NCBI GenBank assembly: GCA_030154105.1
Contig: JASKKP010000003.1
Span: forward strand, 1 to 64,000
Source: Bacillota bacterium
GTDB taxonomy: Bacteria; Bacillota; DTU030; DUMP01
Direction of reading: 5' to 3'
DNA: 64,000 bases
In this document: piece after piece, positions 1-64,000 of the stretch
Numbering within the stretch: the stretch's first letter is position 1
Layout of the letters: each line of letters begins with the position of its first letter
The notes under the pieces: generated by a model
The model's database searches: none
The model's input: the letters and a program-made list of their open reading frames with translations, nothing else
Told to the model about the DNA's origin: nothing
Translations under genes and position numbers: made by a program

Positions 1-253
1 GAGCAGCGGGGTTATCCCCAGGGGTCCACAGGCGCTTGGACAACGCTTCGGCTGCGCCTCGCGTTGCCCACATCTCCACAGCCCCGGCGACGATGGTCAC
101 CCCTTTGTTTACGCTTTGGGGAAAGCCAACGGTTTCATGTACCCTGCTGCAGCCATCCGTCCGCCGCTTCAAATGGCGTAGCAGGGTCAGCAGGCAAGAA
201 CGAATTGGTTTCTTGTCAGGGATGGGGAAGTTAGCGGTTGTAGAAGCTTCGTT

Positions 254-292
254 TTTTAAAATAGTAGCACGGGTAGTGCTACTATTTTAAAA
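254..292. terminator. Perfect 17-bp inverted repeat, probable bidirectional terminator
   Basis: ttttaaaatagtagcac-gggta-gtgctactattttaaaa; perfect stem with A/T tails on both sides. Confidence 0.7.
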
Positions 293-295
293 CCC

Positions 296-330
296 TTGAC
301 TTGGAGTTAACTCCAAGTATCAAGTATAAT
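296..330 (+). promoter_or_regulatory. MerR-type promoter/operator: perfect 18-bp palindrome CTTGGAGTTAACTCCAAG (300-317) just upstream of -10 TATAAT (325-330)
   Basis: Palindrome lies between TTGACT/TTGGAG -35-like boxes and TATAAT, directly upstream of a MerR-family gene. Confidence 0.75.
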
Positions 331-354
331 ATTGGACATCGGAGGTGAAACCAC

Positions 355-747
355 ATGACGATTGCGGAAGTAAGCAAAAAAATTGGCCTTTCACCGGATA
401 CACTCCGCTACTATGAGCGTATTGGACTGATCCCCAGGGTAAATCGCAACGGAAGCGGTATCCGGAATTATACGGAGGAAGACTGTAAGTGGATTGAATT
501 CATTAAATGTATGCGCAGCGCAGGTGTCCAAGTTGAAGCGCTAGTCGAGTATGTTACGCTGCTCCAGCAAGGCGACGAAACTATAGAGGCCAGAAAACAA
601 ATCCTTATCGAGCAACGGGAGAAACTTCTTTCCCGCATTGAAGAGATGGAGAGAGCGCTGGAAAGGTTAAGTTTTAAAATTAAAGAATATGAAACTAAGC
701 TTATTCCTGCAGAAAACAAGTTAAAAAGATTGGCACACAACCTCTAG
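355..747 (+). CDS. MerR family transcriptional regulator
   Basis: N-terminal MerR HTH (MTIAEVSKKIGLSPDTLRYYERIGLIPRV..) followed by a coiled coil; SD ggaggtg upstream. Confidence 0.9.
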   Translation: MTIAEVSKKIGLSPDTLRYYERIGLIPRVNRNGSGIRNYTEEDCKWIEFIKCMRSAGVQVEALVEYVTLLQQGDETIEARKQILIEQREKLLSRIEEMERALERLSFKIKEYETKLIPAENKLKRLAHNL

Positions 748-1463
748 TCTATGAAAAGACGAGCTGTTGTGTGATGAGTTCAAGCAGGCCCAAAGGTAGC
801 GCCAAGGTTTGGGCCAACGTTGGTCCAAATTTTGGCCTTCGGGAACAGAAAAGTAGGCCCATAGCCCCAAAGGTATATAAATACCTTGGGCCTTTGGACC
901 TACTTTGTGCCTACTCTACTTGGGGTTTGGACTTTAGGCGGTTTTGGTTATAGCGCTATTATTCGCCTGCTTTCCAACCCAGCGGTGAACTTTGGGTTTT
1001 TGTCCCTTACCGCCTTCCTCGGTTATCGGCAATATTCCTTTCCTGAAGCTCGCGGATATATCGCCGGACGGTTTCATCGCTAACACCCATTTCTTGGACA
1101 ATTTCTTTGAAAGCTATGCCGCCCTCACCCGCAGACCGGCCGGAACCCTGGAAGGCATCCCAACCGTTATCAACACCCTGACGGTTTCCAAAGTGCGGTC
1201 CTCTACCTTAGTGTGGAGCCTCTGCAACGGGTCGAGAATAATAAAATCCGGCTGGCATTCCTCGCAGAGGGGTTTGTCCTCGCTCCAGAAACTTAGAAAA
1301 ACGAGTTTTGCAGGGAAGGGGTGAGGAGCACGGTAAAAGGGAGGGTATCCGTGCGATCGGCCCATACCCTGGTGAGCACGGTACAGGAAGACCGTCGGAT
1401 TCCTTTAACATCAATTGGTGAGGTAATATAACCCTCGTATGTAAGGATAGTTTACAGAAAGTA

Positions 1464-1492
1464 TTGAAAACTCCTCTCTCGCGGGGTAGAAT
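1464..1492 (+). promoter_or_regulatory. Sigma-A-like promoter TTGAAA-17 bp-TAGAAT
   Basis: -35 at 1464-1469, -10 at 1487-1492, 17-bp spacer. Confidence 0.5.
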
Positions 1493-1523
1493 AAGGCCAT
1501 AAAAAAGAGGGGAGGCTGATCGC

Positions 1524-1583
1524 ATGAGTTACCTGTGGCGTTGGCTTATGGCTTATTGGCGTTGCTTTGGAGTTCGCCTGTAG
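1524..1583 (+). CDS. Putative 19-aa Trp-rich micropeptide (MSYLWRWLMAYWRCFGVRL)
   Basis: ATG preceded by gaggggagg SD and by the promoter at 1464-1492; manual translation, below the ORF-track length cutoff. Confidence 0.4.
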   Translation: MSYLWRWLMAYWRCFGVRL

Positions 1584-1712
1584 GTAGACGTGGCGTGGCA
1601 AAGAAGGCAGGTGGCGCCATGGGACGAAAGCAGAGGAGCCAAACTTTGGGCAGCCGCCATGCGGTTGCCCAAAGTATTTAAGAAAACGCAATTGCGACTA
1701 TTTCCTAAGGCA

Positions 1713-1742
1713 TTGACTTTCCTGCAGGTATTGTATACAATA
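1713..1742 (+). promoter_or_regulatory. Promoter TTGACT-17-TACAAT with overlapping 14-bp palindrome TATTGTATACAATA (GntR-type operator)
   Basis: -35 at 1713-1718, -10 at 1736-1741; palindrome 1729-1742 resembles GntR-type TTGTATACAA sites. Confidence 0.6.
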
Positions 1743-1802
1743 ATACACGGATACAAGAATTCAACGAGGGGAGAAACTAAGGGGAGGTGTCCGGAGGTGG
1801 GC

Positions 1803-1970
1803 GTGAGTAAGGCGGTTGAGATATCGGGACTTTTGCGGGCGCATCTTACGGTGCCGAAGCATGAGTTGCAAGGAGAAGCTAAGGTCCAAGCGCCAACGGA
1901 CACGGCGATATCCCTGGTGAAGAACCTGTTTCTGAGTGATTATCTTCTTACGCGTCCCTTAGAGGACTAA
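1803..1970 (+). CDS. Putative small protein (~55 aa) of unknown function
   Basis: GTG start after ggaggtgggc; in frame with the ORF-track entry 1590-1970; flanked by a promoter and a terminator. Confidence 0.4.
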   Translation: MSKAVEISGLLRAHLTVPKHELQGEAKVQAPTDTAISLVKNLFLSDYLLTRPLED

Positions 1971-2018
1971 GGGTATACGCACACTGTTGTCAGCAAGGTA
2001 GGCTTCCTTACAAGGCTA

Positions 2019-2050
2019 GGCACCTGCTCTAAAAGCGGGTGCCCTTTTTT
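2019..2050 (+). terminator. Rho-independent terminator
   Basis: ggcacctgct-ctaaa-agcgggtgcc followed by cttttttg. Confidence 0.8.
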
Positions 2051-2187
2051 GCCTTGCGCTAGCTATCAAGACGGCATACAATAGTAGCAAGTATACTTAC
2101 ATGTAATCTTGCGGGCAGTTAGGAAATACGGCTGGGCGGACGGATGGCGCGCTGCGACACTGGGAAGAACGGTATAGAGAGGAGAGA

Positions 2188-2901
2188 ATGGCGGTGCCGC
2201 GACGTGGCGAGATTCCGGCTACAGGAAGAGAAATGCTGCGCAACAGCATTTTTTGTCAACTAAGGGACGATATCCTGAAGGGGCGCCTGGCGCCGGGGGA
2301 GAGCTTGGTGGAGCTGCGCCTGGCGGCGCAGTACGGAGTCAGCCGTACGCCTATCCGTGAGGCTTTGCGCCAACTGGAGCTCGAGGGGCTGGTACGCTAC
2401 CTGCCAAATCGTGGGGTGGTGGTTGAGGGCATTACCACCGAGGACGTGGAGGACATCTTTATTATCCGTGAGCACCTGGAGGGCTTGGTGGCGAACTGGG
2501 CGGCGCAGCGCGTTACCGAAGAGGAACTTAAAAAGCTCAATGAAGTTGTGGAGCTACAGGAGTTCTACGTAGCTAAGGAAGATATAGAGCAGATCACGGT
2601 ACTCGACACCGAATTTCACCGCCTCCTGCTGGAGGCTTCGAAAAGCAAAGCCCTGCGTTATGCTCTCGGCAGCATGTTGGACTACGTGGAGCAGGCGCGC
2701 CTGCGTTCGCTGAGCGTACCCGGGCGCATTCACTTCTCGGTAAAGGAGCACCGGAGCATCCTTGAGGCGATTGCTCACCACGATAGCGAGCTGGCTGCCC
2801 GCCGTATGGCCGAGCACATGGCCAACGCGCGCGCAAATTTGCTTCGCTATGTAAAAGAAGCAGGCGGTGCGACTCAAGATGAGTCTCGAGAAGGTTCCTG
2901 A
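2188..2901 (+). CDS. GntR family transcriptional regulator (FCD type)
   Basis: wHTH (LAAQYGVSRTPIREALRQLELEGLV) plus FCD-like C-terminal domain. Confidence 0.93.
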   Translation: MAVPRRGEIPATGREMLRNSIFCQLRDDILKGRLAPGESLVELRLAAQYGVSRTPIREALRQLELEGLVRYLPNRGVVVEGITTEDVEDIFIIREHLEGLVANWAAQRVTEEELKKLNEVVELQEFYVAKEDIEQITVLDTEFHRLLLEASKSKALRYALGSMLDYVEQARLRSLSVPGRIHFSVKEHRSILEAIAHHDSELAARRMAEHMANARANLLRYVKEAGGATQDESREGS

Positions 2902-3003
2902 GCCGGAAGGTTCGGCTCCAGAGGCAGCTGGACCTTTTTGCTTGCCATTTTACCGAACCGGGAATTCTAGGGGAAGGATATCCGAACACGATGTCAAATT
3001 TAT

Positions 3004-6000
3004 GTGACAAGTAACTGCTCTCGCGTAGGAGGGGTTTATCTGGATATCCAGGAACTACGCCAGCGTGAGGACCTGTTTCAACGCACACTAGAGGCTGCTT
3101 TAGAGCAGATCAAAGGTGTCGGCCCCGTAGACGTGGTTGTAGGCGTTCCTTTTTACAATGAACAAGATACCTTGCCCAAGGTGCTCTCAACTGCAGTGCA
3201 AGGCCTTAAGCCATTTCTGAATATCAAGCCACTTTTTATCTGCGCCGGCGATCCGGCCGGCAATAAAGCGCTGACCGCGGTCCAGAGCCTTGAGCTCGAC
3301 GTTCCTCACCACGAGTTCTTACTACCGCCAGGTGCCAACGGCCGTGGGTTTAGTATTCGGGCCATTTTGGAAGTAGCTCGAAAGTTCGGAGCAGATGTGA
3401 TTCTCCTCGAGGCCGACCTCAAGGAACGGGGTGAGTGGGGGTTTAAGCCGACATGGCTCGAACGCCTGCTTTTCCCGCTTCTTCAGGACTACGATCTAGT
3501 AGTTTCCAGCTTCCGGCGCCACTACTTCGAGGACCCTACCGGCAGCTTGTTTGTAGCGCCTTTACTTGAGGCTTTCTTCGGCCTGCGCGTTACCGACCCC
3601 TTAAGCGGTATCTACGGCATTTCTCGCAGCCTGGTGGAGGATTATTGTACGAACTTGGACTGGTGGTACGGCGGCATCGGCGAATTCGGCGTGGACCCTT
3701 GGCTGCTCGCTCAAGCCGTGGTCTGGGACAAGAAAATCTGTGAAGTTAGCCTGGGGGCCAAACTCAGCCCGCCATCAGCGAGTAAACGGACGCACGTCTT
3801 CAAACAAGTCGCGCGGGCCCTTTTCGACTGTATCAAGAGCCATGAGGAATACTGGCTGAAATCCCAACTCATCCTGAAACAGCCCGACATCTACGGGCTG
3901 GAGCTCCGGGACCGCCCCTTGGAGGTGCACTGCCATCTTTCAGACCTAATTGCCAGCTTCACCACCGGGTTTAACCATTTTAGCACTCTTTTTGCCCGCG
4001 TGTTGCCGGAAAAAGAATATAAAGGCCTTGAACGATTGGCCGGCCGGCGCGAGGCGGAGTTTCGCTTTAGCGAGGAACTCTGGACCCATGCGGTGTACCA
4101 TCTCCTTCAGGCTTACGCCTTCGACTCAACCCTGCAGGCGGACGACATCATAGAAGCACTTCGGGTGCTTTACGACGGGCGCTTGGCCGGGTTTGTCGCC
4201 ACCATCCAGAGCTTCCGCGCCTTGGTCGGCGAGGTAAAGAACCTGGACCTGGAGGACCTGACTTTCGAACAGGTTGCCCGCCTCAAAGAGAACCAGGTGA
4301 AGGAGTTTTGCCGCTTTAAGGACGGTTTTGTGAAAACCTGGGTGGAGAAGGCGGCCGAGGTGCGCCCGGTTATAACCCCTCTCGACTACCTGGAGTTTAT
4401 CCCCGGTGTACCTCTCACACTTCCCAAGGAGCTGAAGGGCTTAGGCGGAATTCCGGTGCGGACGAATACCGTTTTTCGCCGGCTGCAGGAGCGCTACGGG
4501 GAAGCCTTTCACCGTTTTGTGCATGAGGACTTGAAGCTGGCGCAAGGATTGCCTTCGGCAGAAATCGGAGCCGGCCTGGAGCGCTTTATGCTGGACCTGG
4601 AACGGGCTGCAGATCGCCTATTTCCGGGAGATCTTTCCACTCCGGAAGGAACGCGAGCCGTTGTGGAAAAAGTCTTTGACCTGGTGCCGCACCAAAGCAT
4701 TCTGGCAGTGAAGAGCGAAATCCTGCGCCGGCTCCTTACGGAGTTTCCTCCTCCGAACCTCTTGATTCGGCTCGGGTACCACAGCACCTCAGAGCTCCTG
4801 GATAACCTGGACGTGCGCGATGCCCTGACGCTGGCCGGAATTTGCGAGGAACGTGAGTACACCGACCGGGTGCTGTGGTGGCTGGAGGACAACCTACGTC
4901 CCGACGGCCTGGAGGAGGTGGAGATAAAGCCCCTTATTTTTACCTCGGAAACCTTTCCCGGTGTGGGAGAGCTGCGCGACATATCCCATCTAAATCGGCT
5001 GGCAGCACGCATTACGGTGGGGAGCCTCCCTAAAGGGATGGGCGGAGCCTTTCCGAAGATCCGCTACTTCACCCGCATTGTCAAGAGCCTGGTGGAGGCC
5101 GAGCATTATTCCTTTATCTGGCAAATCTATGCCCGCGAGCGCAAGGAATTTGGGACCAAGCTGGTTAACTCCATCATTAAGCACCGGGGTCGCGAAATTT
5201 TTTCGGCCGCCAACATCTTTGAGAACTGGCACCAGCGCGACCTTACTGCCCGTACTCACCTTCTGGCGAAAGAGCTCGCCAAGGCCGGCTGGCAAGAAGA
5301 AGCCCGCCTGCTGGAGCTTATGGTCAAGGGCTATGGCCTGAGTCTCACCCTGGACGACGGCACCTTTATCCCTTGTTCTGCCTGGACCTGGGCAAGTTAC
5401 AGTTTCCGCGGAGGCAAAGGGGTGCCGACGCCGCTTTCGCTGCACGTAGAACGCGACTGGTTCCACCATGACCTCCTGGAAGAGATGTACAAGGAGATGG
5501 GCTTTCGCCCCCAGGATATCATGACGGAGGTTATCGAGCGCATTGGCGAAGGACGCGGGGCCAGCAACCTTCTTGACGCGCTCCTGGGGACGCGCCAGGT
5601 AGAAGAGGCAGTCCTGGTGCAGGACGTTGGAGCCTTTCCGCCGGCAGGGCAGCTCCGACGGGAGGAGAATAACCCGCTTCTTCGCCCCATCGCTGAGCAT
5701 CCGTGGGAGAGCCGTTACGTGCTCAACGCTGCGGCGGTTCGCCTGAACGGCAAGGTATATCTCCTATACCGGGCCTTCGGCGAGGATGAGATTTCCCGCA
5801 TCGGTCTGGCCGTCTTTGAGCGCAATAAGCTTATCGAGCGGTTGCCGGAACCCATTTTTGCGCCGGCCATACCTGAGGAAAAACGCGGGTGTGAGGACCC
5901 GCGCGTGGTGGTGATCGACGGCCGCCTGTACATGGTGTATACGGCCTACGACGGCGTGGTGGCGCAGGTGGCCGGAGCTAGCATCAGCGTGGAAGACTTC

Positions 6001-6681
6001 TTGGCCCACCGCTTCGACCGTTGGGAAAGGATGGGTATGGCCTTCCCGGGGTTGTGGGACAAGGACGCCATACTCTTTCCGGAAAAGATCGACGGAAAAT
6101 GGGTGATGTACCACCGGGTGGAGCCCAGCATCTGGGTATCCTACTCGGATACTTTGAGCTTCCCCTGGCCCAAACAAAGCCACAAGATCATCATTGGCCC
6201 CCGCTCAGGCCTTATGTGGGACTCTCTCAAAATCGGTTCCGGTTCCCAGCCCATCAAAACGAAATACGGCTGGCTCCTCATTTACCACGGGGTGAGCAAC
6301 ACCATGGTCTATCGCCTGGGCGTGATTCTCGTGGATCTTCAGGACCCCAGCCGGTTGCTCTACCGCTCTCCCAACCCCATCCTATCGCCGGAGACGGAGC
6401 TCGAAGTCGGTGAACGGGAGCGCTCTTGGGTGCCGAATGTGGTGTTTACCTGCGGTGCGGTACCTGGAACGGACAAGGAGATCCTCGAGGATGAGGACGA
6501 GGTGCTGGTGTATTACGGCGCTTCGGATACCTACATTTGCCTGGCCAGTGCCCGGGTAGCAGACCTGATTCCGGCGGCGATTCGGCATCGGGTAGCCGCA
6601 CGGGTGAGGGCGGCCAGCGGCCGCATGGAGGGGGCGTCCGCGGGGCATCCTGAAACTGGAGGTGGTGAAGCGGGTGCCTAA
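3004..6681 (+). CDS. Fusion protein: GT-A glycosyltransferase-like N-terminus (MpgS/GpgS-like) plus alpha-helical middle plus GH130-like glycoside phosphorylase C-terminus
   Basis: N-term GVPFYNEQDTLPKVL..LLEADLKERG..DPLSGIYG; C-term NPLLRPI..GCEDPRVV..WDKDAILFPEK..YHGV..YYGASDTYICLA typical of GH130; start codon uncertain. Confidence 0.8.
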   Translation: MTSNCSRVGGVYLDIQELRQREDLFQRTLEAALEQIKGVGPVDVVVGVPFYNEQDTLPKVLSTAVQGLKPFLNIKPLFICAGDPAGNKALTAVQSLELDVPHHEFLLPPGANGRGFSIRAILEVARKFGADVILLEADLKERGEWGFKPTWLERLLFPLLQDYDLVVSSFRRHYFEDPTGSLFVAPLLEAFFGLRVTDPLSGIYGISRSLVEDYCTNLDWWYGGIGEFGVDPWLLAQAVVWDKKICEVSLGAKLSPPSASKRTHVFKQVARALFDCIKSHEEYWLKSQLILKQPDIYGLELRDRPLEVHCHLSDLIASFTTGFNHFSTLFARVLPEKEYKGLERLAGRREAEFRFSEELWTHAVYHLLQAYAFDSTLQADDIIEALRVLYDGRLAGFVATIQSFRALVGEVKNLDLEDLTFEQVARLKENQVKEFCRFKDGFVKTWVEKAAEVRPVITPLDYLEFIPGVPLTLPKELKGLGGIPVRTNTVFRRLQERYGEAFHRFVHEDLKLAQGLPSAEIGAGLERFMLDLERAADRLFPGDLSTPEGTRAVVEKVFDLVPHQSILAVKSEILRRLLTEFPPPNLLIRLGYHSTSELLDNLDVRDALTLAGICEEREYTDRVLWWLEDNLRPDGLEEVEIKPLIFTSETFPGVGELRDISHLNRLAARITVGSLPKGMGGAFPKIRYFTRIVKSLVEAEHYSFIWQIYARERKEFGTKLVNSIIKHRGREIFSAANIFENWHQRDLTARTHLLAKELAKAGWQEEARLLELMVKGYGLSLTLDDGTFIPCSAWTWASYSFRGGKGVPTPLSLHVERDWFHHDLLEEMYKEMGFRPQDIMTEVIERIGEGRGASNLLDALLGTRQVEEAVLVQDVGAFPPAGQLRREENNPLLRPIAEHPWESRYVLNAAAVRLNGKVYLLYRAFGEDEISRIGLAVFERNKLIERLPEPIFAPAIPEEKRGCEDPRVVVIDGRLYMVYTAYDGVVAQVAGASISVEDFLAHRFDRWERMGMAFPGLWDKDAILFPEKIDGKWVMYHRVEPSIWVSYSDTLSFPWPKQSHKIIIGPRSGLMWDSLKIGSGSQPIKTKYGWLLIYHGVSNTMVYRLGVILVDLQDPSRLLYRSPNPILSPETELEVGERERSWVPNVVFTCGAVPGTDKEILEDEDEVLVYYGASDTYICLASARVADLIPAAIRHRVAARVRAASGRMEGASAGHPETGGGEAGA

Positions 6682-6874
6682 GAAGAACCTCACCTGGAAC
6701 GAACGGGATCGCGGGCTGGAGGAGCTCGTAGCCGCGCAGAACGATCCGCCGCATCGCCCGGCGCCGCGCGAGTCGCGCGGGCAGGACGCAGGTATCACAG
6801 AGCGGAAGGCCCGTGAGCGAGGGCAAAAGATAAAGGGCCATCACTAGGGCGGTTTGGGAAAGGGGAAGAGGAGA

Positions 6875-7354
6875 ATGCCGAAAGCAGACTTGGTCTCTCG
6901 GTTCCTTGCCGCACTCATCGACAGTCTCGTCGCCGGCCTACTGTCCTTGGTACCGTTCGTGGGTTTTTTGGCCGGCGGTGTTTACACCCTAACTAAAGAC
7001 GGGATTATGTACGAGCTTACCAAGAACCCAGAGTATAAGGACCGAAGCCTGGGAAAGAAGCTCTTAAGGCTTAAAGTGATGCGCCTGGACGGCGGGCCGG
7101 TAGACATGGCGGTTTCAGCCAAGCGCAACTTGCCCTTAGCCATCGGGGGCATCATCGGCATTGTGCCGGTGCTGGGTTGGATCTTCGGCCCCATTCTGGG
7201 CCTAGTAATGGTATTGTTGGAACTGCTGTTGGTGCTCACCGATCCCGCCGGGCGCCGGCTGGGCGACAGGTGGGCCGGTACCCAGGTGGTGCCCGAGACG
7301 GCAGGAGTGCCGGAACGGGTGTATCCGTCGGTACGACCGCCAGAAGGGGAGTAG
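6875..7354 (+). CDS. RDD family membrane protein
   Basis: RFLAALIDSLVAGLLSLVPFVG..GRRLGDRWAGTQVV; ATG 6875 preferred over 6854 by SD. Confidence 0.8.
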   Translation: MPKADLVSRFLAALIDSLVAGLLSLVPFVGFLAGGVYTLTKDGIMYELTKNPEYKDRSLGKKLLRLKVMRLDGGPVDMAVSAKRNLPLAIGGIIGIVPVLGWIFGPILGLVMVLLELLLVLTDPAGRRLGDRWAGTQVVPETAGVPERVYPSVRPPEGE

Positions 7355-7433
7355 CCGGAAAAAGAGCCGGCGCCGTTCGAGAAACTCAAGCCTCCGGCTT
7401 CCTTTGAGGTTCGGCTCGTGGAGCGACAAAGAA

Positions 7434-7470
7434 AAGAGCCTGGGTGCAAGTTTCTGCGCCCAGGCTTCTC
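7434..7470. terminator. Bidirectional terminator between convergent genes
   Basis: gagcctgggtgca-agtttc-tgcgcccaggcttctc. Confidence 0.7.
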
Positions 7471-7480
7471 TCTTAGGCTT

Positions 7481-8056
7481 TCAGGGCCGGGCTTTGGCTG
7501 GTTGGGTAACTACGGCAACGGCGCCCAGCCAGGCGCTTACGCGCTTATAAAGAAGAAAAGTTGCGGTGGAGGAAAGCACGCCTTTGATGAGGTTGAAGGG
7601 AATAATGGCGCTTACGGCCATAGGAAGTATCTGTTCCACAGGCACGTTCCAGAGCGGGAGGAAGATGTAAATATCGGCGACGGTAATGGTGGCCGTCATG
7701 ACGATGGTGCCGACAAAAAGGGCGAGGATAGCGCCCTTAAGGGTGCGCACCCGTTGATAGACCAAAGCGGCGGCGACGACGAGGCTGGCCCCGGTGACGA
7801 AGTTGGCGCTAACGCCGATAATTCCGGCCTCTGAGCGGCCGGAGAGAAGAAAGAGGGCACACTTGATCGCCTCGGCCAGAATGCCGGCCAGCGGGCCGAA
7901 GGCGAAGCCGGCAATGAGGGCCGGTACGTCGCCAAAATCGAACTTAAGGAACGACGGCATGAAGGGGAGCGGGAACTCCAGGTACATCAGGAGGAAACCG
8001 AGGGCGCCGAGAAGGGCCACTTTGACCAGATACCGCGTATCGCGAAGACGGGCCAT
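7481..8056 (-). CDS. ribU: ECF transporter S component, riboflavin (RibU-like)
   Basis: Small polytopic S-component-like protein directly downstream of an FMN riboswitch. Confidence 0.85.
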   Translation of the reverse strand: MARLRDTRYLVKVALLGALGFLLMYLEFPLPFMPSFLKFDFGDVPALIAGFAFGPLAGILAEAIKCALFLLSGRSEAGIIGVSANFVTGASLVVAAALVYQRVRTLKGAILALFVGTIVMTATITVADIYIFLPLWNVPVEQILPMAVSAIIPFNLIKGVLSSTATFLLYKRVSAWLGAVAVVTQPAKARP

Positions 8057-8129
8057 GATGCAACCTCCTTCGAAAATACCATTTTCATCCCTTCGTGGTG
8101 CCGCTATTTAGCGGCATGGATGACTCCTT

Positions 8130-8163
8130 AAAAATTAATCCCCGGAAGAAAAGCCTTCCGGGG
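8130..8163 (-). terminator. Terminator hairpin of the FMN riboswitch expression platform
   Basis: minus strand CCCCGGAAG-GCTTTT-CTTCCGGGG followed by ATTAATTTTT. Confidence 0.8.
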
Positions 8164-8182
8164 AAAATGCCGAACGGAAACA

Positions 8183-8335
8183 CCACCTTCTCCCATCCGG
8201 ACTATACCGTCGGCTCTGGCTTCTCACCAGATCAGCCACCTTAGTGGCTCGCGGGCTAGTCTTCCGCCTTTCGGCGGAAGCATCACCGCCGGTCAGGAAT
8301 TGGGGGCCTGCCCCCTCACCTTGCCCCGAAGGCCT
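8183..8335 (-). ncRNA. FMN riboswitch (RFN element)
   Basis: minus strand GGGGCAAGGTGAG..CCTGACCGGCGGTGATG..AGCCCGCGAGCC..GATCTGGTGAGA..CCGACGGTATAGTCCGGATGGGAGAAGGTGG. Confidence 0.96.
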
Positions 8336-8482
8336 TCTTCCTATGTTTTTATCATAACGAACTATACCATAGGTGCGGGGAGAAAACAAAGAGGAACAGG
8401 ACGGAAGGAAAACCGTTCTGTCCCCTTTATGGCCGCTTAAGTTCTGCAGGCCCGCCCTGACGCTCTGAGGGCCGCTTTTTCG

Positions 8483-9112
8483 TCAGGCGAAGAGCTGCGG
8501 ATTTAAAGTAGGAAGCGGGGCACTGCGTACCAAATATGGCCGCAGCCTCCTGTTGACCTCTTCCCAATCGATGTTGGCAAAGAAGGCGTCCAGATAGCCG
8601 GAGCGGTTGGTACCGTAGTCGATGAAGTAGGCGTGCTCGTAGACATCGAGAACGAGGAGGGGCGCCGTACGCTGGATGCCGCCGAGGTTATGGGCGTCGA
8701 GTAGGAAGTTGTGCAAGGTGCCGAGCTCCAGGTCGAGGGCCAGAATGGCCCAGCCGCGGGCGGCAAGGCCTAGGGCGTGAAAATCCCTGATCCAGGCATC
8801 AACGGAACCAAAATCGCGCTGAAGGAAGAAACTTACTTCGCCGCTCGGCGGTCCATCTGTTCCGCCCAAGTTGCCGAAGTAAAGTTCATGAAGTTTAACG
8901 CCGTTTAGGGCGTAGGTTTCCTCGAGCTTTAACTCGCGATAAGGGCTGTACGTGGCGTTGGCGCTCTCACGGTCAGCGGTGGAGATGAGGTTCCAGATTT
9001 CATTGGTCTTATTTACATAACCGAGGTACAGCTTGTAGTGTTCCGCCAGCTGCCTGGCGGAGAGGCCGGGAAGGGAGGCATAAGGAAGAGGCTGCGGCGT
9101 AAGTTGCGGCAT
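8483..9112 (-). CDS. Superoxide dismutase, Fe/Mn family
   Basis: LGGIQRTAPLLVLDVYEHAYFIDYGTNRSGYLDAFFANIDW matches the Fe/Mn SOD C-terminal motif. Confidence 0.88.
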   Translation of the reverse strand: MPQLTPQPLPYASLPGLSARQLAEHYKLYLGYVNKTNEIWNLISTADRESANATYSPYRELKLEETYALNGVKLHELYFGNLGGTDGPPSGEVSFFLQRDFGSVDAWIRDFHALGLAARGWAILALDLELGTLHNFLLDAHNLGGIQRTAPLLVLDVYEHAYFIDYGTNRSGYLDAFFANIDWEEVNRRLRPYLVRSAPLPTLNPQLFA

Positions 9113-9296
9113 ACGGAATTCCTCCTCTGGGCCAATATCCTCTTAAAGTCTATGCCGCGCGTTTAGCGTTGGTTACCCGTTACTTTTCTGATTTACCTTT
9201 AGGAGGGAAGTAAGGGCACAGCCGCGAATATATTTGGTTAGATTTAGCACTTCAGACAATTGCAGCTATCCTGGGGTGCCGGGGGGATGAAGAAAG

Positions 9297-10247
9297 ATGC
9301 CAGCGGGGGTCCACATAGCGCGCACGGTAAGGAGTGAAATCCTGGCCTGGGCGCGGCAAGCGGAAGGCCGGGAGATCGGCGGCCTCCTCCTGGGACGGGT
9401 GCGCGGCGAAGGTGAAAGGGCATTGGTGCGGGTAGAGGCGGCCCTCCTCGCGCAAGGGGCGGATTCTGTGGGGAGCAGTATCCGCTTTACCCCCGAGCTT
9501 TTGGCCGAGCTCGGCACCCGGGCCAAGAAAGAGTACCCTGCGTTCCGGGTGGTGGGCTGGTTTCACACCCATAGCGGTTTAGGGGCTTTTCTGTCGGGAT
9601 ACGACGCGGCCGTTCACAAGGAACACTTCCCCGAGCCGTGGCAGGTGGCGTTGGTCTTGGATACGGAGCTGGAGCGCGAGGCGCTCTATATACGCGAAGG
9701 CGCGGAGATGGTGCCCGTGGGCTCTTACGCCTCAAGCGGCGCCGGCTCAGAGACTTCTTCCGGCATGCCTACCTTGCCCCACGCCCGCTACCGGCTGGCC
9801 CGCCCGGGCCGGCTCCTCGGGGTGTTACTGCTGGCTGCTCTCGTTCTGATGTTCGCTTTGACGGGCCGGGCCTGGTGGAACCGCCGCCATTCGACCGGCG
9901 CCGGGGTACAAACACCGGTACCGGCTGGATCGGTTGCCCCTGAGCCGGTGCCCGCTGCGGAGGAAAAGGTTGCCGAGGCGCCTTCAGACAGTAATGCCCC
10001 TCTGGGGAAGGGCCAGGGGGCGCCAGCCGGACAAAAGTACATCATCCGTCCCGGCGATACTCTTTGGGGCATTAGCGAACGCTTCTACGGGAAGGGGAGC
10101 TTTTACCAGGAAATATCACGCCTCAACCGGTTAACCAACCCGCGGCTTGTCTATCCGGGGGAAGAAATCATTTTGCCGGAAAAGAAGACGGGAACGGGGC
10201 CGAGTGGTACGGCGGTTCCTCCTCCACAGACGCCCCCTGGCGCCTAG
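9297..10247 (+). CDS. JAMM/MPN metallopeptidase domain - TM helix - LysM domain protein
   Basis: HTHSGLGAFLSGYD = JAMM HxHx7SxxD motif; hydrophobic segment LLGVLLLAALVLMFAL; C-term YIIRPGDTLWGISERFYGKGSFYQEISRLN..LVYPGEEIILP = LysM. Confidence 0.88.
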   Translation: MPAGVHIARTVRSEILAWARQAEGREIGGLLLGRVRGEGERALVRVEAALLAQGADSVGSSIRFTPELLAELGTRAKKEYPAFRVVGWFHTHSGLGAFLSGYDAAVHKEHFPEPWQVALVLDTELEREALYIREGAEMVPVGSYASSGAGSETSSGMPTLPHARYRLARPGRLLGVLLLAALVLMFALTGRAWWNRRHSTGAGVQTPVPAGSVAPEPVPAAEEKVAEAPSDSNAPLGKGQGAPAGQKYIIRPGDTLWGISERFYGKGSFYQEISRLNRLTNPRLVYPGEEIILPEKKTGTGPSGTAVPPPQTPPGA

Positions 10248-10294
10248 CGGAGCCCACCCTAACGTGGATATACGCCGGCCGTTAAAGGAACTTG

Positions 10295-11473
10295 TCATCT
10301 AAAGCTTTCGGCCTGCCCGCACAGGAGGTTGGCGATGGCCTGCGCTGCCTGCTCGGCGGCCTGCGGGCGGGCGATGCGGGCCGCGGCCCGGCGCATGGCG
10401 GCGAGCCTGCTGGGGCTCGTCAAGATTTCCTCTACGGCATGGGCGGCTTCATGGATTTCTTCCACGCGTACGGCTGCCCCGGCGTGCACGAGAAAGCGCG
10501 TATTGTCTTCCTCTTGACCGGGAATAGGATGGACGATGACCAGGGGAAGTCCCCGCGCCAGGGCTTCGGCGGTGGTAAGTCCGCCTGCTTTGCCCACCAA
10601 GATGTCGCTGGCCGCCATCCACTCTTCGATGTTGGTGACGAAGCCAAGGACGTGGACGGGTTGCCTGCTACCTAAAGCCAATTGCTGCACCTGGGCGCGC
10701 AGGCGCTCGTCGTGACCGGCCACAAAAACCACCTGGAGGGGAAGCGGCAAGGCGGCTAGCGCCGCGCAAAGGTCGGCGGCGTCGGGGACGAGGCCCTGCG
10801 CACCGACCATGATGAGAACCACCGGTAGGTCCGGATTAAGGCCTAAAGCTTTTCGCGTGGCGGTGCGGTCACGCGGCAAGGCGAAACTGGGTGAAATGGG
10901 TATGCCGGTTACGGCGATGCGCTCTGCCGGTACTCCGCGCCGGATGAGGCGTGCGCGGACGTAGTTGGAGCCGGCGAGGTAAAGATCGGTACACGGATGG
11001 AGCCACTGGCTATGTAAGCTTTGGTCGGTAAGAACGGTGGCGAGCGGCAGGGTTACCAGGCCGCGCCGTTTCATTTCTCCTAAAATACGGGAAACCATAG
11101 GGTGCGTGCTTACCAGAAGGCGGGGATTGTAGGCGGCGAGGAGAGAGCGGGTGCGACGGAAGAAGAGGCGGCTTAAGCGCCGCTCCAGGCGCGACCCCGA
11201 TCCGGAGCGATCGGTCAGACGATAAAGGCCTTTCCAAAGGAGGGGCGCCCGAAGAACGGCCTGGCGGTAGGAAATCTCCAGCAGGCGGTTAGCCGTCGGG
11301 CTGAGCTCGCGAAAAAAGTTAACCGTGGTACACCGAAGTTCCGGCCGGATGAGCTGGAATCCTTCTACCAGAGCGCGTGCTGCCTGCAGATGCCCGCCCC
11401 CGTAGGAAGCGGCGAAGATGAGCACGTCCACCTTGTCGGGCAACTTCAATCCCCTTTCGTCGACCTTGCCCAT
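10295..11473 (-). CDS. MGDG synthase/UgtP-like glycosyltransferase (GT28 type)
   Basis: ASYGGGHLQAARALVEGF N-term; GFVTNIEEWMAASDILVGKAGGLTTAEALARGLPLVI C-term. Confidence 0.88.
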   Translation of the reverse strand: MGKVDERGLKLPDKVDVLIFAASYGGGHLQAARALVEGFQLIRPELRCTTVNFFRELSPTANRLLEISYRQAVLRAPLLWKGLYRLTDRSGSGSRLERRLSRLFFRRTRSLLAAYNPRLLVSTHPMVSRILGEMKRRGLVTLPLATVLTDQSLHSQWLHPCTDLYLAGSNYVRARLIRRGVPAERIAVTGIPISPSFALPRDRTATRKALGLNPDLPVVLIMVGAQGLVPDAADLCAALAALPLPLQVVFVAGHDERLRAQVQQLALGSRQPVHVLGFVTNIEEWMAASDILVGKAGGLTTAEALARGLPLVIVHPIPGQEEDNTRFLVHAGAAVRVEEIHEAAHAVEEILTSPSRLAAMRRAAARIARPQAAEQAAQAIANLLCGQAESFR

Positions 11474-11564
11474 ACCCTTTTTACTTTGTTTATTATACTA
11501 TGAGAGGGAAGAACTTGTCCGCTTTCGGCAAGCGTTACGAAAGAAAAAAAGGAGGATGCGCCCA

Positions 11565-12167
11565 ATGGACTGGCTGGCTCTGTTTGCCCGTCACCCGGTG
11601 ATACCCTCTCTCTGGCACGGCCAAGAAATCGAAAAGCTACCGCCCCAGGCGGCGGTGGTGCTGATTTCCCGGGCCTCGCTCTTCGATCTGCCCGACCTGG
11701 TGGCGCGGCTTAAGCGGTCGGGAAGGCGTATCCTCGTTCAGGTGGACCTCCTGGAGGGGTATGGGAAGGACAAAACGGTTGTTGAGTATCTCGCCCGGGT
11801 GCTAAAAATCGATGGGATCATTACGCCTAATACGGCTCTCATCGATGCGGCCTGCCGGGAAAAGATTCTGGCTGTCCAACGCATGTTCCTCCATGACAGC
11901 GTTGCCCTGGAAAAGGGCCTGAAAGTGGTAAAAGGCAGCCGCGCAGACTTTCTGGAGCTTTTACCCGGTCCGCTGGTTCCCGAGGTGTTGCCGCTGGTCC
12001 GTCAGGAAGTGTCCCTGCCGGTTATGGCGGCCGGTTTCATCCGGACTGTGCCTCAGGCACGCGCCATCCTGGCAGCGGGTGCGGTGGCAGTGGATACCAG
12101 CTGCCGGGCGCTTTGGGGGCTGACGCCCGCCGAGCTGAACCGGGGAGACGACCTGGATAAAAGGTAA
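11565..12167 (+). CDS. glpP: Glycerol-3-phosphate responsive antiterminator family protein
   Basis: IDGIITPNTALIDAACREKILAVQRMFLHDSVALEKGL..VMAAGFIRT..AVDTSCRALWG typical of GlpP; SD aaggagg. Confidence 0.9.
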   Translation: MDWLALFARHPVIPSLWHGQEIEKLPPQAAVVLISRASLFDLPDLVARLKRSGRRILVQVDLLEGYGKDKTVVEYLARVLKIDGIITPNTALIDAACREKILAVQRMFLHDSVALEKGLKVVKGSRADFLELLPGPLVPEVLPLVRQEVSLPVMAAGFIRTVPQARAILAAGAVAVDTSCRALWGLTPAELNRGDDLDKR

Positions 12168-12274
12168 TTTCCTAGTTATGAAGGAATTCGGGACAACACG
12201 GCGAATATTAGAAGCAAAAAGACATTTGGCCCGAGTAGAGCTGGAATAAAGCGAGACGAAGGGTAGTATATACT

Positions 12275-12348
12275 TGTGGGGCCAGAGTTTTAAGAGAGGG
12301 CCCTGTAAGCGAGCTGACGCTGCTTACAGAGGTCCTCTTGCGTTTTTT
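12275..12348 (+). promoter_or_regulatory. Leader with strong intrinsic terminator, probable GlpP antitermination target
   Basis: AGAGGGCCCTGTAAGC-gagctgacgct-GCTTACAGAGGTCCTCT-tgcgttttttg (~16 bp with one bulge) just after glpP and before the kinase operon. Confidence 0.65.
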
Positions 12349-12457
12349 GAAAGGAGGGATGTTGCCGCACCAAAGCGAGAGATAGGGTTGCCCGTCCGGC
12401 CGAAAGAGAGAAGCGGAGAGCTTAGCGGCGTCCTTAAAAGAAGGAGGGTGGGAAAAG

Positions 12458-13993
12458 ATGGCTCAGTACCTACTTGGCTTTGATGTGGGCACTTCTGGTA
12501 GCAAAGGCGTGATCGTTACTTTAGACGGTAGAGTGGTAGCTACGGCTTCGGCCGAGCACGGCGTGGACGTGCCGCGTCCGGCCTGGGCGGAGCAGGACCC
12601 GGAGGCCGTTTATTGGGGTGACTTTAAAAAGATAGTAAAGAAGATGCTCGCCGACTCCCGGGTGAATCCTCAGGAGATTGCCGGCATCGGGGTAAGCGGC
12701 CTTACGCCGGATATGGCCCCGGTCGACCGGGAAGGGAAGGCGGTACGGCCGTGTATCATCTATATGGACCGGCGCGCTACCGCCGAGTGCGATTGGGCGA
12801 AGGAGCACCTGGGCGAAGGGAAGATCTTTGAGGTGAGCGGCAATGCCGTCGACCCGTATTTCGCCGGCTACAAAATGATGTGGTATGCGCGCCATGAGCG
12901 GGAAAACTACGAACGCACCTGGAAGATGCTCAACTCCCACGCCTACATCATCTTCAAGCTCACCGGCGAAGCGGTGATCGACTACGGCGTGGCCGGCCTT
13001 ACGGCACCGCTTTTCGACATCAAAAACCTCAAGTGGTCGGAGGAGATGTGCGCCGCCTGCGGGATCGACATGGAGAAATTGCCGAAGCCTTACCCGGCCC
13101 ACGAGGTCGTCGGAACGGTCAGCGATGTGGCGGCGAAAGAAACGGGCCTGGCCATGGGGACCCCGGTCATCGCCGGCGGCGGCGTGGATGCTTCCTGCTC
13201 GGCCTTCAGCGTGGGTATGATTGAGCCGGGCACCTCCGCCTGCATGTACGGTACCACCCACTGCTGGCAGATTGCGCTCTCGGAACCCAAGTTTGACCCG
13301 CGCTTTATCAACTTCCCGCACGTCTACCCGGGAGCCTACGTTGCCCTGGCCGGCCTCGGAACAACGGGGGCAATCATCCGCTGGTTCCGCGACCAGTTCG
13401 GCCAAGTGGAGAAGGAAACCGAGGCTAAATTAGGAGTATCCGCTTATAAGATACTAGACATGGAAGCGCAGCAGATTCCGCCGGGTTCAGACGGCTTGGT
13501 CCTTCTTCCGTACTTTATGGGAGAGCGCACCCCCATCTGGGACCCGTATGCCCGCGGCGTGTTTTTCGGCCTGAGCCTCTATCACACCCGGGCTCACCTC
13601 TACCGCGCCATTATGGAAGGCATCGGCTACGGCTTGGCGCACCACGCAGAGGTGGCGCGCGAGCTCGGAATTATGCCGGAGCGCGTGGTCGCGGTGGACG
13701 GCGGCGCCTCGAGCCCGCTGTTTAGGCAGATAGTCACCGATATCATGAACGTCCCCCAGGACTACATGGCCAAGGTGGCCGGAGCGCCGGTGGCGGACGC
13801 CTTCCTGGCCGGCGTGGGTGTGGGCATCTATAAAGATTTCCGCGAGATTAAGAAGTGGATCACCTTTACGGAGAGCAACGAACCCAACCCAGCGGCGACG
13901 GCCGTCTATCGCAAGCTTTACGGTGTGTACCGGCGCCTCTACGAGAAGACGGCCGACGAGATGCACTTCATCGCCCGCCTGGAGGAGAAATAA
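12458..13993 (+). CDS. FGGY-family carbohydrate kinase (xylulokinase-like)
   Basis: LLGFDVGTSGSKGVIVTLDGRVV; GLVLLPYFMGERTPIWDPYARGVFFGLSL; VDGGASSPLFRQIVTDI. Confidence 0.93.
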   Translation: MAQYLLGFDVGTSGSKGVIVTLDGRVVATASAEHGVDVPRPAWAEQDPEAVYWGDFKKIVKKMLADSRVNPQEIAGIGVSGLTPDMAPVDREGKAVRPCIIYMDRRATAECDWAKEHLGEGKIFEVSGNAVDPYFAGYKMMWYARHERENYERTWKMLNSHAYIIFKLTGEAVIDYGVAGLTAPLFDIKNLKWSEEMCAACGIDMEKLPKPYPAHEVVGTVSDVAAKETGLAMGTPVIAGGGVDASCSAFSVGMIEPGTSACMYGTTHCWQIALSEPKFDPRFINFPHVYPGAYVALAGLGTTGAIIRWFRDQFGQVEKETEAKLGVSAYKILDMEAQQIPPGSDGLVLLPYFMGERTPIWDPYARGVFFGLSLYHTRAHLYRAIMEGIGYGLAHHAEVARELGIMPERVVAVDGGASSPLFRQIVTDIMNVPQDYMAKVAGAPVADAFLAGVGVGIYKDFREIKKWITFTESNEPNPAATAVYRKLYGVYRRLYEKTADEMHFIARLEEK

Positions 13994-14013
13994 AGTCAAG
14001 GAGTTGACCAGCA

Positions 14014-15084
14014 TTGGCTACCATGAAAGCCGTCCGACTTTACGGCGCAAACGACCTGCGCTACGAGGAGGTGGAAAAGCCTTCAGCTCCGCCCGGGGGG
14101 CTCCTGGTGAAGGTAAAAGCCTGCGCCATCTGCGGGAGCGACGTGCGCAATGTGGCCGCCGGCGGTTCGGCGCACGGTTTCACTTTGCCGCGTACCATCG
14201 GCCATGAAATTGCCGGCGTAATTGAAGAGGTGGGCCAAGGCGTTAAGGGGTACGAGGTGGGCCAGCGGGTGATCCTGGGCGTAGTCATCTTCTGTGGCCA
14301 CTGCCCGTACTGCCTAAGCGGCCGCCAGAACCAGTGCGAGGAAAAAGAGGCCATCTCCTACCAGTACGACGGCGGTTTTGCCGACTACGTGGTGGCGCCA
14401 GAAATTCTGGTGCGCCAGGGCGGAGTTCTCACCATTCCGGAGGGGATCGACTTCTGCGAGGCGGCCATTACCGAACCCTTCTCCTGCGCTTTAAACGGGC
14501 AGGAACTCTCCCAGGTAGGCCTGGGCGATGCCGTGGTTGTAATCGGTGCCGGGCCGGTGGGCAACATGCACGCCATGTTGGCGCGCGCCAGGGGCGCGGC
14601 CCGGATCATCATGGCCGAGCTTATGCCCGAGCGCCTGGCGAAGGCTAAGGAAATCGGTGCCGCCGACATCTTTGTAGATTCCGGCAAAGAGGACTTGAAA
14701 GAGGTGGTTATGCGGGCCACAAACGGCCGCGGGGCCGATGTGGTAATCGTGGCAGCGCCCTCCGGGCAGGCTCAACTCCAGGCCATCGATATTGCGGCGA
14801 AGCGCGGCCGGGTGAACTTCTTCGGCGGGTTGCCCAAGGGGCGTTCGGAAATCACCCTGGACAGCAACGTCATCCACTACCGCGAGCTCTTTGTCCACGG
14901 CACTTCCGATTCTACTCCCGTCCACATGCACAAGATCCTCGATCTTATGGCGGCGGGGCGCCTCGATGCCAAACGCCTGATCACCAAGGTGTTGCCGCTT
15001 TCCCGGTACCGGGAAGGCTTCGAGCTGGCCCGCAGCGGGGCGGCCCTAAAGGTGATCCTCAGCCCTGACGAGGGCTGCGCCTAA
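14014..15084 (+). CDS. Zinc-dependent medium-chain dehydrogenase (sorbitol/threonine dehydrogenase-like)
   Basis: ACAICGSDVRNV, GHEIAGVIEEVG, FCGHCPYCLSGRQNQC, VVVIGAGPVGNMHAM. Confidence 0.92.
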   Translation: MATMKAVRLYGANDLRYEEVEKPSAPPGGLLVKVKACAICGSDVRNVAAGGSAHGFTLPRTIGHEIAGVIEEVGQGVKGYEVGQRVILGVVIFCGHCPYCLSGRQNQCEEKEAISYQYDGGFADYVVAPEILVRQGGVLTIPEGIDFCEAAITEPFSCALNGQELSQVGLGDAVVVIGAGPVGNMHAMLARARGAARIIMAELMPERLAKAKEIGAADIFVDSGKEDLKEVVMRATNGRGADVVIVAAPSGQAQLQAIDIAAKRGRVNFFGGLPKGRSEITLDSNVIHYRELFVHGTSDSTPVHMHKILDLMAAGRLDAKRLITKVLPLSRYREGFELARSGAALKVILSPDEGCA

Positions 15085-15112
15085 GTTGGGCTAAAAAGGA
15101 AGAGGGAAGGAA

Positions 15113-15877
15113 GTGGTGGGCATGGATTTAGGGCTCAGGGATAAAGTGGCCGTGGTCGTCGGGGGTTCGCGCGGAATGGGGCGGGCAGTGGCTCTAGCCC
15201 TAGGCCGCGAAGGGGCCAAGGTGGCCGTAAATTATGCCCAAGCCGCGCGGGCGGCAGAGGAAGTGGTCCGCGAAATCGAAAGAGGAGGCGGCACGGCTTT
15301 GGCCGTACGGGCCGACGTGTCTTGCGCGGCCGATGTGGACGCCATGTTCCGTACGGCGGTGGAAAAACTGGGACCGGTGGACATCCTGGTGCACGCCGCC
15401 GGCATTTGGCCTACGGCCACGGTGGTGGAGATGAAAGAAGAGGACTGGCGCCGCACCTTGGACGTGAACCTCACGGGGGTCTTTCTTACCAACCAGTGGT
15501 TGGTGCGCCACCTCCTGGAGCGCAAGGCACCGGGTAAAATCGTTAACTTTACGTCGCAGGCAGCCTTTCGCGGTTCCACCACCGGCCACGCCCACTACGC
15601 CGCTTCTAAGGCCGGGGTGGTGGCCTTCACCGTCTCGCTGGCCCGGGAGGTGGCCAAGTACGGCATCCAGGTAAACGCCGTGGCCCCGGGCATGGTGTAC
15701 ACCGACATGACGGCCCCGGTGCTGAAAGACCCGAGCTATTACCTGTCCCGTATTCCCATCGGCCGTATTGCCACGCCGGAAGAGGTAGCCGACCTGGTGC
15801 TGTTCCTCGTTTCCGAGCGCAATAGCTACATGGTCGGGGCAACGGTTGACATCTCCGGCGGAATGCTCATGCGGTGA
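15113..15877 (+). CDS. SDR family oxidoreductase
   Basis: [47 protein letters not shown]. Confidence 0.93.
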
Positions 15878-15914
15878 TTTTAGCGGGCTTTAAAATTAGT
15901 TAGGAGGCAGTATC

Positions 15915-16769
15915 ATGGCTCTTGTATCTATCAAAGAACTCTTGGAGAAGGCCCGGGCGGGCAAATACGCCGTGCCGGCCTTCGACGTGAGCAACCTTGA
16001 ATTTGTGCGGGCGGCGGTGGAGGTGGCCGAGGAGAAGCGCTCGCCGGTAATCCTGATGGTAGTGCCGCCGGATGCCGAGGCGGCCATGCCTTACCTGGTG
16101 AGCCTCGCCCGCACGGCTTCCGAGCAGGTTTCCGTTCCCGTAGCCCTTCACCTCGATCATAGCCCCAGTTTTGAGCTTTGCCAAAGGGCAGTGGATGCTG
16201 GCTTTACTTCGGTTATGATCGACGGTTCTTCTCTTCCCTATGCCGAAAACGTGGCGCTCACCAAGAAGGTGGTCGCCTATGCCCGGTCGAGAGGCGTCTC
16301 CGTCGAGGCCGAGTTGGGCCACGTAGGGAAGGCGGAGGTTTACGCCGGCGAAGGTGAAGATGAAGGGCGCCTTACCGACCCGGCCGACGTTGAGCGGTTT
16401 GTGGCCGAAACGGAAGTCGACGCCCTGGCCGTGGCCATCGGCACGGCCCACGGCATCTACACCGCCGAGCCCAAGCTCGACATCCCGCGCCTTCAGGCGA
16501 TAAACGCCGTATCCAAGGTACCGCTGGTGCTGCACGGCGGCTCCGGTACGCCGGACGATCAGGTAAGGGAAGCCATTTTAAACGGCATTGCTAAACTCAA
16601 CATCTTCTCCGAGCTTTGTGTGGCCTTGGTCGACGGGCTGAAGGACTTCCTGGCCACCAACAAGCGCCGTGCGCCCTGGCCCATGTACATTTATGAAAAA
16701 CCCTTAGAGCTCATGAAAGACGTGGTGCGCCGCAAGATCGACCTCTGTGGTTCGGCCGGTAAGGCATAG
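15915..16769 (+). CDS. Class II fructose-1,6-/tagatose-bisphosphate aldolase family
   Basis: VPVALHLDHSPSFELCQRAVDAGFTSVMIDGSSLPYAENV; IGTAHGIYT; VPLVLHGGSGTPDDQVREAILNGIAKLNI. Confidence 0.93.
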   Translation: MALVSIKELLEKARAGKYAVPAFDVSNLEFVRAAVEVAEEKRSPVILMVVPPDAEAAMPYLVSLARTASEQVSVPVALHLDHSPSFELCQRAVDAGFTSVMIDGSSLPYAENVALTKKVVAYARSRGVSVEAELGHVGKAEVYAGEGEDEGRLTDPADVERFVAETEVDALAVAIGTAHGIYTAEPKLDIPRLQAINAVSKVPLVLHGGSGTPDDQVREAILNGIAKLNIFSELCVALVDGLKDFLATNKRRAPWPMYIYEKPLELMKDVVRRKIDLCGSAGKA

Positions 16770-16876
16770 GGCCGCCCTCCGGAAGGGCGCCCTGGCGCCC
16801 TCCCGGCTCGGCATTGGCCCACAACGTGAGCAGGCCGACAAAAAGCCGGAAAGTTCTAAGAGGTGGCAAAGAAAAG

Positions 16877-17941
16877 ATGAAAGTTCTTTTAGTAGGCGAC
16901 GATTACATCGGTTCTAATCTACTGCTCGACGGCTTTGCCGCCTGGCGCGATAAGGGATGTGAGCTAATTACCTACGATTGGGTCCAGGGCAGCATGGAAA
17001 AGCTGCAGCACCTCAACCGCAGGTTGGAAGAGGAAGGGCCGGAGGCGGTACCGCCGCCGGAGGACCTCTTCCCGTTAATCGCCGACGCTGACGTGCTCAT
17101 CCTGCAGTTTCTTCCCCTTGGACGGCGCCTGATCGATGCCGGCCGGAGGCTTAAAGCTGTGGGCATTTTGCGCGCCGGTTATGAGAACGTAGACGTCGAC
17201 TACCTTACCGAGAAGGGCATTATGTTTTTCAACAACCCCGGGCGCAACGCCGACGCCGTCTCCGACTATGCCATCGGCATGATGTTGGCCGAGGCGCGCA
17301 ACATCGCCCGGAGCCACATGGCCTTAAAGCAGGGCGAGTGGCGCCGCGATTTCATTAACCTGGATTACTCGCCGGACCTGCCGGGCCGAACGGTGGGCAT
17401 TATTGGCTTCGGGCAGATCGGCCGGTTGGTGGCAAAAAAACTTTCGGGCTTCGATGTGCGCCTTTTGGCTTACGACCCATACGCCGACCCGGAGGCGGCT
17501 GCGGCGCTCAACGTCACCCTTACCGATCTCGATACGCTCCTTAAAGAATCGGATTTCGTTACCATCCATGCCCGCCTTACCCCAGAAAACGAGCACATGA
17601 TCGGGGCGCGCGAGCTCGCGCTCATGAAGCCCACCGCCTTTCTTATTAACACCGCCCGGTCGGGGCTTGTTGATGAAGAGGCCCTATATGAAGCCCTGCG
17701 CGACCGAAAAATCGGCGGGGCGGCGCTGGACGTCTTCGACAAAGAGCCGCCGGGGAAGGATTATCCCCTGCTCACCCTGGACAACTGCACGGTCACTACC
17801 CACATGGCCGGCACCACCCGGGATGCGCTGAGTAAAGCGCCACACCGCCTGGCCCAAGAACTGGCCAAGCTCTTTCGCGGTGAAGAGCCTGGGCCGTGGG
17901 TCAACCGGGGGAAAGTGCCGCTACGGAGTTTCACTGCGTGA
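16877..17941 (+). CDS. D-isomer-specific 2-hydroxyacid dehydrogenase
   Basis: [52 protein letters not shown]; start at ATG 16877. Confidence 0.93.
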
Positions 17942-17972
17942 TTTGCCAATGCTTGGTAAGGAGGGGAGAGGG

Positions 17973-19478
17973 ATGGCGAAGTATCTTCTGGGCATCGATG
18001 ACGGCCTTACCAACTCCAAGGCGGCCCTCTTCGACCTCGCCGGCCGCGAGGTGGCCGTTGCCGCGCGCCGCTACGAGGTGGTAAATCCCGAACCGACTTG
18101 GGTAGAGGGCGACGCCGAGCGGCTCTGGCAGAACACCGCTGACTGCATCCAAGAGGTAATCGCCAAATCCGGCGTAAATCCCGGGGACATTGCGGCCATC
18201 GGCTTTACCGGCCACGGCAACGGGCTCTACTTGGTAGATGAAAAAGGGGATTTAGTGCGGCCCGGCATCGGCTCGCAGGACGCGCGCGCCGTGGACATCA
18301 TCGAGGACTACAAAAAAAGCGGGCGTTATAGTGAAATTAGCGCCATTACCTTGGGCCAGCCCTACCCGGGCCAGCCGGGGCCGCTCCTTCGGTGGATTAA
18401 AGAAAACGAACCGGTAGCCTACGGGCGCATCGCCGGCGTTCTCATGTGTAAAGACCTCATCCGCTTTAAACTTACCGGCGAACTTGTCTCCGACCTCAAC
18501 GACATGAGCGGCAACGGGCTCCTTGATTTTCGGGCCAGGACGTATTCCCCGCGCCTTATGGAGCTTTACGGTGTGCCGGAGATGTACGACAAGCTCCCCC
18601 GGCTGGCGGCGGCCAGCCATGACATCGTGGGGCAGGTGCTTCCTGCGGCCGCCAAGCGGACCGGTTTGGCGCCCGGTACGCCCTGCTCGGCGGGAATGAT
18701 GGATGTGGCCGCCTGTGCCGTCGGTTCAGGGGCGATCGATCCGGGGGTGGCCGCGGTGGTGGCCGGCACCTGGTCTATTAACGAGGTGGTCACCGACGAG
18801 CCGGTTCCCAACGTGATCATGAACATGCACTTTGCCCTGCCCGGAAAGGTTTTGGTGCTGGAAGGAAGTGCCACTTCAGCCATTAATCTAGAATGGTTTA
18901 CCAACCAGCTGGGCGGTACGGCCGTGCTCGAGGCCCAGAAGCGAGGCGTTTCCAAGTTCGACATCATCAACGAGGCCGTGGCCTCGCTGCCTCCCGGCGG
19001 TACCGACGTAATCTACCATCCCTTCCTGGGGAGCCCAAACGTGCACCCGCGCGGCCGCGCCGGTTTCTTCAACCTCGCCCAGGGGCATACCTTTGCCGAC
19101 CTGGCGCGCGCCGTCTACGAGGGCATAACTTTCATCCATAAGTGGCACGTGGACCGCCTGCGCGCCGCCGGCTGCGAAATCAACAAGGTGCGCCTCTCCG
19201 GCGGCGGCGCGAAGAGCGATGTTTGGAGCCAGATGTTTGCCGACGTGCTTGAGGTGCCGGTGGAGGTGGTGGCCGCCAGCGAGATCGGCGCCCTGGGCGC
19301 AGCTCTGGCGGCCGGCGTCGGCGCCGGAATCTTCCCGGACTACGCCGCGGCTTTTGCGGAAGCGGTGAAGATCCGGGCTACTTTCCAACCCAACCCCGCC
19401 GCTTCTTCTGCTTACCGCCGCCGCTACGAGGAATGGCTTAGCCTGATCGACCTCATGAAGCAACATTGGGAAAAGTAA
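17973..19478 (+). CDS. FGGY-family carbohydrate kinase (second in operon)
   Basis: [53 protein letters not shown] gaggggagag before ATG 17973. Confidence 0.92.
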
Positions 19479-19491
19479 GGCTGGCGCTGAG

Positions 19492-19524
19492 CCGGGTGTT
19501 ACAGGAAACACCCGGTCTTTTTTT
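19492..19524 (+). terminator. Rho-independent terminator of the polyol operon
   Basis: ccgggtgtt-acagga-aacacccgg-tcttttttt. Confidence 0.88.
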
Positions 19525-19644
19525 GTCGGCGCTTGAAGGAAAATGACGCATCGCGGCGAATAGTAAAGTTATCGTCTCTATTAGCAGCACTTATAATGGA
19601 TGCAATAACTAAAACCGTCAGAATAAGCGAAGGATGGTGTCCAA

Positions 19645-21051
19645 ATGAAGTATGATATCGTGTTACAGAAAGGAAGGGTAGTAGATCCGGCCAATGGCGT
19701 GGATTCGGTGCTGGATATCGGCATAAAAGGGGGAAAGATTGTAGAGGTTGGGGCAGATCTCCCGGCGACGGAAGCCGCTGAGTGTTTCGACCTAGCCGGT
19801 TACATTGTTATACCGGGAATCATCGACCCCCATGTCCATGTTTCAAGTTGGGTGGGCGGACGGTTTGGCCATCGGATGATGGCCCTCGCCGGGGTAACTA
19901 CGGCCGTAGACTTTTCCGGTCCTATTGCCAGCGTGCTGGAGCTGGCCCGGGATTACGGCGCCGGATTAAACATTGCGTGCCTCAACTATGTGCGCCCAGG
20001 GCATACGGTGGCCACGAACGACCCTAGCCGGGAAGAATTGGAAAAGCTGCTGTTGGACTCCCTGGCCCAAGGCGCAATCGGCTATAAAATCCTTGGCGGT
20101 CACTATCCGTTGACGCCCGAGGCTACGGCCAGGGCCATAGAGGTGGCCAATGAACACCGGGCCTATGTTGCCTTCCATGCTGGGACTTTGGCCAACGGTT
20201 CGAACTTCAACGGATTTAAGGAAGCGGTGGAACTGGCCGGGAAAAACCGGCTGCACCTGGCGCACATTAACAGTTACTGCCGCGGGCGGGTTAAGCCTGT
20301 GGTAGAGGAAGCGCAGGAAGCCATCCGGATCCTTGAGGAGCATCGCCACATCGTCTCCGAGTCGTACCTTTCTCCCTTTAACGGCACCAGCTCAAAAGTA
20401 AGCGGGGGCGTGCCCGAAAGCGAAGTCACCCGTACCTGCCTGGAGGTGGGCGGCTTTCCTCCAACGGAGGAGGGGTTGGCCCAGGCTATCCGCGCCGGGT
20501 GGGCACAAATCAACGTGGAAGCCGGCGGGCTCAATAAATTGGCTTCGGGCGAGGAAGCGGTGGAATACTGGCGGGCGCAGGGGACAGACGGCACGGCGAG
20601 TTTCCCTGTAAACCCGGGAGAGAGCCGTTACCTTTTGGCTACGGCACGACGGCAGGACGGCACGTTTGTAGTGGATGCCCTCAGCACTGACGGCGGAGGT
20701 ATCCCGCGGAATGCCACGGTAGAACTTGGTTTATCCTTGGTGAAGTGGGGAGCATTTACGCTGGCGGACTTTGTAAGGAAGACATCTACCAATGCAGCGG
20801 CCATTTTCGGGCTGCACGGAAAAGGTCATTTGGGACCTGGGGCAGATGCAGATGTCACTGTCTTAGATTGGGAACGGAATAAGCCCTACCTGGCCATTGC
20901 TTCTGGGAAGCTCATTATGTACCGGGGAGCAGTAGTAGGGCAGGGAGCGACGTTTATTACCACGGCCGCCGGGCGCAAGAATGTTGAGGCCTACGGGTTG
21001 AAACCCCTGGTGATCGACCTGAGCACCAGTGGTTTCTATAAAACGAGGTAG
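19645..21051 (+). CDS. Amidohydrolase superfamily metal-dependent hydrolase (dihydroorotase/hydantoinase/N-acyl-amino-acid deacylase-like)
   Basis: GIIDPHVHVSSW, GAIGYKILGGHY, VAFHAGT, LHLAHINSYCRG, LSTDGGG metal-site pattern. Confidence 0.88.
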   Translation: MKYDIVLQKGRVVDPANGVDSVLDIGIKGGKIVEVGADLPATEAAECFDLAGYIVIPGIIDPHVHVSSWVGGRFGHRMMALAGVTTAVDFSGPIASVLELARDYGAGLNIACLNYVRPGHTVATNDPSREELEKLLLDSLAQGAIGYKILGGHYPLTPEATARAIEVANEHRAYVAFHAGTLANGSNFNGFKEAVELAGKNRLHLAHINSYCRGRVKPVVEEAQEAIRILEEHRHIVSESYLSPFNGTSSKVSGGVPESEVTRTCLEVGGFPPTEEGLAQAIRAGWAQINVEAGGLNKLASGEEAVEYWRAQGTDGTASFPVNPGESRYLLATARRQDGTFVVDALSTDGGGIPRNATVELGLSLVKWGAFTLADFVRKTSTNAAAIFGLHGKGHLGPGADADVTVLDWERNKPYLAIASGKLIMYRGAVVGQGATFITTAAGRKNVEAYGLKPLVIDLSTSGFYKTR

Positions 21052-21141
21052 CCGGCAGGGAGGGATGGGCGAACGAAGGCTTAAACGGAGCGCTCTCTCA
21101 GCAAAAACCCGAAAAAACAAATCTTGCGAGGAGGAGAATAC

Positions 21142-22419
21142 GTGGTCTTTATCGGCGCTCTCATCGTCGTTCTTACCTTTGTGGCCATCATCAAGCGGTA
21201 CGAAACACGACTTGTGCTCTTTCTTTCCGGACTCCTTATGGCACTGATTTCTCTAAACCCCTTGGCAGCCTTTGATGCCTTTGCCAAGACCATGGCTCAC
21301 CCCACGCTGGTTCCTATTATTTGCTCGGTCATGGGCTTTGCCTATGTGGCTAAAGCTACTAAGTGTGATCAACACCTGGTGCGCCTTCTTACTAGACCTC
21401 TCAGCAAGGTACGTCCAATCATTATTCCGGGTACAGTAATTGTCACTTTCTTCATCAACATCGCCCTTACCAGCGCGGCCGGCGTTTCGGCGGCCGTAGG
21501 GACAATCCTTATTCCTATCCTTATCAGAGCGGGCGTCAAGCCCGAAATGGCTGCGGCAGCTGTATTTGCCGGCACTTTTGGCAGCGTGCTCAGCCCGGGT
21601 AATCCCCACAACGTTTATGTAGCAGAAATGGCGAAGCAGGACGTTATGAGCATTATCGCCGTACATGCTCCAACCTCTATAATCGCCGGTTTGATCAGCG
21701 CAGCTAGCCTGGCTGTGGTGGCATATGTCTTAAAAGAAGACCGTGGTTACGAACCGAAGCTGGCGGGCGGCCCGGCTTCCGGCGTTGCGGCCGCCGAGGC
21801 TGAGGGGGAGCCTGTAAGCCTAATCAAGGCCTTGGTACCGGTCTTGCCCCTTGTCCTAATTATCCTGGCTACACCGCAGATCGGTGTGCTGCCTAAGAGT
21901 TTTTCCATCCCGGCGGCCATGCTCACCGGCGCCATGGTAGCTTGGGCTGTGACCCGTGTTAACCCCCAGGAGATTGCGAAGTCTTTCTTTGATGGAATTG
22001 GTTACGCGTACGCCAATGTCATCGGCATCATCGTGGCGGCTTCCGTGTTTACCGCAGGTATGAAAGCCATCGGACTTACAGGGGCGCTGATCGAGGCCAT
22101 GAAACACTCAACCACTGCCGTGAACTTGGGCGCTACCTTTGGCCCCTTCCTGATCGCCGTACTGGGTGGCTCGGGTGATGCCGCTACTTTGGCTTTTAAC
22201 GGTGCCGTCACCCCGCACGCGGCGGAATTCGGGCTCACTATAGCCCGCTTGGGGTCGATAGCCAACCTGGCCGGCGCTTTGGGCCGTACCATGTCACCGG
22301 TTGCTGGGGCGGCGATCGTGTGCGCTGGTTTGGCCGGAGTGAACCCCATGGAGCTGGCCAAGCGGACAGCACCGGGCATGATCATTGCGGCTATCGTGGC
22401 TATGCTGCTCCTTCTCTAA
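21142..22419 (+). CDS. DcuC/C4-dicarboxylate-type anion transporter family
   Basis: Polytopic; MGFAYVAKATKCDQHLV..GTFGSVLSPGNPHNVYVAEMA..GDAATLAFNGAVTPHA; GTG 21142 after gaggagga. Confidence 0.75.
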   Translation: MVFIGALIVVLTFVAIIKRYETRLVLFLSGLLMALISLNPLAAFDAFAKTMAHPTLVPIICSVMGFAYVAKATKCDQHLVRLLTRPLSKVRPIIIPGTVIVTFFINIALTSAAGVSAAVGTILIPILIRAGVKPEMAAAAVFAGTFGSVLSPGNPHNVYVAEMAKQDVMSIIAVHAPTSIIAGLISAASLAVVAYVLKEDRGYEPKLAGGPASGVAAAEAEGEPVSLIKALVPVLPLVLIILATPQIGVLPKSFSIPAAMLTGAMVAWAVTRVNPQEIAKSFFDGIGYAYANVIGIIVAASVFTAGMKAIGLTGALIEAMKHSTTAVNLGATFGPFLIAVLGGSGDAATLAFNGAVTPHAAEFGLTIARLGSIANLAGALGRTMSPVAGAAIVCAGLAGVNPMELAKRTAPGMIIAAIVAMLLLL

Positions 22420-22464
22420 GCATAATCCTTTTGACAAAATAACGCCGGCAGAAACGAATACTAT

Positions 22465-22506
22465 GCGAGGAGCCGGGCGCTTCAAAAGCGAAGCGGGGCT
22501 CCTCGC
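22465..22506 (+). terminator. Long stem-loop in the intergenic region (possible processing or attenuation element)
   Basis: gcgaggagccgggcgcttc-aaaa-gcgaagcggggctcctcgc, no U-run. Confidence 0.5.
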
Positions 22507-22566
22507 CTTGCCGGCCCGGACCGGATGGCCGGGAGGTTAGAGGCAAACCCAAGAGGAGGTTCAAGT

Positions 22567-23886
22567 ATGCATCCTAAAATCGCCAACCTGGCCGATGGAC
22601 TTAAAGAGACGTTAGTCGCCCTACGGCGCGACCTGCACTGCTACCCAGAACCGGGTTGGACGGAGTTTCGAACGGCCAGCCTGGTGGTGAAGAAGCTTAA
22701 GGAACTAGGCTACGAGGTACACTACGGCAGCGAAGTGATCAAAGAAGAGGCAATGATGGGCGTACCGACGCCGGAAGAGCTGGCCCGGCGGCAAAAACAG
22801 GCGCTGGAGCAGGGAGCCGACCCGGAAATTGTGGCCCGCATGGAGGGCGGTAAGACCGGCGTCATGGCCATCCTGGATACTGGCCGGCCGGGGCCGACCC
22901 TGGGGTTCCGCTTTGACATGGATGCCAACGATGTGGAGGAGGCGCGTGATCCGGATCACCGGCCGTTTGCGCAAGGGTTCGCCTCGAAGAACCCGGGCGC
23001 CATGCATGCCTGTGGCCATGATGCTCATACCGCTATTGGGCTGGGACTGGCCGAGGTGCTCGTGGGCATTAAAGATGAGCTTAAAGGCCGGATCAAGCTT
23101 GTGTTTCAGCCGGCCGAAGAAGGAGTACGCGGTGCCCGGGCCATGGTCGAAGCCGGCGTGGTCGACGACGTTGACTACATGCTGGGCATCCACGTCGGCA
23201 TCTCGAACCGGCGGGTGGGGCAGGTGGTGTGCGGCGGCCAGGGCTTCCTCGCCACCACGAAACTGGATGTGACCTTCACCGGCGTGCCGGCCCATGCCGG
23301 CGGTGAACCGGAAGCCGGGCACAACGCCCTCCTGGCCGCGGCCACAGCGGCTTTGAACCTGCACGCCATTTCCCGCCACAGCGGGGGCGCCACGCGCATC
23401 AACGTGGGTACCCTCGTGGCCGGCAGCGGTCGCAACGTAATTCCCAGCCGCGCGGAGATGAAGATTGAGACCCGAGGCGCCACTACCGAACTCAACGATT
23501 TCGTGCGCGAACGCGCCTATAAGATCCTACAGGGAGCGGCGCTGATGCACGAGGTGGAGGTGGAGATCAAAGAGACGGGCGCCGCGCTCGGCGGCGAGGT
23601 CAGTGCTTCCCTTGCCCAGAAGCTGGCCGACATCGCCAAGACCGTCCCCGGGGTGACTGAAGTCGCCGAATTCGGCCCGGCCGGCGGGAGCGAAGATTAC
23701 AGCTACTTCATGGCCCGGGTTCAAGAGCTCGGAGGTCAGGCAACCTACGTTATTCTGGGTACGGAAATTGCCGCCGGCCACCACAATGCCCGTTTCGATA
23801 TCAACGAAGACGTACTCCCGCTGGGCGTGAAGTTTTTGGGCGAAGTCGCCTACCGGCTATCCACCACTCTCCCTCCTACCCGGTGA
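22567..23886 (+). CDS. M20 family amidohydrolase/carboxypeptidase (AbgB/IAA-aa hydrolase-like)
   Basis: MHACGHDAHTAIGLGLAEVL, LVFQPAEEGVRGARAMVEAG, PAHAGGEPEAGHNALLAAATAALNLHAI. Confidence 0.93.
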   Translation: MHPKIANLADGLKETLVALRRDLHCYPEPGWTEFRTASLVVKKLKELGYEVHYGSEVIKEEAMMGVPTPEELARRQKQALEQGADPEIVARMEGGKTGVMAILDTGRPGPTLGFRFDMDANDVEEARDPDHRPFAQGFASKNPGAMHACGHDAHTAIGLGLAEVLVGIKDELKGRIKLVFQPAEEGVRGARAMVEAGVVDDVDYMLGIHVGISNRRVGQVVCGGQGFLATTKLDVTFTGVPAHAGGEPEAGHNALLAAATAALNLHAISRHSGGATRINVGTLVAGSGRNVIPSRAEMKIETRGATTELNDFVRERAYKILQGAALMHEVEVEIKETGAALGGEVSASLAQKLADIAKTVPGVTEVAEFGPAGGSEDYSYFMARVQELGGQATYVILGTEIAAGHHNARFDINEDVLPLGVKFLGEVAYRLSTTLPPTR

Positions 23887-23954
23887 CCTACCCGGCTTTG
23901 GCGCGAGCATCGCAACCGACACAAACGCCTATCAACTGGAGGTTCCAAGACCAT

Positions 23955-25067
23955 ATGCGCCTTTACGAATACATGGGAAAAGACCTGTTCCGGACGTACG
24001 GCATTCCCGTGCCGCAGGGCGTGGTGGCAACCTCGCCTGCGGCCGCTGAACTCGCAAATATGAAACCCCCAGTAGTTCTCAAAGCGCAAATCTTGTCCGG
24101 CAAACGCGGAAAAGGAGGAGGTATCCTCTTTGCCTCTACGCCGCAAGAGATTAAGGCGGCGGCTGAACGGCTCCTTAGCGCGCCCATCAACGGCTATCGC
24201 GTAAACAAGGTCCTCATCGAAGAACGCCTGGACATCGCGCGCGAACTTTACCTGGCGATAACGGTGAACAGGTCACTACAGGCTCCAGTGATTCTGGCTT
24301 CGGCTCAGGGCGGAATGGACATCGAGGAAGTTCCCGCTGAAGCCATTCTTACCCGGCCGTTGGAAGTGGCTATCGGCCTTCCGTCCTATGCGGCCAGGGA
24401 GGTGGCAAGTTTTCTCGCCCTCCCTTCGGAGCTGAAGCCGGAATTTGCCGCACTTCTTCAGAATTTGTACCGCCTTTTCCGCGAGAAGGATGCGGAACTC
24501 GTGGAAATCAACCCGCTCGTCATAACGACCAATGGACAACTGGTGGCCGCCGACGCCAAGGTCATCATTGATGACGACGCCCTCTTTCGGCATCCTGAAC
24601 TGGTCCGCGTGGAGGAGGTCAGCGAAGCGGAGGCCAAAGCCCGCCAGTACGACCTGGCCTACGTGGAGTTGGACGGCGACATCGGGGTTTTAGCCAACGG
24701 GGCAGGGATCACTATGGCTACCCTTGATACCCTCCAGTACTACGGCGGCCGGGCCCGCAACTTTCTCGATATTGGCGGCGGTGCCAGCGTAGAAAAGGTG
24801 GCCGCTGCACTGGAGATCATCTTCGCCAGCCGGCCTAAGGCCCTCTTCGTCAACATTTTCGGCGGCATCACCCGCTGCGATGATGTTGCGACGGCGCTAG
24901 TGGAGGTGAAGAAGCGCCACGGCCTGCCGGTACCGGTGGTGATTCGCATGGTGGGTACCAACGAAGAAGAAGGGGTGCGCATCCTGCGGGCCAACGGGCT
25001 GGACGCCTATACGCGAATGGAGGAAGCCGCCCAGAAAGTAGTGGAAATAGCCGAAAACGCTGCCTGA
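23955..25067 (+). CDS. ADP-forming succinate/malate-CoA ligase beta-subunit-like protein
   Basis: MRLYEYMGKDLFRTYGIPVPQG; ATP-grasp; NGAGITMATLDTLQYYGGRARNFLDIGGGA; IFGGITRCDDVA. Confidence 0.9.
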   Translation: MRLYEYMGKDLFRTYGIPVPQGVVATSPAAAELANMKPPVVLKAQILSGKRGKGGGILFASTPQEIKAAAERLLSAPINGYRVNKVLIEERLDIARELYLAITVNRSLQAPVILASAQGGMDIEEVPAEAILTRPLEVAIGLPSYAAREVASFLALPSELKPEFAALLQNLYRLFREKDAELVEINPLVITTNGQLVAADAKVIIDDDALFRHPELVRVEEVSEAEAKARQYDLAYVELDGDIGVLANGAGITMATLDTLQYYGGRARNFLDIGGGASVEKVAAALEIIFASRPKALFVNIFGGITRCDDVATALVEVKKRHGLPVPVVIRMVGTNEEEGVRILRANGLDAYTRMEEAAQKVVEIAENAA

Positions 25068-25097
25068 GCAAACGAACCCTAACCTGAGGTGACTATT

Positions 25098-25967
25098 ATG
25101 GCCATAATCATCGACAGCGACACGACCGTGCTCGTCCAAGGCATAACCGGTTACCAAGGCCGGTTTCACACGGAGCAAATGCTGAAGTACGGAACACGAG
25201 TAGTGGCTGGAACTTCGCCGGGTAAAGGCGGCCAGAAAGTTGCCGGTGTTCCGGTTTACGACACCGTCCGTGAGGCCGTTGAGCAGCACCACCCGGTGGC
25301 CAGTATTCTCTTTGTCCCCGCTCAACTCGGAAAGGAGGCGGCCTTCGAAGCACTAGAGGCCGGGATTAAGCTGCTCGTCATCATCAGCGAGCATATACCT
25401 CTGCACGATTCGTTGGAAATAATGAGTTTTGCCCGCGCCAAGGGGGCCAAGGTGCTTGGCCCGAATACATTTGGCGTTATTTCGTCCGGTCGGAGTAAGA
25501 TTGGAATCATGCCCAACCAGTTCTTTCAGCCCGGCCCTGTGGGGGTAGTTTCCCGGAGCGGCACGCTGGGTTATGAAATCGTCGGCGCCTTGCGGGCTGC
25601 CGGCCTGGGAACGAGCACCGTGGTCGGGATGGGCGGCGACCGCGTTGTGGGACTAAACTTTATGGACGTCCTCAGGGAGTTCGAGCAGGACCCGGAAACG
25701 GAAGCAATAGTCCTTATAGGGGAGATTGGGGGTACGGCAGAGGAAGAGGCGGCGGCATTCATTAAAGAGAAGGTCGGTAAGCCGGTGGTTGCCTATATCG
25801 CCGGCGCCAGCGCGCCTCCCGGCAAGCGCATGGGGCATGCCGGAGCCATCATCGAGCGCGGGCGCGGTACGTACGCGGCCAAGGTGGCGGCCCTGCGGGC
25901 GGCGGGGGTGAAGGTTGCCGAACTGCCGCAGGAAGTGCCCTCGCTTCTGAAAAAGCTACTCAGATAA
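25098..25967 (+). CDS. ADP-forming succinate/malate-CoA ligase alpha-subunit-like protein
   Basis: [66 protein letters not shown]. Confidence 0.92.
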
Positions 25968-26147
25968 GGGAGTGTTTATTAATCCCCCAAAGACGGAGTG
26001 CTTTTGGCAAATACGGATACGTGGATGGCGGTGCTTACCCCGGACATCACCTTTTGTCAGGTTTGGGGACGGGGACGGCTAAGGTAGACGAAGGGAAGCC
26101 GGTGGTTTGAGGTACTTTCTGCTGAAGTAGGCGATGAATTAAGTGGT

Positions 26148-27173
26148 TCAAGCATTGCCGCTGCTCTTTTGTCGGCTGGCGAAAAGCCGCCAAGTGCTGA
26201 GGCTTAGAGCGATGCCGCCGGCCAAGAGGTTGAGGTAGAAGGTAAGAAGGCGCCACCAGAGAATATATTCCTTTACCACGGGGAGCGGCAGCGCCCGGCG
26301 AAAGATGTAAAGGATGCCGAACTCGCTGGCTCCGCTTCCTCCGGGGGTAGGGGCGAATGCCGCCACCAAATAAGCCGCATTTTGGAAGGCGGCCAGGGCC
26401 AGCCAGTTTAAAACGGGGCCTTCAGGGGCCAGAAGCGCCGGTGCAATGCCGAAGAAGAGAAGAAAGTACAGTGAGGCACACCCGAAGGAGCGGAAGAGCC
26501 AGCGCGGGCTCGAGGTGAAAAGCTGTTCCATGTGGTCTTGAAAGCGCTTCAGCCCCTGCCGCACCCGAGGGCGCAGGCGTCCGGGCACAAGAGAGAGCGC
26601 GAGTTTTGCGAGCTCGGGCCGAAGAACGATGAACCAGGCTATAATAGTGAGGCCGAGAACGTAGACGCTAATGCCGGCCACAAAAAGACCCGGCAGCGGC
26701 AAAGGGAGACGCATAAGGCGCAGGGCAAATACGGCCAAAAGCGAAAGTACGGCCAGCGTCCCCTGCGCCACCCAACCGCCGGCAACCACCACCGCGCTCG
26801 CCTCCGTCCAAGAGAGACCGGCCTGGGTTAAGATGTACACCACGGCCGGAGCCCCGCCGAAAAGGAAGGGCGTCACCAAGGTGACGAAATTCCCGGCCAG
26901 AATGGCCCTGAGTCCGGTGGTAAGCGGTAACCTTTTATTTAAAGCCCGGGCCAGAAATTTAAGGCGCAGCGCGTCGCTCAGCCAGGCCGAAACCAGAAGA
27001 AAAAGAGCGAGTAATACTCTTGCCGGGCGGACGAACCCTGGGGTTAAGGGAAAGGTATCGCCCGGCAGGCGAAAGAAGATATAGGCGAGGGAGCCGGCGC
27101 TGAGCGCCACGGAAATAACCCCGCCGAGCAGCATTTTAGTTCTCGTCGTCACATCGCTCACTCCGGAAAACAA
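26148..27173 (-). CDS. Lysylphosphatidylglycerol synthase TM region/UPF0104 (YbhN-like) flippase-domain protein
   Basis: Multi-TM; FVTLVTPFLFGGAPAVVYIL; FAPTPGGSGASEFGILYIF signature. Confidence 0.85.
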   Translation of the reverse strand: MFSGVSDVTTRTKMLLGGVISVALSAGSLAYIFFRLPGDTFPLTPGFVRPARVLLALFLLVSAWLSDALRLKFLARALNKRLPLTTGLRAILAGNFVTLVTPFLFGGAPAVVYILTQAGLSWTEASAVVVAGGWVAQGTLAVLSLLAVFALRLMRLPLPLPGLFVAGISVYVLGLTIIAWFIVLRPELAKLALSLVPGRLRPRVRQGLKRFQDHMEQLFTSSPRWLFRSFGCASLYFLLFFGIAPALLAPEGPVLNWLALAAFQNAAYLVAAFAPTPGGSGASEFGILYIFRRALPLPVVKEYILWWRLLTFYLNLLAGGIALSLSTWRLFASRQKSSGNA

Positions 27174-27338
27174 ATTCTCGACTTACTTCGCCACTTACTG
27201 TAGCATTCCCTTTTTGGCCGGTGCCTCGGTGCATTTCGGCCATCCCCAATCGTCCCCCCAAAGCTCTGCCCTTTACAAGATTCGTACCAACCGGCGGCTT
27301 CCCGGTAACGGCGGGCGGCCGGGGGTTTTGATAAGACC

Positions 27339-27371
27339 AAAAGGCCTTCGGTGACCCGGAGGCCTTTTTTT
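27339..27371 (+). terminator. Rho-independent terminator-like hairpin
   Basis: aaaaggccttcgg-tgacc-cggaggcctttttttg. Confidence 0.7.
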
Positions 27372-27495
27372 GTGCCCTCTACGTGATAAATTAGGCAAAC
27401 AATGGGCTGGGTGCATTTACTGAAGACCAGCCGTTTCGCTCTGTTCGCGAGAATTCATATTAACCCGTTCCGGAAAAAACCCGTCAACACCCTAT

Positions 27496-27525
27496 TTGAC
27501 AATAAAATACATGAAATGATACAAT
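27496..27525 (+). promoter_or_regulatory. Promoter TTGACA-18-TACAAT upstream of the TA pair
   Basis: -35 at 27496-27501, -10 at 27520-27525. Confidence 0.6.
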
Positions 27526-27564
27526 AAGACCATAAAGCAAAGCAAAGAGGAGGACGACCCTGAA

Positions 27565-27867
27565 ATGGCCGAAAGGCTTTTGACCCCAGAAGAAGTAGCT
27601 GAAAGACTGGCAGTAACGCCGAGGAGCGTGCGCATATGGCTGAGACAGGGGAAGCTCAAAGGCGTTAAGGCAGGTAGGCTCTGGCGGATCAGAGAACGCG
27701 ACCTGGAGGCCTTCTTGGACCCTACGCTTCACGCCCTAGACACAGCGCCGGAAGACGATGAACCGTTGACCGAAGGAGATGAAAGGGACATCGCCGAAGC
27801 GGAAAAGGCCATAGCCCAAGGGAAAACCCGGCCCTGGGAGCAGGTTAAAAGGGACATGGGGCTATGA
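27565..27867 (+). CDS. Excisionase/MerR-type HTH DNA-binding protein, probable antitoxin
   Basis: LLTPEEVAERLAVTPRSVRIWLRQGKLKGVKAGRLWRIRERDLEAFL = HTH_17; acidic C-term; overlaps the RelE-like ORF. Confidence 0.85.
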   Translation: MAERLLTPEEVAERLAVTPRSVRIWLRQGKLKGVKAGRLWRIRERDLEAFLDPTLHALDTAPEDDEPLTEGDERDIAEAEKAIAQGKTRPWEQVKRDMGL

Positions 27868-28118
27868 AACTCGAGTTAACCGAGCCGGCCGAGAAAGACC
27901 TGGCCGAGTTGGATAAGAAAACCCAAAGGCGCATTAAGGTGGCTCTAGACAAGCTACTGACCTGTCCGCAGGCCGTAGACTTGAGAAAACTCAAAAGCAC
28001 CCCTGAGAGGTGGCGGCTGAGGGTGGGCGACTGGCGGGTTATCCTGCGGCTTGACCGGGAGCAAGAGGTTCTTTACGTTTTGCGGATAAGACACAGGCGG
28101 GAAGCCTACCGGGGATGA
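27864..28118 (+). CDS. RelE/ParE superfamily toxin
   Basis: MKLELTEPAEKDLAELDKKTQRRIKVALDKL..LKSTPERWRLRVGDWRVILRLDREQEVLYVLRIRHRREAY. Confidence 0.92.
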   Translation: MKLELTEPAEKDLAELDKKTQRRIKVALDKLLTCPQAVDLRKLKSTPERWRLRVGDWRVILRLDREQEVLYVLRIRHRREAYRG

Positions 28119-28313
28119 GCCCGGGAAGCTTGATCTCATGGCCGTGGCTGCGGTGCCGACCGTGGCTGCGGCCATAACCGTGTCCGCCAAATGCTGAGGG
28201 CAAGGGGGAGGGAAGATAATGACAGCAGATCGAGCCCGAAGAATTAAGCTAATACAATATAACCAAGATAAAGGAAAGTTACGCTTTAAGACCAATCAAG
28301 GGAGGGGCCGGGT

Positions 28314-29312
28314 ATGAAGAAACTCATCAACCGGGTCGAGGATGTGGTAACCGAAACGCTCGAAGGGGTCGCCCGTTTGCATCCCGAGCGGGTGCGCAAG
28401 CTACCGGGCTACCACGTCCTCGTGCGGCGCGACGCTCCCGTGCCCGGGAAGGTAGGGCTCATTGCCGGCGGCGGGAGCGGCCACGAGCCCGCCTTTTGGG
28501 GGTGCGTCGGCCCGGGCATGATGGATGCCGGTGTCCAGGGCGACGTCTTCACCTCACCGACGCCTGATCACATCTTGGCCGCCCTCAAAGCGGTGGACGG
28601 CGGCGCCGGAGTGATCCAGATTTACAACAACTACACGGGCGACGTCATGAACTTCGACATGGCCCAGGAGATGGCCAGAGCTGAAGGGATGAAGGTCGAT
28701 ACCATCGTGGTCAACGACGACGTAGCCGTAGAGAACAGCACATACACGGTAGGGCGCAGGGGCATCGCCGGGAACTTCTTCGTGCAGAAGATCGCCGGGG
28801 CGGCCGCCGCGCGAATGATGCCCTTTGAGCGGGTGCTGGCAGTCGGAAAAAAGGCGAACGAGAATCTTAGGAGCATGGGCATGGCGCTCACTTCCTGCAT
28901 TGTGCCGGCCAAGGGCTCCCCGACCTTTAGCCTGGGCGAAGATGAAATGGAAATTGGCATGGGCCTCCACGGCGAACCAGGTATCGAGCGCACCAAGCTG
29001 CGCCCGGCGAACGAAGTGGCCGAGCTCCTGGTGAGCAAGGCGGCTGACGACTTCCCTCTAAAAGGAGGAGAAACGGTGGCCGTTTTGGTGAACGGCCTGG
29101 GTGCCACGCCCCTTATGGAGCTTTACATCATCGGACGGGCCGTAGCCGGGTACCTCGCCGAACGCGGCATTAAAATATACCGTAGCTACGTTGGCGAGTT
29201 TGCCACCTCCATGGAGATGGCCGGCTGCTCGGTTTCTCTCTTGCGCCTGGACGATGAGCTTATCTCCCTCCTCGATTATCCGGCCGATACCCTGACCTTT
29301 AAGCAAGTTTGA
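28314..29312 (+). CDS. dhaK: Dihydroxyacetone kinase DhaK subunit
   Basis: GLIAGGGSGHEPAFWGCVGPGMMDAGVQGDVFTSPTPD..NNYTGDVMNFDMA..GLHGEPG. Confidence 0.94.
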   Translation: MKKLINRVEDVVTETLEGVARLHPERVRKLPGYHVLVRRDAPVPGKVGLIAGGGSGHEPAFWGCVGPGMMDAGVQGDVFTSPTPDHILAALKAVDGGAGVIQIYNNYTGDVMNFDMAQEMARAEGMKVDTIVVNDDVAVENSTYTVGRRGIAGNFFVQKIAGAAAARMMPFERVLAVGKKANENLRSMGMALTSCIVPAKGSPTFSLGEDEMEIGMGLHGEPGIERTKLRPANEVAELLVSKAADDFPLKGGETVAVLVNGLGATPLMELYIIGRAVAGYLAERGIKIYRSYVGEFATSMEMAGCSVSLLRLDDELISLLDYPADTLTFKQV

Positions 29313-29418
29313 GAAAACGTAAAGATGGCCTTGAACTACCAACAGTTCGGCGGTTTTGCCGAGCTTTTTCTTTTGCCCACCGTATAGCCGGGCGGCGTCC
29401 TCGGACCAGCTGAAAACT

Positions 29419-29493
29419 TATGAACGAAGATGAATGATAATGACCGTTGTAAGAAATATCAATGAATGAAATTAAAGCAATATGAAGGAAATT
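29419..29493 (+). repeat. Cluster of TGAANGAAA-like direct repeats upstream of the TRAP operon (possible DeoR-family operator)
   Basis: tgaacgaag (29421), tgaatgata (29431), tgaatgaaa (29463), tgaaggaaa (29483). Confidence 0.4.
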
Positions 29494-29564
29494 GCACGCC
29501 AGCATCGAATAAAAACTCATGACCTGGACAAAAGGTCCAAAAAAGAAGAAGGGGGTTTCAGCAA

Positions 29565-30602
29565 ATGGCGAAGCGGATTCTAGTGCTTGTCCTGGTGTTC
29601 TTCGTGTTGGCTGGGTGCAGCAAGCCCACGCCCACAAGCGAGGGTGGCTCTAACGGACAGACAGCGAAGAAAGTCGTAATGAATCTGGCCACACCTGATC
29701 CTGACAGTTCCTCCATCACAGTGGCGGCAAAGGAGTTTGCAAAGGTTGTTGGGGAAAAGAGCAACGGCAGTATTGAGATCAAAGTCTCACCTAATGGAAG
29801 CCTTTACGGGGGCGATCCGGCTGCGGCTGTAAAACAGCTGGGGGCTGGCTCGCTCGATATGTTGGTTCTCTCAACCTCGCTCTATGCCAACTTCGAGCCG
29901 AGATTTGCGGCCATCAGCGTGCCATACCTCTTTAACGACACCAAGCAGCTTGAAGATTACTTAAATAGCGATCTGGGCAAAACCCTGCTGCAAAGCCTGG
30001 AGCCACTTGGCATCAAGGGACTGGGATTCTGGACGCGCTCTTTCCGGCAGATGACCAACTCAAAAAGACCGATCACCGGTCCGCAAGACCTGAAAGGGCT
30101 TCGCTTCCGGGTGCCGAACAACCCGTTATGGGTTGAGTTCTTCAAAGCGGCGGGTGCGGCACCTACCCCCATGGCCTTCGGCGAAGTGTATAACGCCCTG
30201 CAACTTAAGACAATTGACGGGCAGGAAAACCCGATCGACATCCCAATGAGCGCCAAGTTCTACGAGGTGCAAAAGTACCTGACAATATCCAACCACATGG
30301 CAGATGCCTGGGTAGTGGGCATCAATGCTAAGAAGTTTGCAGGGCTTACTTCCGAACAACAGCAGGCCTTGACTGAGGCTGCTAAGGAGATCCAGGCCTG
30401 GAAGGCAAAATACGATGCTGATCAGGATGCTAAAGCGGTCGAGTTCCTCAAAAGCAAAGGCATGCAGATCAACACCCTAACGGCAGAGCAGCAAAAAGCC
30501 TTTGCGGATGTTGCCAAGCCCCTCTATCCTAAGTTCGCCGAACTGGTGAAGGACAAGGACTTCTTTGGCAAGACCTTGCAGTTTGTCGGCAAAGCAAACT
30601 AA
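29565..30602 (+). CDS. dctP: TRAP transporter substrate-binding protein (DctP family lipoprotein)
   Basis: Lipobox LVFFVLAGCS; LRFRVPNNPLWVEFFKAAGAAPTPMAFGEVYNALQLKTIDGQENP. Confidence 0.95.
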   Translation: MAKRILVLVLVFFVLAGCSKPTPTSEGGSNGQTAKKVVMNLATPDPDSSSITVAAKEFAKVVGEKSNGSIEIKVSPNGSLYGGDPAAAVKQLGAGSLDMLVLSTSLYANFEPRFAAISVPYLFNDTKQLEDYLNSDLGKTLLQSLEPLGIKGLGFWTRSFRQMTNSKRPITGPQDLKGLRFRVPNNPLWVEFFKAAGAAPTPMAFGEVYNALQLKTIDGQENPIDIPMSAKFYEVQKYLTISNHMADAWVVGINAKKFAGLTSEQQQALTEAAKEIQAWKAKYDADQDAKAVEFLKSKGMQINTLTAEQQKAFADVAKPLYPKFAELVKDKDFFGKTLQFVGKAN

Positions 30603-30608
30603 AAAAGC

Positions 30609-30641
30609 GGAGGGGCGAGAGGTAATGCCTCTGCCCCTCTT
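30609..30641 (+). terminator. Stem-loop between dctP and dctQ (attenuation or mRNA stability)
   Basis: gaggggcgagaggtaatgcctctgcccctctt. Confidence 0.55.
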
Positions 30642-30674
30642 CCTTCTGGGTCGCGCAAGGAAGGAGGCAGCCGT

Positions 30675-31208
30675 ATGAGTGAAGCCGCCCCAGGCTTACG
30701 GAAAGAAACTCTGCCAAGGCTAGAGGCCATCTTCCGCATGGTGAACAAAATCCCGGATTACCTGGCGGGGGTCGGCGTTGGTGCGGTAATCGTCACCGTT
30801 TCCATTCAAATCCTCGGCCGCTGGTTAGGACGACCGGCTCCCTGGACGGAAGAAGCCACGCGCTTTTTATTCATCTGGCTGGTGTTCCTGGGCATCGGCT
30901 CCGGATTTCGGCGGGCCGAATCAGCACGCGTCACCGTTTTCCTTAACTACCTCCCCGGTTTTTTAAAAAGATTGGCTCCTTGGATTTACGTTGTCAGCAC
31001 AGTCGGTTTCTTCATCTTTATGTTTGTTACCGGGGTTCAGCTGGTTAGCCAGCAGGTGCGCATGCGCGAGTTAGGTTCCGCCCTGATGATTCCGATGTGG
31101 TTAGTAGGGCTCTGCGTACCGCTTTCAGCAGTCCTCGGGATCCTGGGTGTCATGGAGTCCATCTTTCTGCGGCCGGAGCTAATCGGGCTGAGGAGGGCGG
31201 AAAAATGA
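30675..31208 (+). CDS. dctQ: TRAP transporter small permease DctQ
   Basis: Four-TM protein; PWTEEATRFLFIWLVFLGIGSGFRRAESARVTVF. Confidence 0.93.
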   Translation: MSEAAPGLRKETLPRLEAIFRMVNKIPDYLAGVGVGAVIVTVSIQILGRWLGRPAPWTEEATRFLFIWLVFLGIGSGFRRAESARVTVFLNYLPGFLKRLAPWIYVVSTVGFFIFMFVTGVQLVSQQVRMRELGSALMIPMWLVGLCVPLSAVLGILGVMESIFLRPELIGLRRAEK

Positions 31209-32482
31209 GTATCACTCTCCTGTTGCTTTTTCTCCTTTTAGCGATACTCGGAGTGCCGCTGGCCGTGGCGCTCGGGATAGCATCCGCTCTTACCTTGGTG
31301 CTTTTCACGGACATTCCGTTGAACCTCGTGGCCCAGTCCATGTTCAGCTCTATGAACAACTTTATCATGGTGGCAGTGCCGCTTTTTGTGCTGGCAGGCA
31401 TGCTTATGGATGAGGGGGGTGTGGCAGAAAAAATCTTCGATTTCGCCAATGCTCTGGTAGGCTGGGCACCGGGCGGCTTAGGGCAGGTCACCATAGTTTC
31501 GAGTGTAATCTTTGCCGGTATGTCTGGCTCTTCAGTGGCCGACGTCGCCAGTGTCGGGGCCATCAGCATCGGCGCCATGCGCAGGAACGGCTATCCCCTC
31601 ACCTACGCTACTGGGTTAGCGTTAGTCACTTCCTCTCTGGCGACTATTGTTCCACCCAGCATTCTGATGGTTGTAGCGGGGTCGGTGGCCAATGAATCCA
31701 TTGGCCGTCTACTCATGGGCGGTGTCGTGCCAGGCCTTATCATTGCTCTAAGCTTCATGCTTTACAACCACTTATACTGTAGCCGGCACAGCATCGGTAA
31801 GCGTGTTTCCTTTAGTTGGCGCAACCTTATAAAAAGCAGCCTGCGCGCAATACCTGCCCTCTTTGTACCTGTCATTCTGATGGGTGGTATAGTGCTGGGC
31901 TACTTCACGCCCACGGAGGCAGCCGGCGTGGCGGTTCTCTATACGATTGCCATTGCCCTCCTGGTCTACCGTAGCATTAGCCTGGCCAAGCTTCCGGGAC
32001 TTTTCTTCCGCACGGCTAGACTCACCGGCACAATTCTCTTCATAGCGGTGACGGCCAAGGTAGCCGGGTGGATTTTCGAGTACGATGGCCTGCCTGTACG
32101 GGTGGCGACTTTGTTAAGCAGCGTTACAACCAGCCCACTCATAACCATGCTTCTCATTTTCGGCTTCCTGATCCTGGTGGGGATGTTCATGGACGCGACG
32201 GCGGCCATATTCATCTTGGTGCCTATTCTCCTGCCTACTGTAAAGGCCGTAGGCATCGATCCCGTGTACTTTTTGGTGATAATGGTGATCACCTTAGCCC
32301 TGGGACTCATTACACCCCCGGTAGGTGTTTGCTTGTACGCGGCCAGCAACTTAACGGGTCTCTCCTTGGAAGAAGTTACGCGGCACACTTTGGTCTGGAT
32401 GACCATCATGGTTCTGGCTATCTTGCTCTTGATGGTTTTTCCTGCCTTGGTGATTACGCCTCTTAGCTGGTTTGGCATGTAG
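31205..32482 (+). CDS. dctM: TRAP transporter large permease DctM
   Basis: VPLFVLAGMLMDEGGVAEKIFDFANALVGWAPGGLGQVTIVSSVIFAGMSGSSVADVASVG; ATGA overlap with dctQ. Confidence 0.95.
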   Translation: MSITLLLLFLLLAILGVPLAVALGIASALTLVLFTDIPLNLVAQSMFSSMNNFIMVAVPLFVLAGMLMDEGGVAEKIFDFANALVGWAPGGLGQVTIVSSVIFAGMSGSSVADVASVGAISIGAMRRNGYPLTYATGLALVTSSLATIVPPSILMVVAGSVANESIGRLLMGGVVPGLIIALSFMLYNHLYCSRHSIGKRVSFSWRNLIKSSLRAIPALFVPVILMGGIVLGYFTPTEAAGVAVLYTIAIALLVYRSISLAKLPGLFFRTARLTGTILFIAVTAKVAGWIFEYDGLPVRVATLLSSVTTSPLITMLLIFGFLILVGMFMDATAAIFILVPILLPTVKAVGIDPVYFLVIMVITLALGLITPPVGVCLYAASNLTGLSLEEVTRHTLVWMTIMVLAILLLMVFPALVITPLSWFGM

Positions 32483-32503
32483 CGGGCGAATGGGGTGATG
32501 TAG

Positions 32504-33268
32504 TTGCTTGCACCACAGAGACGCGAGGAAATACGCAATGCTTTAAAGCAAAGAGGATGGCTATCCGTTACCGAGCTAGCCCAAATAGTGGGAGCATCTG
32601 TGTCGACCATCCGACGGGATCTTATTGAGCTTGAACAGGCAGGGGTCTTGGTAAGGACACGAGGCGGCACCTGCTTGGCCGGCCGGCTCCCGGAAGAAAT
32701 GAGCCAGCACGTGCGGGCCCAGAAACACGCTGCCGAGAAGAAAAAAATCGGCCAAGTGGCGGCCAAGCTTGTGGAGAACGCAGGTAGCATTATCATCGAC
32801 GCGGGGACGACCACGTTAGAGGTGGCGCGCGCCTTGAACCCGACCCAGCCCCTGCGCGTCATTACCGACAGCGTGGAAATTGCTTATGAGCTACGGGACA
32901 AAGAAAATATCGTGGTCATCGTCACAGGTGGTATCATGCGCCCGCACGCCTACAACTTGTTCGGCGGTATGGGGGAACAGATGTTGGCCGGGATGCATGC
33001 CCAGGTCTGCGTAATGGGCGGTAGTGCCCTAAGTTTGGAGGAAGGGCTGACCAAACATGATATTGAATCCATGCCCATCCGCCGCAAGATGGTCGAGATC
33101 AGCCGGCAATTGATTGCCGTCGTGGACTCAAGCAAATTTGGGAAGACGGGACTGGCAAGCGTCTGCCCTGTGGGGCGGATCAATGTGCTGGTCACCGACA
33201 GCGGGATCGATGCTGCTTTCCGGAGTGCCTTGGAAAAAGCTGGCGTTCAAGTGATTATCGCCGACTAA
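32504..33268 (+). CDS. DeoR/GlpR family transcriptional regulator
   Basis: RREEIRNALKQRGWLSVTELAQIVGASVSTIRRDLIELEQAGVLVRTRGG; IIIDAGTTTLEVARAL. Confidence 0.93.
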   Translation: MLAPQRREEIRNALKQRGWLSVTELAQIVGASVSTIRRDLIELEQAGVLVRTRGGTCLAGRLPEEMSQHVRAQKHAAEKKKIGQVAAKLVENAGSIIIDAGTTTLEVARALNPTQPLRVITDSVEIAYELRDKENIVVIVTGGIMRPHAYNLFGGMGEQMLAGMHAQVCVMGGSALSLEEGLTKHDIESMPIRRKMVEISRQLIAVVDSSKFGKTGLASVCPVGRINVLVTDSGIDAAFRSALEKAGVQVIIAD

Positions 33269-33292
33269 ACACACTCGAAAAAGGAGCTGAGC

Positions 33293-34102
33293 ATGATGTT
33301 ACTTGGTAAAGAAGTACGCCTCAATCGCCTACTCGATCCTGAATCAGGGCGCTTCGTTGGCATTACCGTGGACCACGCCATGGCCCGCGGAGTCTTACCT
33401 GGTTTGACTAATATCCGTGAGACGGTGGCCAAGGTGGCCGCCGGCAGGCCGAACGCCATTACCATGCACAAAGGAATTGCCGAAATGGTCTTCCCACCGT
33501 ATGCCGGGCGAATTCCTCTCATCTTAAAGGCAACCACCTTTGCCCCTTACCACACAAACTATGATACGCCCGTAGCCGATGTCGAGGAGGCAATACGCCT
33601 GGGTGCCGATGCTATTTCGGTAGGCGTTATCGTAGGCGGGCCTGAACAGGCCCAGCAGCTGAGCTACCTGGCGCGCATAAGTAAAGAAGCTGCAGCAGCT
33701 GGTTTGCCGCTGGTGACCCACATTTATCCACGCGGTTCGCAGGTGCCGGACCCCAAAGATGCCAATGCGGTGGCCTACGCGGTGCGCGCAGGAGCAGAGC
33801 TCGGCGCCGACATCATAAAGACAAATTGGACCGGCTCGGCCGATTCTTTCGCCAAAGTCATCGCCGCCTGCCCTGCCCGGGTGGTTATCGCCGGCGGCTC
33901 ACCTGGTAACGACTTAGAGTCATACCTGCGCATGACCTGGGAAGGCATACAGGCCGGAATGGCGGGGGTGACTTATGGTCGCTTCGTTTGGCAGGATGCC
34001 AATCCGGCTGCCGTAATCGCGGCCTTAAAGGCCATTGTACACCATGGGGCATCAGTAAAAGAAGCGCTCCAGGTTTACCGCGAGGCGGCTGAGAAAAGAT
34101 AG
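33293..34102 (+). CDS. Class I aldolase (FbaB/LsrF/DhnA family)
   Basis: VGITVDHAMARGVLPGL..KATTFAPYHTN..GADIIKTNWTGSADSFAKVIAACPARVVIAGG. Confidence 0.88.
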   Translation: MMLLGKEVRLNRLLDPESGRFVGITVDHAMARGVLPGLTNIRETVAKVAAGRPNAITMHKGIAEMVFPPYAGRIPLILKATTFAPYHTNYDTPVADVEEAIRLGADAISVGVIVGGPEQAQQLSYLARISKEAAAAGLPLVTHIYPRGSQVPDPKDANAVAYAVRAGAELGADIIKTNWTGSADSFAKVIAACPARVVIAGGSPGNDLESYLRMTWEGIQAGMAGVTYGRFVWQDANPAAVIAALKAIVHHGASVKEALQVYREAAEKR

Positions 34103-34116
34103 GAGGGACCTCTTTC

Positions 34117-35154
34117 ATGCGCGCGCTGGTATTTCATGGCCCTAACCGGATGGAGCTGGAGGAGGTCCCAGTTCCCGAGCCGGGCCCAGAAGAGATTCTG
34201 GTTAAGGTTGGTGCCTGCCTCATTTGCGGAACTGACCTCAGAATTCTTCGCGGCAAAAAGACGAAAGGTGTGCGGGTGCCCTCGATTCTCGGGCATGAAT
34301 TCGCCGGCACGGTGGTGGCCGCCGGGCCAAATGTAGGCGAATTCCGAACTGGCGACCGCGTAGGGGTGGCTCCTGTAATTCCCTGCCATACCTGCGCCTA
34401 TTGCAAAAATGGCCGCGAGAACGTCTGCGCCAACCGGACGGCACTCGGTTATGAATACGACGGAGCTTTTGCTGAGTATGTGCGGATTCCCGCTGCCGCC
34501 GTACGCGGCGGGAATGTCTACCGACTTCCGGCAGACCTCCCATTTGAAGCCGCTGCTTTAGCCGAACCGTTGGCCTGTTGTGTGAATGGGCAGAGAAATT
34601 CCCGCATAGGCCTGGGCGATGTGGTTGTTGTCTTGGGTGCTGGGCCAATTGGCCTGATGCATATTGCCCTGGCCAAAGCTGCTGGCGCCAGCCTGGTGAT
34701 AGTTAGCGAGCCAAACGATCAGCGGCGAAGTGCGGCGCTGGAGCTCGGAGCAGACCTTGCCGTAAATCCAAAGACGGAAAACCTCGGCGACTTGGTCAAA
34801 GAGGCAACCGGCGGGCTTGGGGCGGATGCGGTCATTCTCGCCATTGGCATCCCGACCTTGGCGGAGCAGGCGCTCACGCTGGCGCGCAAGGGTGGATCGG
34901 TTAACTTCTTTGCCGGTTTCTCGGTGGGGGACGTAGCTTCCCTCGACGTAAATTTGATTCATTACAACGAGCTAAAGATTACGGGCACAAGCGCCGCGCG
35001 ACGCGAGGACTACGGGCTTGCTTTACAGCTTATTGCTAAAAGGCTGGTAGATGCCAGGCGAATTGTAACGCACCGCTTTTCCCTTACTCATGGCCCAGAG
35101 GCATTTAAATTCGCTGAGTCCGGGCAGGGGATTAAGGTGGCGATTCTTCCGTGA
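34117..35154 (+). CDS. Zinc-dependent medium-chain dehydrogenase
   Basis: ACLICGTDLRILRGKKTKGVRVPSILGHEFAGTVVA; PCHTCAYCKNGRENVC. Confidence 0.92.
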   Translation: MRALVFHGPNRMELEEVPVPEPGPEEILVKVGACLICGTDLRILRGKKTKGVRVPSILGHEFAGTVVAAGPNVGEFRTGDRVGVAPVIPCHTCAYCKNGRENVCANRTALGYEYDGAFAEYVRIPAAAVRGGNVYRLPADLPFEAAALAEPLACCVNGQRNSRIGLGDVVVVLGAGPIGLMHIALAKAAGASLVIVSEPNDQRRSAALELGADLAVNPKTENLGDLVKEATGGLGADAVILAIGIPTLAEQALTLARKGGSVNFFAGFSVGDVASLDVNLIHYNELKITGTSAARREDYGLALQLIAKRLVDARRIVTHRFSLTHGPEAFKFAESGQGIKVAILP

Positions 35155-36644
35155 ATGCCCCGTTGCTGGTGGGTTTAGATGCGGGGACGAGCAGCGTCAA
35201 GGCCTGTATTTTTAAAGCTTCGGGGGAGCTCGTACGCCAGGCCAGCCAAGAAGTACCAATAGTTGCGCCGCGGCCCGGCTGGGCTGAACTGGACCTGGAG
35301 TATTACTGGCAAGCCGTTTCTGGGGTGCTACGGGAGACGACGGCCGGACTGGAAGGAATAGCCGGGCTAGGGCTGAGTGTAACCACCCCTACTACGGTTC
35401 TTTTCGCCGAAGACGGGCGCGCCGTACGGCCCGGCATCCTGTACCTGGATAACCGGAGCACTGGCGAGGTATCAGAACTGAGCACTGCCCTTGGAGGAGA
35501 AGCGGCCTTTCAGGAATATGTCGGCAACCGCCCCATCCCGTCCACCTGCTCAGTCGGCACTGTATGCTGGATTAAGCGTGAGGAACCGGAAAGCTGGGAG
35601 AAGACAACTAAGATCGGTTTTTTGAACACTTTCTTAGTAAGACAATTAACCGGGGAATTGGCAGTAGATCCAACTACGGCTTCGTACTCCGGTCTACTGC
35701 GCGTGTCTCTACCTTACCACTGGGATGATAAACTTATAGCTCTGGCCAAAATACCGGCCAACCTTTTACCGGCCCTCAGACCACCGTATGCGCGGGCCGG
35801 GACGGTGACGAAAAGGGCTGCCGAGGAAACTGGGCTACCACCGGGCCTGCCGGTGGCGGTGGGCTCTGCCGATACTGCAGCCGCGAGCTTTACCCTGGGA
35901 CTGAAGAGACACGGCGATGCGTTTGAGAGCGCCGGAACTTCCGATGTTCTAACCTTCTGCCTGGAAGAACCTAACTTCGATCCCGCCTTTCTCAACCGGG
36001 CGCATGTACTGCCCGGTAGATGGCTGGCTCACGGGGCTATGTCTACGGCCGGCGGAGCGATTGACTGGCTGCGTAGGCAGGTGTTCAGAGAACTACCTAC
36101 TCCTTTTGACTTGGAGCGGGAAGGCGAAAAATCTCCTCCCGGGGCGAAGGGTATCATTTTTTTACCGTATCTTGCCGGAGAGCGGAGCCCGATATTCGAC
36201 CCTGCTGCCCGTGGTCTTTGGCTTGGGCTGCGCTTGAATACCGAGCGAGCCGACTTAATCCGGGCGGTCTATGAAGGGGTTGCTTTTGCGCTACGGCAGA
36301 TTTATGAAAAAGCGAAGGCGCGCTGGGGCTTTGAGCTCTCCTCCATTCCTTGCGTAGGTGGTGCGGCACAGAGCCGGTTGGGCCTACAGGTGCGGGCCGA
36401 TGTTCTGGGATTAACATATAAGGTGCTGAGCTTTCAAAATGTAGCCGCTTACGGTGCGGCAATGCTCGGTGGCATTGCCGGTGGAATTTTCCGGGGTCCG
36501 CTCGACCCTAGCATTCCCCCTTTAAGCAGCACTGGGCAAGAGTTCACGCCCAACCGCGGCAACAAAAACCTCTACGATAAGTTGTTTTCCATTTTTGATG
36601 GGTTGTACCCACAAATCAAAGAAGCAATGCATGCCTTGTTATGA
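35151..36644 (+). CDS. FGGY-family carbohydrate kinase (xylulokinase-like)
   Basis: LLVGLDAGTSSVKACIFKASGELV; FLPYLAGERSPIFDPAARGLWLGL; 4-bp overlap with the MDR gene. Confidence 0.92.
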   Translation: MNAPLLVGLDAGTSSVKACIFKASGELVRQASQEVPIVAPRPGWAELDLEYYWQAVSGVLRETTAGLEGIAGLGLSVTTPTTVLFAEDGRAVRPGILYLDNRSTGEVSELSTALGGEAAFQEYVGNRPIPSTCSVGTVCWIKREEPESWEKTTKIGFLNTFLVRQLTGELAVDPTTASYSGLLRVSLPYHWDDKLIALAKIPANLLPALRPPYARAGTVTKRAAEETGLPPGLPVAVGSADTAAASFTLGLKRHGDAFESAGTSDVLTFCLEEPNFDPAFLNRAHVLPGRWLAHGAMSTAGGAIDWLRRQVFRELPTPFDLEREGEKSPPGAKGIIFLPYLAGERSPIFDPAARGLWLGLRLNTERADLIRAVYEGVAFALRQIYEKAKARWGFELSSIPCVGGAAQSRLGLQVRADVLGLTYKVLSFQNVAAYGAAMLGGIAGGIFRGPLDPSIPPLSSTGQEFTPNRGNKNLYDKLFSIFDGLYPQIKEAMHALL

Positions 36645-36645
36645 A

Positions 36646-36670
36646 AAAAGCCCGGCTGAGCCGGGCTTTT
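36646..36670 (+). terminator. Bidirectional rho-independent terminator
   Basis: aaaagcccggc-tga-gccgggctttt. Confidence 0.88.
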
Positions 36671-36714
36671 GAATTGGTGGCGCCGGGTAACGTGTTCCTG
36701 CGACTGGGAGCTTT

Positions 36715-37524
36715 TCAAAGTTCCCCGGCGAGAAGTTTGGCAATGAGAAGGGCGACGCCGTTTTCGTTGTTGCTGGCCGTAATGTAGCGAGCGTGGGCGC
36801 GGACGACCTCTGGCGCGTTGGCCATGGCCACGCCCAGGCCGGCGATTTGGAGCATCTCGAGGTCGTTCAGGCCGTCGCCTACGGCAACGGTGGCGGTTAT
36901 GGAAATGCCGAGGTGCTCAGCCAGCTGCTCAAGCGCCCGTCCTTTAGAGACTCCGGCGGCCAGTACTTCGAGCAGGTTGGGATGCGAGGAGGTGGTGCGG
37001 ACGGCCGTGCCCAGGCGTTGCCGGACTCGTTCTGCGGCCCGCGCAAGTTCCTCCGGCTGGCCGAGGAAGTCAAACTGGCTTATGCCGCCGGCGGCGTAGG
37101 CGGCGAGATCGGGGACGATCACGGGCTTCGCCTCGGAATAGCTTAAGTAGATGCGCGTCCAGGTGGTAACCTTCTCCACCACCAGCCGGCCGGCAGCGTA
37201 AGCCTGGCAGGAGAGATTAAGCTCCCGTGCGATCTTCACGAGTTCCTTGGCTACCGTCCCGGTGATTGTCCGGTGTTCGAGCGTAGTTCCGTCCGGAGCC
37301 ATGAGGAGCGCACCGTGGTGCAGAATAAGGGGAGCGGTAATGCCCAGGCGCCGGGCATAGGGAAGCGTATCGACCAGCAGTCGCCCCGTAGCCAGGGTAA
37401 CGGTAAGGCCGGCGCTCTGAGCAGCTTTCACCGCGGTCTCGTTCTCGGCTGTGAGCTCCCCTTGCTCGGTCAGAAGGGTGCCGTCGAGGTCGAGGGCGAG
37501 GAGGCGGTAGCGGAGAGGGGGCAT
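36715..37524 (-). CDS. HAD superfamily (Cof-type) phosphatase
   Basis: LLALDLDGTLLTEQGELTAENETAVKAA; VSKGRALEQLAEHLGIS; AVGDGLNDLEMLQIAGLGVAMANAPEVVRAHARYITASNNENGVA. Confidence 0.93.
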   Translation of the reverse strand: MPPLRYRLLALDLDGTLLTEQGELTAENETAVKAAQSAGLTVTLATGRLLVDTLPYARRLGITAPLILHHGALLMAPDGTTLEHRTITGTVAKELVKIARELNLSCQAYAAGRLVVEKVTTWTRIYLSYSEAKPVIVPDLAAYAAGGISQFDFLGQPEELARAAERVRQRLGTAVRTTSSHPNLLEVLAAGVSKGRALEQLAEHLGISITATVAVGDGLNDLEMLQIAGLGVAMANAPEVVRAHARYITASNNENGVALLIAKLLAGEL

Positions 37525-38546
37525 CAGCTTTTCTCTCCCGCGGCAAAAAAGACTTCCCAGAACTTATCCTCCGGTGGTGCGGTAAAGGGTTTTTCACCTT
37601 CCGGCGTGCTCAGGATGCAGCCTTTTTCCGGTTCCGTTACTTCGCCGATAACGGCGGCGGCAATGCCCGCCCGGGCAAAGGTGTCGAGGAGCGCGGGCGC
37701 TGCTTTCGCCTCGCAGGTAAGAAGCAGCGTGCCTTCGCTGATCGAGCTTAAGGGATCCAGGCCAAAGGCCGAAAGCACTTCGCCGGCACCCGGCGCGAGG
37801 AAGATGTCGGCGGCGCGGATAAACATGCCCACGCCCGAGGCCTGGGCGATCTCCCAGAGGCCGCGCAACACTCCGCCTTCGGTGGCATCGTGCATGGCGT
37901 GTACTCCACCGGTAGCGGCAGCGAGGAGGGCGTCTTTAACTACGGTCATAGCGTAAACGTTCTTTTGGGCGGCCTGAAGGACTTCTGGTGCGATACCCTG
38001 CCTGCGCAGGCGTTCTTGGTAGACTAGGGCAAGTAAACCGCTGGCCTCTACGGCGGCCCCTTTGGTCAGAAGGACGGCGTCTTTGACCTTAGCGCCGGCC
38101 GGAGTGATGTAGGATGCGCCGAAACCCCAAACGGTGATACCGCCGATAATCGGTACGGTGACCGCCGGGTAATACCCGGTATGCCCGCCGACGATGGCAA
38201 TGCCCAGCTCTTGGGCGGTGGCGTGGATGGAGGTTACCGTAGCCTCCAAATCGGCTTCCGGCGTGTCCGGCGGGACGAGGAGGGAGTAGGTGAGGAACTC
38301 GGGCTTGATTCCGGTGATGGCCACGTCGCTGGCGCCGATGTGGACGGTAAAATAACCGAACTCGGTAAGGGGGAGGCCGGCTACAGGGAAAATAGGGTCT
38401 TCGGCCACGGCCATGAACTGGTCCCCAACTTTGAGAATGGCCGCATCTACACCCATCTTAGGCCCGACCAGCACGCGGCCGTCGGGAGCGCCCGTAGCCG
38501 GAAGAATGACACGCCGGAATAAATCGTCATTGATTTTACCGATCAC
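37524..38546 (-). CDS. PurM/AIR synthase-related protein (HypE/ThiL superfamily)
   Basis: VGVDAAIL..DPIFP..TVHIGASDVAITGIKPEFLTYSLLVPP..GIAIVGGHTGYYP..HDATEGGVLRGLWEIAQASGVGM; lacks a HypE C-terminal Cys. Confidence 0.85.
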   Translation of the reverse strand: MIGKINDDLFRRVILPATGAPDGRVLVGPKMGVDAAILKVGDQFMAVAEDPIFPVAGLPLTEFGYFTVHIGASDVAITGIKPEFLTYSLLVPPDTPEADLEATVTSIHATAQELGIAIVGGHTGYYPAVTVPIIGGITVWGFGASYITPAGAKVKDAVLLTKGAAVEASGLLALVYQERLRRQGIAPEVLQAAQKNVYAMTVVKDALLAAATGGVHAMHDATEGGVLRGLWEIAQASGVGMFIRAADIFLAPGAGEVLSAFGLDPLSSISEGTLLLTCEAKAAPALLDTFARAGIAAAVIGEVTEPEKGCILSTPEGEKPFTAPPEDKFWEVFFAAGEKS

Positions 38547-39208
38547 GCCTGCACACCTCCAGTTCCTGCGTAGCTTCTGCCCCGGCCGGAACGGAAGGCG
38601 GCGAGCAGCCTGCGCGCGGCTTCTTCGGGATCGGCTGCGGCGACAATGGCGGAAACTACCGCCAGGCCGTCCACGCCGGTGGCGGCCACCTGCGCGGCAT
38701 TGGCTGCGTTGATCCCGCCGATGGCCACCACAGGAATCTTAACTCTAGCCTTGATGGCCGCAAGCGCATCGAGCCCGATGGCTTCTCCGGCATCGGCCTT
38801 GGTGCCGGTGGGGAAGACGGCGCCTACGCCTAAGTAGTCCGCCCCGTCCCGTTCGGCCTGCACTGCCTCTTCCACGGTGGATGCTGAGACGCCAATAATC
38901 TTCTCCGGCCCTAGGATTTGCCGCGCCAGGCGGCAGGGTATGTCCTCCTGGCCCAGGTGTACGCCCTCGGCACCGACGGCCAGCGCCACATCCAGCCGGT
39001 CGTTGATGATGAGGGGAATGCCGTAGCGCCGCGTAACCTGAAGGAGCGCCTGCGCTTCTTCTACCATTTCGCGCCCTCCGGCCTCTTTTTCCCGGAGCTG
39101 CACTAAGGTGACGCCGCCAAGAATGGCTTTTTCCATCACCTCTGCCGAGCTGCGCCCGCCGGCCAAACGGCGGTCGGTGATGGCATAGAGTTCGTAATTA
39201 ACCTGCAT
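38543..39208 (-). CDS. thiE: Thiamine-phosphate synthase ThiE
   Basis: YAITDRRLAGGR..VQLREKEAGGREM..LIINDRLDVALAVGAEGVHLGQEDIP..GVSASTVEEAVQAERDGADYLGVGAVFPTGTK. Confidence 0.96.
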   Translation of the reverse strand: MQVNYELYAITDRRLAGGRSSAEVMEKAILGGVTLVQLREKEAGGREMVEEAQALLQVTRRYGIPLIINDRLDVALAVGAEGVHLGQEDIPCRLARQILGPEKIIGVSASTVEEAVQAERDGADYLGVGAVFPTGTKADAGEAIGLDALAAIKARVKIPVVAIGGINAANAAQVAATGVDGLAVVSAIVAAADPEEAARRLLAAFRSGRGRSYAGTGGVQA

Positions 39209-39311
39209 AGATACCTTTTCCTCCTTCGCCCTGTGCCCCAGGGAAGACCCGTTAGAGCCAAGGGAGCCGCGCAAGATGCAATGGCCGCAGGGAAGAGCCT
39301 GCGGCCAAATT

Positions 39312-39402
39312 TTACCCGCGTTCCCTACGCTGGCATTACCCAGATCAGGTATGAGGGTTGGCCTTGCGGCCTCTCAGCTCCTTGAGCTCCCCTAGCGGAA
39401 CA
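39312..39402 (-). ncRNA. TPP riboswitch (THI element)
   Basis: minus strand TAGGGGAGCTCAAGGAGCTGAGAGG..ACCCTCATACCTGATCTGGGTAATGCCAGCGTAGGGAACGCGG. Confidence 0.97.
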
Positions 39403-39532
39403 ATTGCTATTTGGTTGGCTTAAGAAGTATTCGCCGGCCAGGAGAAGATTCCTGCCTGGCGACCGGGGATTTCAGCAATTTTATGTCGGCTACGGGCTCC
39501 GCTCTTTGCTACAGATGGGAAAGTAGCGGTGC

Positions 39533-40069
39533 TTACGCGGGGAGGACTGCACTCTGCCAGTACTGACCGTTGCAGTAAGCCAGCGGCCGGGCCTTGTCCG
39601 GATCGATGCGTCCGTGCCCGTCGAGCACTTCTTCGGCTACGTGCACGGCCACGATCTCGGCCAGGAAAAGGTCGTGGGTCGGAAGGTTCACTATTTGCTG
39701 CACGCGGCATTCCAGGTTCACCGGGCATTCGGCGATGAGCGGCGCCCGGACTTTAGCTCCCGGCACGGCGGTAAGGCCGGTAGTCGCAAACTTGTCGCTC
39801 GTGCGCCCGGAAGTGCTCCCGCACACCTCCACGGCTTTAACCTGGTCGGCCCGCGGGAGGTTGACTACAAACTCGCGGGTTTTGCTAATGAGCTCGTGCG
39901 AGTAACGCGACGGCCGGACGCCTATCCCTACCATGGGCGGCTCCGAGTTTACTACACCGACCCAGGCCAGGGTGACTATGTCTTTCTTTCCCTCAAGTTC
40001 GCCGCAAGAGACCAGCACGACAGGTACCGGGTAGAGCAGAGTCTGGGGAGGTAGAACTTTCTTCGCCAT
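39533..40069 (-). CDS. Flavin reductase-like domain protein (FMN-binding)
   Basis: PVPVVLVSCGELEGKKDIVTLAWVGVVNSEPPMVGIGVRPSRYSHELISKTREFVVNLP. Confidence 0.9.
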   Translation of the reverse strand: MAKKVLPPQTLLYPVPVVLVSCGELEGKKDIVTLAWVGVVNSEPPMVGIGVRPSRYSHELISKTREFVVNLPRADQVKAVEVCGSTSGRTSDKFATTGLTAVPGAKVRAPLIAECPVNLECRVQQIVNLPTHDLFLAEIVAVHVAEEVLDGHGRIDPDKARPLAYCNGQYWQSAVLPA

Positions 40070-40235
40070 TTGCGCACCCCTTCTCTGAGGATTGTCCCTC
40101 TTCGCCTTCCATTTTATCACGGCCTGCGAAAAAGACCAAACCTCGATCCAGGGCAGTTAGGCCTTTTTCGGCTGCATAGAATTTCTTTCCTGCGCTTATA
40201 CTGGGAGTTGATACTGAGTGCTAGGAGGAAACATC

Positions 40236-42145
40236 ATGTCTGCCCGCGAACGCGCACGTTTCGACCGCCGGGTCAGCATCCACGATTCGGTGCAGGAAAT
40301 GTACGAACGCATTCACGCCGACGGCCTCACAAGTGCCTTTGACCGCTTTGACCCGCAGGCGCGAATCCGCTGCAACTTCTGCCTGAGGGTTTAAGCTGCC
40401 AGCTCTGCAGCAATGGCCCCTGCCGCATCTCCGATAAGGCCGGAGCCGTCTTGGGCGTGTGCGGCATTGACCGCAACGCCATGCCCATGCGCAATATGCT
40501 GCTTCGCAACGTCATGGGGACCTCTACTTACACTCACCACGCGTATGAAGCTTTCCGCACCTTGAAAGCCACGGCAGAGGGAAAAACTCCCTTTACCATC
40601 ACCGACGAGAAAAAGCTGCGCTGGTTGGCCGGTCAATTGAACTTGGCGAACAACGAAACCAAGGAACAGGTAGCCAGTGTTCTGGCCGACTTTCTCATGG
40701 CCGAACTAAGCCACAGCTATGATGAGCCTAGCCCGCTGATAGAGATCTTTGCACCGCCGCCACGGCGCAAGGTCTGGCAAGACTTGGCCATCTACCCTGC
40801 CGGCGTCATGCACGAGATTAAGGACGCCACTGCCAGTTGCCTCACCAACGTGGATGGCGACTACTTCTCCCTGGCGCGCAAAGCTCTGCGCCTGGGCATA
40901 GCCGCAATCTACGGAGCGCAGCTCCCGCTGGAAATGGTACAGGACATTCTCTTCGGGACGCCCATGCCGCACGAAGTTGAGGTGGACTTGGGAATCATGG
41001 ACCCCGATTACGTAAACATAGTTTTCAACGGGCACGAACCCTGGGTAGGTGTGGCCACGCTCCTGGCTGCCAAAAGTTCGGAGGTTCAACAGCGCGCCCG
41101 GGCCGTTGGGGCCAGGGGAGTACGCGTAATCGGCTCTATTGAAAGCGGCCAGGAGGTGCTCCAGCGCTTCCAGCAGGATGACGTTTTCCGCGGTCTTACC
41201 GGCAACTGGTTGGCCATTGAACCGCTGCTCGCTACGGGTACGGTGGACGTTTTCGCCATGGATGAAAACTGTTCCCCACCTTCTCTTGCCCCTTACGCGG
41301 AAAAATACCAGGTCACCCTCGTTGCGGTAAGCGACTTGGTGCGCATGCCGGGTGTGGACAAACATCTGGACTATAAACCGACGGAGGCCACCTACATCGC
41401 CACCCGCCTGATCGAGTACGGCTTCGACAACTTCGTTAAGCGGCGCCAGCGGGTGGTTCCTCACGTTCCTAAGAAGGTACAAAAGGCTATAGCCGGCTTT
41501 TCGCCCGAGGCGGTGCTCGCCGCACTGGGCGGCACGTTAGATCCTCTCGTGGACGTGCTTAAGGCCGGCAAGATTAAAGGCGTAGTGGCCCTTGTCAACT
41601 GCACCACCCTGGGCAACGGACCACACGACTACATGACCGTAAACCTGGCCAAAGAGCTCATCAAGCGCGACATCCTGATTGTAAGCGGTGGGTGCGGCAA
41701 CCACGCTCTGGAAGTCGGCGGCCTGTGCAACCTGGACGCCTTGGGCCTGGCCGGCCCCGGCCTGCAAGAAGTCTGCGGGGCCCTCAAGATCCCGCCCGTG
41801 CTCTCTTTTGGGACCTGTACCGACACTGGCCGCATCACCCTCCTGGTGACCGCTCTGGCCAATCACCTGCAGCTGGACGTACCCCAGCTCCCGATTGCCG
41901 TGACTGCGCCGGAGTACATGGAGCAAAAGGCCACTATAGACGGCCTTTTTGCCCTGGCCTACGGCACCTACACGCACCTTTCCCCTACGCCGCCGGTGGT
42001 GGGCGGTCCGGAGCTGGTGAAACTGCTCACTCAAGACCTGGAACAGCTTACCGGGGGGAAAGTTGCCTTGGGCGACGACCCGGTTGAGGCCGCCGAAGGT
42101 ATTGAAGGGCATATCCGGGCTAAACGCGCGGCGCTAGGGATTTAA
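40236..42145 (+). pseudogene. cooS: Anaerobic carbon monoxide dehydrogenase catalytic subunit, interrupted by an apparent 1-nt frameshift near 40383-40385
   Basis: Frame 1 from ATG 40236 (SD aggagga) reads ..IRCNFCLRV*; the next frame continues EGLSCQLCSNGPCRISDKAGAVLGVCGIDRNAMPMRN.. through to 42145. Confidence 0.88.
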
Positions 42146-42681
42146 AGTGTCGGTATACCCGGGGAATTTTTCCCGGTGCCTAACATCTTACGCATGAGCG
42201 GCTTCACGCCGCCGGCCGCGAGGAGGTTCAGAACGTAGTCCGAAAGTTTTTCGCCCTGAAAGCGGCGGCCGCTCGTCAAGTTCGTAACTTGGCCCGTCTG
42301 AAGGTCTACCTCCAGCATGTCGCCTTCGGCAACCTGAGCGGCAATCCCCGGGCAGACGAGGAGCGGCAGACCCAGGTTGATGGCGTTGCGAAAGAAGATG
42401 CGCGCAAAGGACTCCGCGACGACGAGGCTTACCCCAACGGACTTAAGAGCAATGGCAGCGTGCTCGCGGCTGGAACCACAACCGAAGTTGGTACCTGCCA
42501 CTACGATGCCCCCGGGCTGAAAACGTTCGCGGAAGCTGGGGTCCGCCCCTTCCAGCGCGTGGCGCGCGATGTCGGCCGGCTCGGTGAGCTCGAGGTAACG
42601 GCCCGGGTAGATCTGGTCGGTGTCGATGTTGCTCCCGAACTTGTAGGCTTGGCCCCGTATGATCTTCTCCATTGTTCTCAC
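42142..42681 (-). CDS. 3-isopropylmalate dehydratase small-subunit (LeuD) family hydratase
   Basis: [72 protein letters not shown]. Confidence 0.92.
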
Positions 42682-42685
42682 CCCG

Positions 42686-43945
42686 TTAATCTAGGTAGCG
42701 CCGCGGATCGACCAATTTCCCGGCGAGGGCGGAGGCGGCCGCGGTAGCCGGCGAGGCCGAATAAATCTTGGCTTCCGTGCTGCCCATGCGCCCCGGGAAG
42801 TTCCGGCTGCTGGTGCTCACGCACACCTCACCGGGAGCTAGGACGCCGGCATGCGCGCCCAAGCAGGGCCCGCAACCCGGCGTGGCAAAGGTGGCCCCGG
42901 CCTCGAGCAGCATGCGCAGGTAGCCGGCGCGCTCCGCTTCCAGCAGCACCTCGGTGGAAGCCGGGATAACCACTAGGCGGCAGCGCGGGTTCACCCTTTT
43001 CCCGGCCAGGATGCGCGCCGCAACTTCAATATCTTCCAGGCGCCCGCCGGTGCAGGTACCGATAAACACCTGGTCTACCGCTGTACCTTCCACTTCTTTT
43101 ACCGGCACCACGTTATCGATGCTGTGCGGGACCGCTACTTGCGGTACAAGGTCTGCCACGTCAAAATGGTACTCGGCGCCGTAACGGTAGCCGGGGTCGG
43201 TCTCCGGAACGGTAAATTCCTTCCCCGTGCGGGCGCAAACGTAGGCCAGGGTTTTTTCGTCCGGCTGGATGTAAGTCGTCTTCGCTCCCATCTCCACCGC
43301 CATGTTGCAGAGCACCATTCGCCCGGCGATGCTTAAGGCGGCTACGGTGGAGCCGGTGTATTCAATGGCCTTGTATACGGCCACGTCTTGCTTCAGCTGG
43401 CCGAGGATGTAAAGGATCACGTCCTTGGCCATTACGCCGGGCGGGAGCTGCCCATCGATATTAATGCGGATCACCTCCGGCACCCGGAACCATAGCTCGC
43501 CCGTAAGGAGGATCGTCGCCAGGTCTGTGGCCCCCACGCCCGTCCCCAGGGCGCCGAAGGCCCCGTGGGTGGTGGTGTGGGAGTCGGTGGCCACCAGGAT
43601 CATTCCCGGCCACACCAGCCCTGCCTCCGGCATTACCTGATGGCAGACGCCGGAGTTGATATCGAAGAGGTGCTTTATCCCCTGGGCCCGGACGAACTCG
43701 CGCATAGCCTTCTGGTTGGCCGCCGACTGAATGGTGGGTGCCGGGGCATAGTGGTCCAGGACGAAGACCACGCCTCCGGGATTCTTCACCCTTTGGCCGC
43801 CCATTTCGTAGAAAGACTTAATCACCTGCAGATAAAGGTCGTTGACTTCGGCCAGGTCTACCTTGGCGGTAACAATTTCCCCGGCAGCTACGTTCTCCCG
43901 CCCGGCATGGGCGGCGAGGATCTTCTCCAAGGCATGCATGGGCAC
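42686..43945 (-). CDS. 3-isopropylmalate dehydratase large-subunit (LeuC) family hydratase
   Basis: GMILVATDSHTTTHGAFGALGTGVGATDLATILLTGE; VFIGTCTGGRLEDIEVAARIL; GCGPCLGAHAGVLAPGEVCVSTSSRNFPGRMGS. Confidence 0.93.
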   Translation of the reverse strand: MPMHALEKILAAHAGRENVAAGEIVTAKVDLAEVNDLYLQVIKSFYEMGGQRVKNPGGVVFVLDHYAPAPTIQSAANQKAMREFVRAQGIKHLFDINSGVCHQVMPEAGLVWPGMILVATDSHTTTHGAFGALGTGVGATDLATILLTGELWFRVPEVIRINIDGQLPPGVMAKDVILYILGQLKQDVAVYKAIEYTGSTVAALSIAGRMVLCNMAVEMGAKTTYIQPDEKTLAYVCARTGKEFTVPETDPGYRYGAEYHFDVADLVPQVAVPHSIDNVVPVKEVEGTAVDQVFIGTCTGGRLEDIEVAARILAGKRVNPRCRLVVIPASTEVLLEAERAGYLRMLLEAGATFATPGCGPCLGAHAGVLAPGEVCVSTSSRNFPGRMGSTEAKIYSASPATAAASALAGKLVDPRRYLD

Positions 43946-43989
43946 TTACTGTCATCCTTCCCATCGGTTTAGGTTTAAGAAGCAGACTA

Positions 43990-45300
43990 TTAGAGGAGCA
44001 GGCTGGCAAGCCAAGTCGCCAAAAGACCACCCAAGGCCATGAATACGTTGCCGACGGCCAGGGTTTTGAGCCCCATGGCCGTGTCGAAACCGCTCATCTT
44101 GGTATACACCCAGAAGAAGCTATCATTAACGTGGCAAACAAGGCGCGCTCCGGCCCCAGCGGCCAGCGCAATAAGGATAGGGGGAAGGCCAAGCTGATTG
44201 GCAATGGGGAGGCAGAGGGTGGCTGCCGTAACTACGGCCACGGTCCCCGAGCCTTGAATGGTTTTTAAGAGTCCGGCAATGAAGAAGGGTACCAAGATGA
44301 AGGGCAAGCCGCTGGCAGCTACCGCTTTAGCCACAGCTTCACCGGCGCCGGAAGCCTTGAGTACGGCACCTAGGGAGCCGCCAGCAGCGGTGATAAAGAT
44401 AATCGGACCGGCAGTAGAAAGGGCGTCGTCCATTACCTTTAGCACCGCTTCTTTGCCTAGCCGTTGACCGAGGAGGAGCACGGCTACCAACACGCCGACG
44501 CCCATAGCAATATTCGCGTCCCCGATGAAGGCCGCGAAGTTGCGGATAGCGTTGCCTTCAGGCAAGAGCATAGTTGCGGTGGTATTAAACAGAATGAGGA
44601 TCATCGGTGTAAGTAGGGGAATGAATGAGGCAGAGCCAGCAGGAAGCTGTGTCTCGCCAACGTCGCCGTGTGGGATGTCGGGGATAATAGTTTCTACGTG
44701 CTTGGCGAGGTAAAGCTGAGCAAAGGCCCAGCCGGCGAGCGTCATCATCAGGGCGGCAAAGGCTCCCCAAACAATCATCTGCCCTACGTCGATGCCCAAA
44801 AGACCGGCCACGGCCAGTGGCCCAGGAGTAGGTGGAACATAGACGTGCGTAGCCAGGAGACCGCTTGCCAGCGACACGGCCAGAACTGGGAACGAAATGC
44901 GACTCCGGGCGGAGATCGCTTTGGCCAAAGGCGCTAGAATAACATACCCCACGTCGCTGAAAACGGGGATGGAAATAAGATAGCCACTCATGGCCATGGC
45001 CAAAGGTGAGTTTTTCTGACCTATCACGGCCACAGCAGAGCGGGCCATTTTTTCGGCAGCACCCGAATCCTCAAGGTACTTACCAAGCATGACCCCGAGA
45101 ATAATTACGATGCCGATGCTGGATAGAGTCTTTCCGAAACCGTCGGTAATGGCCTTAACGACTGTCGCGGCAGGCATGCCGGCCAGGAGCCCAATTATTA
45201 GGGCCGAGACGATGAGAGCGACAAAGGCACTAATTCTTGCTCTGAGGGCCAAATAAAGCAAAACGGCCAGGCCAACGAGAAAAGCAATTTCTACAGGCAC
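43990..45300 (-). CDS. GntP family permease (gluconate/organic acid:H+ symporter-like)
   Basis: SGYLISIPVFSDVGYVILAPLAKAIS..LLATHVYVPPTPGPLAVAGLLGID..LVCHVNDSFFWVYTKMSGF. Confidence 0.92.
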   Translation of the reverse strand: MPVEIAFLVGLAVLLYLALRARISAFVALIVSALIIGLLAGMPAATVVKAITDGFGKTLSSIGIVIILGVMLGKYLEDSGAAEKMARSAVAVIGQKNSPLAMAMSGYLISIPVFSDVGYVILAPLAKAISARSRISFPVLAVSLASGLLATHVYVPPTPGPLAVAGLLGIDVGQMIVWGAFAALMMTLAGWAFAQLYLAKHVETIIPDIPHGDVGETQLPAGSASFIPLLTPMILILFNTTATMLLPEGNAIRNFAAFIGDANIAMGVGVLVAVLLLGQRLGKEAVLKVMDDALSTAGPIIFITAAGGSLGAVLKASGAGEAVAKAVAASGLPFILVPFFIAGLLKTIQGSGTVAVVTAATLCLPIANQLGLPPILIALAAGAGARLVCHVNDSFFWVYTKMSGFDTAMGLKTLAVGNVFMALGGLLATWLASLLL

Positions 45301-45380
45301 TTTCTTATCCCCCTTCCTCTTCTGTGGCGCCTCAGAAGCTACCCCTCCTTCCGGCGCCGGTTTTTCTACATTTCCCCTTA

Positions 45381-45397
45381 TGCAACTTTGGTGCCAA
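45381..45397 (-). promoter_or_regulatory. Sigma-54 (-24/-12) promoter for gntP-leuCD-like operon
   Basis: minus strand TTGGCACCAAAGTTGCA, matching consensus TGGCAC-N5-TTGCA. Confidence 0.88.
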
Positions 45398-45413
45398 GGT
45401 CTGCAAACAAACT

Positions 45414-45436
45414 AAGGCTGCCACGAGGGCAGCCTT
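45414..45436. terminator. Small GC-rich hairpin downstream of the sigma-54 activator gene
   Basis: aaggctgcc-acgag-ggcagcctt. Confidence 0.55.
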
Positions 45437-45484
45437 TAACAAGCGAGCTAGGTGTAGGGGAACGGTTAAAGTGGTATTACGGAT

Positions 45485-45519
45485 GTTGCACGTTGCGTAG
45501 CTGCTACGCAACGCGCAAC
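45485..45519. promoter_or_regulatory. Probable activator-binding palindrome (UAS) for the sigma-54 regulator
   Basis: GTTGCACGTTGCGTAGC-t-GCTACGCAACGCGCAAC, ~90 bp upstream of the -24/-12 promoter. Confidence 0.7.
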
Positions 45520-45574
45520 AAGAGCAAATCGCCTTCCTTCTATACCTGTGTATTTGCTTTTCCCTCCTGCCGGG

Positions 45575-47458
45575 CTAAGAACGCAGCCGGGCTTTTTTCA
45601 GACGGCGCCAAAGGGTAGTTCGGTGGATGCCGAGGAGCTTAGCTGCTTGCGTCTTATTGCCGCCAGCTTTAGCCAGAGCTTCGACAAGAGCAGCTTGTAG
45701 CTCGGCCGGCGTCTGGGCGCCTTTGGACGAAGTGCCCAAATTGCTGCCGGGAAGATCCAGTAAGCGGGCCGCAACTTCGGCCGATACCGGAGCTTCGGGA
45801 GCTAGTACGGAAAGCCTTTGACAGAAATTCTCCAGCTCGCGCACATTACCGGGCCAGGCGTAACTTGTCAGAAGGTTAAGAGCTTCGGGGGTGAGGGTGA
45901 GCGGGCGTTTGTTCGCTTCTTTGGCCAAAAAATGGGCTAACAGAACCGGAATGTCTTCGCGCCTCTGGCGTAGCGGGGGTATGTTGAGGCGGAGGACGTT
46001 CAGACGCCAATAGAGATCGGCCCGGAAGAGCCCGTCATCTACGAGGCGGCGCAGATCCTTGTTGGTGGCACAAATAACGCGCACGTCTACCGGGATTACC
46101 CGGTCGTACCCCAGCCGCATTACTTCGTGCTCCTGTAACACGCGCAGCAACCTGCCCTGCAGGCGCAGTGGGATCTCGGATATCTCATCGAGGAAGATGG
46201 TTCCGCCGTGGGCCAGTTCGAAAAGCCCGGGTTTTCCCTTGGGATCGGCTCCGGTAAACGCGCCTCCTACGTAGCCGAAAAGCTCGCTTTCCAAAAGGTT
46301 GTCCGGCAAGGCCGCGCAGTTTACGGCGACGAACGGCCCGCGCCGCCGACGACTTGCTTGATGAATGCTTTGCGCGAAGAGCTCTTTACCTACGCCGGTT
46401 TCGCCAATTATGAGGACCACGGACTCGCTCCGCGCAAAGTCGAGTGCTGTGCGAATGGCCTGTTTGAGCGCCGGACTTTCACCTTTTATGTCGCGAAAGC
46501 TAAACTTGGCCACATGCCCCTTGCTGTAGATTTCTCGGCGTATCTTTGCTTCCATTTGCTGGATCCGGGTTACATCTTGGAAAGTGGCCAGCGCCCCGGT
46601 CACTTCGTTGCCTACCCGGATTGGAACGCAGTTCATCAGGACTTTGGCCTGCCCTAAATCTAGCAGTTCATTTACCTGCTGCTTTCCAGAAGCGAGAACT
46701 GCCGCTAGGGGAGCGCAGGGCAGGATGGCTGTGGCTTCCTGGCCGAGCGCTTCTAAGGCCTTTACACCGCTAAGGCGCTCGGCAGCCCGGTTAAAGACGG
46801 TGAGACGTCCTTCTCGGTCTACAGCGGCGATCCCTTCGTGAGCGTAATCCAAAATGGCTTTGAACTGCTCGGCCCGCTCTTTTTCTAAGCGGCGCGCATA
46901 AGCCACCCGTTCGGCCTCGCGAAAGGCTTGAAGGAAGGCCGCCTGTCCGGACCGCAGCAAGACGGCCGGTATTCCTTTAGCACGTGCGTGGCGCGTGGTA
47001 ATTACTCCGCCGAGAACCACATCGGCCCCGGCGGCAATCGCTCGGTCGACGGCTTCGCCCGTGTCCTCTTCTGATTGCAGGGTAAAGCAACAAATGTCAA
47101 GGTCTAAAAGTGGGGCAAAGGCTTCTAGATCGAGCATCATGTTGGGGAACGCTACGACTCCAATCTTTGGACGGCTCTTCCCGGCGAGTTGACGCGCTTG
47201 GGCCAGGGCCCGAGCCATGTCCTGACCTGTGATCGGGAGCTCCACGATAGGGGTCCGCACGCCGGCGGCTTTTAAGAGGAGGGCTGTGCCGCCGCGGGTA
47301 ACGATAACCTCAGCACCTTCTTCCTCTAAACGCCGGGCGACGGGAATGGCCTGGCTGAGGAGGCCTTCGACGATGCGTACCCGTCCCGCGAATTCTTGCA
47401 AAACCTCACGGGCTACCGCTGCCATCTCCGCGTCGGGGGCGAGGAATACAACGGTCAC
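45575..47458 (-). CDS. Sigma-54-dependent transcriptional activator with PrpR-type N-terminal domain, PAS and Fis HTH
   Basis: PrpR_N-like N-term; PAS; GETGVGKELFAQSIHQASRR, GAFTGADPKG; NKTQAAKLLGIHRTTLWRRLKK. Confidence 0.94.
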   Translation of the reverse strand: MTVVFLAPDAEMAAVAREVLQEFAGRVRIVEGLLSQAIPVARRLEEEGAEVIVTRGGTALLLKAAGVRTPIVELPITGQDMARALAQARQLAGKSRPKIGVVAFPNMMLDLEAFAPLLDLDICCFTLQSEEDTGEAVDRAIAAGADVVLGGVITTRHARAKGIPAVLLRSGQAAFLQAFREAERVAYARRLEKERAEQFKAILDYAHEGIAAVDREGRLTVFNRAAERLSGVKALEALGQEATAILPCAPLAAVLASGKQQVNELLDLGQAKVLMNCVPIRVGNEVTGALATFQDVTRIQQMEAKIRREIYSKGHVAKFSFRDIKGESPALKQAIRTALDFARSESVVLIIGETGVGKELFAQSIHQASRRRRGPFVAVNCAALPDNLLESELFGYVGGAFTGADPKGKPGLFELAHGGTIFLDEISEIPLRLQGRLLRVLQEHEVMRLGYDRVIPVDVRVICATNKDLRRLVDDGLFRADLYWRLNVLRLNIPPLRQRREDIPVLLAHFLAKEANKRPLTLTPEALNLLTSYAWPGNVRELENFCQRLSVLAPEAPVSAEVAARLLDLPGSNLGTSSKGAQTPAELQAALVEALAKAGGNKTQAAKLLGIHRTTLWRRLKKARLRS

Positions 47459-47487
47459 GGCCCTCCCTCCTTTACGACGGGAACTGC

Positions 47488-50211
47488 TTACCGACCGGTT
47501 TTTTCGGCCGTATCGGGGACCTCGCCGATGGGACCGCCCATTTCCTCCAGGAGCCGGCCGAGTTCCTCCAAAGCCTGGCCGAAGGTGCCCCAGTCCCCCT
47601 GACGGGCGGCGTCCTTGAGGCGCTGGTAGGCTGCGGCGGCCTGGCGCGCGAGGTCTGGCGTGGCAAGTGTGGTGGGGGCGGGGCGCGTTGCCGGCGGGGC
47701 CTTGGGAGCTGGACCGACCACGATCTGGCGCAGGGCCTCCTCCAGGGTGGGGGCCATGGCCAGGCGGTCGCCTTGGGCGGCCACCACCCGCTTCACCTCA
47801 GGCAGACTGTTGGGGTTGTCGGCCTGGATGTAAATCGGTTCCACATAAAGGACGGAGTCCCGAAGCGGGATGACCAGAAGGTTCCCGCGGATGACCCGCG
47901 AGCCGCGCTGACCCCACAGGGTGAGTTCGCGCGAAATACTCGGGTCCTGGTCGATGCGCGACTCGATCTGCATGGGACCGTAAACCAGCCGGTCTTTAGG
48001 GAAGCGGAAGGCGAGAAGCTCGCCGTAGTGCCCCGGGTCCATCCGCGCCGCCAGCCACCCCACCATATTCTGCTTGTTAACGGGGGTAAAAGGCTGCATG
48101 AGGATGAATTCCTCTTTTTCCTCATCCGGGAGCCGCATGATGATGTAGTAGGGCTCTACCGGTTGCCGGTTTTCCCCGAAAACTTCGGTAGCGATGCTCC
48201 AGGCGTCTTCATTATTGTAGAAGACGCGCGGGTTCTTCATGTGGTAGCGAGTGTAGGCGCTGGCCTGGACGGAGAAGAACCCCTGGGGGTAGCGGAGGTG
48301 AGCTCTAAGCTCCGCCGGCATTTCTTCGAGCGTCCGAAAAAGCTCGGGGTAGGCACGGGCAAAGGCCATTACCAGCGGGTCGCTTTTGTCGGCCAGGTAA
48401 AAGGTAGTGGTGCCGTCGTAGGCGTCGATGGTCACCTTTACGGAATTGCGCATGTAGTTGATGCCGGCGGCCCAATCCGGCTCGCCCACCGGCTGCGCGT
48501 AGGGATAGCGGTCCGAGGTGGTGTAGCCGTCGACGATCCAGTAGAGGCGCCCGCCGGCGATCACCAGGTACGGGTCGGGGTCCCAGGTAAAGAAGGGGGC
48601 GATGGTAGAGACGCGGTCGAAGATCTCGCGGTGAAGGAGAATGCGGCTTTCGCCGGTCAGCGAACCCGAGACCAGAAGCTTAAGGCTTCTTAGGTCCAGG
48701 GCAAAGAGAAGACGATTCAGCCCTCGGAGCGGTATGCCTGCCCGGCCTTCGTAGACGGCCTCCACGTTGTTCTCGCCCATAGGGTAGTCGAATTCTTTTT
48801 CCCTGGTCTTTACCACCACCGGGCGGGTGGTGAGGCGGCCGAAGTAGATCTGGGGGCGCTTAATTTCAAGCTCAGGGAAGTCGCTTTGCGGTGGGATGTT
48901 GCGCACGATGAGGCGCGGCAGCCCCTCGGGCGTAATTTCATTTACAGGGGCCGCCACCGCCCCGTAGCCGTGGGTGTACTTGAGCAGAAGGTTGACCCAG
49001 GTCTTGGCCTGGGGCGTAAGCGCCTCCTGGGAGAGCTCGCGCCCGGCAAGAAAAACCTGCGTAAGGCGGCCGTCCAAGGTGTAGCGGTCCACATCAACTT
49101 CAGGGAACTGGTAGTACAGGCGAAAAGCCTGTAGCTGGTTGAGGACGGTCTGCGCCGGGCGGAAGTCGTTGATGCGGATGTTCCGCACCGTGCCGGCCTC
49201 CTCCTGAAGGTCGGCCCACGTAAGTTCTGCTTTACCCGGGTGGGCCAGTTCCTTCACGCGATCTAAGGCAAAGGCCCGGCGCGTAAACTCAATGTTGTTC
49301 TTTAGGTACGGCTCCTCCAGGGCGATCTCGTTGGGCGAGACCACCAGCGCCTGCACCAGAGCGGCCACAAAAAAGCCGAGAACGCTTAAGGCCACGGGCG
49401 CGAGCGCCGCCAGGGTGAAGCGCCGAACGTCTCCACGCTTAAGCGCCCGCCAGGCAACAAAGAAGGCGGCGCTGACAACCACCGAGGCCAGGTAGTAATA
49501 CGGCCGGGTGACGTGAATGTCTGTGTAGCTCGCCCCAAAGGCTACGCCGCGAGGGGAATATACCAGGGAGAAAAGGCTTAACTGGAAGCCGAAGAGGATA
49601 AGAATGAGAAGGCCCAACACGTATTTTCCCAGCCGGGCAACGAGGGGTTCCCACTGCCCTGTGCGCCAAAGGTCGGTGGTTAGAAGAATAAAGAGCTCTG
49701 CCCCGCCCGCGAGCAGGAGAAGGAACCCCAGGTAGTGGTAAAAGCTTTCCAAAAGCGGGAGGGTGAAAACGTAAAAACTAACGTCCCGGCCGAAAATGGG
49801 GTCTTTTACGGCGAAAGGCACCCGGTTAAGAAAGAGCAGGATTCCCTGCCAGTTAAGGCGCGTCATGGTTACGGCGACGAAAAAGGAGAGGGCAAAAGTA
49901 AAGGCGCGCAGCACCCGGCTTATCTGCCAGGGGTAGAAAAAACGCTCGAAGAACATGAAGCTGCTTCCCGGGAGAGACCGGTAGCTTTGGGTTATGGAAA
50001 GGGTAAGAACGGCGTAAGTTACGAGAAAGAAAATGGTGCCTACGCCGAGCTGTACCAGCAAAGTGCGGCGGAAGATGGCGGCGTAACCGACTTCGCTGAA
50101 CCAAAGGTAGGTAGTCCAAAGACGTAGGGCTACCGGCAGACCCAAGGCTGCAAGGACGACTACCCAGAGCCATAAGCGGCGTTTCTGCATGCACCAGCAC
50201 ACCTCCGTCAA
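47488..50211 (-). CDS. UPF0182 family large membrane protein
   Basis: TM-rich N-term; NIRINDFRPAQTVLNQLQAFRLYYQFPEVDVDRYTLDG; YPQGFFSVQASAYTRYHMKNPRVFYNNEDAWSIATE. Confidence 0.92.
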   Translation of the reverse strand: MTEVCWCMQKRRLWLWVVVLAALGLPVALRLWTTYLWFSEVGYAAIFRRTLLVQLGVGTIFFLVTYAVLTLSITQSYRSLPGSSFMFFERFFYPWQISRVLRAFTFALSFFVAVTMTRLNWQGILLFLNRVPFAVKDPIFGRDVSFYVFTLPLLESFYHYLGFLLLLAGGAELFILLTTDLWRTGQWEPLVARLGKYVLGLLILILFGFQLSLFSLVYSPRGVAFGASYTDIHVTRPYYYLASVVVSAAFFVAWRALKRGDVRRFTLAALAPVALSVLGFFVAALVQALVVSPNEIALEEPYLKNNIEFTRRAFALDRVKELAHPGKAELTWADLQEEAGTVRNIRINDFRPAQTVLNQLQAFRLYYQFPEVDVDRYTLDGRLTQVFLAGRELSQEALTPQAKTWVNLLLKYTHGYGAVAAPVNEITPEGLPRLIVRNIPPQSDFPELEIKRPQIYFGRLTTRPVVVKTREKEFDYPMGENNVEAVYEGRAGIPLRGLNRLLFALDLRSLKLLVSGSLTGESRILLHREIFDRVSTIAPFFTWDPDPYLVIAGGRLYWIVDGYTTSDRYPYAQPVGEPDWAAGINYMRNSVKVTIDAYDGTTTFYLADKSDPLVMAFARAYPELFRTLEEMPAELRAHLRYPQGFFSVQASAYTRYHMKNPRVFYNNEDAWSIATEVFGENRQPVEPYYIIMRLPDEEKEEFILMQPFTPVNKQNMVGWLAARMDPGHYGELLAFRFPKDRLVYGPMQIESRIDQDPSISRELTLWGQRGSRVIRGNLLVIPLRDSVLYVEPIYIQADNPNSLPEVKRVVAAQGDRLAMAPTLEEALRQIVVGPAPKAPPATRPAPTTLATPDLARQAAAAYQRLKDAARQGDWGTFGQALEELGRLLEEMGGPIGEVPDTAEKTGR

Positions 50212-50546
50212 GGTTCCCCTTGCGCTTTAGAATTTCGGCTCTCGCCGGAAAACTCCTTCCCGTAGCTATGGTTTCCTCCGTGATAAATCGCTTGTTCCTT
50301 TCTACTGCCGGGGACGAGATCACCTTCTATTCCACCCTAGTATGCTTGGAGGCGGAGCTGCCCATGCTGTGGCAGAGGCAGACAAAAAATTTCAGCACAG
50401 AAGGAGTTTCAGAAAAGATGGCGAATAAACTTAATAAGAGACTTAAAGAAAGTCTTTGTCGAAGTTCGGCGAAGGGGGCGAGAAGGGGAGGAGATAATAG
50501 GTTTCCTGCAGGGGCGGACAGGAAGAGTGTGGAAGGGGGAGAAAAA

Positions 50547-51869
50547 ATGTATACTTACCTGAGGCGGTCCCTGGCCGTTTTTACGGCGTGTATCTTGGTC
50601 CTAGCTCTCACGGCCGGCTGCGCCCAGAAGCCGGCGGCCGAGGTGCCGAAAGAGCCGGCGCCGGGGAGCGACAAGCCTTTCGCCGGCAAAACGCTGAACG
50701 TAATTTACATGGCTCAGGCAGGCTACCAGCCGCCGGTATTTGAAGCCCGAATCCGAGAGTTTGAGGAGAAGACCGGCGCCAAGGTGAACCTTACGTTCGT
50801 TAAGTACGACGAGCAGCACGAGAAAATTGTAACCTCTGCTGCCGCGCCTACCGCCACCTACGACGTCATCTCGCTGGACCTCATCTGGACGGCGGAGTTT
50901 GCCGAAAAGGGTTACGTCCTTCCGCTGGACGACCGCATCGCCAAGGACATTAAGAAAGATGATATTGCCCCGGCCATCTGGTCGGCCTTCGAGTACGACG
51001 GCAAGACCTGGGCCATGCCGTTCTTGGCCAACTTCCAGCTCTTCTTCTACAACACGGAGATGATGGAAAAGGCCGGCTACAAGGAGCCGCCGAAAACCCT
51101 CGAAGAATTGGAAGAGATGATGACCACGATGAAAAAGAAGGGCATCGTCAAGTATCCGTGGTCTGATTCCTGGAACCAAAAGGAAGGCCTGGTCTGCGAG
51201 TACGTCTGGCTTACCGGCGCCTACGGCGGCGATACCTTCGATGCCCAAGGCAAACCCGTCTTTAACCAAGGAGCGGGTGTGAAGGCCCTTGAAACCATGG
51301 TGCGCTGGCTGGATAAAGGCCTGGCCGACCCGAACTCTCTGGTACAGGATGAGCCAATGGCTAAAGACGCCTTTATCTCCGGAAACTGCGCCTTCAACTC
51401 CAACTGGACCTTCCAGTATGGTCTCATGAACGACCCGGCCAACTCCAAGGTGGTAGGCAAGGCCAAGATGGGGCTCCTGCCGGTGTCCAAAGATGTCTTT
51501 AAGCCGGGTAGTTACGAAACTGCGTCTGTTTCCGGTTTCCAGGGAATGGCCATTATGGCCAACACCAAAGAACCGGACCTGGCGTGGGAACTGGTGAAGT
51601 GGATGACGGCGCCCGAGTTCCAAGCTCAGCACTTAGAAGAGATGCCCGTATGGACCTCCGTGCAGAAGGATCCGGCCACGCTGGCCAAGGACCCGGTTAT
51701 GGATGTTAAATCCAAGGAAATCGCTGCAGTACATCACCGGCCGAAAGTAGCCAACTATCCGGAGGTCTCCTCCATCATGCAGAAATACATCCACCTGGCC
51801 CTGGAGAAAAAGATGGCGCCGCAGGCCGCGCTCGACCAGGCGGTCAAGGAGATCGAGGCGCTTAAGTAA
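50547..51869 (+). CDS. ABC transporter sugar-binding lipoprotein (family 1 SBP)
   Basis: Lipobox VLALTAGCAQ; LNVIYMAQAGYQPPVFEARIREFEEKTGAKVNL; ATG 50547. Confidence 0.92.
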   Translation: MYTYLRRSLAVFTACILVLALTAGCAQKPAAEVPKEPAPGSDKPFAGKTLNVIYMAQAGYQPPVFEARIREFEEKTGAKVNLTFVKYDEQHEKIVTSAAAPTATYDVISLDLIWTAEFAEKGYVLPLDDRIAKDIKKDDIAPAIWSAFEYDGKTWAMPFLANFQLFFYNTEMMEKAGYKEPPKTLEELEEMMTTMKKKGIVKYPWSDSWNQKEGLVCEYVWLTGAYGGDTFDAQGKPVFNQGAGVKALETMVRWLDKGLADPNSLVQDEPMAKDAFISGNCAFNSNWTFQYGLMNDPANSKVVGKAKMGLLPVSKDVFKPGSYETASVSGFQGMAIMANTKEPDLAWELVKWMTAPEFQAQHLEEMPVWTSVQKDPATLAKDPVMDVKSKEIAAVHHRPKVANYPEVSSIMQKYIHLALEKKMAPQAALDQAVKEIEALK

Positions 51870-51877
51870 GTAAGGTA

Positions 51878-51911
51878 GCGGGGGGAACGGGCCAGGCCCG
51901 TTCCCCCCGCG
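51878..51911 (+). terminator. 14-bp perfect GC-rich stem-loop between SBP and permease genes (processing or attenuation)
   Basis: gcggggggaacggg-ccagg-cccgttccccccgc, no strong U-run. Confidence 0.6.
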
Positions 51912-51983
51912 TTTCCGATCCGCTGCAGGAAGAGTATTCGAGCGCGGCGAATGTTTAGAAAACGTGCCGGAGGTTGAATAACC

Positions 51984-52964
51984 GTGGTCGGTCTTGCAAC
52001 GAGAACGAGGCGGGAGGAGCATCTTTTCCTGGCCGGGCGGGAACCCCCGGCCGGTAAGTTAGCTTGGTATCTAATTAGCCCTACGGTGCTTGTAGTTTTT
52101 CTGGTCAGCCTCTTGCCGCTTCTTTTGGCCTTTGCGCTGAGCTTTACCGAAGCGCACGTGGTACGCGGCGGTCTCACCTGGCGCTATATCGGGCTGGAAA
52201 ACTACCGCTATTACCTTCAAAGCAGCGCCTTTTGGGAGTCGCTTAGGGTAACGGCCTTCTTTACCCTGGTCTCTTTGGCCGTAGAGTTGGTGTTGGGAAT
52301 CGGTATGGCCCTGATCTTAAACCAGCCTTTTTTCGGCCGCAACCTGGTGCGCGCCCTGATTTTGATACCTTGGGCCCTGCCGACGGTGGTAAATGCCCGT
52401 ATGTGGGCTTGGATATACGATGGCCACGCCTACGGGGCCTTGAACGGCCTGCTTTTGGCCCTCGGCTGGATTAAGGAACCGGTGGTCTGGCTGAGCACGG
52501 CCGTGCCTTGGGCCAACGTGCCGGTGATCGGGTCTTTTCTTAAGTGGGTGGGCGATAGCACCGCTCTCAACATGATCCTCATCGGGGATACTTGGAAGGT
52601 GACGCCGCTTGTGACGCTCCTGGTACTGGCCGGCCTCCAAACCATTCCCGGCGAATATTACGAAGCTGCGCGGGTGGATGGGGCCACGCTGTGGCAACAG
52701 TTCCGCTATATTACCCTGCCCCTTCTAAAACCGGTGATTTTGGTAGTGCTGGTGCTAAGGACCATGGAACTCTTCCGCGTTTTTGATATTCTTTACATCA
52801 TCATGGCCAACACCATTAAGGTTCTTTCCATTTACACCTTTGAGGAGGGCATTGTTTTCGGCCACGTGGGCCGCGGTTCGGCACTTTCCTTCCTGGTGAG
52901 CCTGGTAATCCTCCTCCTCGCCGTATTTTACATCAAGCTCCTCTATTCAGAGGAGGTGCGCTGA
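51984..52964 (+). CDS. ABC sugar transporter permease (MalF-like)
   Basis: LISPTVLVVFLVSLLPLLLAFALSFTE; EAARVDGATLWQQFRYITLPLLKPVI. Confidence 0.94.
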   Translation: MVGLATRTRREEHLFLAGREPPAGKLAWYLISPTVLVVFLVSLLPLLLAFALSFTEAHVVRGGLTWRYIGLENYRYYLQSSAFWESLRVTAFFTLVSLAVELVLGIGMALILNQPFFGRNLVRALILIPWALPTVVNARMWAWIYDGHAYGALNGLLLALGWIKEPVVWLSTAVPWANVPVIGSFLKWVGDSTALNMILIGDTWKVTPLVTLLVLAGLQTIPGEYYEAARVDGATLWQQFRYITLPLLKPVILVVLVLRTMELFRVFDILYIIMANTIKVLSIYTFEEGIVFGHVGRGSALSFLVSLVILLLAVFYIKLLYSEEVR

Positions 52965-53833
52965 TGCGGCGGCCTTTCGCGTATTATCTCCACAAGCTTT
53001 TACTCTACCTGGCGGTGCTGGCCATGGTGGCCTGGACGCTGGCGCCGGTAAGCTGGCTTTTTATCTCCAGCATTTCTACCCATGCCGAACTCCTTTCCAC
53101 GCCTATTCACTGGGTTCCGGAGAAACCCACCTGGGAAAATTTTGCCGCCATGTTTGACCCGGCGCAGGACACGGGCCGTAGGTTTTTGGCGGCCTTAAGA
53201 AACAGCATTTTCATCGCCGGCTCGGTCACGGCCTTTTCTCTGGTCGTAGGAACGCTGGCGGCCTATGCCCTGGCGCGCCTTCCCTTCCGCGGCCGCAACT
53301 CGCTCATCATGGGGCTGCTGGCCGTGCGCATGTTGCCGGTGATTGCGCTGGTAATTCCCTTTTTCGTGCTCATCATCCGGCTGGAGTACGTCCTCCCCAT
53401 CTTCTACGACCGCTGGTGGACTCTGGCCATCTTGTACAATGCTTTTATCCTGGGGTTTGTAGTCTGGATTATGCGCGGCTATTTTCTTACCATTCCGGTG
53501 GAGTTGGAGGAGGCGGCGCGTATCGACGGCTGCACGCGCCTCATGGCGCTCCGCCTGGTGGTGTTGCCCTTGGCGGCGCCGGGGCTCGTGGCCACAGGCA
53601 TCCTGGCCTTCCTCTTGGCTTGGGATGAGTTTCTTCTGGCCCTCATCTTCTCCAAGACGACGAACGCACTCACCCTCCCGCTTTACATTACCCAGCTGGG
53701 CAGCCAGTATATTACCGCTTACGAACAAATCGCCGCCGCCGGGGTGGTGGCCGCGCTACCACCGGTGCTCTTGGCGCTCCTCTTCCAGCGTTGGATAATT
53801 TCTGGCCTTACGGCCGGCGGCGTGAAGGGGTGA
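52964..53833 (+). CDS. ABC sugar transporter permease (MalG-like)
   Basis: ELEEAARIDGCTRLMALRLVVLPLAAPGLVATGILAFLLAWDEFLLALI. Confidence 0.94.
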   Translation: MRRPFAYYLHKLLLYLAVLAMVAWTLAPVSWLFISSISTHAELLSTPIHWVPEKPTWENFAAMFDPAQDTGRRFLAALRNSIFIAGSVTAFSLVVGTLAAYALARLPFRGRNSLIMGLLAVRMLPVIALVIPFFVLIIRLEYVLPIFYDRWWTLAILYNAFILGFVVWIMRGYFLTIPVELEEAARIDGCTRLMALRLVVLPLAAPGLVATGILAFLLAWDEFLLALIFSKTTNALTLPLYITQLGSQYITAYEQIAAAGVVAALPPVLLALLFQRWIISGLTAGGVKG

Positions 53834-53837
53834 AAAA

Positions 53838-55040
53838 GTGCTGCGGGAACGGCACCGGTCATTTACCGGCTCCACCACCCTCTTAAAAGAACTCAATCGC
53901 TCGTTGGTCCTAGATGCCCTGCGCCAGCAGGGAAGCCTTTCGCGGGCGCAGCTGGCAAGCCTTACCGGCCTCACGGCGGCCACCATATCCAACATTGTGG
54001 AAGAGCTTATAGCTGAAGGTTACGTACGCAGCGAAGGCCAGGGCGCATCCCAAGGAGGGCGCAAGCCTACGCTCCTTTCGCTGGTTCCGGGTGCCCGGCA
54101 CGTGATAGCTGTGGACGTGGCCGTAGACCGGGTTACCGTGGCCATTACCGACCTTCTGGCCCGGACTTTGGCCATGGAAGTACTTCCTTCGCCGGCCGGC
54201 AAGGCCCCGCTGGCCGTGGTGGACGAGGTGGCGGCGGCGGTGGAAAACCTGGCCCACAGGCGGTCCTGCCCGCCCATTCTCGGGGTAGGGGTGGCTTTTC
54301 CGGGGCCTACGGACGTAGAGACGGGTACGGCCCTCACTGCGCCCAACCTCCCCGGCTGGGATCACGTGCCCCTGCGGGATCTTTTAGCCGAGCGGGTGAA
54401 GCTGCCGGTCTATGTGGAAAACGATGCCAATGCCGCCGCGCTGGGGGAGAAGAGCTATGGAGCGGCGCGTGGGGTGCGCCATCTAATTTTTCTGCTCTTA
54501 GATTTGGGCATAGGCGGAGGCTTTCTTTTCGGAGGCGAGATCTACCGTGGGTTTCAGGGGGCGGCCGGCGAAGTCGGGCATATGATCATCGACATCAACG
54601 GGCGTCGCTGCGGTTGCGGTAGTACGGGTTGCTTGGAGACGGTGGCCTCCGGTATTGCCCTCGTGCGCCGCCGGGCCGAGCGCCTGGGAAGGGAGGAGCC
54701 CGAAAAACTGAGCCTCCTCCTCGATGCGGCTCGGCTGGGTGATGCCCAGGCGGTGGCGGACCTAAACGAGGCCGCCCGTTACATCGGCGTAGCTGTGGCC
54801 AGCCTGGCGAACACCTTTAACCCGGAGATGATCATCCTCGGCGGGCGCCTGGCGGTAGAATATCCTCCTTTCTTCGATCTGGCAGCGGAAACGGCCCGGC
54901 CGCGGCTTCTTCCCCTCATCCAGCACCATACCCAGATTGCCATGACCGGCTTAGGCCGGAACGCCTGTCTCGTCGGCGCGGCCAGCCTTGTCCTGCAGAC
55001 CATCTTTCAGCCGCTCAGGCTGGCCGGCAATGCGCCTTAA
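53838..55040 (+). CDS. ROK family transcriptional regulator (NagC/XylR type)
   Basis: LRQQGSLSRAQLASLTGLTAATISNIVEELIAEGYV HTH plus ROK domain CGCGSTGCLETVASG. Confidence 0.93.
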   Translation: MLRERHRSFTGSTTLLKELNRSLVLDALRQQGSLSRAQLASLTGLTAATISNIVEELIAEGYVRSEGQGASQGGRKPTLLSLVPGARHVIAVDVAVDRVTVAITDLLARTLAMEVLPSPAGKAPLAVVDEVAAAVENLAHRRSCPPILGVGVAFPGPTDVETGTALTAPNLPGWDHVPLRDLLAERVKLPVYVENDANAAALGEKSYGAARGVRHLIFLLLDLGIGGGFLFGGEIYRGFQGAAGEVGHMIIDINGRRCGCGSTGCLETVASGIALVRRRAERLGREEPEKLSLLLDAARLGDAQAVADLNEAARYIGVAVASLANTFNPEMIILGGRLAVEYPPFFDLAAETARPRLLPLIQHHTQIAMTGLGRNACLVGAASLVLQTIFQPLRLAGNAP

Positions 55041-55073
55041 GTTAGGGCCAGGGGGCTAAGGGAGGAAGGTAAT

Positions 55074-56030
55074 GTGGAACGGTACGTAATTGGCATAGAT
55101 CTTGGCGGCAGCAAGATGGCTGCGGCGCTGGCCGACGGCCAGGGTCGGGTTCTAGCCGAAGAACGCCGTCCAACGCCGGTGGAAGCGGGGGCCGAGGGCG
55201 TGCTTTCGGCTCTGGCCGAACTGGTCGAAGACCTCCTGCGGGCGCAAAACCTTACCGAAAGGGATCTTTCTGCCGTAGGCCTGGGTATACCCGGCATGAT
55301 CGACCGCGAGCGCGGCCTTTGTCTCTTTTCCCCTAACCTTTTCTGGCGCAATGTGGATGTTGCCGGTTTTTGGCGCGAGCGCTTTTCGTGCCGCCTGGTG
55401 GTAGACAACGACGTGCGCCTCGGCGCCGTTGCTGAGGCCGAGTGGGGCGCCGGGCGAGGAGCGCGCGACCTGATTTTTGTGGCCCTGGGCACGGGCATAG
55501 GCTCCGGGCTCATTCTGGGAGGCGAGGTCTATCGCGGCAGCCGGGGCCTGGCGGGAGAGATCGGGCACATCACCGTATCCCGGGACGGCCCGGTCTGCAA
55601 CTGCGGGAACCACGGCTGCCTCGAAGTTTACGCGGCCGGACCGGCCATTGCCCGGCGGGCCCAGGAGGCCATGGCTAGTGAGCCCGAATCGCTCCTCTGG
55701 CGCCTAGCGGGCGGCGACAAAGAAAAGGTTACCGCCGAGCTGGTGTCGCTGGCGGCAGACCAAGGAGATGAGCTGGCGCAACGCATCTGGGAAGAAACGG
55801 GTGAATACCTGGGGATTGGCCTGGCCTCGGTAGCCACGCTCCTTAACCCGGAGCGCATTGTGGTGGGCGGTGGGGTAGCCCAGGCGGGCGAGAAGCTTTT
55901 CCGTCCGCTTGTGCGCACGCTGAAGGCGCGGGCCATGACCGCGCCGGGGCTCACCTACCCGGTGCTGCCGGCGGCCCTCGGGAGCGCCGCTGGGGTGCGC
56001 GGCGCCGTGGCCGCAGCCCTTAAGCTTTGA
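55074..56030 (+). CDS. ROK family sugar kinase (glucokinase-like)
   Basis: YVIGIDLGGSKMAAALADGQGRVL; GEIGHITVSRDGPVCNCGNHGCLEVYAAG. Confidence 0.92.
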   Translation: MERYVIGIDLGGSKMAAALADGQGRVLAEERRPTPVEAGAEGVLSALAELVEDLLRAQNLTERDLSAVGLGIPGMIDRERGLCLFSPNLFWRNVDVAGFWRERFSCRLVVDNDVRLGAVAEAEWGAGRGARDLIFVALGTGIGSGLILGGEVYRGSRGLAGEIGHITVSRDGPVCNCGNHGCLEVYAAGPAIARRAQEAMASEPESLLWRLAGGDKEKVTAELVSLAADQGDELAQRIWEETGEYLGIGLASVATLLNPERIVVGGGVAQAGEKLFRPLVRTLKARAMTAPGLTYPVLPAALGSAAGVRGAVAAALKL

Positions 56031-56050
56031 GTGGAAAGGGGGGAAGGGAA

Positions 56051-57142
56051 ATGGCCCGAGTCTACTTGGAGCACGTGCGTAAAGACTTCGGTTCCACCCA
56101 GGTGGTTAAGGATTTTACCTTGGAAATTAAAAATGAAGAGTTTGTCGTGCTGGTTGGACCGTCGGGCTGCGGTAAGACGACTACCCTTCGTCTTATTGCC
56201 GGCTTGGAGGAGCTCACTGCCGGGCGCATCTACATCGGCGACCGCCTGGTGAACAATGTGGCTCCTAAGGACCGCGATATTGCCATGGTCTTTCAAAACT
56301 ACGCGCTCTACCCGCACATGAACGTCTTCGAAAACATGGCCTTCGGGCTTAAGTTGCGCGGCCTACCGCAGAGGGAAATCGAGGCGCGGGTAAAGTCGGC
56401 GGCCGAACGGCTGGGGATAGCCCACCTCCTTCGGCGCCGGCCGCGCGAGCTCTCGGGCGGCCAGCGCCAGCGCGTGGCCCTCGGCCGGGCCATCGTACGC
56501 CAGCCCCAGGTTTTTCTTATGGATGAACCGCTTTCCAACCTGGATGCCAGGCTGCGCATGGACATGCGGGCGGAACTGGCGCGGTTGCACCGCGAACTCA
56601 AGGCTACCATCGTCTACGTCACCCACGATCAGGTGGAGGCCATGACCATGGGCGACCGCATCGTGGTGATGAAGGACGGAGTCATCCAGCAGGTGGCCAC
56701 TCCGCGCGAGGTCTATGAACGCCCGGCGAACGTCTTCGTCGCGGGTTTTATCGGCTCACCCCCGATGAATTTTCTTTCTGCGGAGGTCCAGGAAGGGAGG
56801 ATTCTTTCTTTCGCCGGGGGAAGGGCCCAGTTAGTCCTGGCCGAAGAGCAGGCGGCCCTCCTGGCCGGCCGGAAACGGGTAATCTTGGGTGTCCGGCCTG
56901 AGGACGTGAGGGCCGAACCGGACTTTGTGGCCGCCCACGCCGACACCACGCTTAAGGCCATTGTGGAGGTGGTAGAGCCGCTCGGGGCGGAGACCTTGGT
57001 CCACTTCAGGCTGGACGGGACGGGACTGGTGGCGCGATTGGGCGCGACAACTACCTTCCGTGCGGGCGAGCGGGTGCGGCTGGCTCTGGTGAGGGAGCGC
57101 CTGCACTTTTTCGACGCGGAGACGGAAAAAGCCTTGCGTTAA
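56051..57142 (+). CDS. Sugar ABC transporter ATP-binding protein (UgpC/MsmK family)
   Basis: VGPSGCGKTTTLRLIAGLEELTAGRIYIGDR; LSGGQRQRVALGRAIVRQPQVFLMDEPLSNLDARLR; TOBE-like C-term. Confidence 0.96.
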   Translation: MARVYLEHVRKDFGSTQVVKDFTLEIKNEEFVVLVGPSGCGKTTTLRLIAGLEELTAGRIYIGDRLVNNVAPKDRDIAMVFQNYALYPHMNVFENMAFGLKLRGLPQREIEARVKSAAERLGIAHLLRRRPRELSGGQRQRVALGRAIVRQPQVFLMDEPLSNLDARLRMDMRAELARLHRELKATIVYVTHDQVEAMTMGDRIVVMKDGVIQQVATPREVYERPANVFVAGFIGSPPMNFLSAEVQEGRILSFAGGRAQLVLAEEQAALLAGRKRVILGVRPEDVRAEPDFVAAHADTTLKAIVEVVEPLGAETLVHFRLDGTGLVARLGATTTFRAGERVRLALVRERLHFFDAETEKALR

Positions 57143-57154
57143 GGCAAGGCTTTT
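57127..57154 (+). terminator. Rho-independent terminator overlapping the stop codon
   Basis: aaaagccttgc-gttaag-gcaaggctttt. Confidence 0.85.
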
Positions 57155-57187
57155 GTAGATACGTTACCCGGTTGCACAAAACGGTGC

Positions 57188-58372
57188 TTAGCCGAGTTCG
57201 TCGACGGGAACGGAGACGACTTCAAGATGGTGGTGGGCCAGGGCGCCGGTATCCTTGAGGCCGCTACCGGTCAGGATGGCGGCGATGCGGTGCTCTGGCT
57301 TAAGGCGCCCGGCGGCCGCCAGCTTTCTTATGGCCGCCACCGGTGCGGCGCCCGCCGGCTGGACGAAAAGGCCTTCCTTTTGGGCCAAGAACGCCTGGGC
57401 GGCAATGATTTCCTCGTCCGTAACGGTGATTACATCTGCCCGCCCCTCGCGTACCTTGCGGAGGATGCGGTTTCCGCTGGGCGGGAACGGATTGGCGATG
57501 GCGTGGGCGATAGTTGCCGGATTCGGGAAGGGTTCCACCTTTTCCCTGCCCTCCGCTACGGCGCGGGCGATGGGAGAACAGCCGGCAGCTTGGACGCCGA
57601 TGACTAAGGGGGCCTTCTTTATAAGCCCCAGTTCTTCCATTTCTTCGCAGCCTTTGATGACGGCGGCCATGTTTCCGCCGCTCGAGACAGGCAGGATAAT
57701 GAAATCGAGCGGCTCGTAGTCCAGCTGGTCGAAGATCTCGTAGGCCACCGTCTTCTGGCCCTCCACCCGGAAGGGGTTATCGGAACTGATGAAGTAGATG
57801 CCGCGCTTTTCGCCCAAGGCCAGGGCGTTATAGTACAGGCGGCCGTAATCGCCGATTCCGCGGCTGAGGCGCGGGCCGTAAATGGCGATGGGCGCGATCT
57901 TGCCTTCCGGGATGTCCCCGGCCACGTAAACGTACGCTTCCAGCCCGGCGCGGGCGGCAAAAGCGGCCAGAGAAGCGGCCATGTTGCCGGAGGAAACCGT
58001 CCCAACCCGCGTAAGGCCGAACTGCAGGGCGGCCTGAATACCCAGCGAAGTACCGCGGTCCTTAAAAGACCAAGTGGGATTGACGGTTTCGTTTTTTAGG
58101 TAAATTTCGGCGATACCGGTTTCCTCGGCCAAGTGCACGGCTTCCAGGAGGGGTGTAGCGCCCTCCCCTAAGGAAAGCTCGGGCCTAAAGTCCGGGAATG
58201 GGAAGATGTTGGCGTTCCGGGCAATAAAGCACGGCTCTTCTTCTATACGGGCCGGCGGCGTAAGGGCTTCGTAACGCACTTCGAGCGGTTCGCCACAGTC
58301 GCCGCAGCGAAGATGCCTCTCCAGCGGATACTTCTTCCCGCAGCCGGTGCAGGCCAGATAGGGCACAGCCAT
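57188..58372 (-). CDS. thrC: Threonine synthase
   Basis: Zn-ribbon N-term CTGCGKKYPLERHLRCGDCGEPL; PTWSFKDRGTSLGIQAAL; GNMAASLAAFAARAGL; PVSSGGNMAAVIKGCEEM. Confidence 0.9.
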   Translation of the reverse strand: MAVPYLACTGCGKKYPLERHLRCGDCGEPLEVRYEALTPPARIEEEPCFIARNANIFPFPDFRPELSLGEGATPLLEAVHLAEETGIAEIYLKNETVNPTWSFKDRGTSLGIQAALQFGLTRVGTVSSGNMAASLAAFAARAGLEAYVYVAGDIPEGKIAPIAIYGPRLSRGIGDYGRLYYNALALGEKRGIYFISSDNPFRVEGQKTVAYEIFDQLDYEPLDFIILPVSSGGNMAAVIKGCEEMEELGLIKKAPLVIGVQAAGCSPIARAVAEGREKVEPFPNPATIAHAIANPFPPSGNRILRKVREGRADVITVTDEEIIAAQAFLAQKEGLFVQPAGAAPVAAIRKLAAAGRLKPEHRIAAILTGSGLKDTGALAHHHLEVVSVPVDELG

Positions 58373-58521
58373 ACCTCCTTGTTTTCGGCTTTAACCAGAT
58401 TATACCACAGAGCAGGAAGATTTCGAGCGGGGATGGAGGATATACCTTCCACCCAGCGAATATAATACTCGGTGTAGTTTTTCTATAGCGCGCGTAATGT
58501 GCTAGAGGAGGTTTCCCTTTT

Positions 58522-59292
58522 ATGCAGACGGACCTTTCAGCCAATGCAGGATTGGCCCTGGCCTTCGATGGGACGGAACTCCGCTTTGGCGGGGGCATCC
58601 AGCCGGTTACACCCGAAGTACGCCTCGCCGGGGAGATGAAAGAGGTGTTTTACGCTCCGGCGGCGGTAGACCCTAAGCAGCAGCTCTATTTCATGTACCG
58701 CGGCGTTCACCGGAAGGAGGACGAAGAGCTGATCCGGCGTTACGGTGTGCGTTACGACATTACGATTATTCCTCCGGCCCTGCTCGGACCCGAATATGTA
58801 AAGACGGCGGGCCATTACCACCCTGCTGCTCCAGGGACGAACAAAAGCTATCCTGAGGTGTATGAAGTCCTGCATGGTCAGGCCCACTACCTCCTCCAAT
58901 ACCTAAACCCCGAGACGGGCGAAGTGGAAGAGGTGGTGCTCTTTGAAGCCGGGCCCGGGGACAAAGTAGTCATCCCGCCCAATTGGGGGCACGTAACCAT
59001 TAACCCGAGCAACGAGACGCTGGTGATGGCCAACTGGGTGGCCGACGGGTTCTCGTCGCTTTACGAACCTTTCGCCAAGCTCGGCGGGGCGGCCTATTAC
59101 GAGGTGCGGGTGCAGGGTGAATCTACCTTTGTGGCCAACCCGCATTACGACTGGGTGCCTCAGTTGCAGCGGCGCCTGGCCCGGCAGTACCGGGAACTCG
59201 GGTTGGTAAAGGAAACGCCGCTCTATCAAGCCTTTTTGGCCAACCCGGATACCTTCATCTACCTGACTGATCCCGAAAAGTACCCAAGCTGA
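58522..59292 (+). CDS. Cupin-type (archaeal-type) glucose-6-phosphate isomerase
   Basis: LLGPEYVKTAGHYHPAAPGTNKSYPEVYEVLHGQAHYLLQ..VVIPPNWGHVTINPSNETLVMANWV. Confidence 0.88.
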   Translation: MQTDLSANAGLALAFDGTELRFGGGIQPVTPEVRLAGEMKEVFYAPAAVDPKQQLYFMYRGVHRKEDEELIRRYGVRYDITIIPPALLGPEYVKTAGHYHPAAPGTNKSYPEVYEVLHGQAHYLLQYLNPETGEVEEVVLFEAGPGDKVVIPPNWGHVTINPSNETLVMANWVADGFSSLYEPFAKLGGAAYYEVRVQGESTFVANPHYDWVPQLQRRLARQYRELGLVKETPLYQAFLANPDTFIYLTDPEKYPS

Positions 59293-59364
59293 GAGCGGCT
59301 TTGCTTAAGGGCCGTTCGGCTTTATCCCGGCTTACTGTTAGATCGGCAACCGGGGGTGAACCTG

Positions 59365-60324
59365 ATGGAAAAAATAGCTGTCCTCACCAGCGGGGGAGAT
59401 GCACCGGGTATGAACGCCGCCCTCCGAGCGGTGGTGCACCAGGCGGCCGTTCACGAAGTGCAGGTGGTGGGGATTTATCACGGTTACGAAGGCCTCCTGA
59501 ACAGAGAATTCGTACCCTTGGATTTAGGTGCTGTTGACGATATCATCCAGCGGGGCGGCACTATTCTCCGGAGCGCCAGGAGCGAGCGCTTCAAGACCGA
59601 AGCCGGCCAGGAGCAGGCCGTGGCCAACCTGAAGGAAGCGGGCATCGAAGGCCTCATCGTCATCGGCGGCGAAGGCTCGTACCGTGGGGCAGAGGCTCTG
59701 GCTAAGAGGGGGATCGCTACGGTGGGTGTGCCCGGTACCATCGATAACGACATCCCCTGTACCGACTATACCATAGGCTTCGATACCGCCGTAAACACGG
59801 TAGTGGAAGCCATGAACAAGATCCGTGACACGGCTACCGCGCACGAGCGCACGTTCGTGGTGGAGACCATGGGGCGCGCCAGCGGCCAAATCGCTTTAAC
59901 CGCCGGCCTTGCCGGTGGCGCCGAGTCCATCCTGATCCCGGAGATACCCTACAACCTGGACAACGTCTGCCAGAGGCTTAAGTGGAGCGCGGCGCGGGGC
60001 AAAGTGCACAGCATCATCCTGGTGGCCGAAGGGGTGGCTTCCGGCTATACCATCGCCCAGGAAGTGAAAAAGCGCACCGGCTTTGACACCCGGGTGACTG
60101 TGCTCGGCCACCTTCAGCGCGGCGGAACCCCCACTGCCTTCGACCGCATCCTGGCCAGCCGTCTGGGTGCCGAGGCGGTGGAGGTGCTGCTTTCGGGCGG
60201 AAGCAGCCTGGCCATGTCCTACGTTAAGGGTGAGATTCAGGCTATTCCTTTTAGTGAGGTGTTCGCCAGCAAAAAGACCATCAACCGTTCCCTCTACGAC
60301 TTGGCCGCCATCCTCGCCATCTGA
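59365..60324 (+). CDS. pfkA: 6-phosphofructokinase
   Basis: IAVLTSGGDAPGMNAALRAVV; GVPGTIDNDIPCTDYTIGFDTAVNTVVEAMNKIRDTA; LGHLQRGGTPTAFDRI. Confidence 0.97.
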   Translation: MEKIAVLTSGGDAPGMNAALRAVVHQAAVHEVQVVGIYHGYEGLLNREFVPLDLGAVDDIIQRGGTILRSARSERFKTEAGQEQAVANLKEAGIEGLIVIGGEGSYRGAEALAKRGIATVGVPGTIDNDIPCTDYTIGFDTAVNTVVEAMNKIRDTATAHERTFVVETMGRASGQIALTAGLAGGAESILIPEIPYNLDNVCQRLKWSAARGKVHSIILVAEGVASGYTIAQEVKKRTGFDTRVTVLGHLQRGGTPTAFDRILASRLGAEAVEVLLSGGSSLAMSYVKGEIQAIPFSEVFASKKTINRSLYDLAAILAI

Positions 60325-60430
60325 GCAGAAGGCAGGTTATGGTAAATTCGTGCGGTCCGGGGCACCCGGACCCGCTTTTCGTGCGCCCGGCTTGGGAACT
60401 TAAGGGGCGGAAATCGGGCCTCCGCCTGTT

Positions 60431-61288
60431 TTAAGGGGCTGAAGTCCCGTAGGAAGCAAAACCTGAGGCGCGCAGCTCTTCTACAAAGCGCCGGGACTCC
60501 TTCAGCATGTGGCGGAGGAGAAAACGCGAGCCGGCATCGGTGTAGCGGGAGAGCAAGTCTTCTTGGAAGCGGATGAATTCCAGGGTAAGGTTGCGGCCCA
60601 CCATGGCCAGGCGACGGGCTTCGGTGGTGAGGACTTCAGGCGACTGGCCGGGAAGAGAGGCGCCATCACGCAGGCGGCGGGCCGCCTGCTCCAGGGAGCG
60701 GTAGTCACGCTCGAAACGGGCCAAGGCCGTGCGGTCTTCGGGCCGTACGTTGGGGAGAAAGGCCCGAAGAAGCAGAGTGTGTTCGCGCTCATCGCGGGCC
60801 CAGAACTCCAGGCGGTTTAGGAAATCTTCCCAGGTGATGCGGCGCGGCGGCTGGTTTTGGGGCGGGAGTGTAAGTTCGATGGCTTCCAGCTCCCGTTCGA
60901 AGTGATCCGTTTCCATGAGCACATGCTGGATGGCGAGGGCAGGATCGGTTTCTGGAAAAACGACTTTGAGGTCGCGAAGAAAGGCACGAAATTCCTGGTT
61001 TACCGCTCGGGCGTCGCGCACCAAGGTGGCTGCGGCGGTGGCCACTTCCTCCATGGCCGGCCCGAGTTCGGTTTCCAGAGCGGCCTCCAGGCGGGCACGC
61101 AGGTTTTCGGCCCGTCGGGCCGTCTCATCGAAGACGCGCTGAAAACGCCTGAGTTCGCGTGCATACCTTTCTTGAAGATGGGGCAATACTGAAAGCAGTA
61201 TCTGAGGGTGCTCACTTTGGAGCTCAGCCCAGAACTCGATGGTGGCCAGTTCTTGGAGGAGCATGGCGCGTGTCAATTGGGCAGGCAC
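60431..61288 (-). CDS. DUF2935 domain-containing protein
   Basis: Two similar helical halves: ATIEFWAELQSEHPQILLSVLP and NRLEFWARDEREHTLLLRAFLP. Confidence 0.8.
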   Translation of the reverse strand: MPAQLTRAMLLQELATIEFWAELQSEHPQILLSVLPHLQERYARELRRFQRVFDETARRAENLRARLEAALETELGPAMEEVATAAATLVRDARAVNQEFRAFLRDLKVVFPETDPALAIQHVLMETDHFERELEAIELTLPPQNQPPRRITWEDFLNRLEFWARDEREHTLLLRAFLPNVRPEDRTALARFERDYRSLEQAARRLRDGASLPGQSPEVLTTEARRLAMVGRNLTLEFIRFQEDLLSRYTDAGSRFLLRHMLKESRRFVEELRASGFASYGTSAP

Positions 61289-61400
61289 GGCAATCCCTCC
61301 TTTGCAGGGGCTCTTACCAGCATTTTATGCCGGCCAAAAGGGCCTTGTGCGCCCGACTTGCTCAAGGTCCTGGCCGGCGGCGAGTGGGAGCGGAGAGTAA

Positions 61401-63065
61401 ATGGGCATTAAAAAGGATACGGTGAGGGTAAAAATCGGCACGGCAGGGGGCGAGGTGCGGGATTTTCCCTATGGAACAACACTTCTGGCCATTAGCCGCG
61501 AGTACGAAGGACACCATCCTTCACCGATTTTAGCTGCCCGGGTGAACGGGGAACTTCGCGAGCTCACCCATGCTTTGACCGAGGATGCGACTTTAGAGTT
61601 TCTCGATCTCGGCACGGACGATGGACAGCGCATTTACATAAGAAGCCTTTCTTTTTTGCTCGTCCGGGCGGCCGAAGACGTGCTCCCCGGTGCGCAGGTG
61701 AGTATTGAGCATTCCCTGGGGAACGGGCTTTACGTCGAGGTGCACGGGACAAGGCCCCTTACGGAAGAGGACGTGGTGGCTTTGGAGCGGCGGATGCGGG
61801 AGCTGGTGGAGAAAGACCTTCCTTTTAAAAAACTGCGGCTTCCGCTGGCCGAAGCGCAGGAAATCTTTCGGCGCCAGGGGCAGGAAGAGAAGGCCGAACT
61901 TTTGCGTTACCGCAAGAAAGACTACCTTAACGTGTACGAGCTCGCCGGTCGCTACGATTACTTCTACGGTTACATGGCACCCAGCACCGGGTTTTTACGC
62001 CTTTTTGCCCTGCGCTTTTATCTTCCCGGCCTCATCCTTCTTTATCCCAGTAAAGAAAGCCCCGGCGCCCTTCCTTCCTACCGCGACCAGCCCAAACTGG
62101 CCGCCATCTTTCGCGAGTCGGAACGATGGGGGGAAATTCTAGGCGTAAGCGATGTTGCTTCACTCAATAGGCTCATAGCCGGCGGCTACGGTCCGGAACT
62201 CATCCGCATTGCCGAGGCCCTGCACGAGAAAAAAATTGCCCAGATAGCCGACCAGATTACCCAGAACCGTGAGCGCATCCGCCTCGTCCTCATCGCCGGA
62301 CCGTCTTCTTCCGGCAAGACCACTTTTGCCCAACGCTTGTATATTCAGCTGCGCGTCAACGGCCTCCGGCCGGTGACGATTTCCCTAGACGATTATTTCG
62401 TCGACCGCGAACACACCCCGCGCGATGAAAACGGCGAATTGGACTTTGAGGCGCTGGAGGCCCTGGACCTAAAGCTTTTCAACCGCCACCTGGTACAGCT
62501 TATCCAAGGCGAGGAGGTGGAAGTGCCGGTCTTCGACTTTAAGCGCGGCTGCCGCACCTGGGTCGGTCGGCGCCTAAAGGTGGAGCCCGGCCAGCCGATC
62601 CTCATAGAGGGCATCCACGGGCTAAACGAAAAGCTTACGGCTTCCATCCCTAAAGATAAGAAGTTCAAAGTGTACGTGAGCGCCCTTACCCAGCTCAACG
62701 TCGACCGCCACAACCGTATCCCTACCACCGACACGCGGCTTTTGCGCCGTATCGTGCGCGACAGCAAGTACCGCTCCGCCCAGGCTGAGGAAACCATCTT
62801 GCGCTGGCCTTCGGTGCGGCGTGGGGAAGAACGCAATATTTTTCCCTTTCAGGAAGAAGCGGACGCCCTGTTCAACTCGGCTCTGGTGTACGAGCTTGCC
62901 GTGCTCAAGCGCTACGCCGAACCGCTTCTGGCCGCGGTACCGGAGAAGAGCCCGGCCTACGGACAGGCCAAGATCCTCCTGAAATTCCTTTCCTATTTCC
63001 TCTCCCTCGACGCCGAAGCAGAGATACCGCGGACTTCTATTTTGCGGGAATTCATAGGGTTTTAA
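61401..63065 (+). CDS. TGS-domain nucleoside (uridine) kinase family protein
   Basis: N-terminal TGS/ThrRS-like region; RIRLVLIAGPSSSGKTTFAQRLYIQLRVNGLRPVTISLDDYF; VPVFDFKRGCR. Confidence 0.92.
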   Translation: MGIKKDTVRVKIGTAGGEVRDFPYGTTLLAISREYEGHHPSPILAARVNGELRELTHALTEDATLEFLDLGTDDGQRIYIRSLSFLLVRAAEDVLPGAQVSIEHSLGNGLYVEVHGTRPLTEEDVVALERRMRELVEKDLPFKKLRLPLAEAQEIFRRQGQEEKAELLRYRKKDYLNVYELAGRYDYFYGYMAPSTGFLRLFALRFYLPGLILLYPSKESPGALPSYRDQPKLAAIFRESERWGEILGVSDVASLNRLIAGGYGPELIRIAEALHEKKIAQIADQITQNRERIRLVLIAGPSSSGKTTFAQRLYIQLRVNGLRPVTISLDDYFVDREHTPRDENGELDFEALEALDLKLFNRHLVQLIQGEEVEVPVFDFKRGCRTWVGRRLKVEPGQPILIEGIHGLNEKLTASIPKDKKFKVYVSALTQLNVDRHNRIPTTDTRLLRRIVRDSKYRSAQAEETILRWPSVRRGEERNIFPFQEEADALFNSALVYELAVLKRYAEPLLAAVPEKSPAYGQAKILLKFLSYFLSLDAEAEIPRTSILREFIGF

Positions 63066-63115
63066 CCGAAGCCGGAAGCAGGACCGCCTGGCGAAAACAA
63101 GCTGAGCTGGAACTC

Positions 63116-63144
63116 TTGACTAGCAGGAGTAATTTGTGTATTAT
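63116..63144 (+). promoter_or_regulatory. Sigma-A promoter TTGACT-17-TATTAT of groESL
   Basis: -35 at 63116-63121, -10 at 63139-63144. Confidence 0.85.
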
Positions 63145-63156
63145 AGGTCTTGGTTG

Positions 63157-63183
63157 TTAGCACTCTCCCTTGGCGAGTGCTAA
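63157..63183 (+). promoter_or_regulatory. CIRCE element (HrcA operator)
   Basis: TTAGCACTC-N9-GAGTGCTAA, exact match. Confidence 0.98.
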
Positions 63184-63209
63184 AAGTTACGAAAGGAGGG
63201 CCAAGAAGT

Positions 63210-63497
63210 ATGCTCAAACCGCTCGGCGACAGGATTGTGGTCAAAGCCATCACTGCCGAGGAGAAGACCAAGGGAGGTATCGTCCTACCCGATACGGCCA
63301 AGGAGAAGCCCCAGGAGGGCGAGGTTATTGCTGTGGGCCCGGGCCGGGTGCTGGACAACGGGCAACGAATCGCTCCCGAGGTTAAGGTTGGCGACCGCGT
63401 GATCTACGCCAAGTATGGCGGGACCGAGGTCAAGGTCGACGGCGAAGAATACCTTATCCTGCGCGAAAGCGACGTTCTGGCCATTGTTGAGAAATAA
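63210..63497 (+). CDS. groES: Co-chaperonin GroES
   Basis: [51 protein letters not shown]. Confidence 0.98.

Positions 63498-64000
<503 letters not shown>

Follow-up and report, generated by a model that had tools for sequence, protein, structure and literature searches.

A conserved fusion of a putative GT-A glycosyltransferase module, a helical region and a GH130 phosphorylase-like domain in anaerobic Bacillota

Computational analysis of the window, i.e. the whole 64,000-nucleotide stretch of Bacillota DNA considered here, identified at 3004-6681 (+) an open and uninterrupted reading frame of 1225 codons, in which a GT-A-like module, a long helical region and a GH130 domain follow one another. 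A first-pass annotation had already proposed that these parts belong to a single chain, which is borne out by the uninterrupted frame and by relatives that keep the same architecture; since dozens of genomes share this architecture, a chance origin of the frame is excluded. The start codon is uncertain. Counted from GTG 3004 the protein comprises 1225 aa, and from CTG 3040 it would comprise 1213 aa. A Shine-Dalgarno-like sequence, AGGAGGGG, lies inside the frame at 3027-3034 (+), 5 nt before CTG 3040, and the closely related homologue L036 has a Met at the residue encoded here by this CTG. Judging from this spacing and the start Met of L036, CTG 3040 is most likely the true start and is favoured over GTG 3004; the length of the protein would then be ~1213 aa. 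Scans for promoters and terminators around the fused gene returned nothing above shuffled sequence, and an Rfam scan gave no match at the gene itself.

Upstream of the fused gene, on the same strand and at a distance of 102 bp, lies a gene for a GntR/FCD-family regulator (2188-2901, +), an FCD-type protein with below-cut-off profile matches only. This gene had been suggested to control its neighbour. It is indeed a conserved neighbour, found upstream of the fused gene in 6/6 window-family loci that include upstream DNA; yet the adjacency is seen only in that family and is thus not a general feature of the fused proteins. Elsewhere in the window, an FMN riboswitch (RF00050, 94.4 bits; 8181-8337, -) sits upstream of a membrane-protein gene (7481-8056, -) whose product resembles a riboflavin ECF transporter subunit. 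By eye, a JAB/MPN-type domain, a transmembrane segment and a LysM domain are apparent in one chain encoded at 9297-10247 (+), and a gene for a glycerol-3-phosphate responsive antiterminator (PF04309, 7e-44; 11418-12167, +) is followed by one for an FGGY-type sugar kinase (12458-13993).

The sole Pfam match in the fused protein is PF04041 (4.6e-54, 183.9 bits against a cut-off of 26), which places the GH130 domain at residues 884-1188 (5653-6567, +); with the family profile as query, the GH130 match rises to 8e-82. The motifs GCEDPRVV, YHGV and YYGASD, on which the annotation had based a GH130 phosphorylase-like C-terminus, are all present in this domain, and the assignment holds. The nearest solved structures are 7fip, i.e. 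the β-1,2-mannobiose phosphorylase Teth514_1789 of Thermoanaerobacter (2e-59), and 9fj8, a 1,2-β-oligomannan phosphorylase. The NCBIfam model for β-1,2-mannobiose phosphorylase, NF052550, scores 253.7 bits, below its curated cut-off of 450. GH130 domains typically adopt a five-bladed propeller fold; in a low-confidence AlphaFold model, the C-terminus is β-rich.

A check of the catalytic and phosphate-site residues found Asp965, Lys1020, Arg1038, Lys1076, His1095, Asn908, Arg923 and Asp1175 to be invariant in 35 of 35 fused relatives. Arg1038 (6115-6117, +), Lys1076 (6229-6231, +) and His1095 (6286-6288, +), each mapped by spacing, are candidate phosphate-binding residues. Hydrolase-type Glu replacements do not occur at these three positions, and the Lys1076 position, invariant in the fused family, is Arg in some standalone GH130 enzymes. 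GH130 enzymes have been described to share an invariant catalytic Asp and to differ at three positions, which are basic and bind phosphate in phosphorylases but are acidic in hydrolases; a Lys (Lys199 of BT3780) marks β-1,2-mannose specificity (PMC4599007). Asp965, part of the EDPR motif (5896-5898, +), is accordingly the proposed proton donor (PMC4599007), and Lys1020 (6061-6063, +), mapped by spacing and by alignment to 7fip, is a candidate equivalent of Lys199. In 7fip and 9fj8 the aligned residue is likewise Lys, in TM1225 it is Arg; because Lys1020 is also kept in distant sampled standalone GH130s, it does not discriminate among them. As judged from sequence, phosphorylase activity of the GH130 half is well supported and β-1,2 specificity is likely.

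All eight genomes of the family to which the window belongs carry full-length relatives that are 37-94% identical to the window protein, with one copy truncated by a contig end. When 399 genomes of the window's phylum were sampled, with one contig scan reaching beyond the phylum, a profile search with the middle region of the protein matched 48 genomes, always within a fused frame. The matching open frames were at least 718 aa long, and those shorter than ~1170 aa were contig-end copies where checked. As the middle region was never found apart from the fusion, the fusion is obligate within this sample. Viral contigs yielded no relatives, and plasmids no match to the middle region. In a tree with 17 standalone GH130 domains, the fused GH130 domains make up one side of a branch with an SH-aLRT value of 99, which standalone GH130s of the Thermoanaerobacter type adjoin, a topology consistent with one fusion event. 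Literature searches, restricted to open-access sources, returned no description of a GT-A/helical/GH130 fusion; the proteins thus appear to represent an undescribed, conserved and stable three-part GH130 family of anaerobic bacteria.

The genes surrounding 36 fused loci were tabulated. Nearby partners include a GT4 glycosyltransferase (c1; 20 loci), a protein termed c2 (19 loci), phosphomannomutase (PMM; 11 loci) and mannose-1-phosphate guanylyltransferase (GMP; 11 loci), with at least one partner in 23 loci and none in 13. In eight loci the GT4 and c2 genes immediately precede the fused gene in an operon, all on one strand and separated by gaps of ≤12 bp or joined by a short overlap; in many other loci the two genes are oriented towards the fused gene or located downstream of it. 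Further loci contain a phosphomannomutase, a mannose-1-phosphate guanylyltransferase, a fusion of GT4 and mannose-6-phosphate isomerase, or a GH5-like gene. The GT4-c2 pair is also found beside standalone GH130 genes, in operons that include a PMM or a mannose-1-phosphate guanylyltransferase-like gene. c2 itself (L044:11540-12562 and relatives) is an uncharacterised protein of 342 aa that is present in 100 of the 399 phylum genomes, recurs beside GH130 and GT4 genes and shows weak similarity to (α/α)6-type structures only. In the genome of the window, PMM, GMP, GT4 and c2 genes lie together on another contig (C24), unlinked to the fused gene and without a GH130 gene. There (L087:729-5957), the genes for mannose-1-phosphate guanylyltransferase and PMM share one strand and are faced by those for an aldo/keto reductase-ferredoxin protein, GT4 and c2; an SLH-polysaccharide deacetylase gene follows this GDP-mannose/glycan cluster.

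At the N-terminus, remote profile matches place a GT81/GT78-like GT-A domain with a partly degenerate active site (residues ~40-300; 3121-3903, +), followed by a helical tail that is also present in standalone relatives (residues 301-435; 3904-4308, +). The family profile of this part matches GT2-type GT-A enzymes at 2e-4 and, weakly, GpgS (GT81) at 0.04, and no curated GT model, MGS_GT and GpgS included, matches the window protein; the standalone relatives match below cut-off. Such a standalone version of residues ~25-420 exists in four sampled genomes, and an alignment of two of them matches mannosylglycerate synthase at 0.002 and GpgS, along the full length of the GT-A domain, at 1.9e-8. 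The kinship with these two enzymes that the annotation had proposed is therefore real, if remote. A Foldseek search with a model of residues 20-335 found nothing below an E-value of 1e-3 and offers weak support, as mannosylglycerate synthase ranks among its top matches (probability 0.97-0.98). Two standalone GpgS-like genes with the same helical tail (L069:852-2090 and L071:7968-9251) lie beside LacI-type regulators; they are candidates for an ancestor-like form of the fused N-terminus.

Given its relation to GpgS and, more weakly, to mannosylglycerate synthase, the GT half could be imagined to make mannosyl- or glucosyl-(phospho)glycerate, which the GH130 half would recycle, i.e. the protein would turn over a compatible solute, as had been suggested. 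However, GpgS and mannosylglycerate synthase form α linkages, whereas the GH130 enzymes known so far act on β-mannosides. Moreover, the fused loci are surrounded by genes of GDP-mannose and glycan metabolism; in the neighbourhoods examined, genes for glycerate metabolism, phosphatases or osmoregulation do not adjoin the fused genes. The context thus points towards GDP-mannose and β-1,2-mannoside metabolism instead of compatible solutes, and we regard a glycerate- or 3-phosphoglycerate-dependent enzyme as highly improbable.

Whether the GT-A module is a working transferase can be approached through its active site. The motif EADLKE, which had been pointed out as DxD-like, does lie at the DxD place, but it supplies an ExD (E136-A137-D138; 3409-3417, +) where the standalone relatives have DSD, and Ser255 (3766-3768, +) replaces the metal-ligand His of GpgS, which is kept in the standalone L069 and L071 proteins. 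Across the fused family, the DxD place reads ExD in 22/35 and AxD in 6/35 rows, the rest having other forms, and the His is found in 1/35 (L056). Asp138 is lost in 8/35 relatives, corresponding to about three independent losses on a tree built from middle and GH130 columns, a fourth change being a single ambiguous row (L062). The GH130 residues stay intact throughout, including where the GT site is lost, and some genomes carry a motif-lost copy as their only one. The GT domain does not decay faster after the loss: its mean identity is 53% in the motif-lost clade versus 51% in the intact sister clade. Losses of Asp138 and His without faster decay argue that the module is kept, though not always for metal-dependent transfer, and a retained non-catalytic role would fit this pattern. 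The claim of an active synthase half, against which Ser255, the ExD and the Asp losses speak, is not supported and is improbable in parts of the family.

Within the window's own family, E136-x-D138 and neighbouring residues are conserved in 7/7 members. Here the GT could thus be active, and a combination of synthase and phosphorylase is plausible in this lineage, not as a property of the whole family. Such a protein would be truly bifunctional: its GT-A domain would prime or extend a β-mannoside from GDP-mannose and its GH130 domain would phosphorolyse the product or extend it from mannose-1-phosphate, with synthesis and recycling of an oligomannoside thus united in one chain. In this family the motifs PFYNE, NGRG, EAD, RRHYFEDP and DPLSG are fully conserved and the GT domain shows 77% identity, compared with 83% for GH130; the genome also encodes a GDP-mannose supply, and standalone relatives with intact DSD and His match GpgS. 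Leishmania GT108 even provides a precedent for both activities on β-1,2-mannan in one protein (PMC8950772). Nevertheless, the metal His is missing from nearly the whole fused family, the DxD place reads ExD or AxD, and the loss of Asp138, sometimes in the only copy of a genome, indicates that transfer is unnecessary for the conserved role. We therefore hold the bifunctional enzyme to be possible but the less likely reading.

The part between the two modules had been annotated as ~550 aa of unassigned helical sequence. Its predicted, mostly helical nature and its lack of a known family stand. The middle region found only in this fusion comprises ~445 aa (residues 436-880; 4309-5643, +), to which the helical tail of the GT module adds. 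Domain parsing with AlphaFold did not settle the folds, as the models were too poor (mean pLDDT of 37 for residues 14-1200 and of 45 for residues 20-335 run with three sequences) and were used for secondary structure only. The size of the region, its mean pairwise identity of 44%, which is above that of the GT domain, and its invariant aromatic and acidic residues, including Glu464, Glu615, Trp794, Trp796, Glu816 and Trp819, might suggest a third catalytic domain, e.g. an (α/α)6-type glycan enzyme that would make the chain a three-step enzyme. This is improbable, however: a 35-row profile of residues 436-880 matched nothing in Pfam or the PDB, hhalign found no relation to c2, and unlike most catalytic domains the region never occurs outside the fusion.

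The fused protein is probably a cytoplasmic β-1,2-mannoside phosphorylase that is tied to GDP-mannose metabolism and carries an auxiliary putative GT-A module. The computation shows the domain order, which residues are kept or lost, which genes lie nearby and the single clade of fused GH130 domains; going beyond this, we infer the substrate, linkage and reaction direction of the protein and the roles of the GT-A and helical regions as follows. The GH130 domain would exchange phosphate for the terminal β-1,2-linked mannose of an endogenous oligomannoside, a reaction that would yield or consume α-mannose-1-phosphate, and mannose-1-phosphate guanylyltransferase, phosphomannomutase and the clustered GT4 transferase would link the phosphorylase to GDP-mannose. 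The GT-A module, joined via the family-specific helical region, may bind a sugar nucleotide or glycan and thereby position or regulate the phosphorylase. In the window lineage it may still transfer mannose and prime the chain, whereas in several other lineages it would be unable to use a conventional DxD/His metal site. The fused phosphorylase is widespread, has no evident importer and lies beside GDP-mannose genes, a combination that points to an endogenous β-mannoside. More speculatively, and with considerable doubt, thermophilic and syntrophic Bacillota might store β-1,2-mannan inside the cell, as a bacterial equivalent of the mannogen of Leishmania; the fused protein, with GT4 and c2, would prime this reserve from GDP-mannose and break it down to mannose-1-phosphate. 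The family is further notable for its helical region, for which no relatives are known, and for a naturally occurring set of GT-A domains that stay conserved despite lost catalytic residues.

Among known systems, the closest solved or characterised relatives of the C-terminus are two Thermoanaerobacter GH130 enzymes, Teth514_1789 and the 1,2-β-oligomannan phosphorylase Teth514_1788, which share its conserved residues and a GDP-mannose neighbourhood. They are single-domain proteins of ~300 aa, whereas the window protein is longer by ~880 aa, which make up its GT-A and helical parts, and their locus contains an ABC transporter, of which none was identified among the fused-locus neighbours examined. 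The Thermoanaerobacter phosphorylases were reported to cluster with GDP-mannose genes, yet the authors knew of no physiological source of β-1,2-oligomannan in this organism despite two characterised enzymes (PMC4264767). With GpgS (GT81) and mannosylglycerate synthase (GT78), the N-terminal module has the GT-A fold family and the order of motifs in common; these enzymes use DxD and a metal His, whereas the fused family mostly has ExD or AxD without the His. Finally, Leishmania GT108, which acts in mannogen turnover, likewise unites the building and breaking of β-1,2-mannan from GDP-mannose and mannose-1-phosphate in one protein (PMC8950772), but houses both activities in one propeller domain, whereas the fused protein combines a domain that scores as GH130 with a separate GT-A module attached to it.
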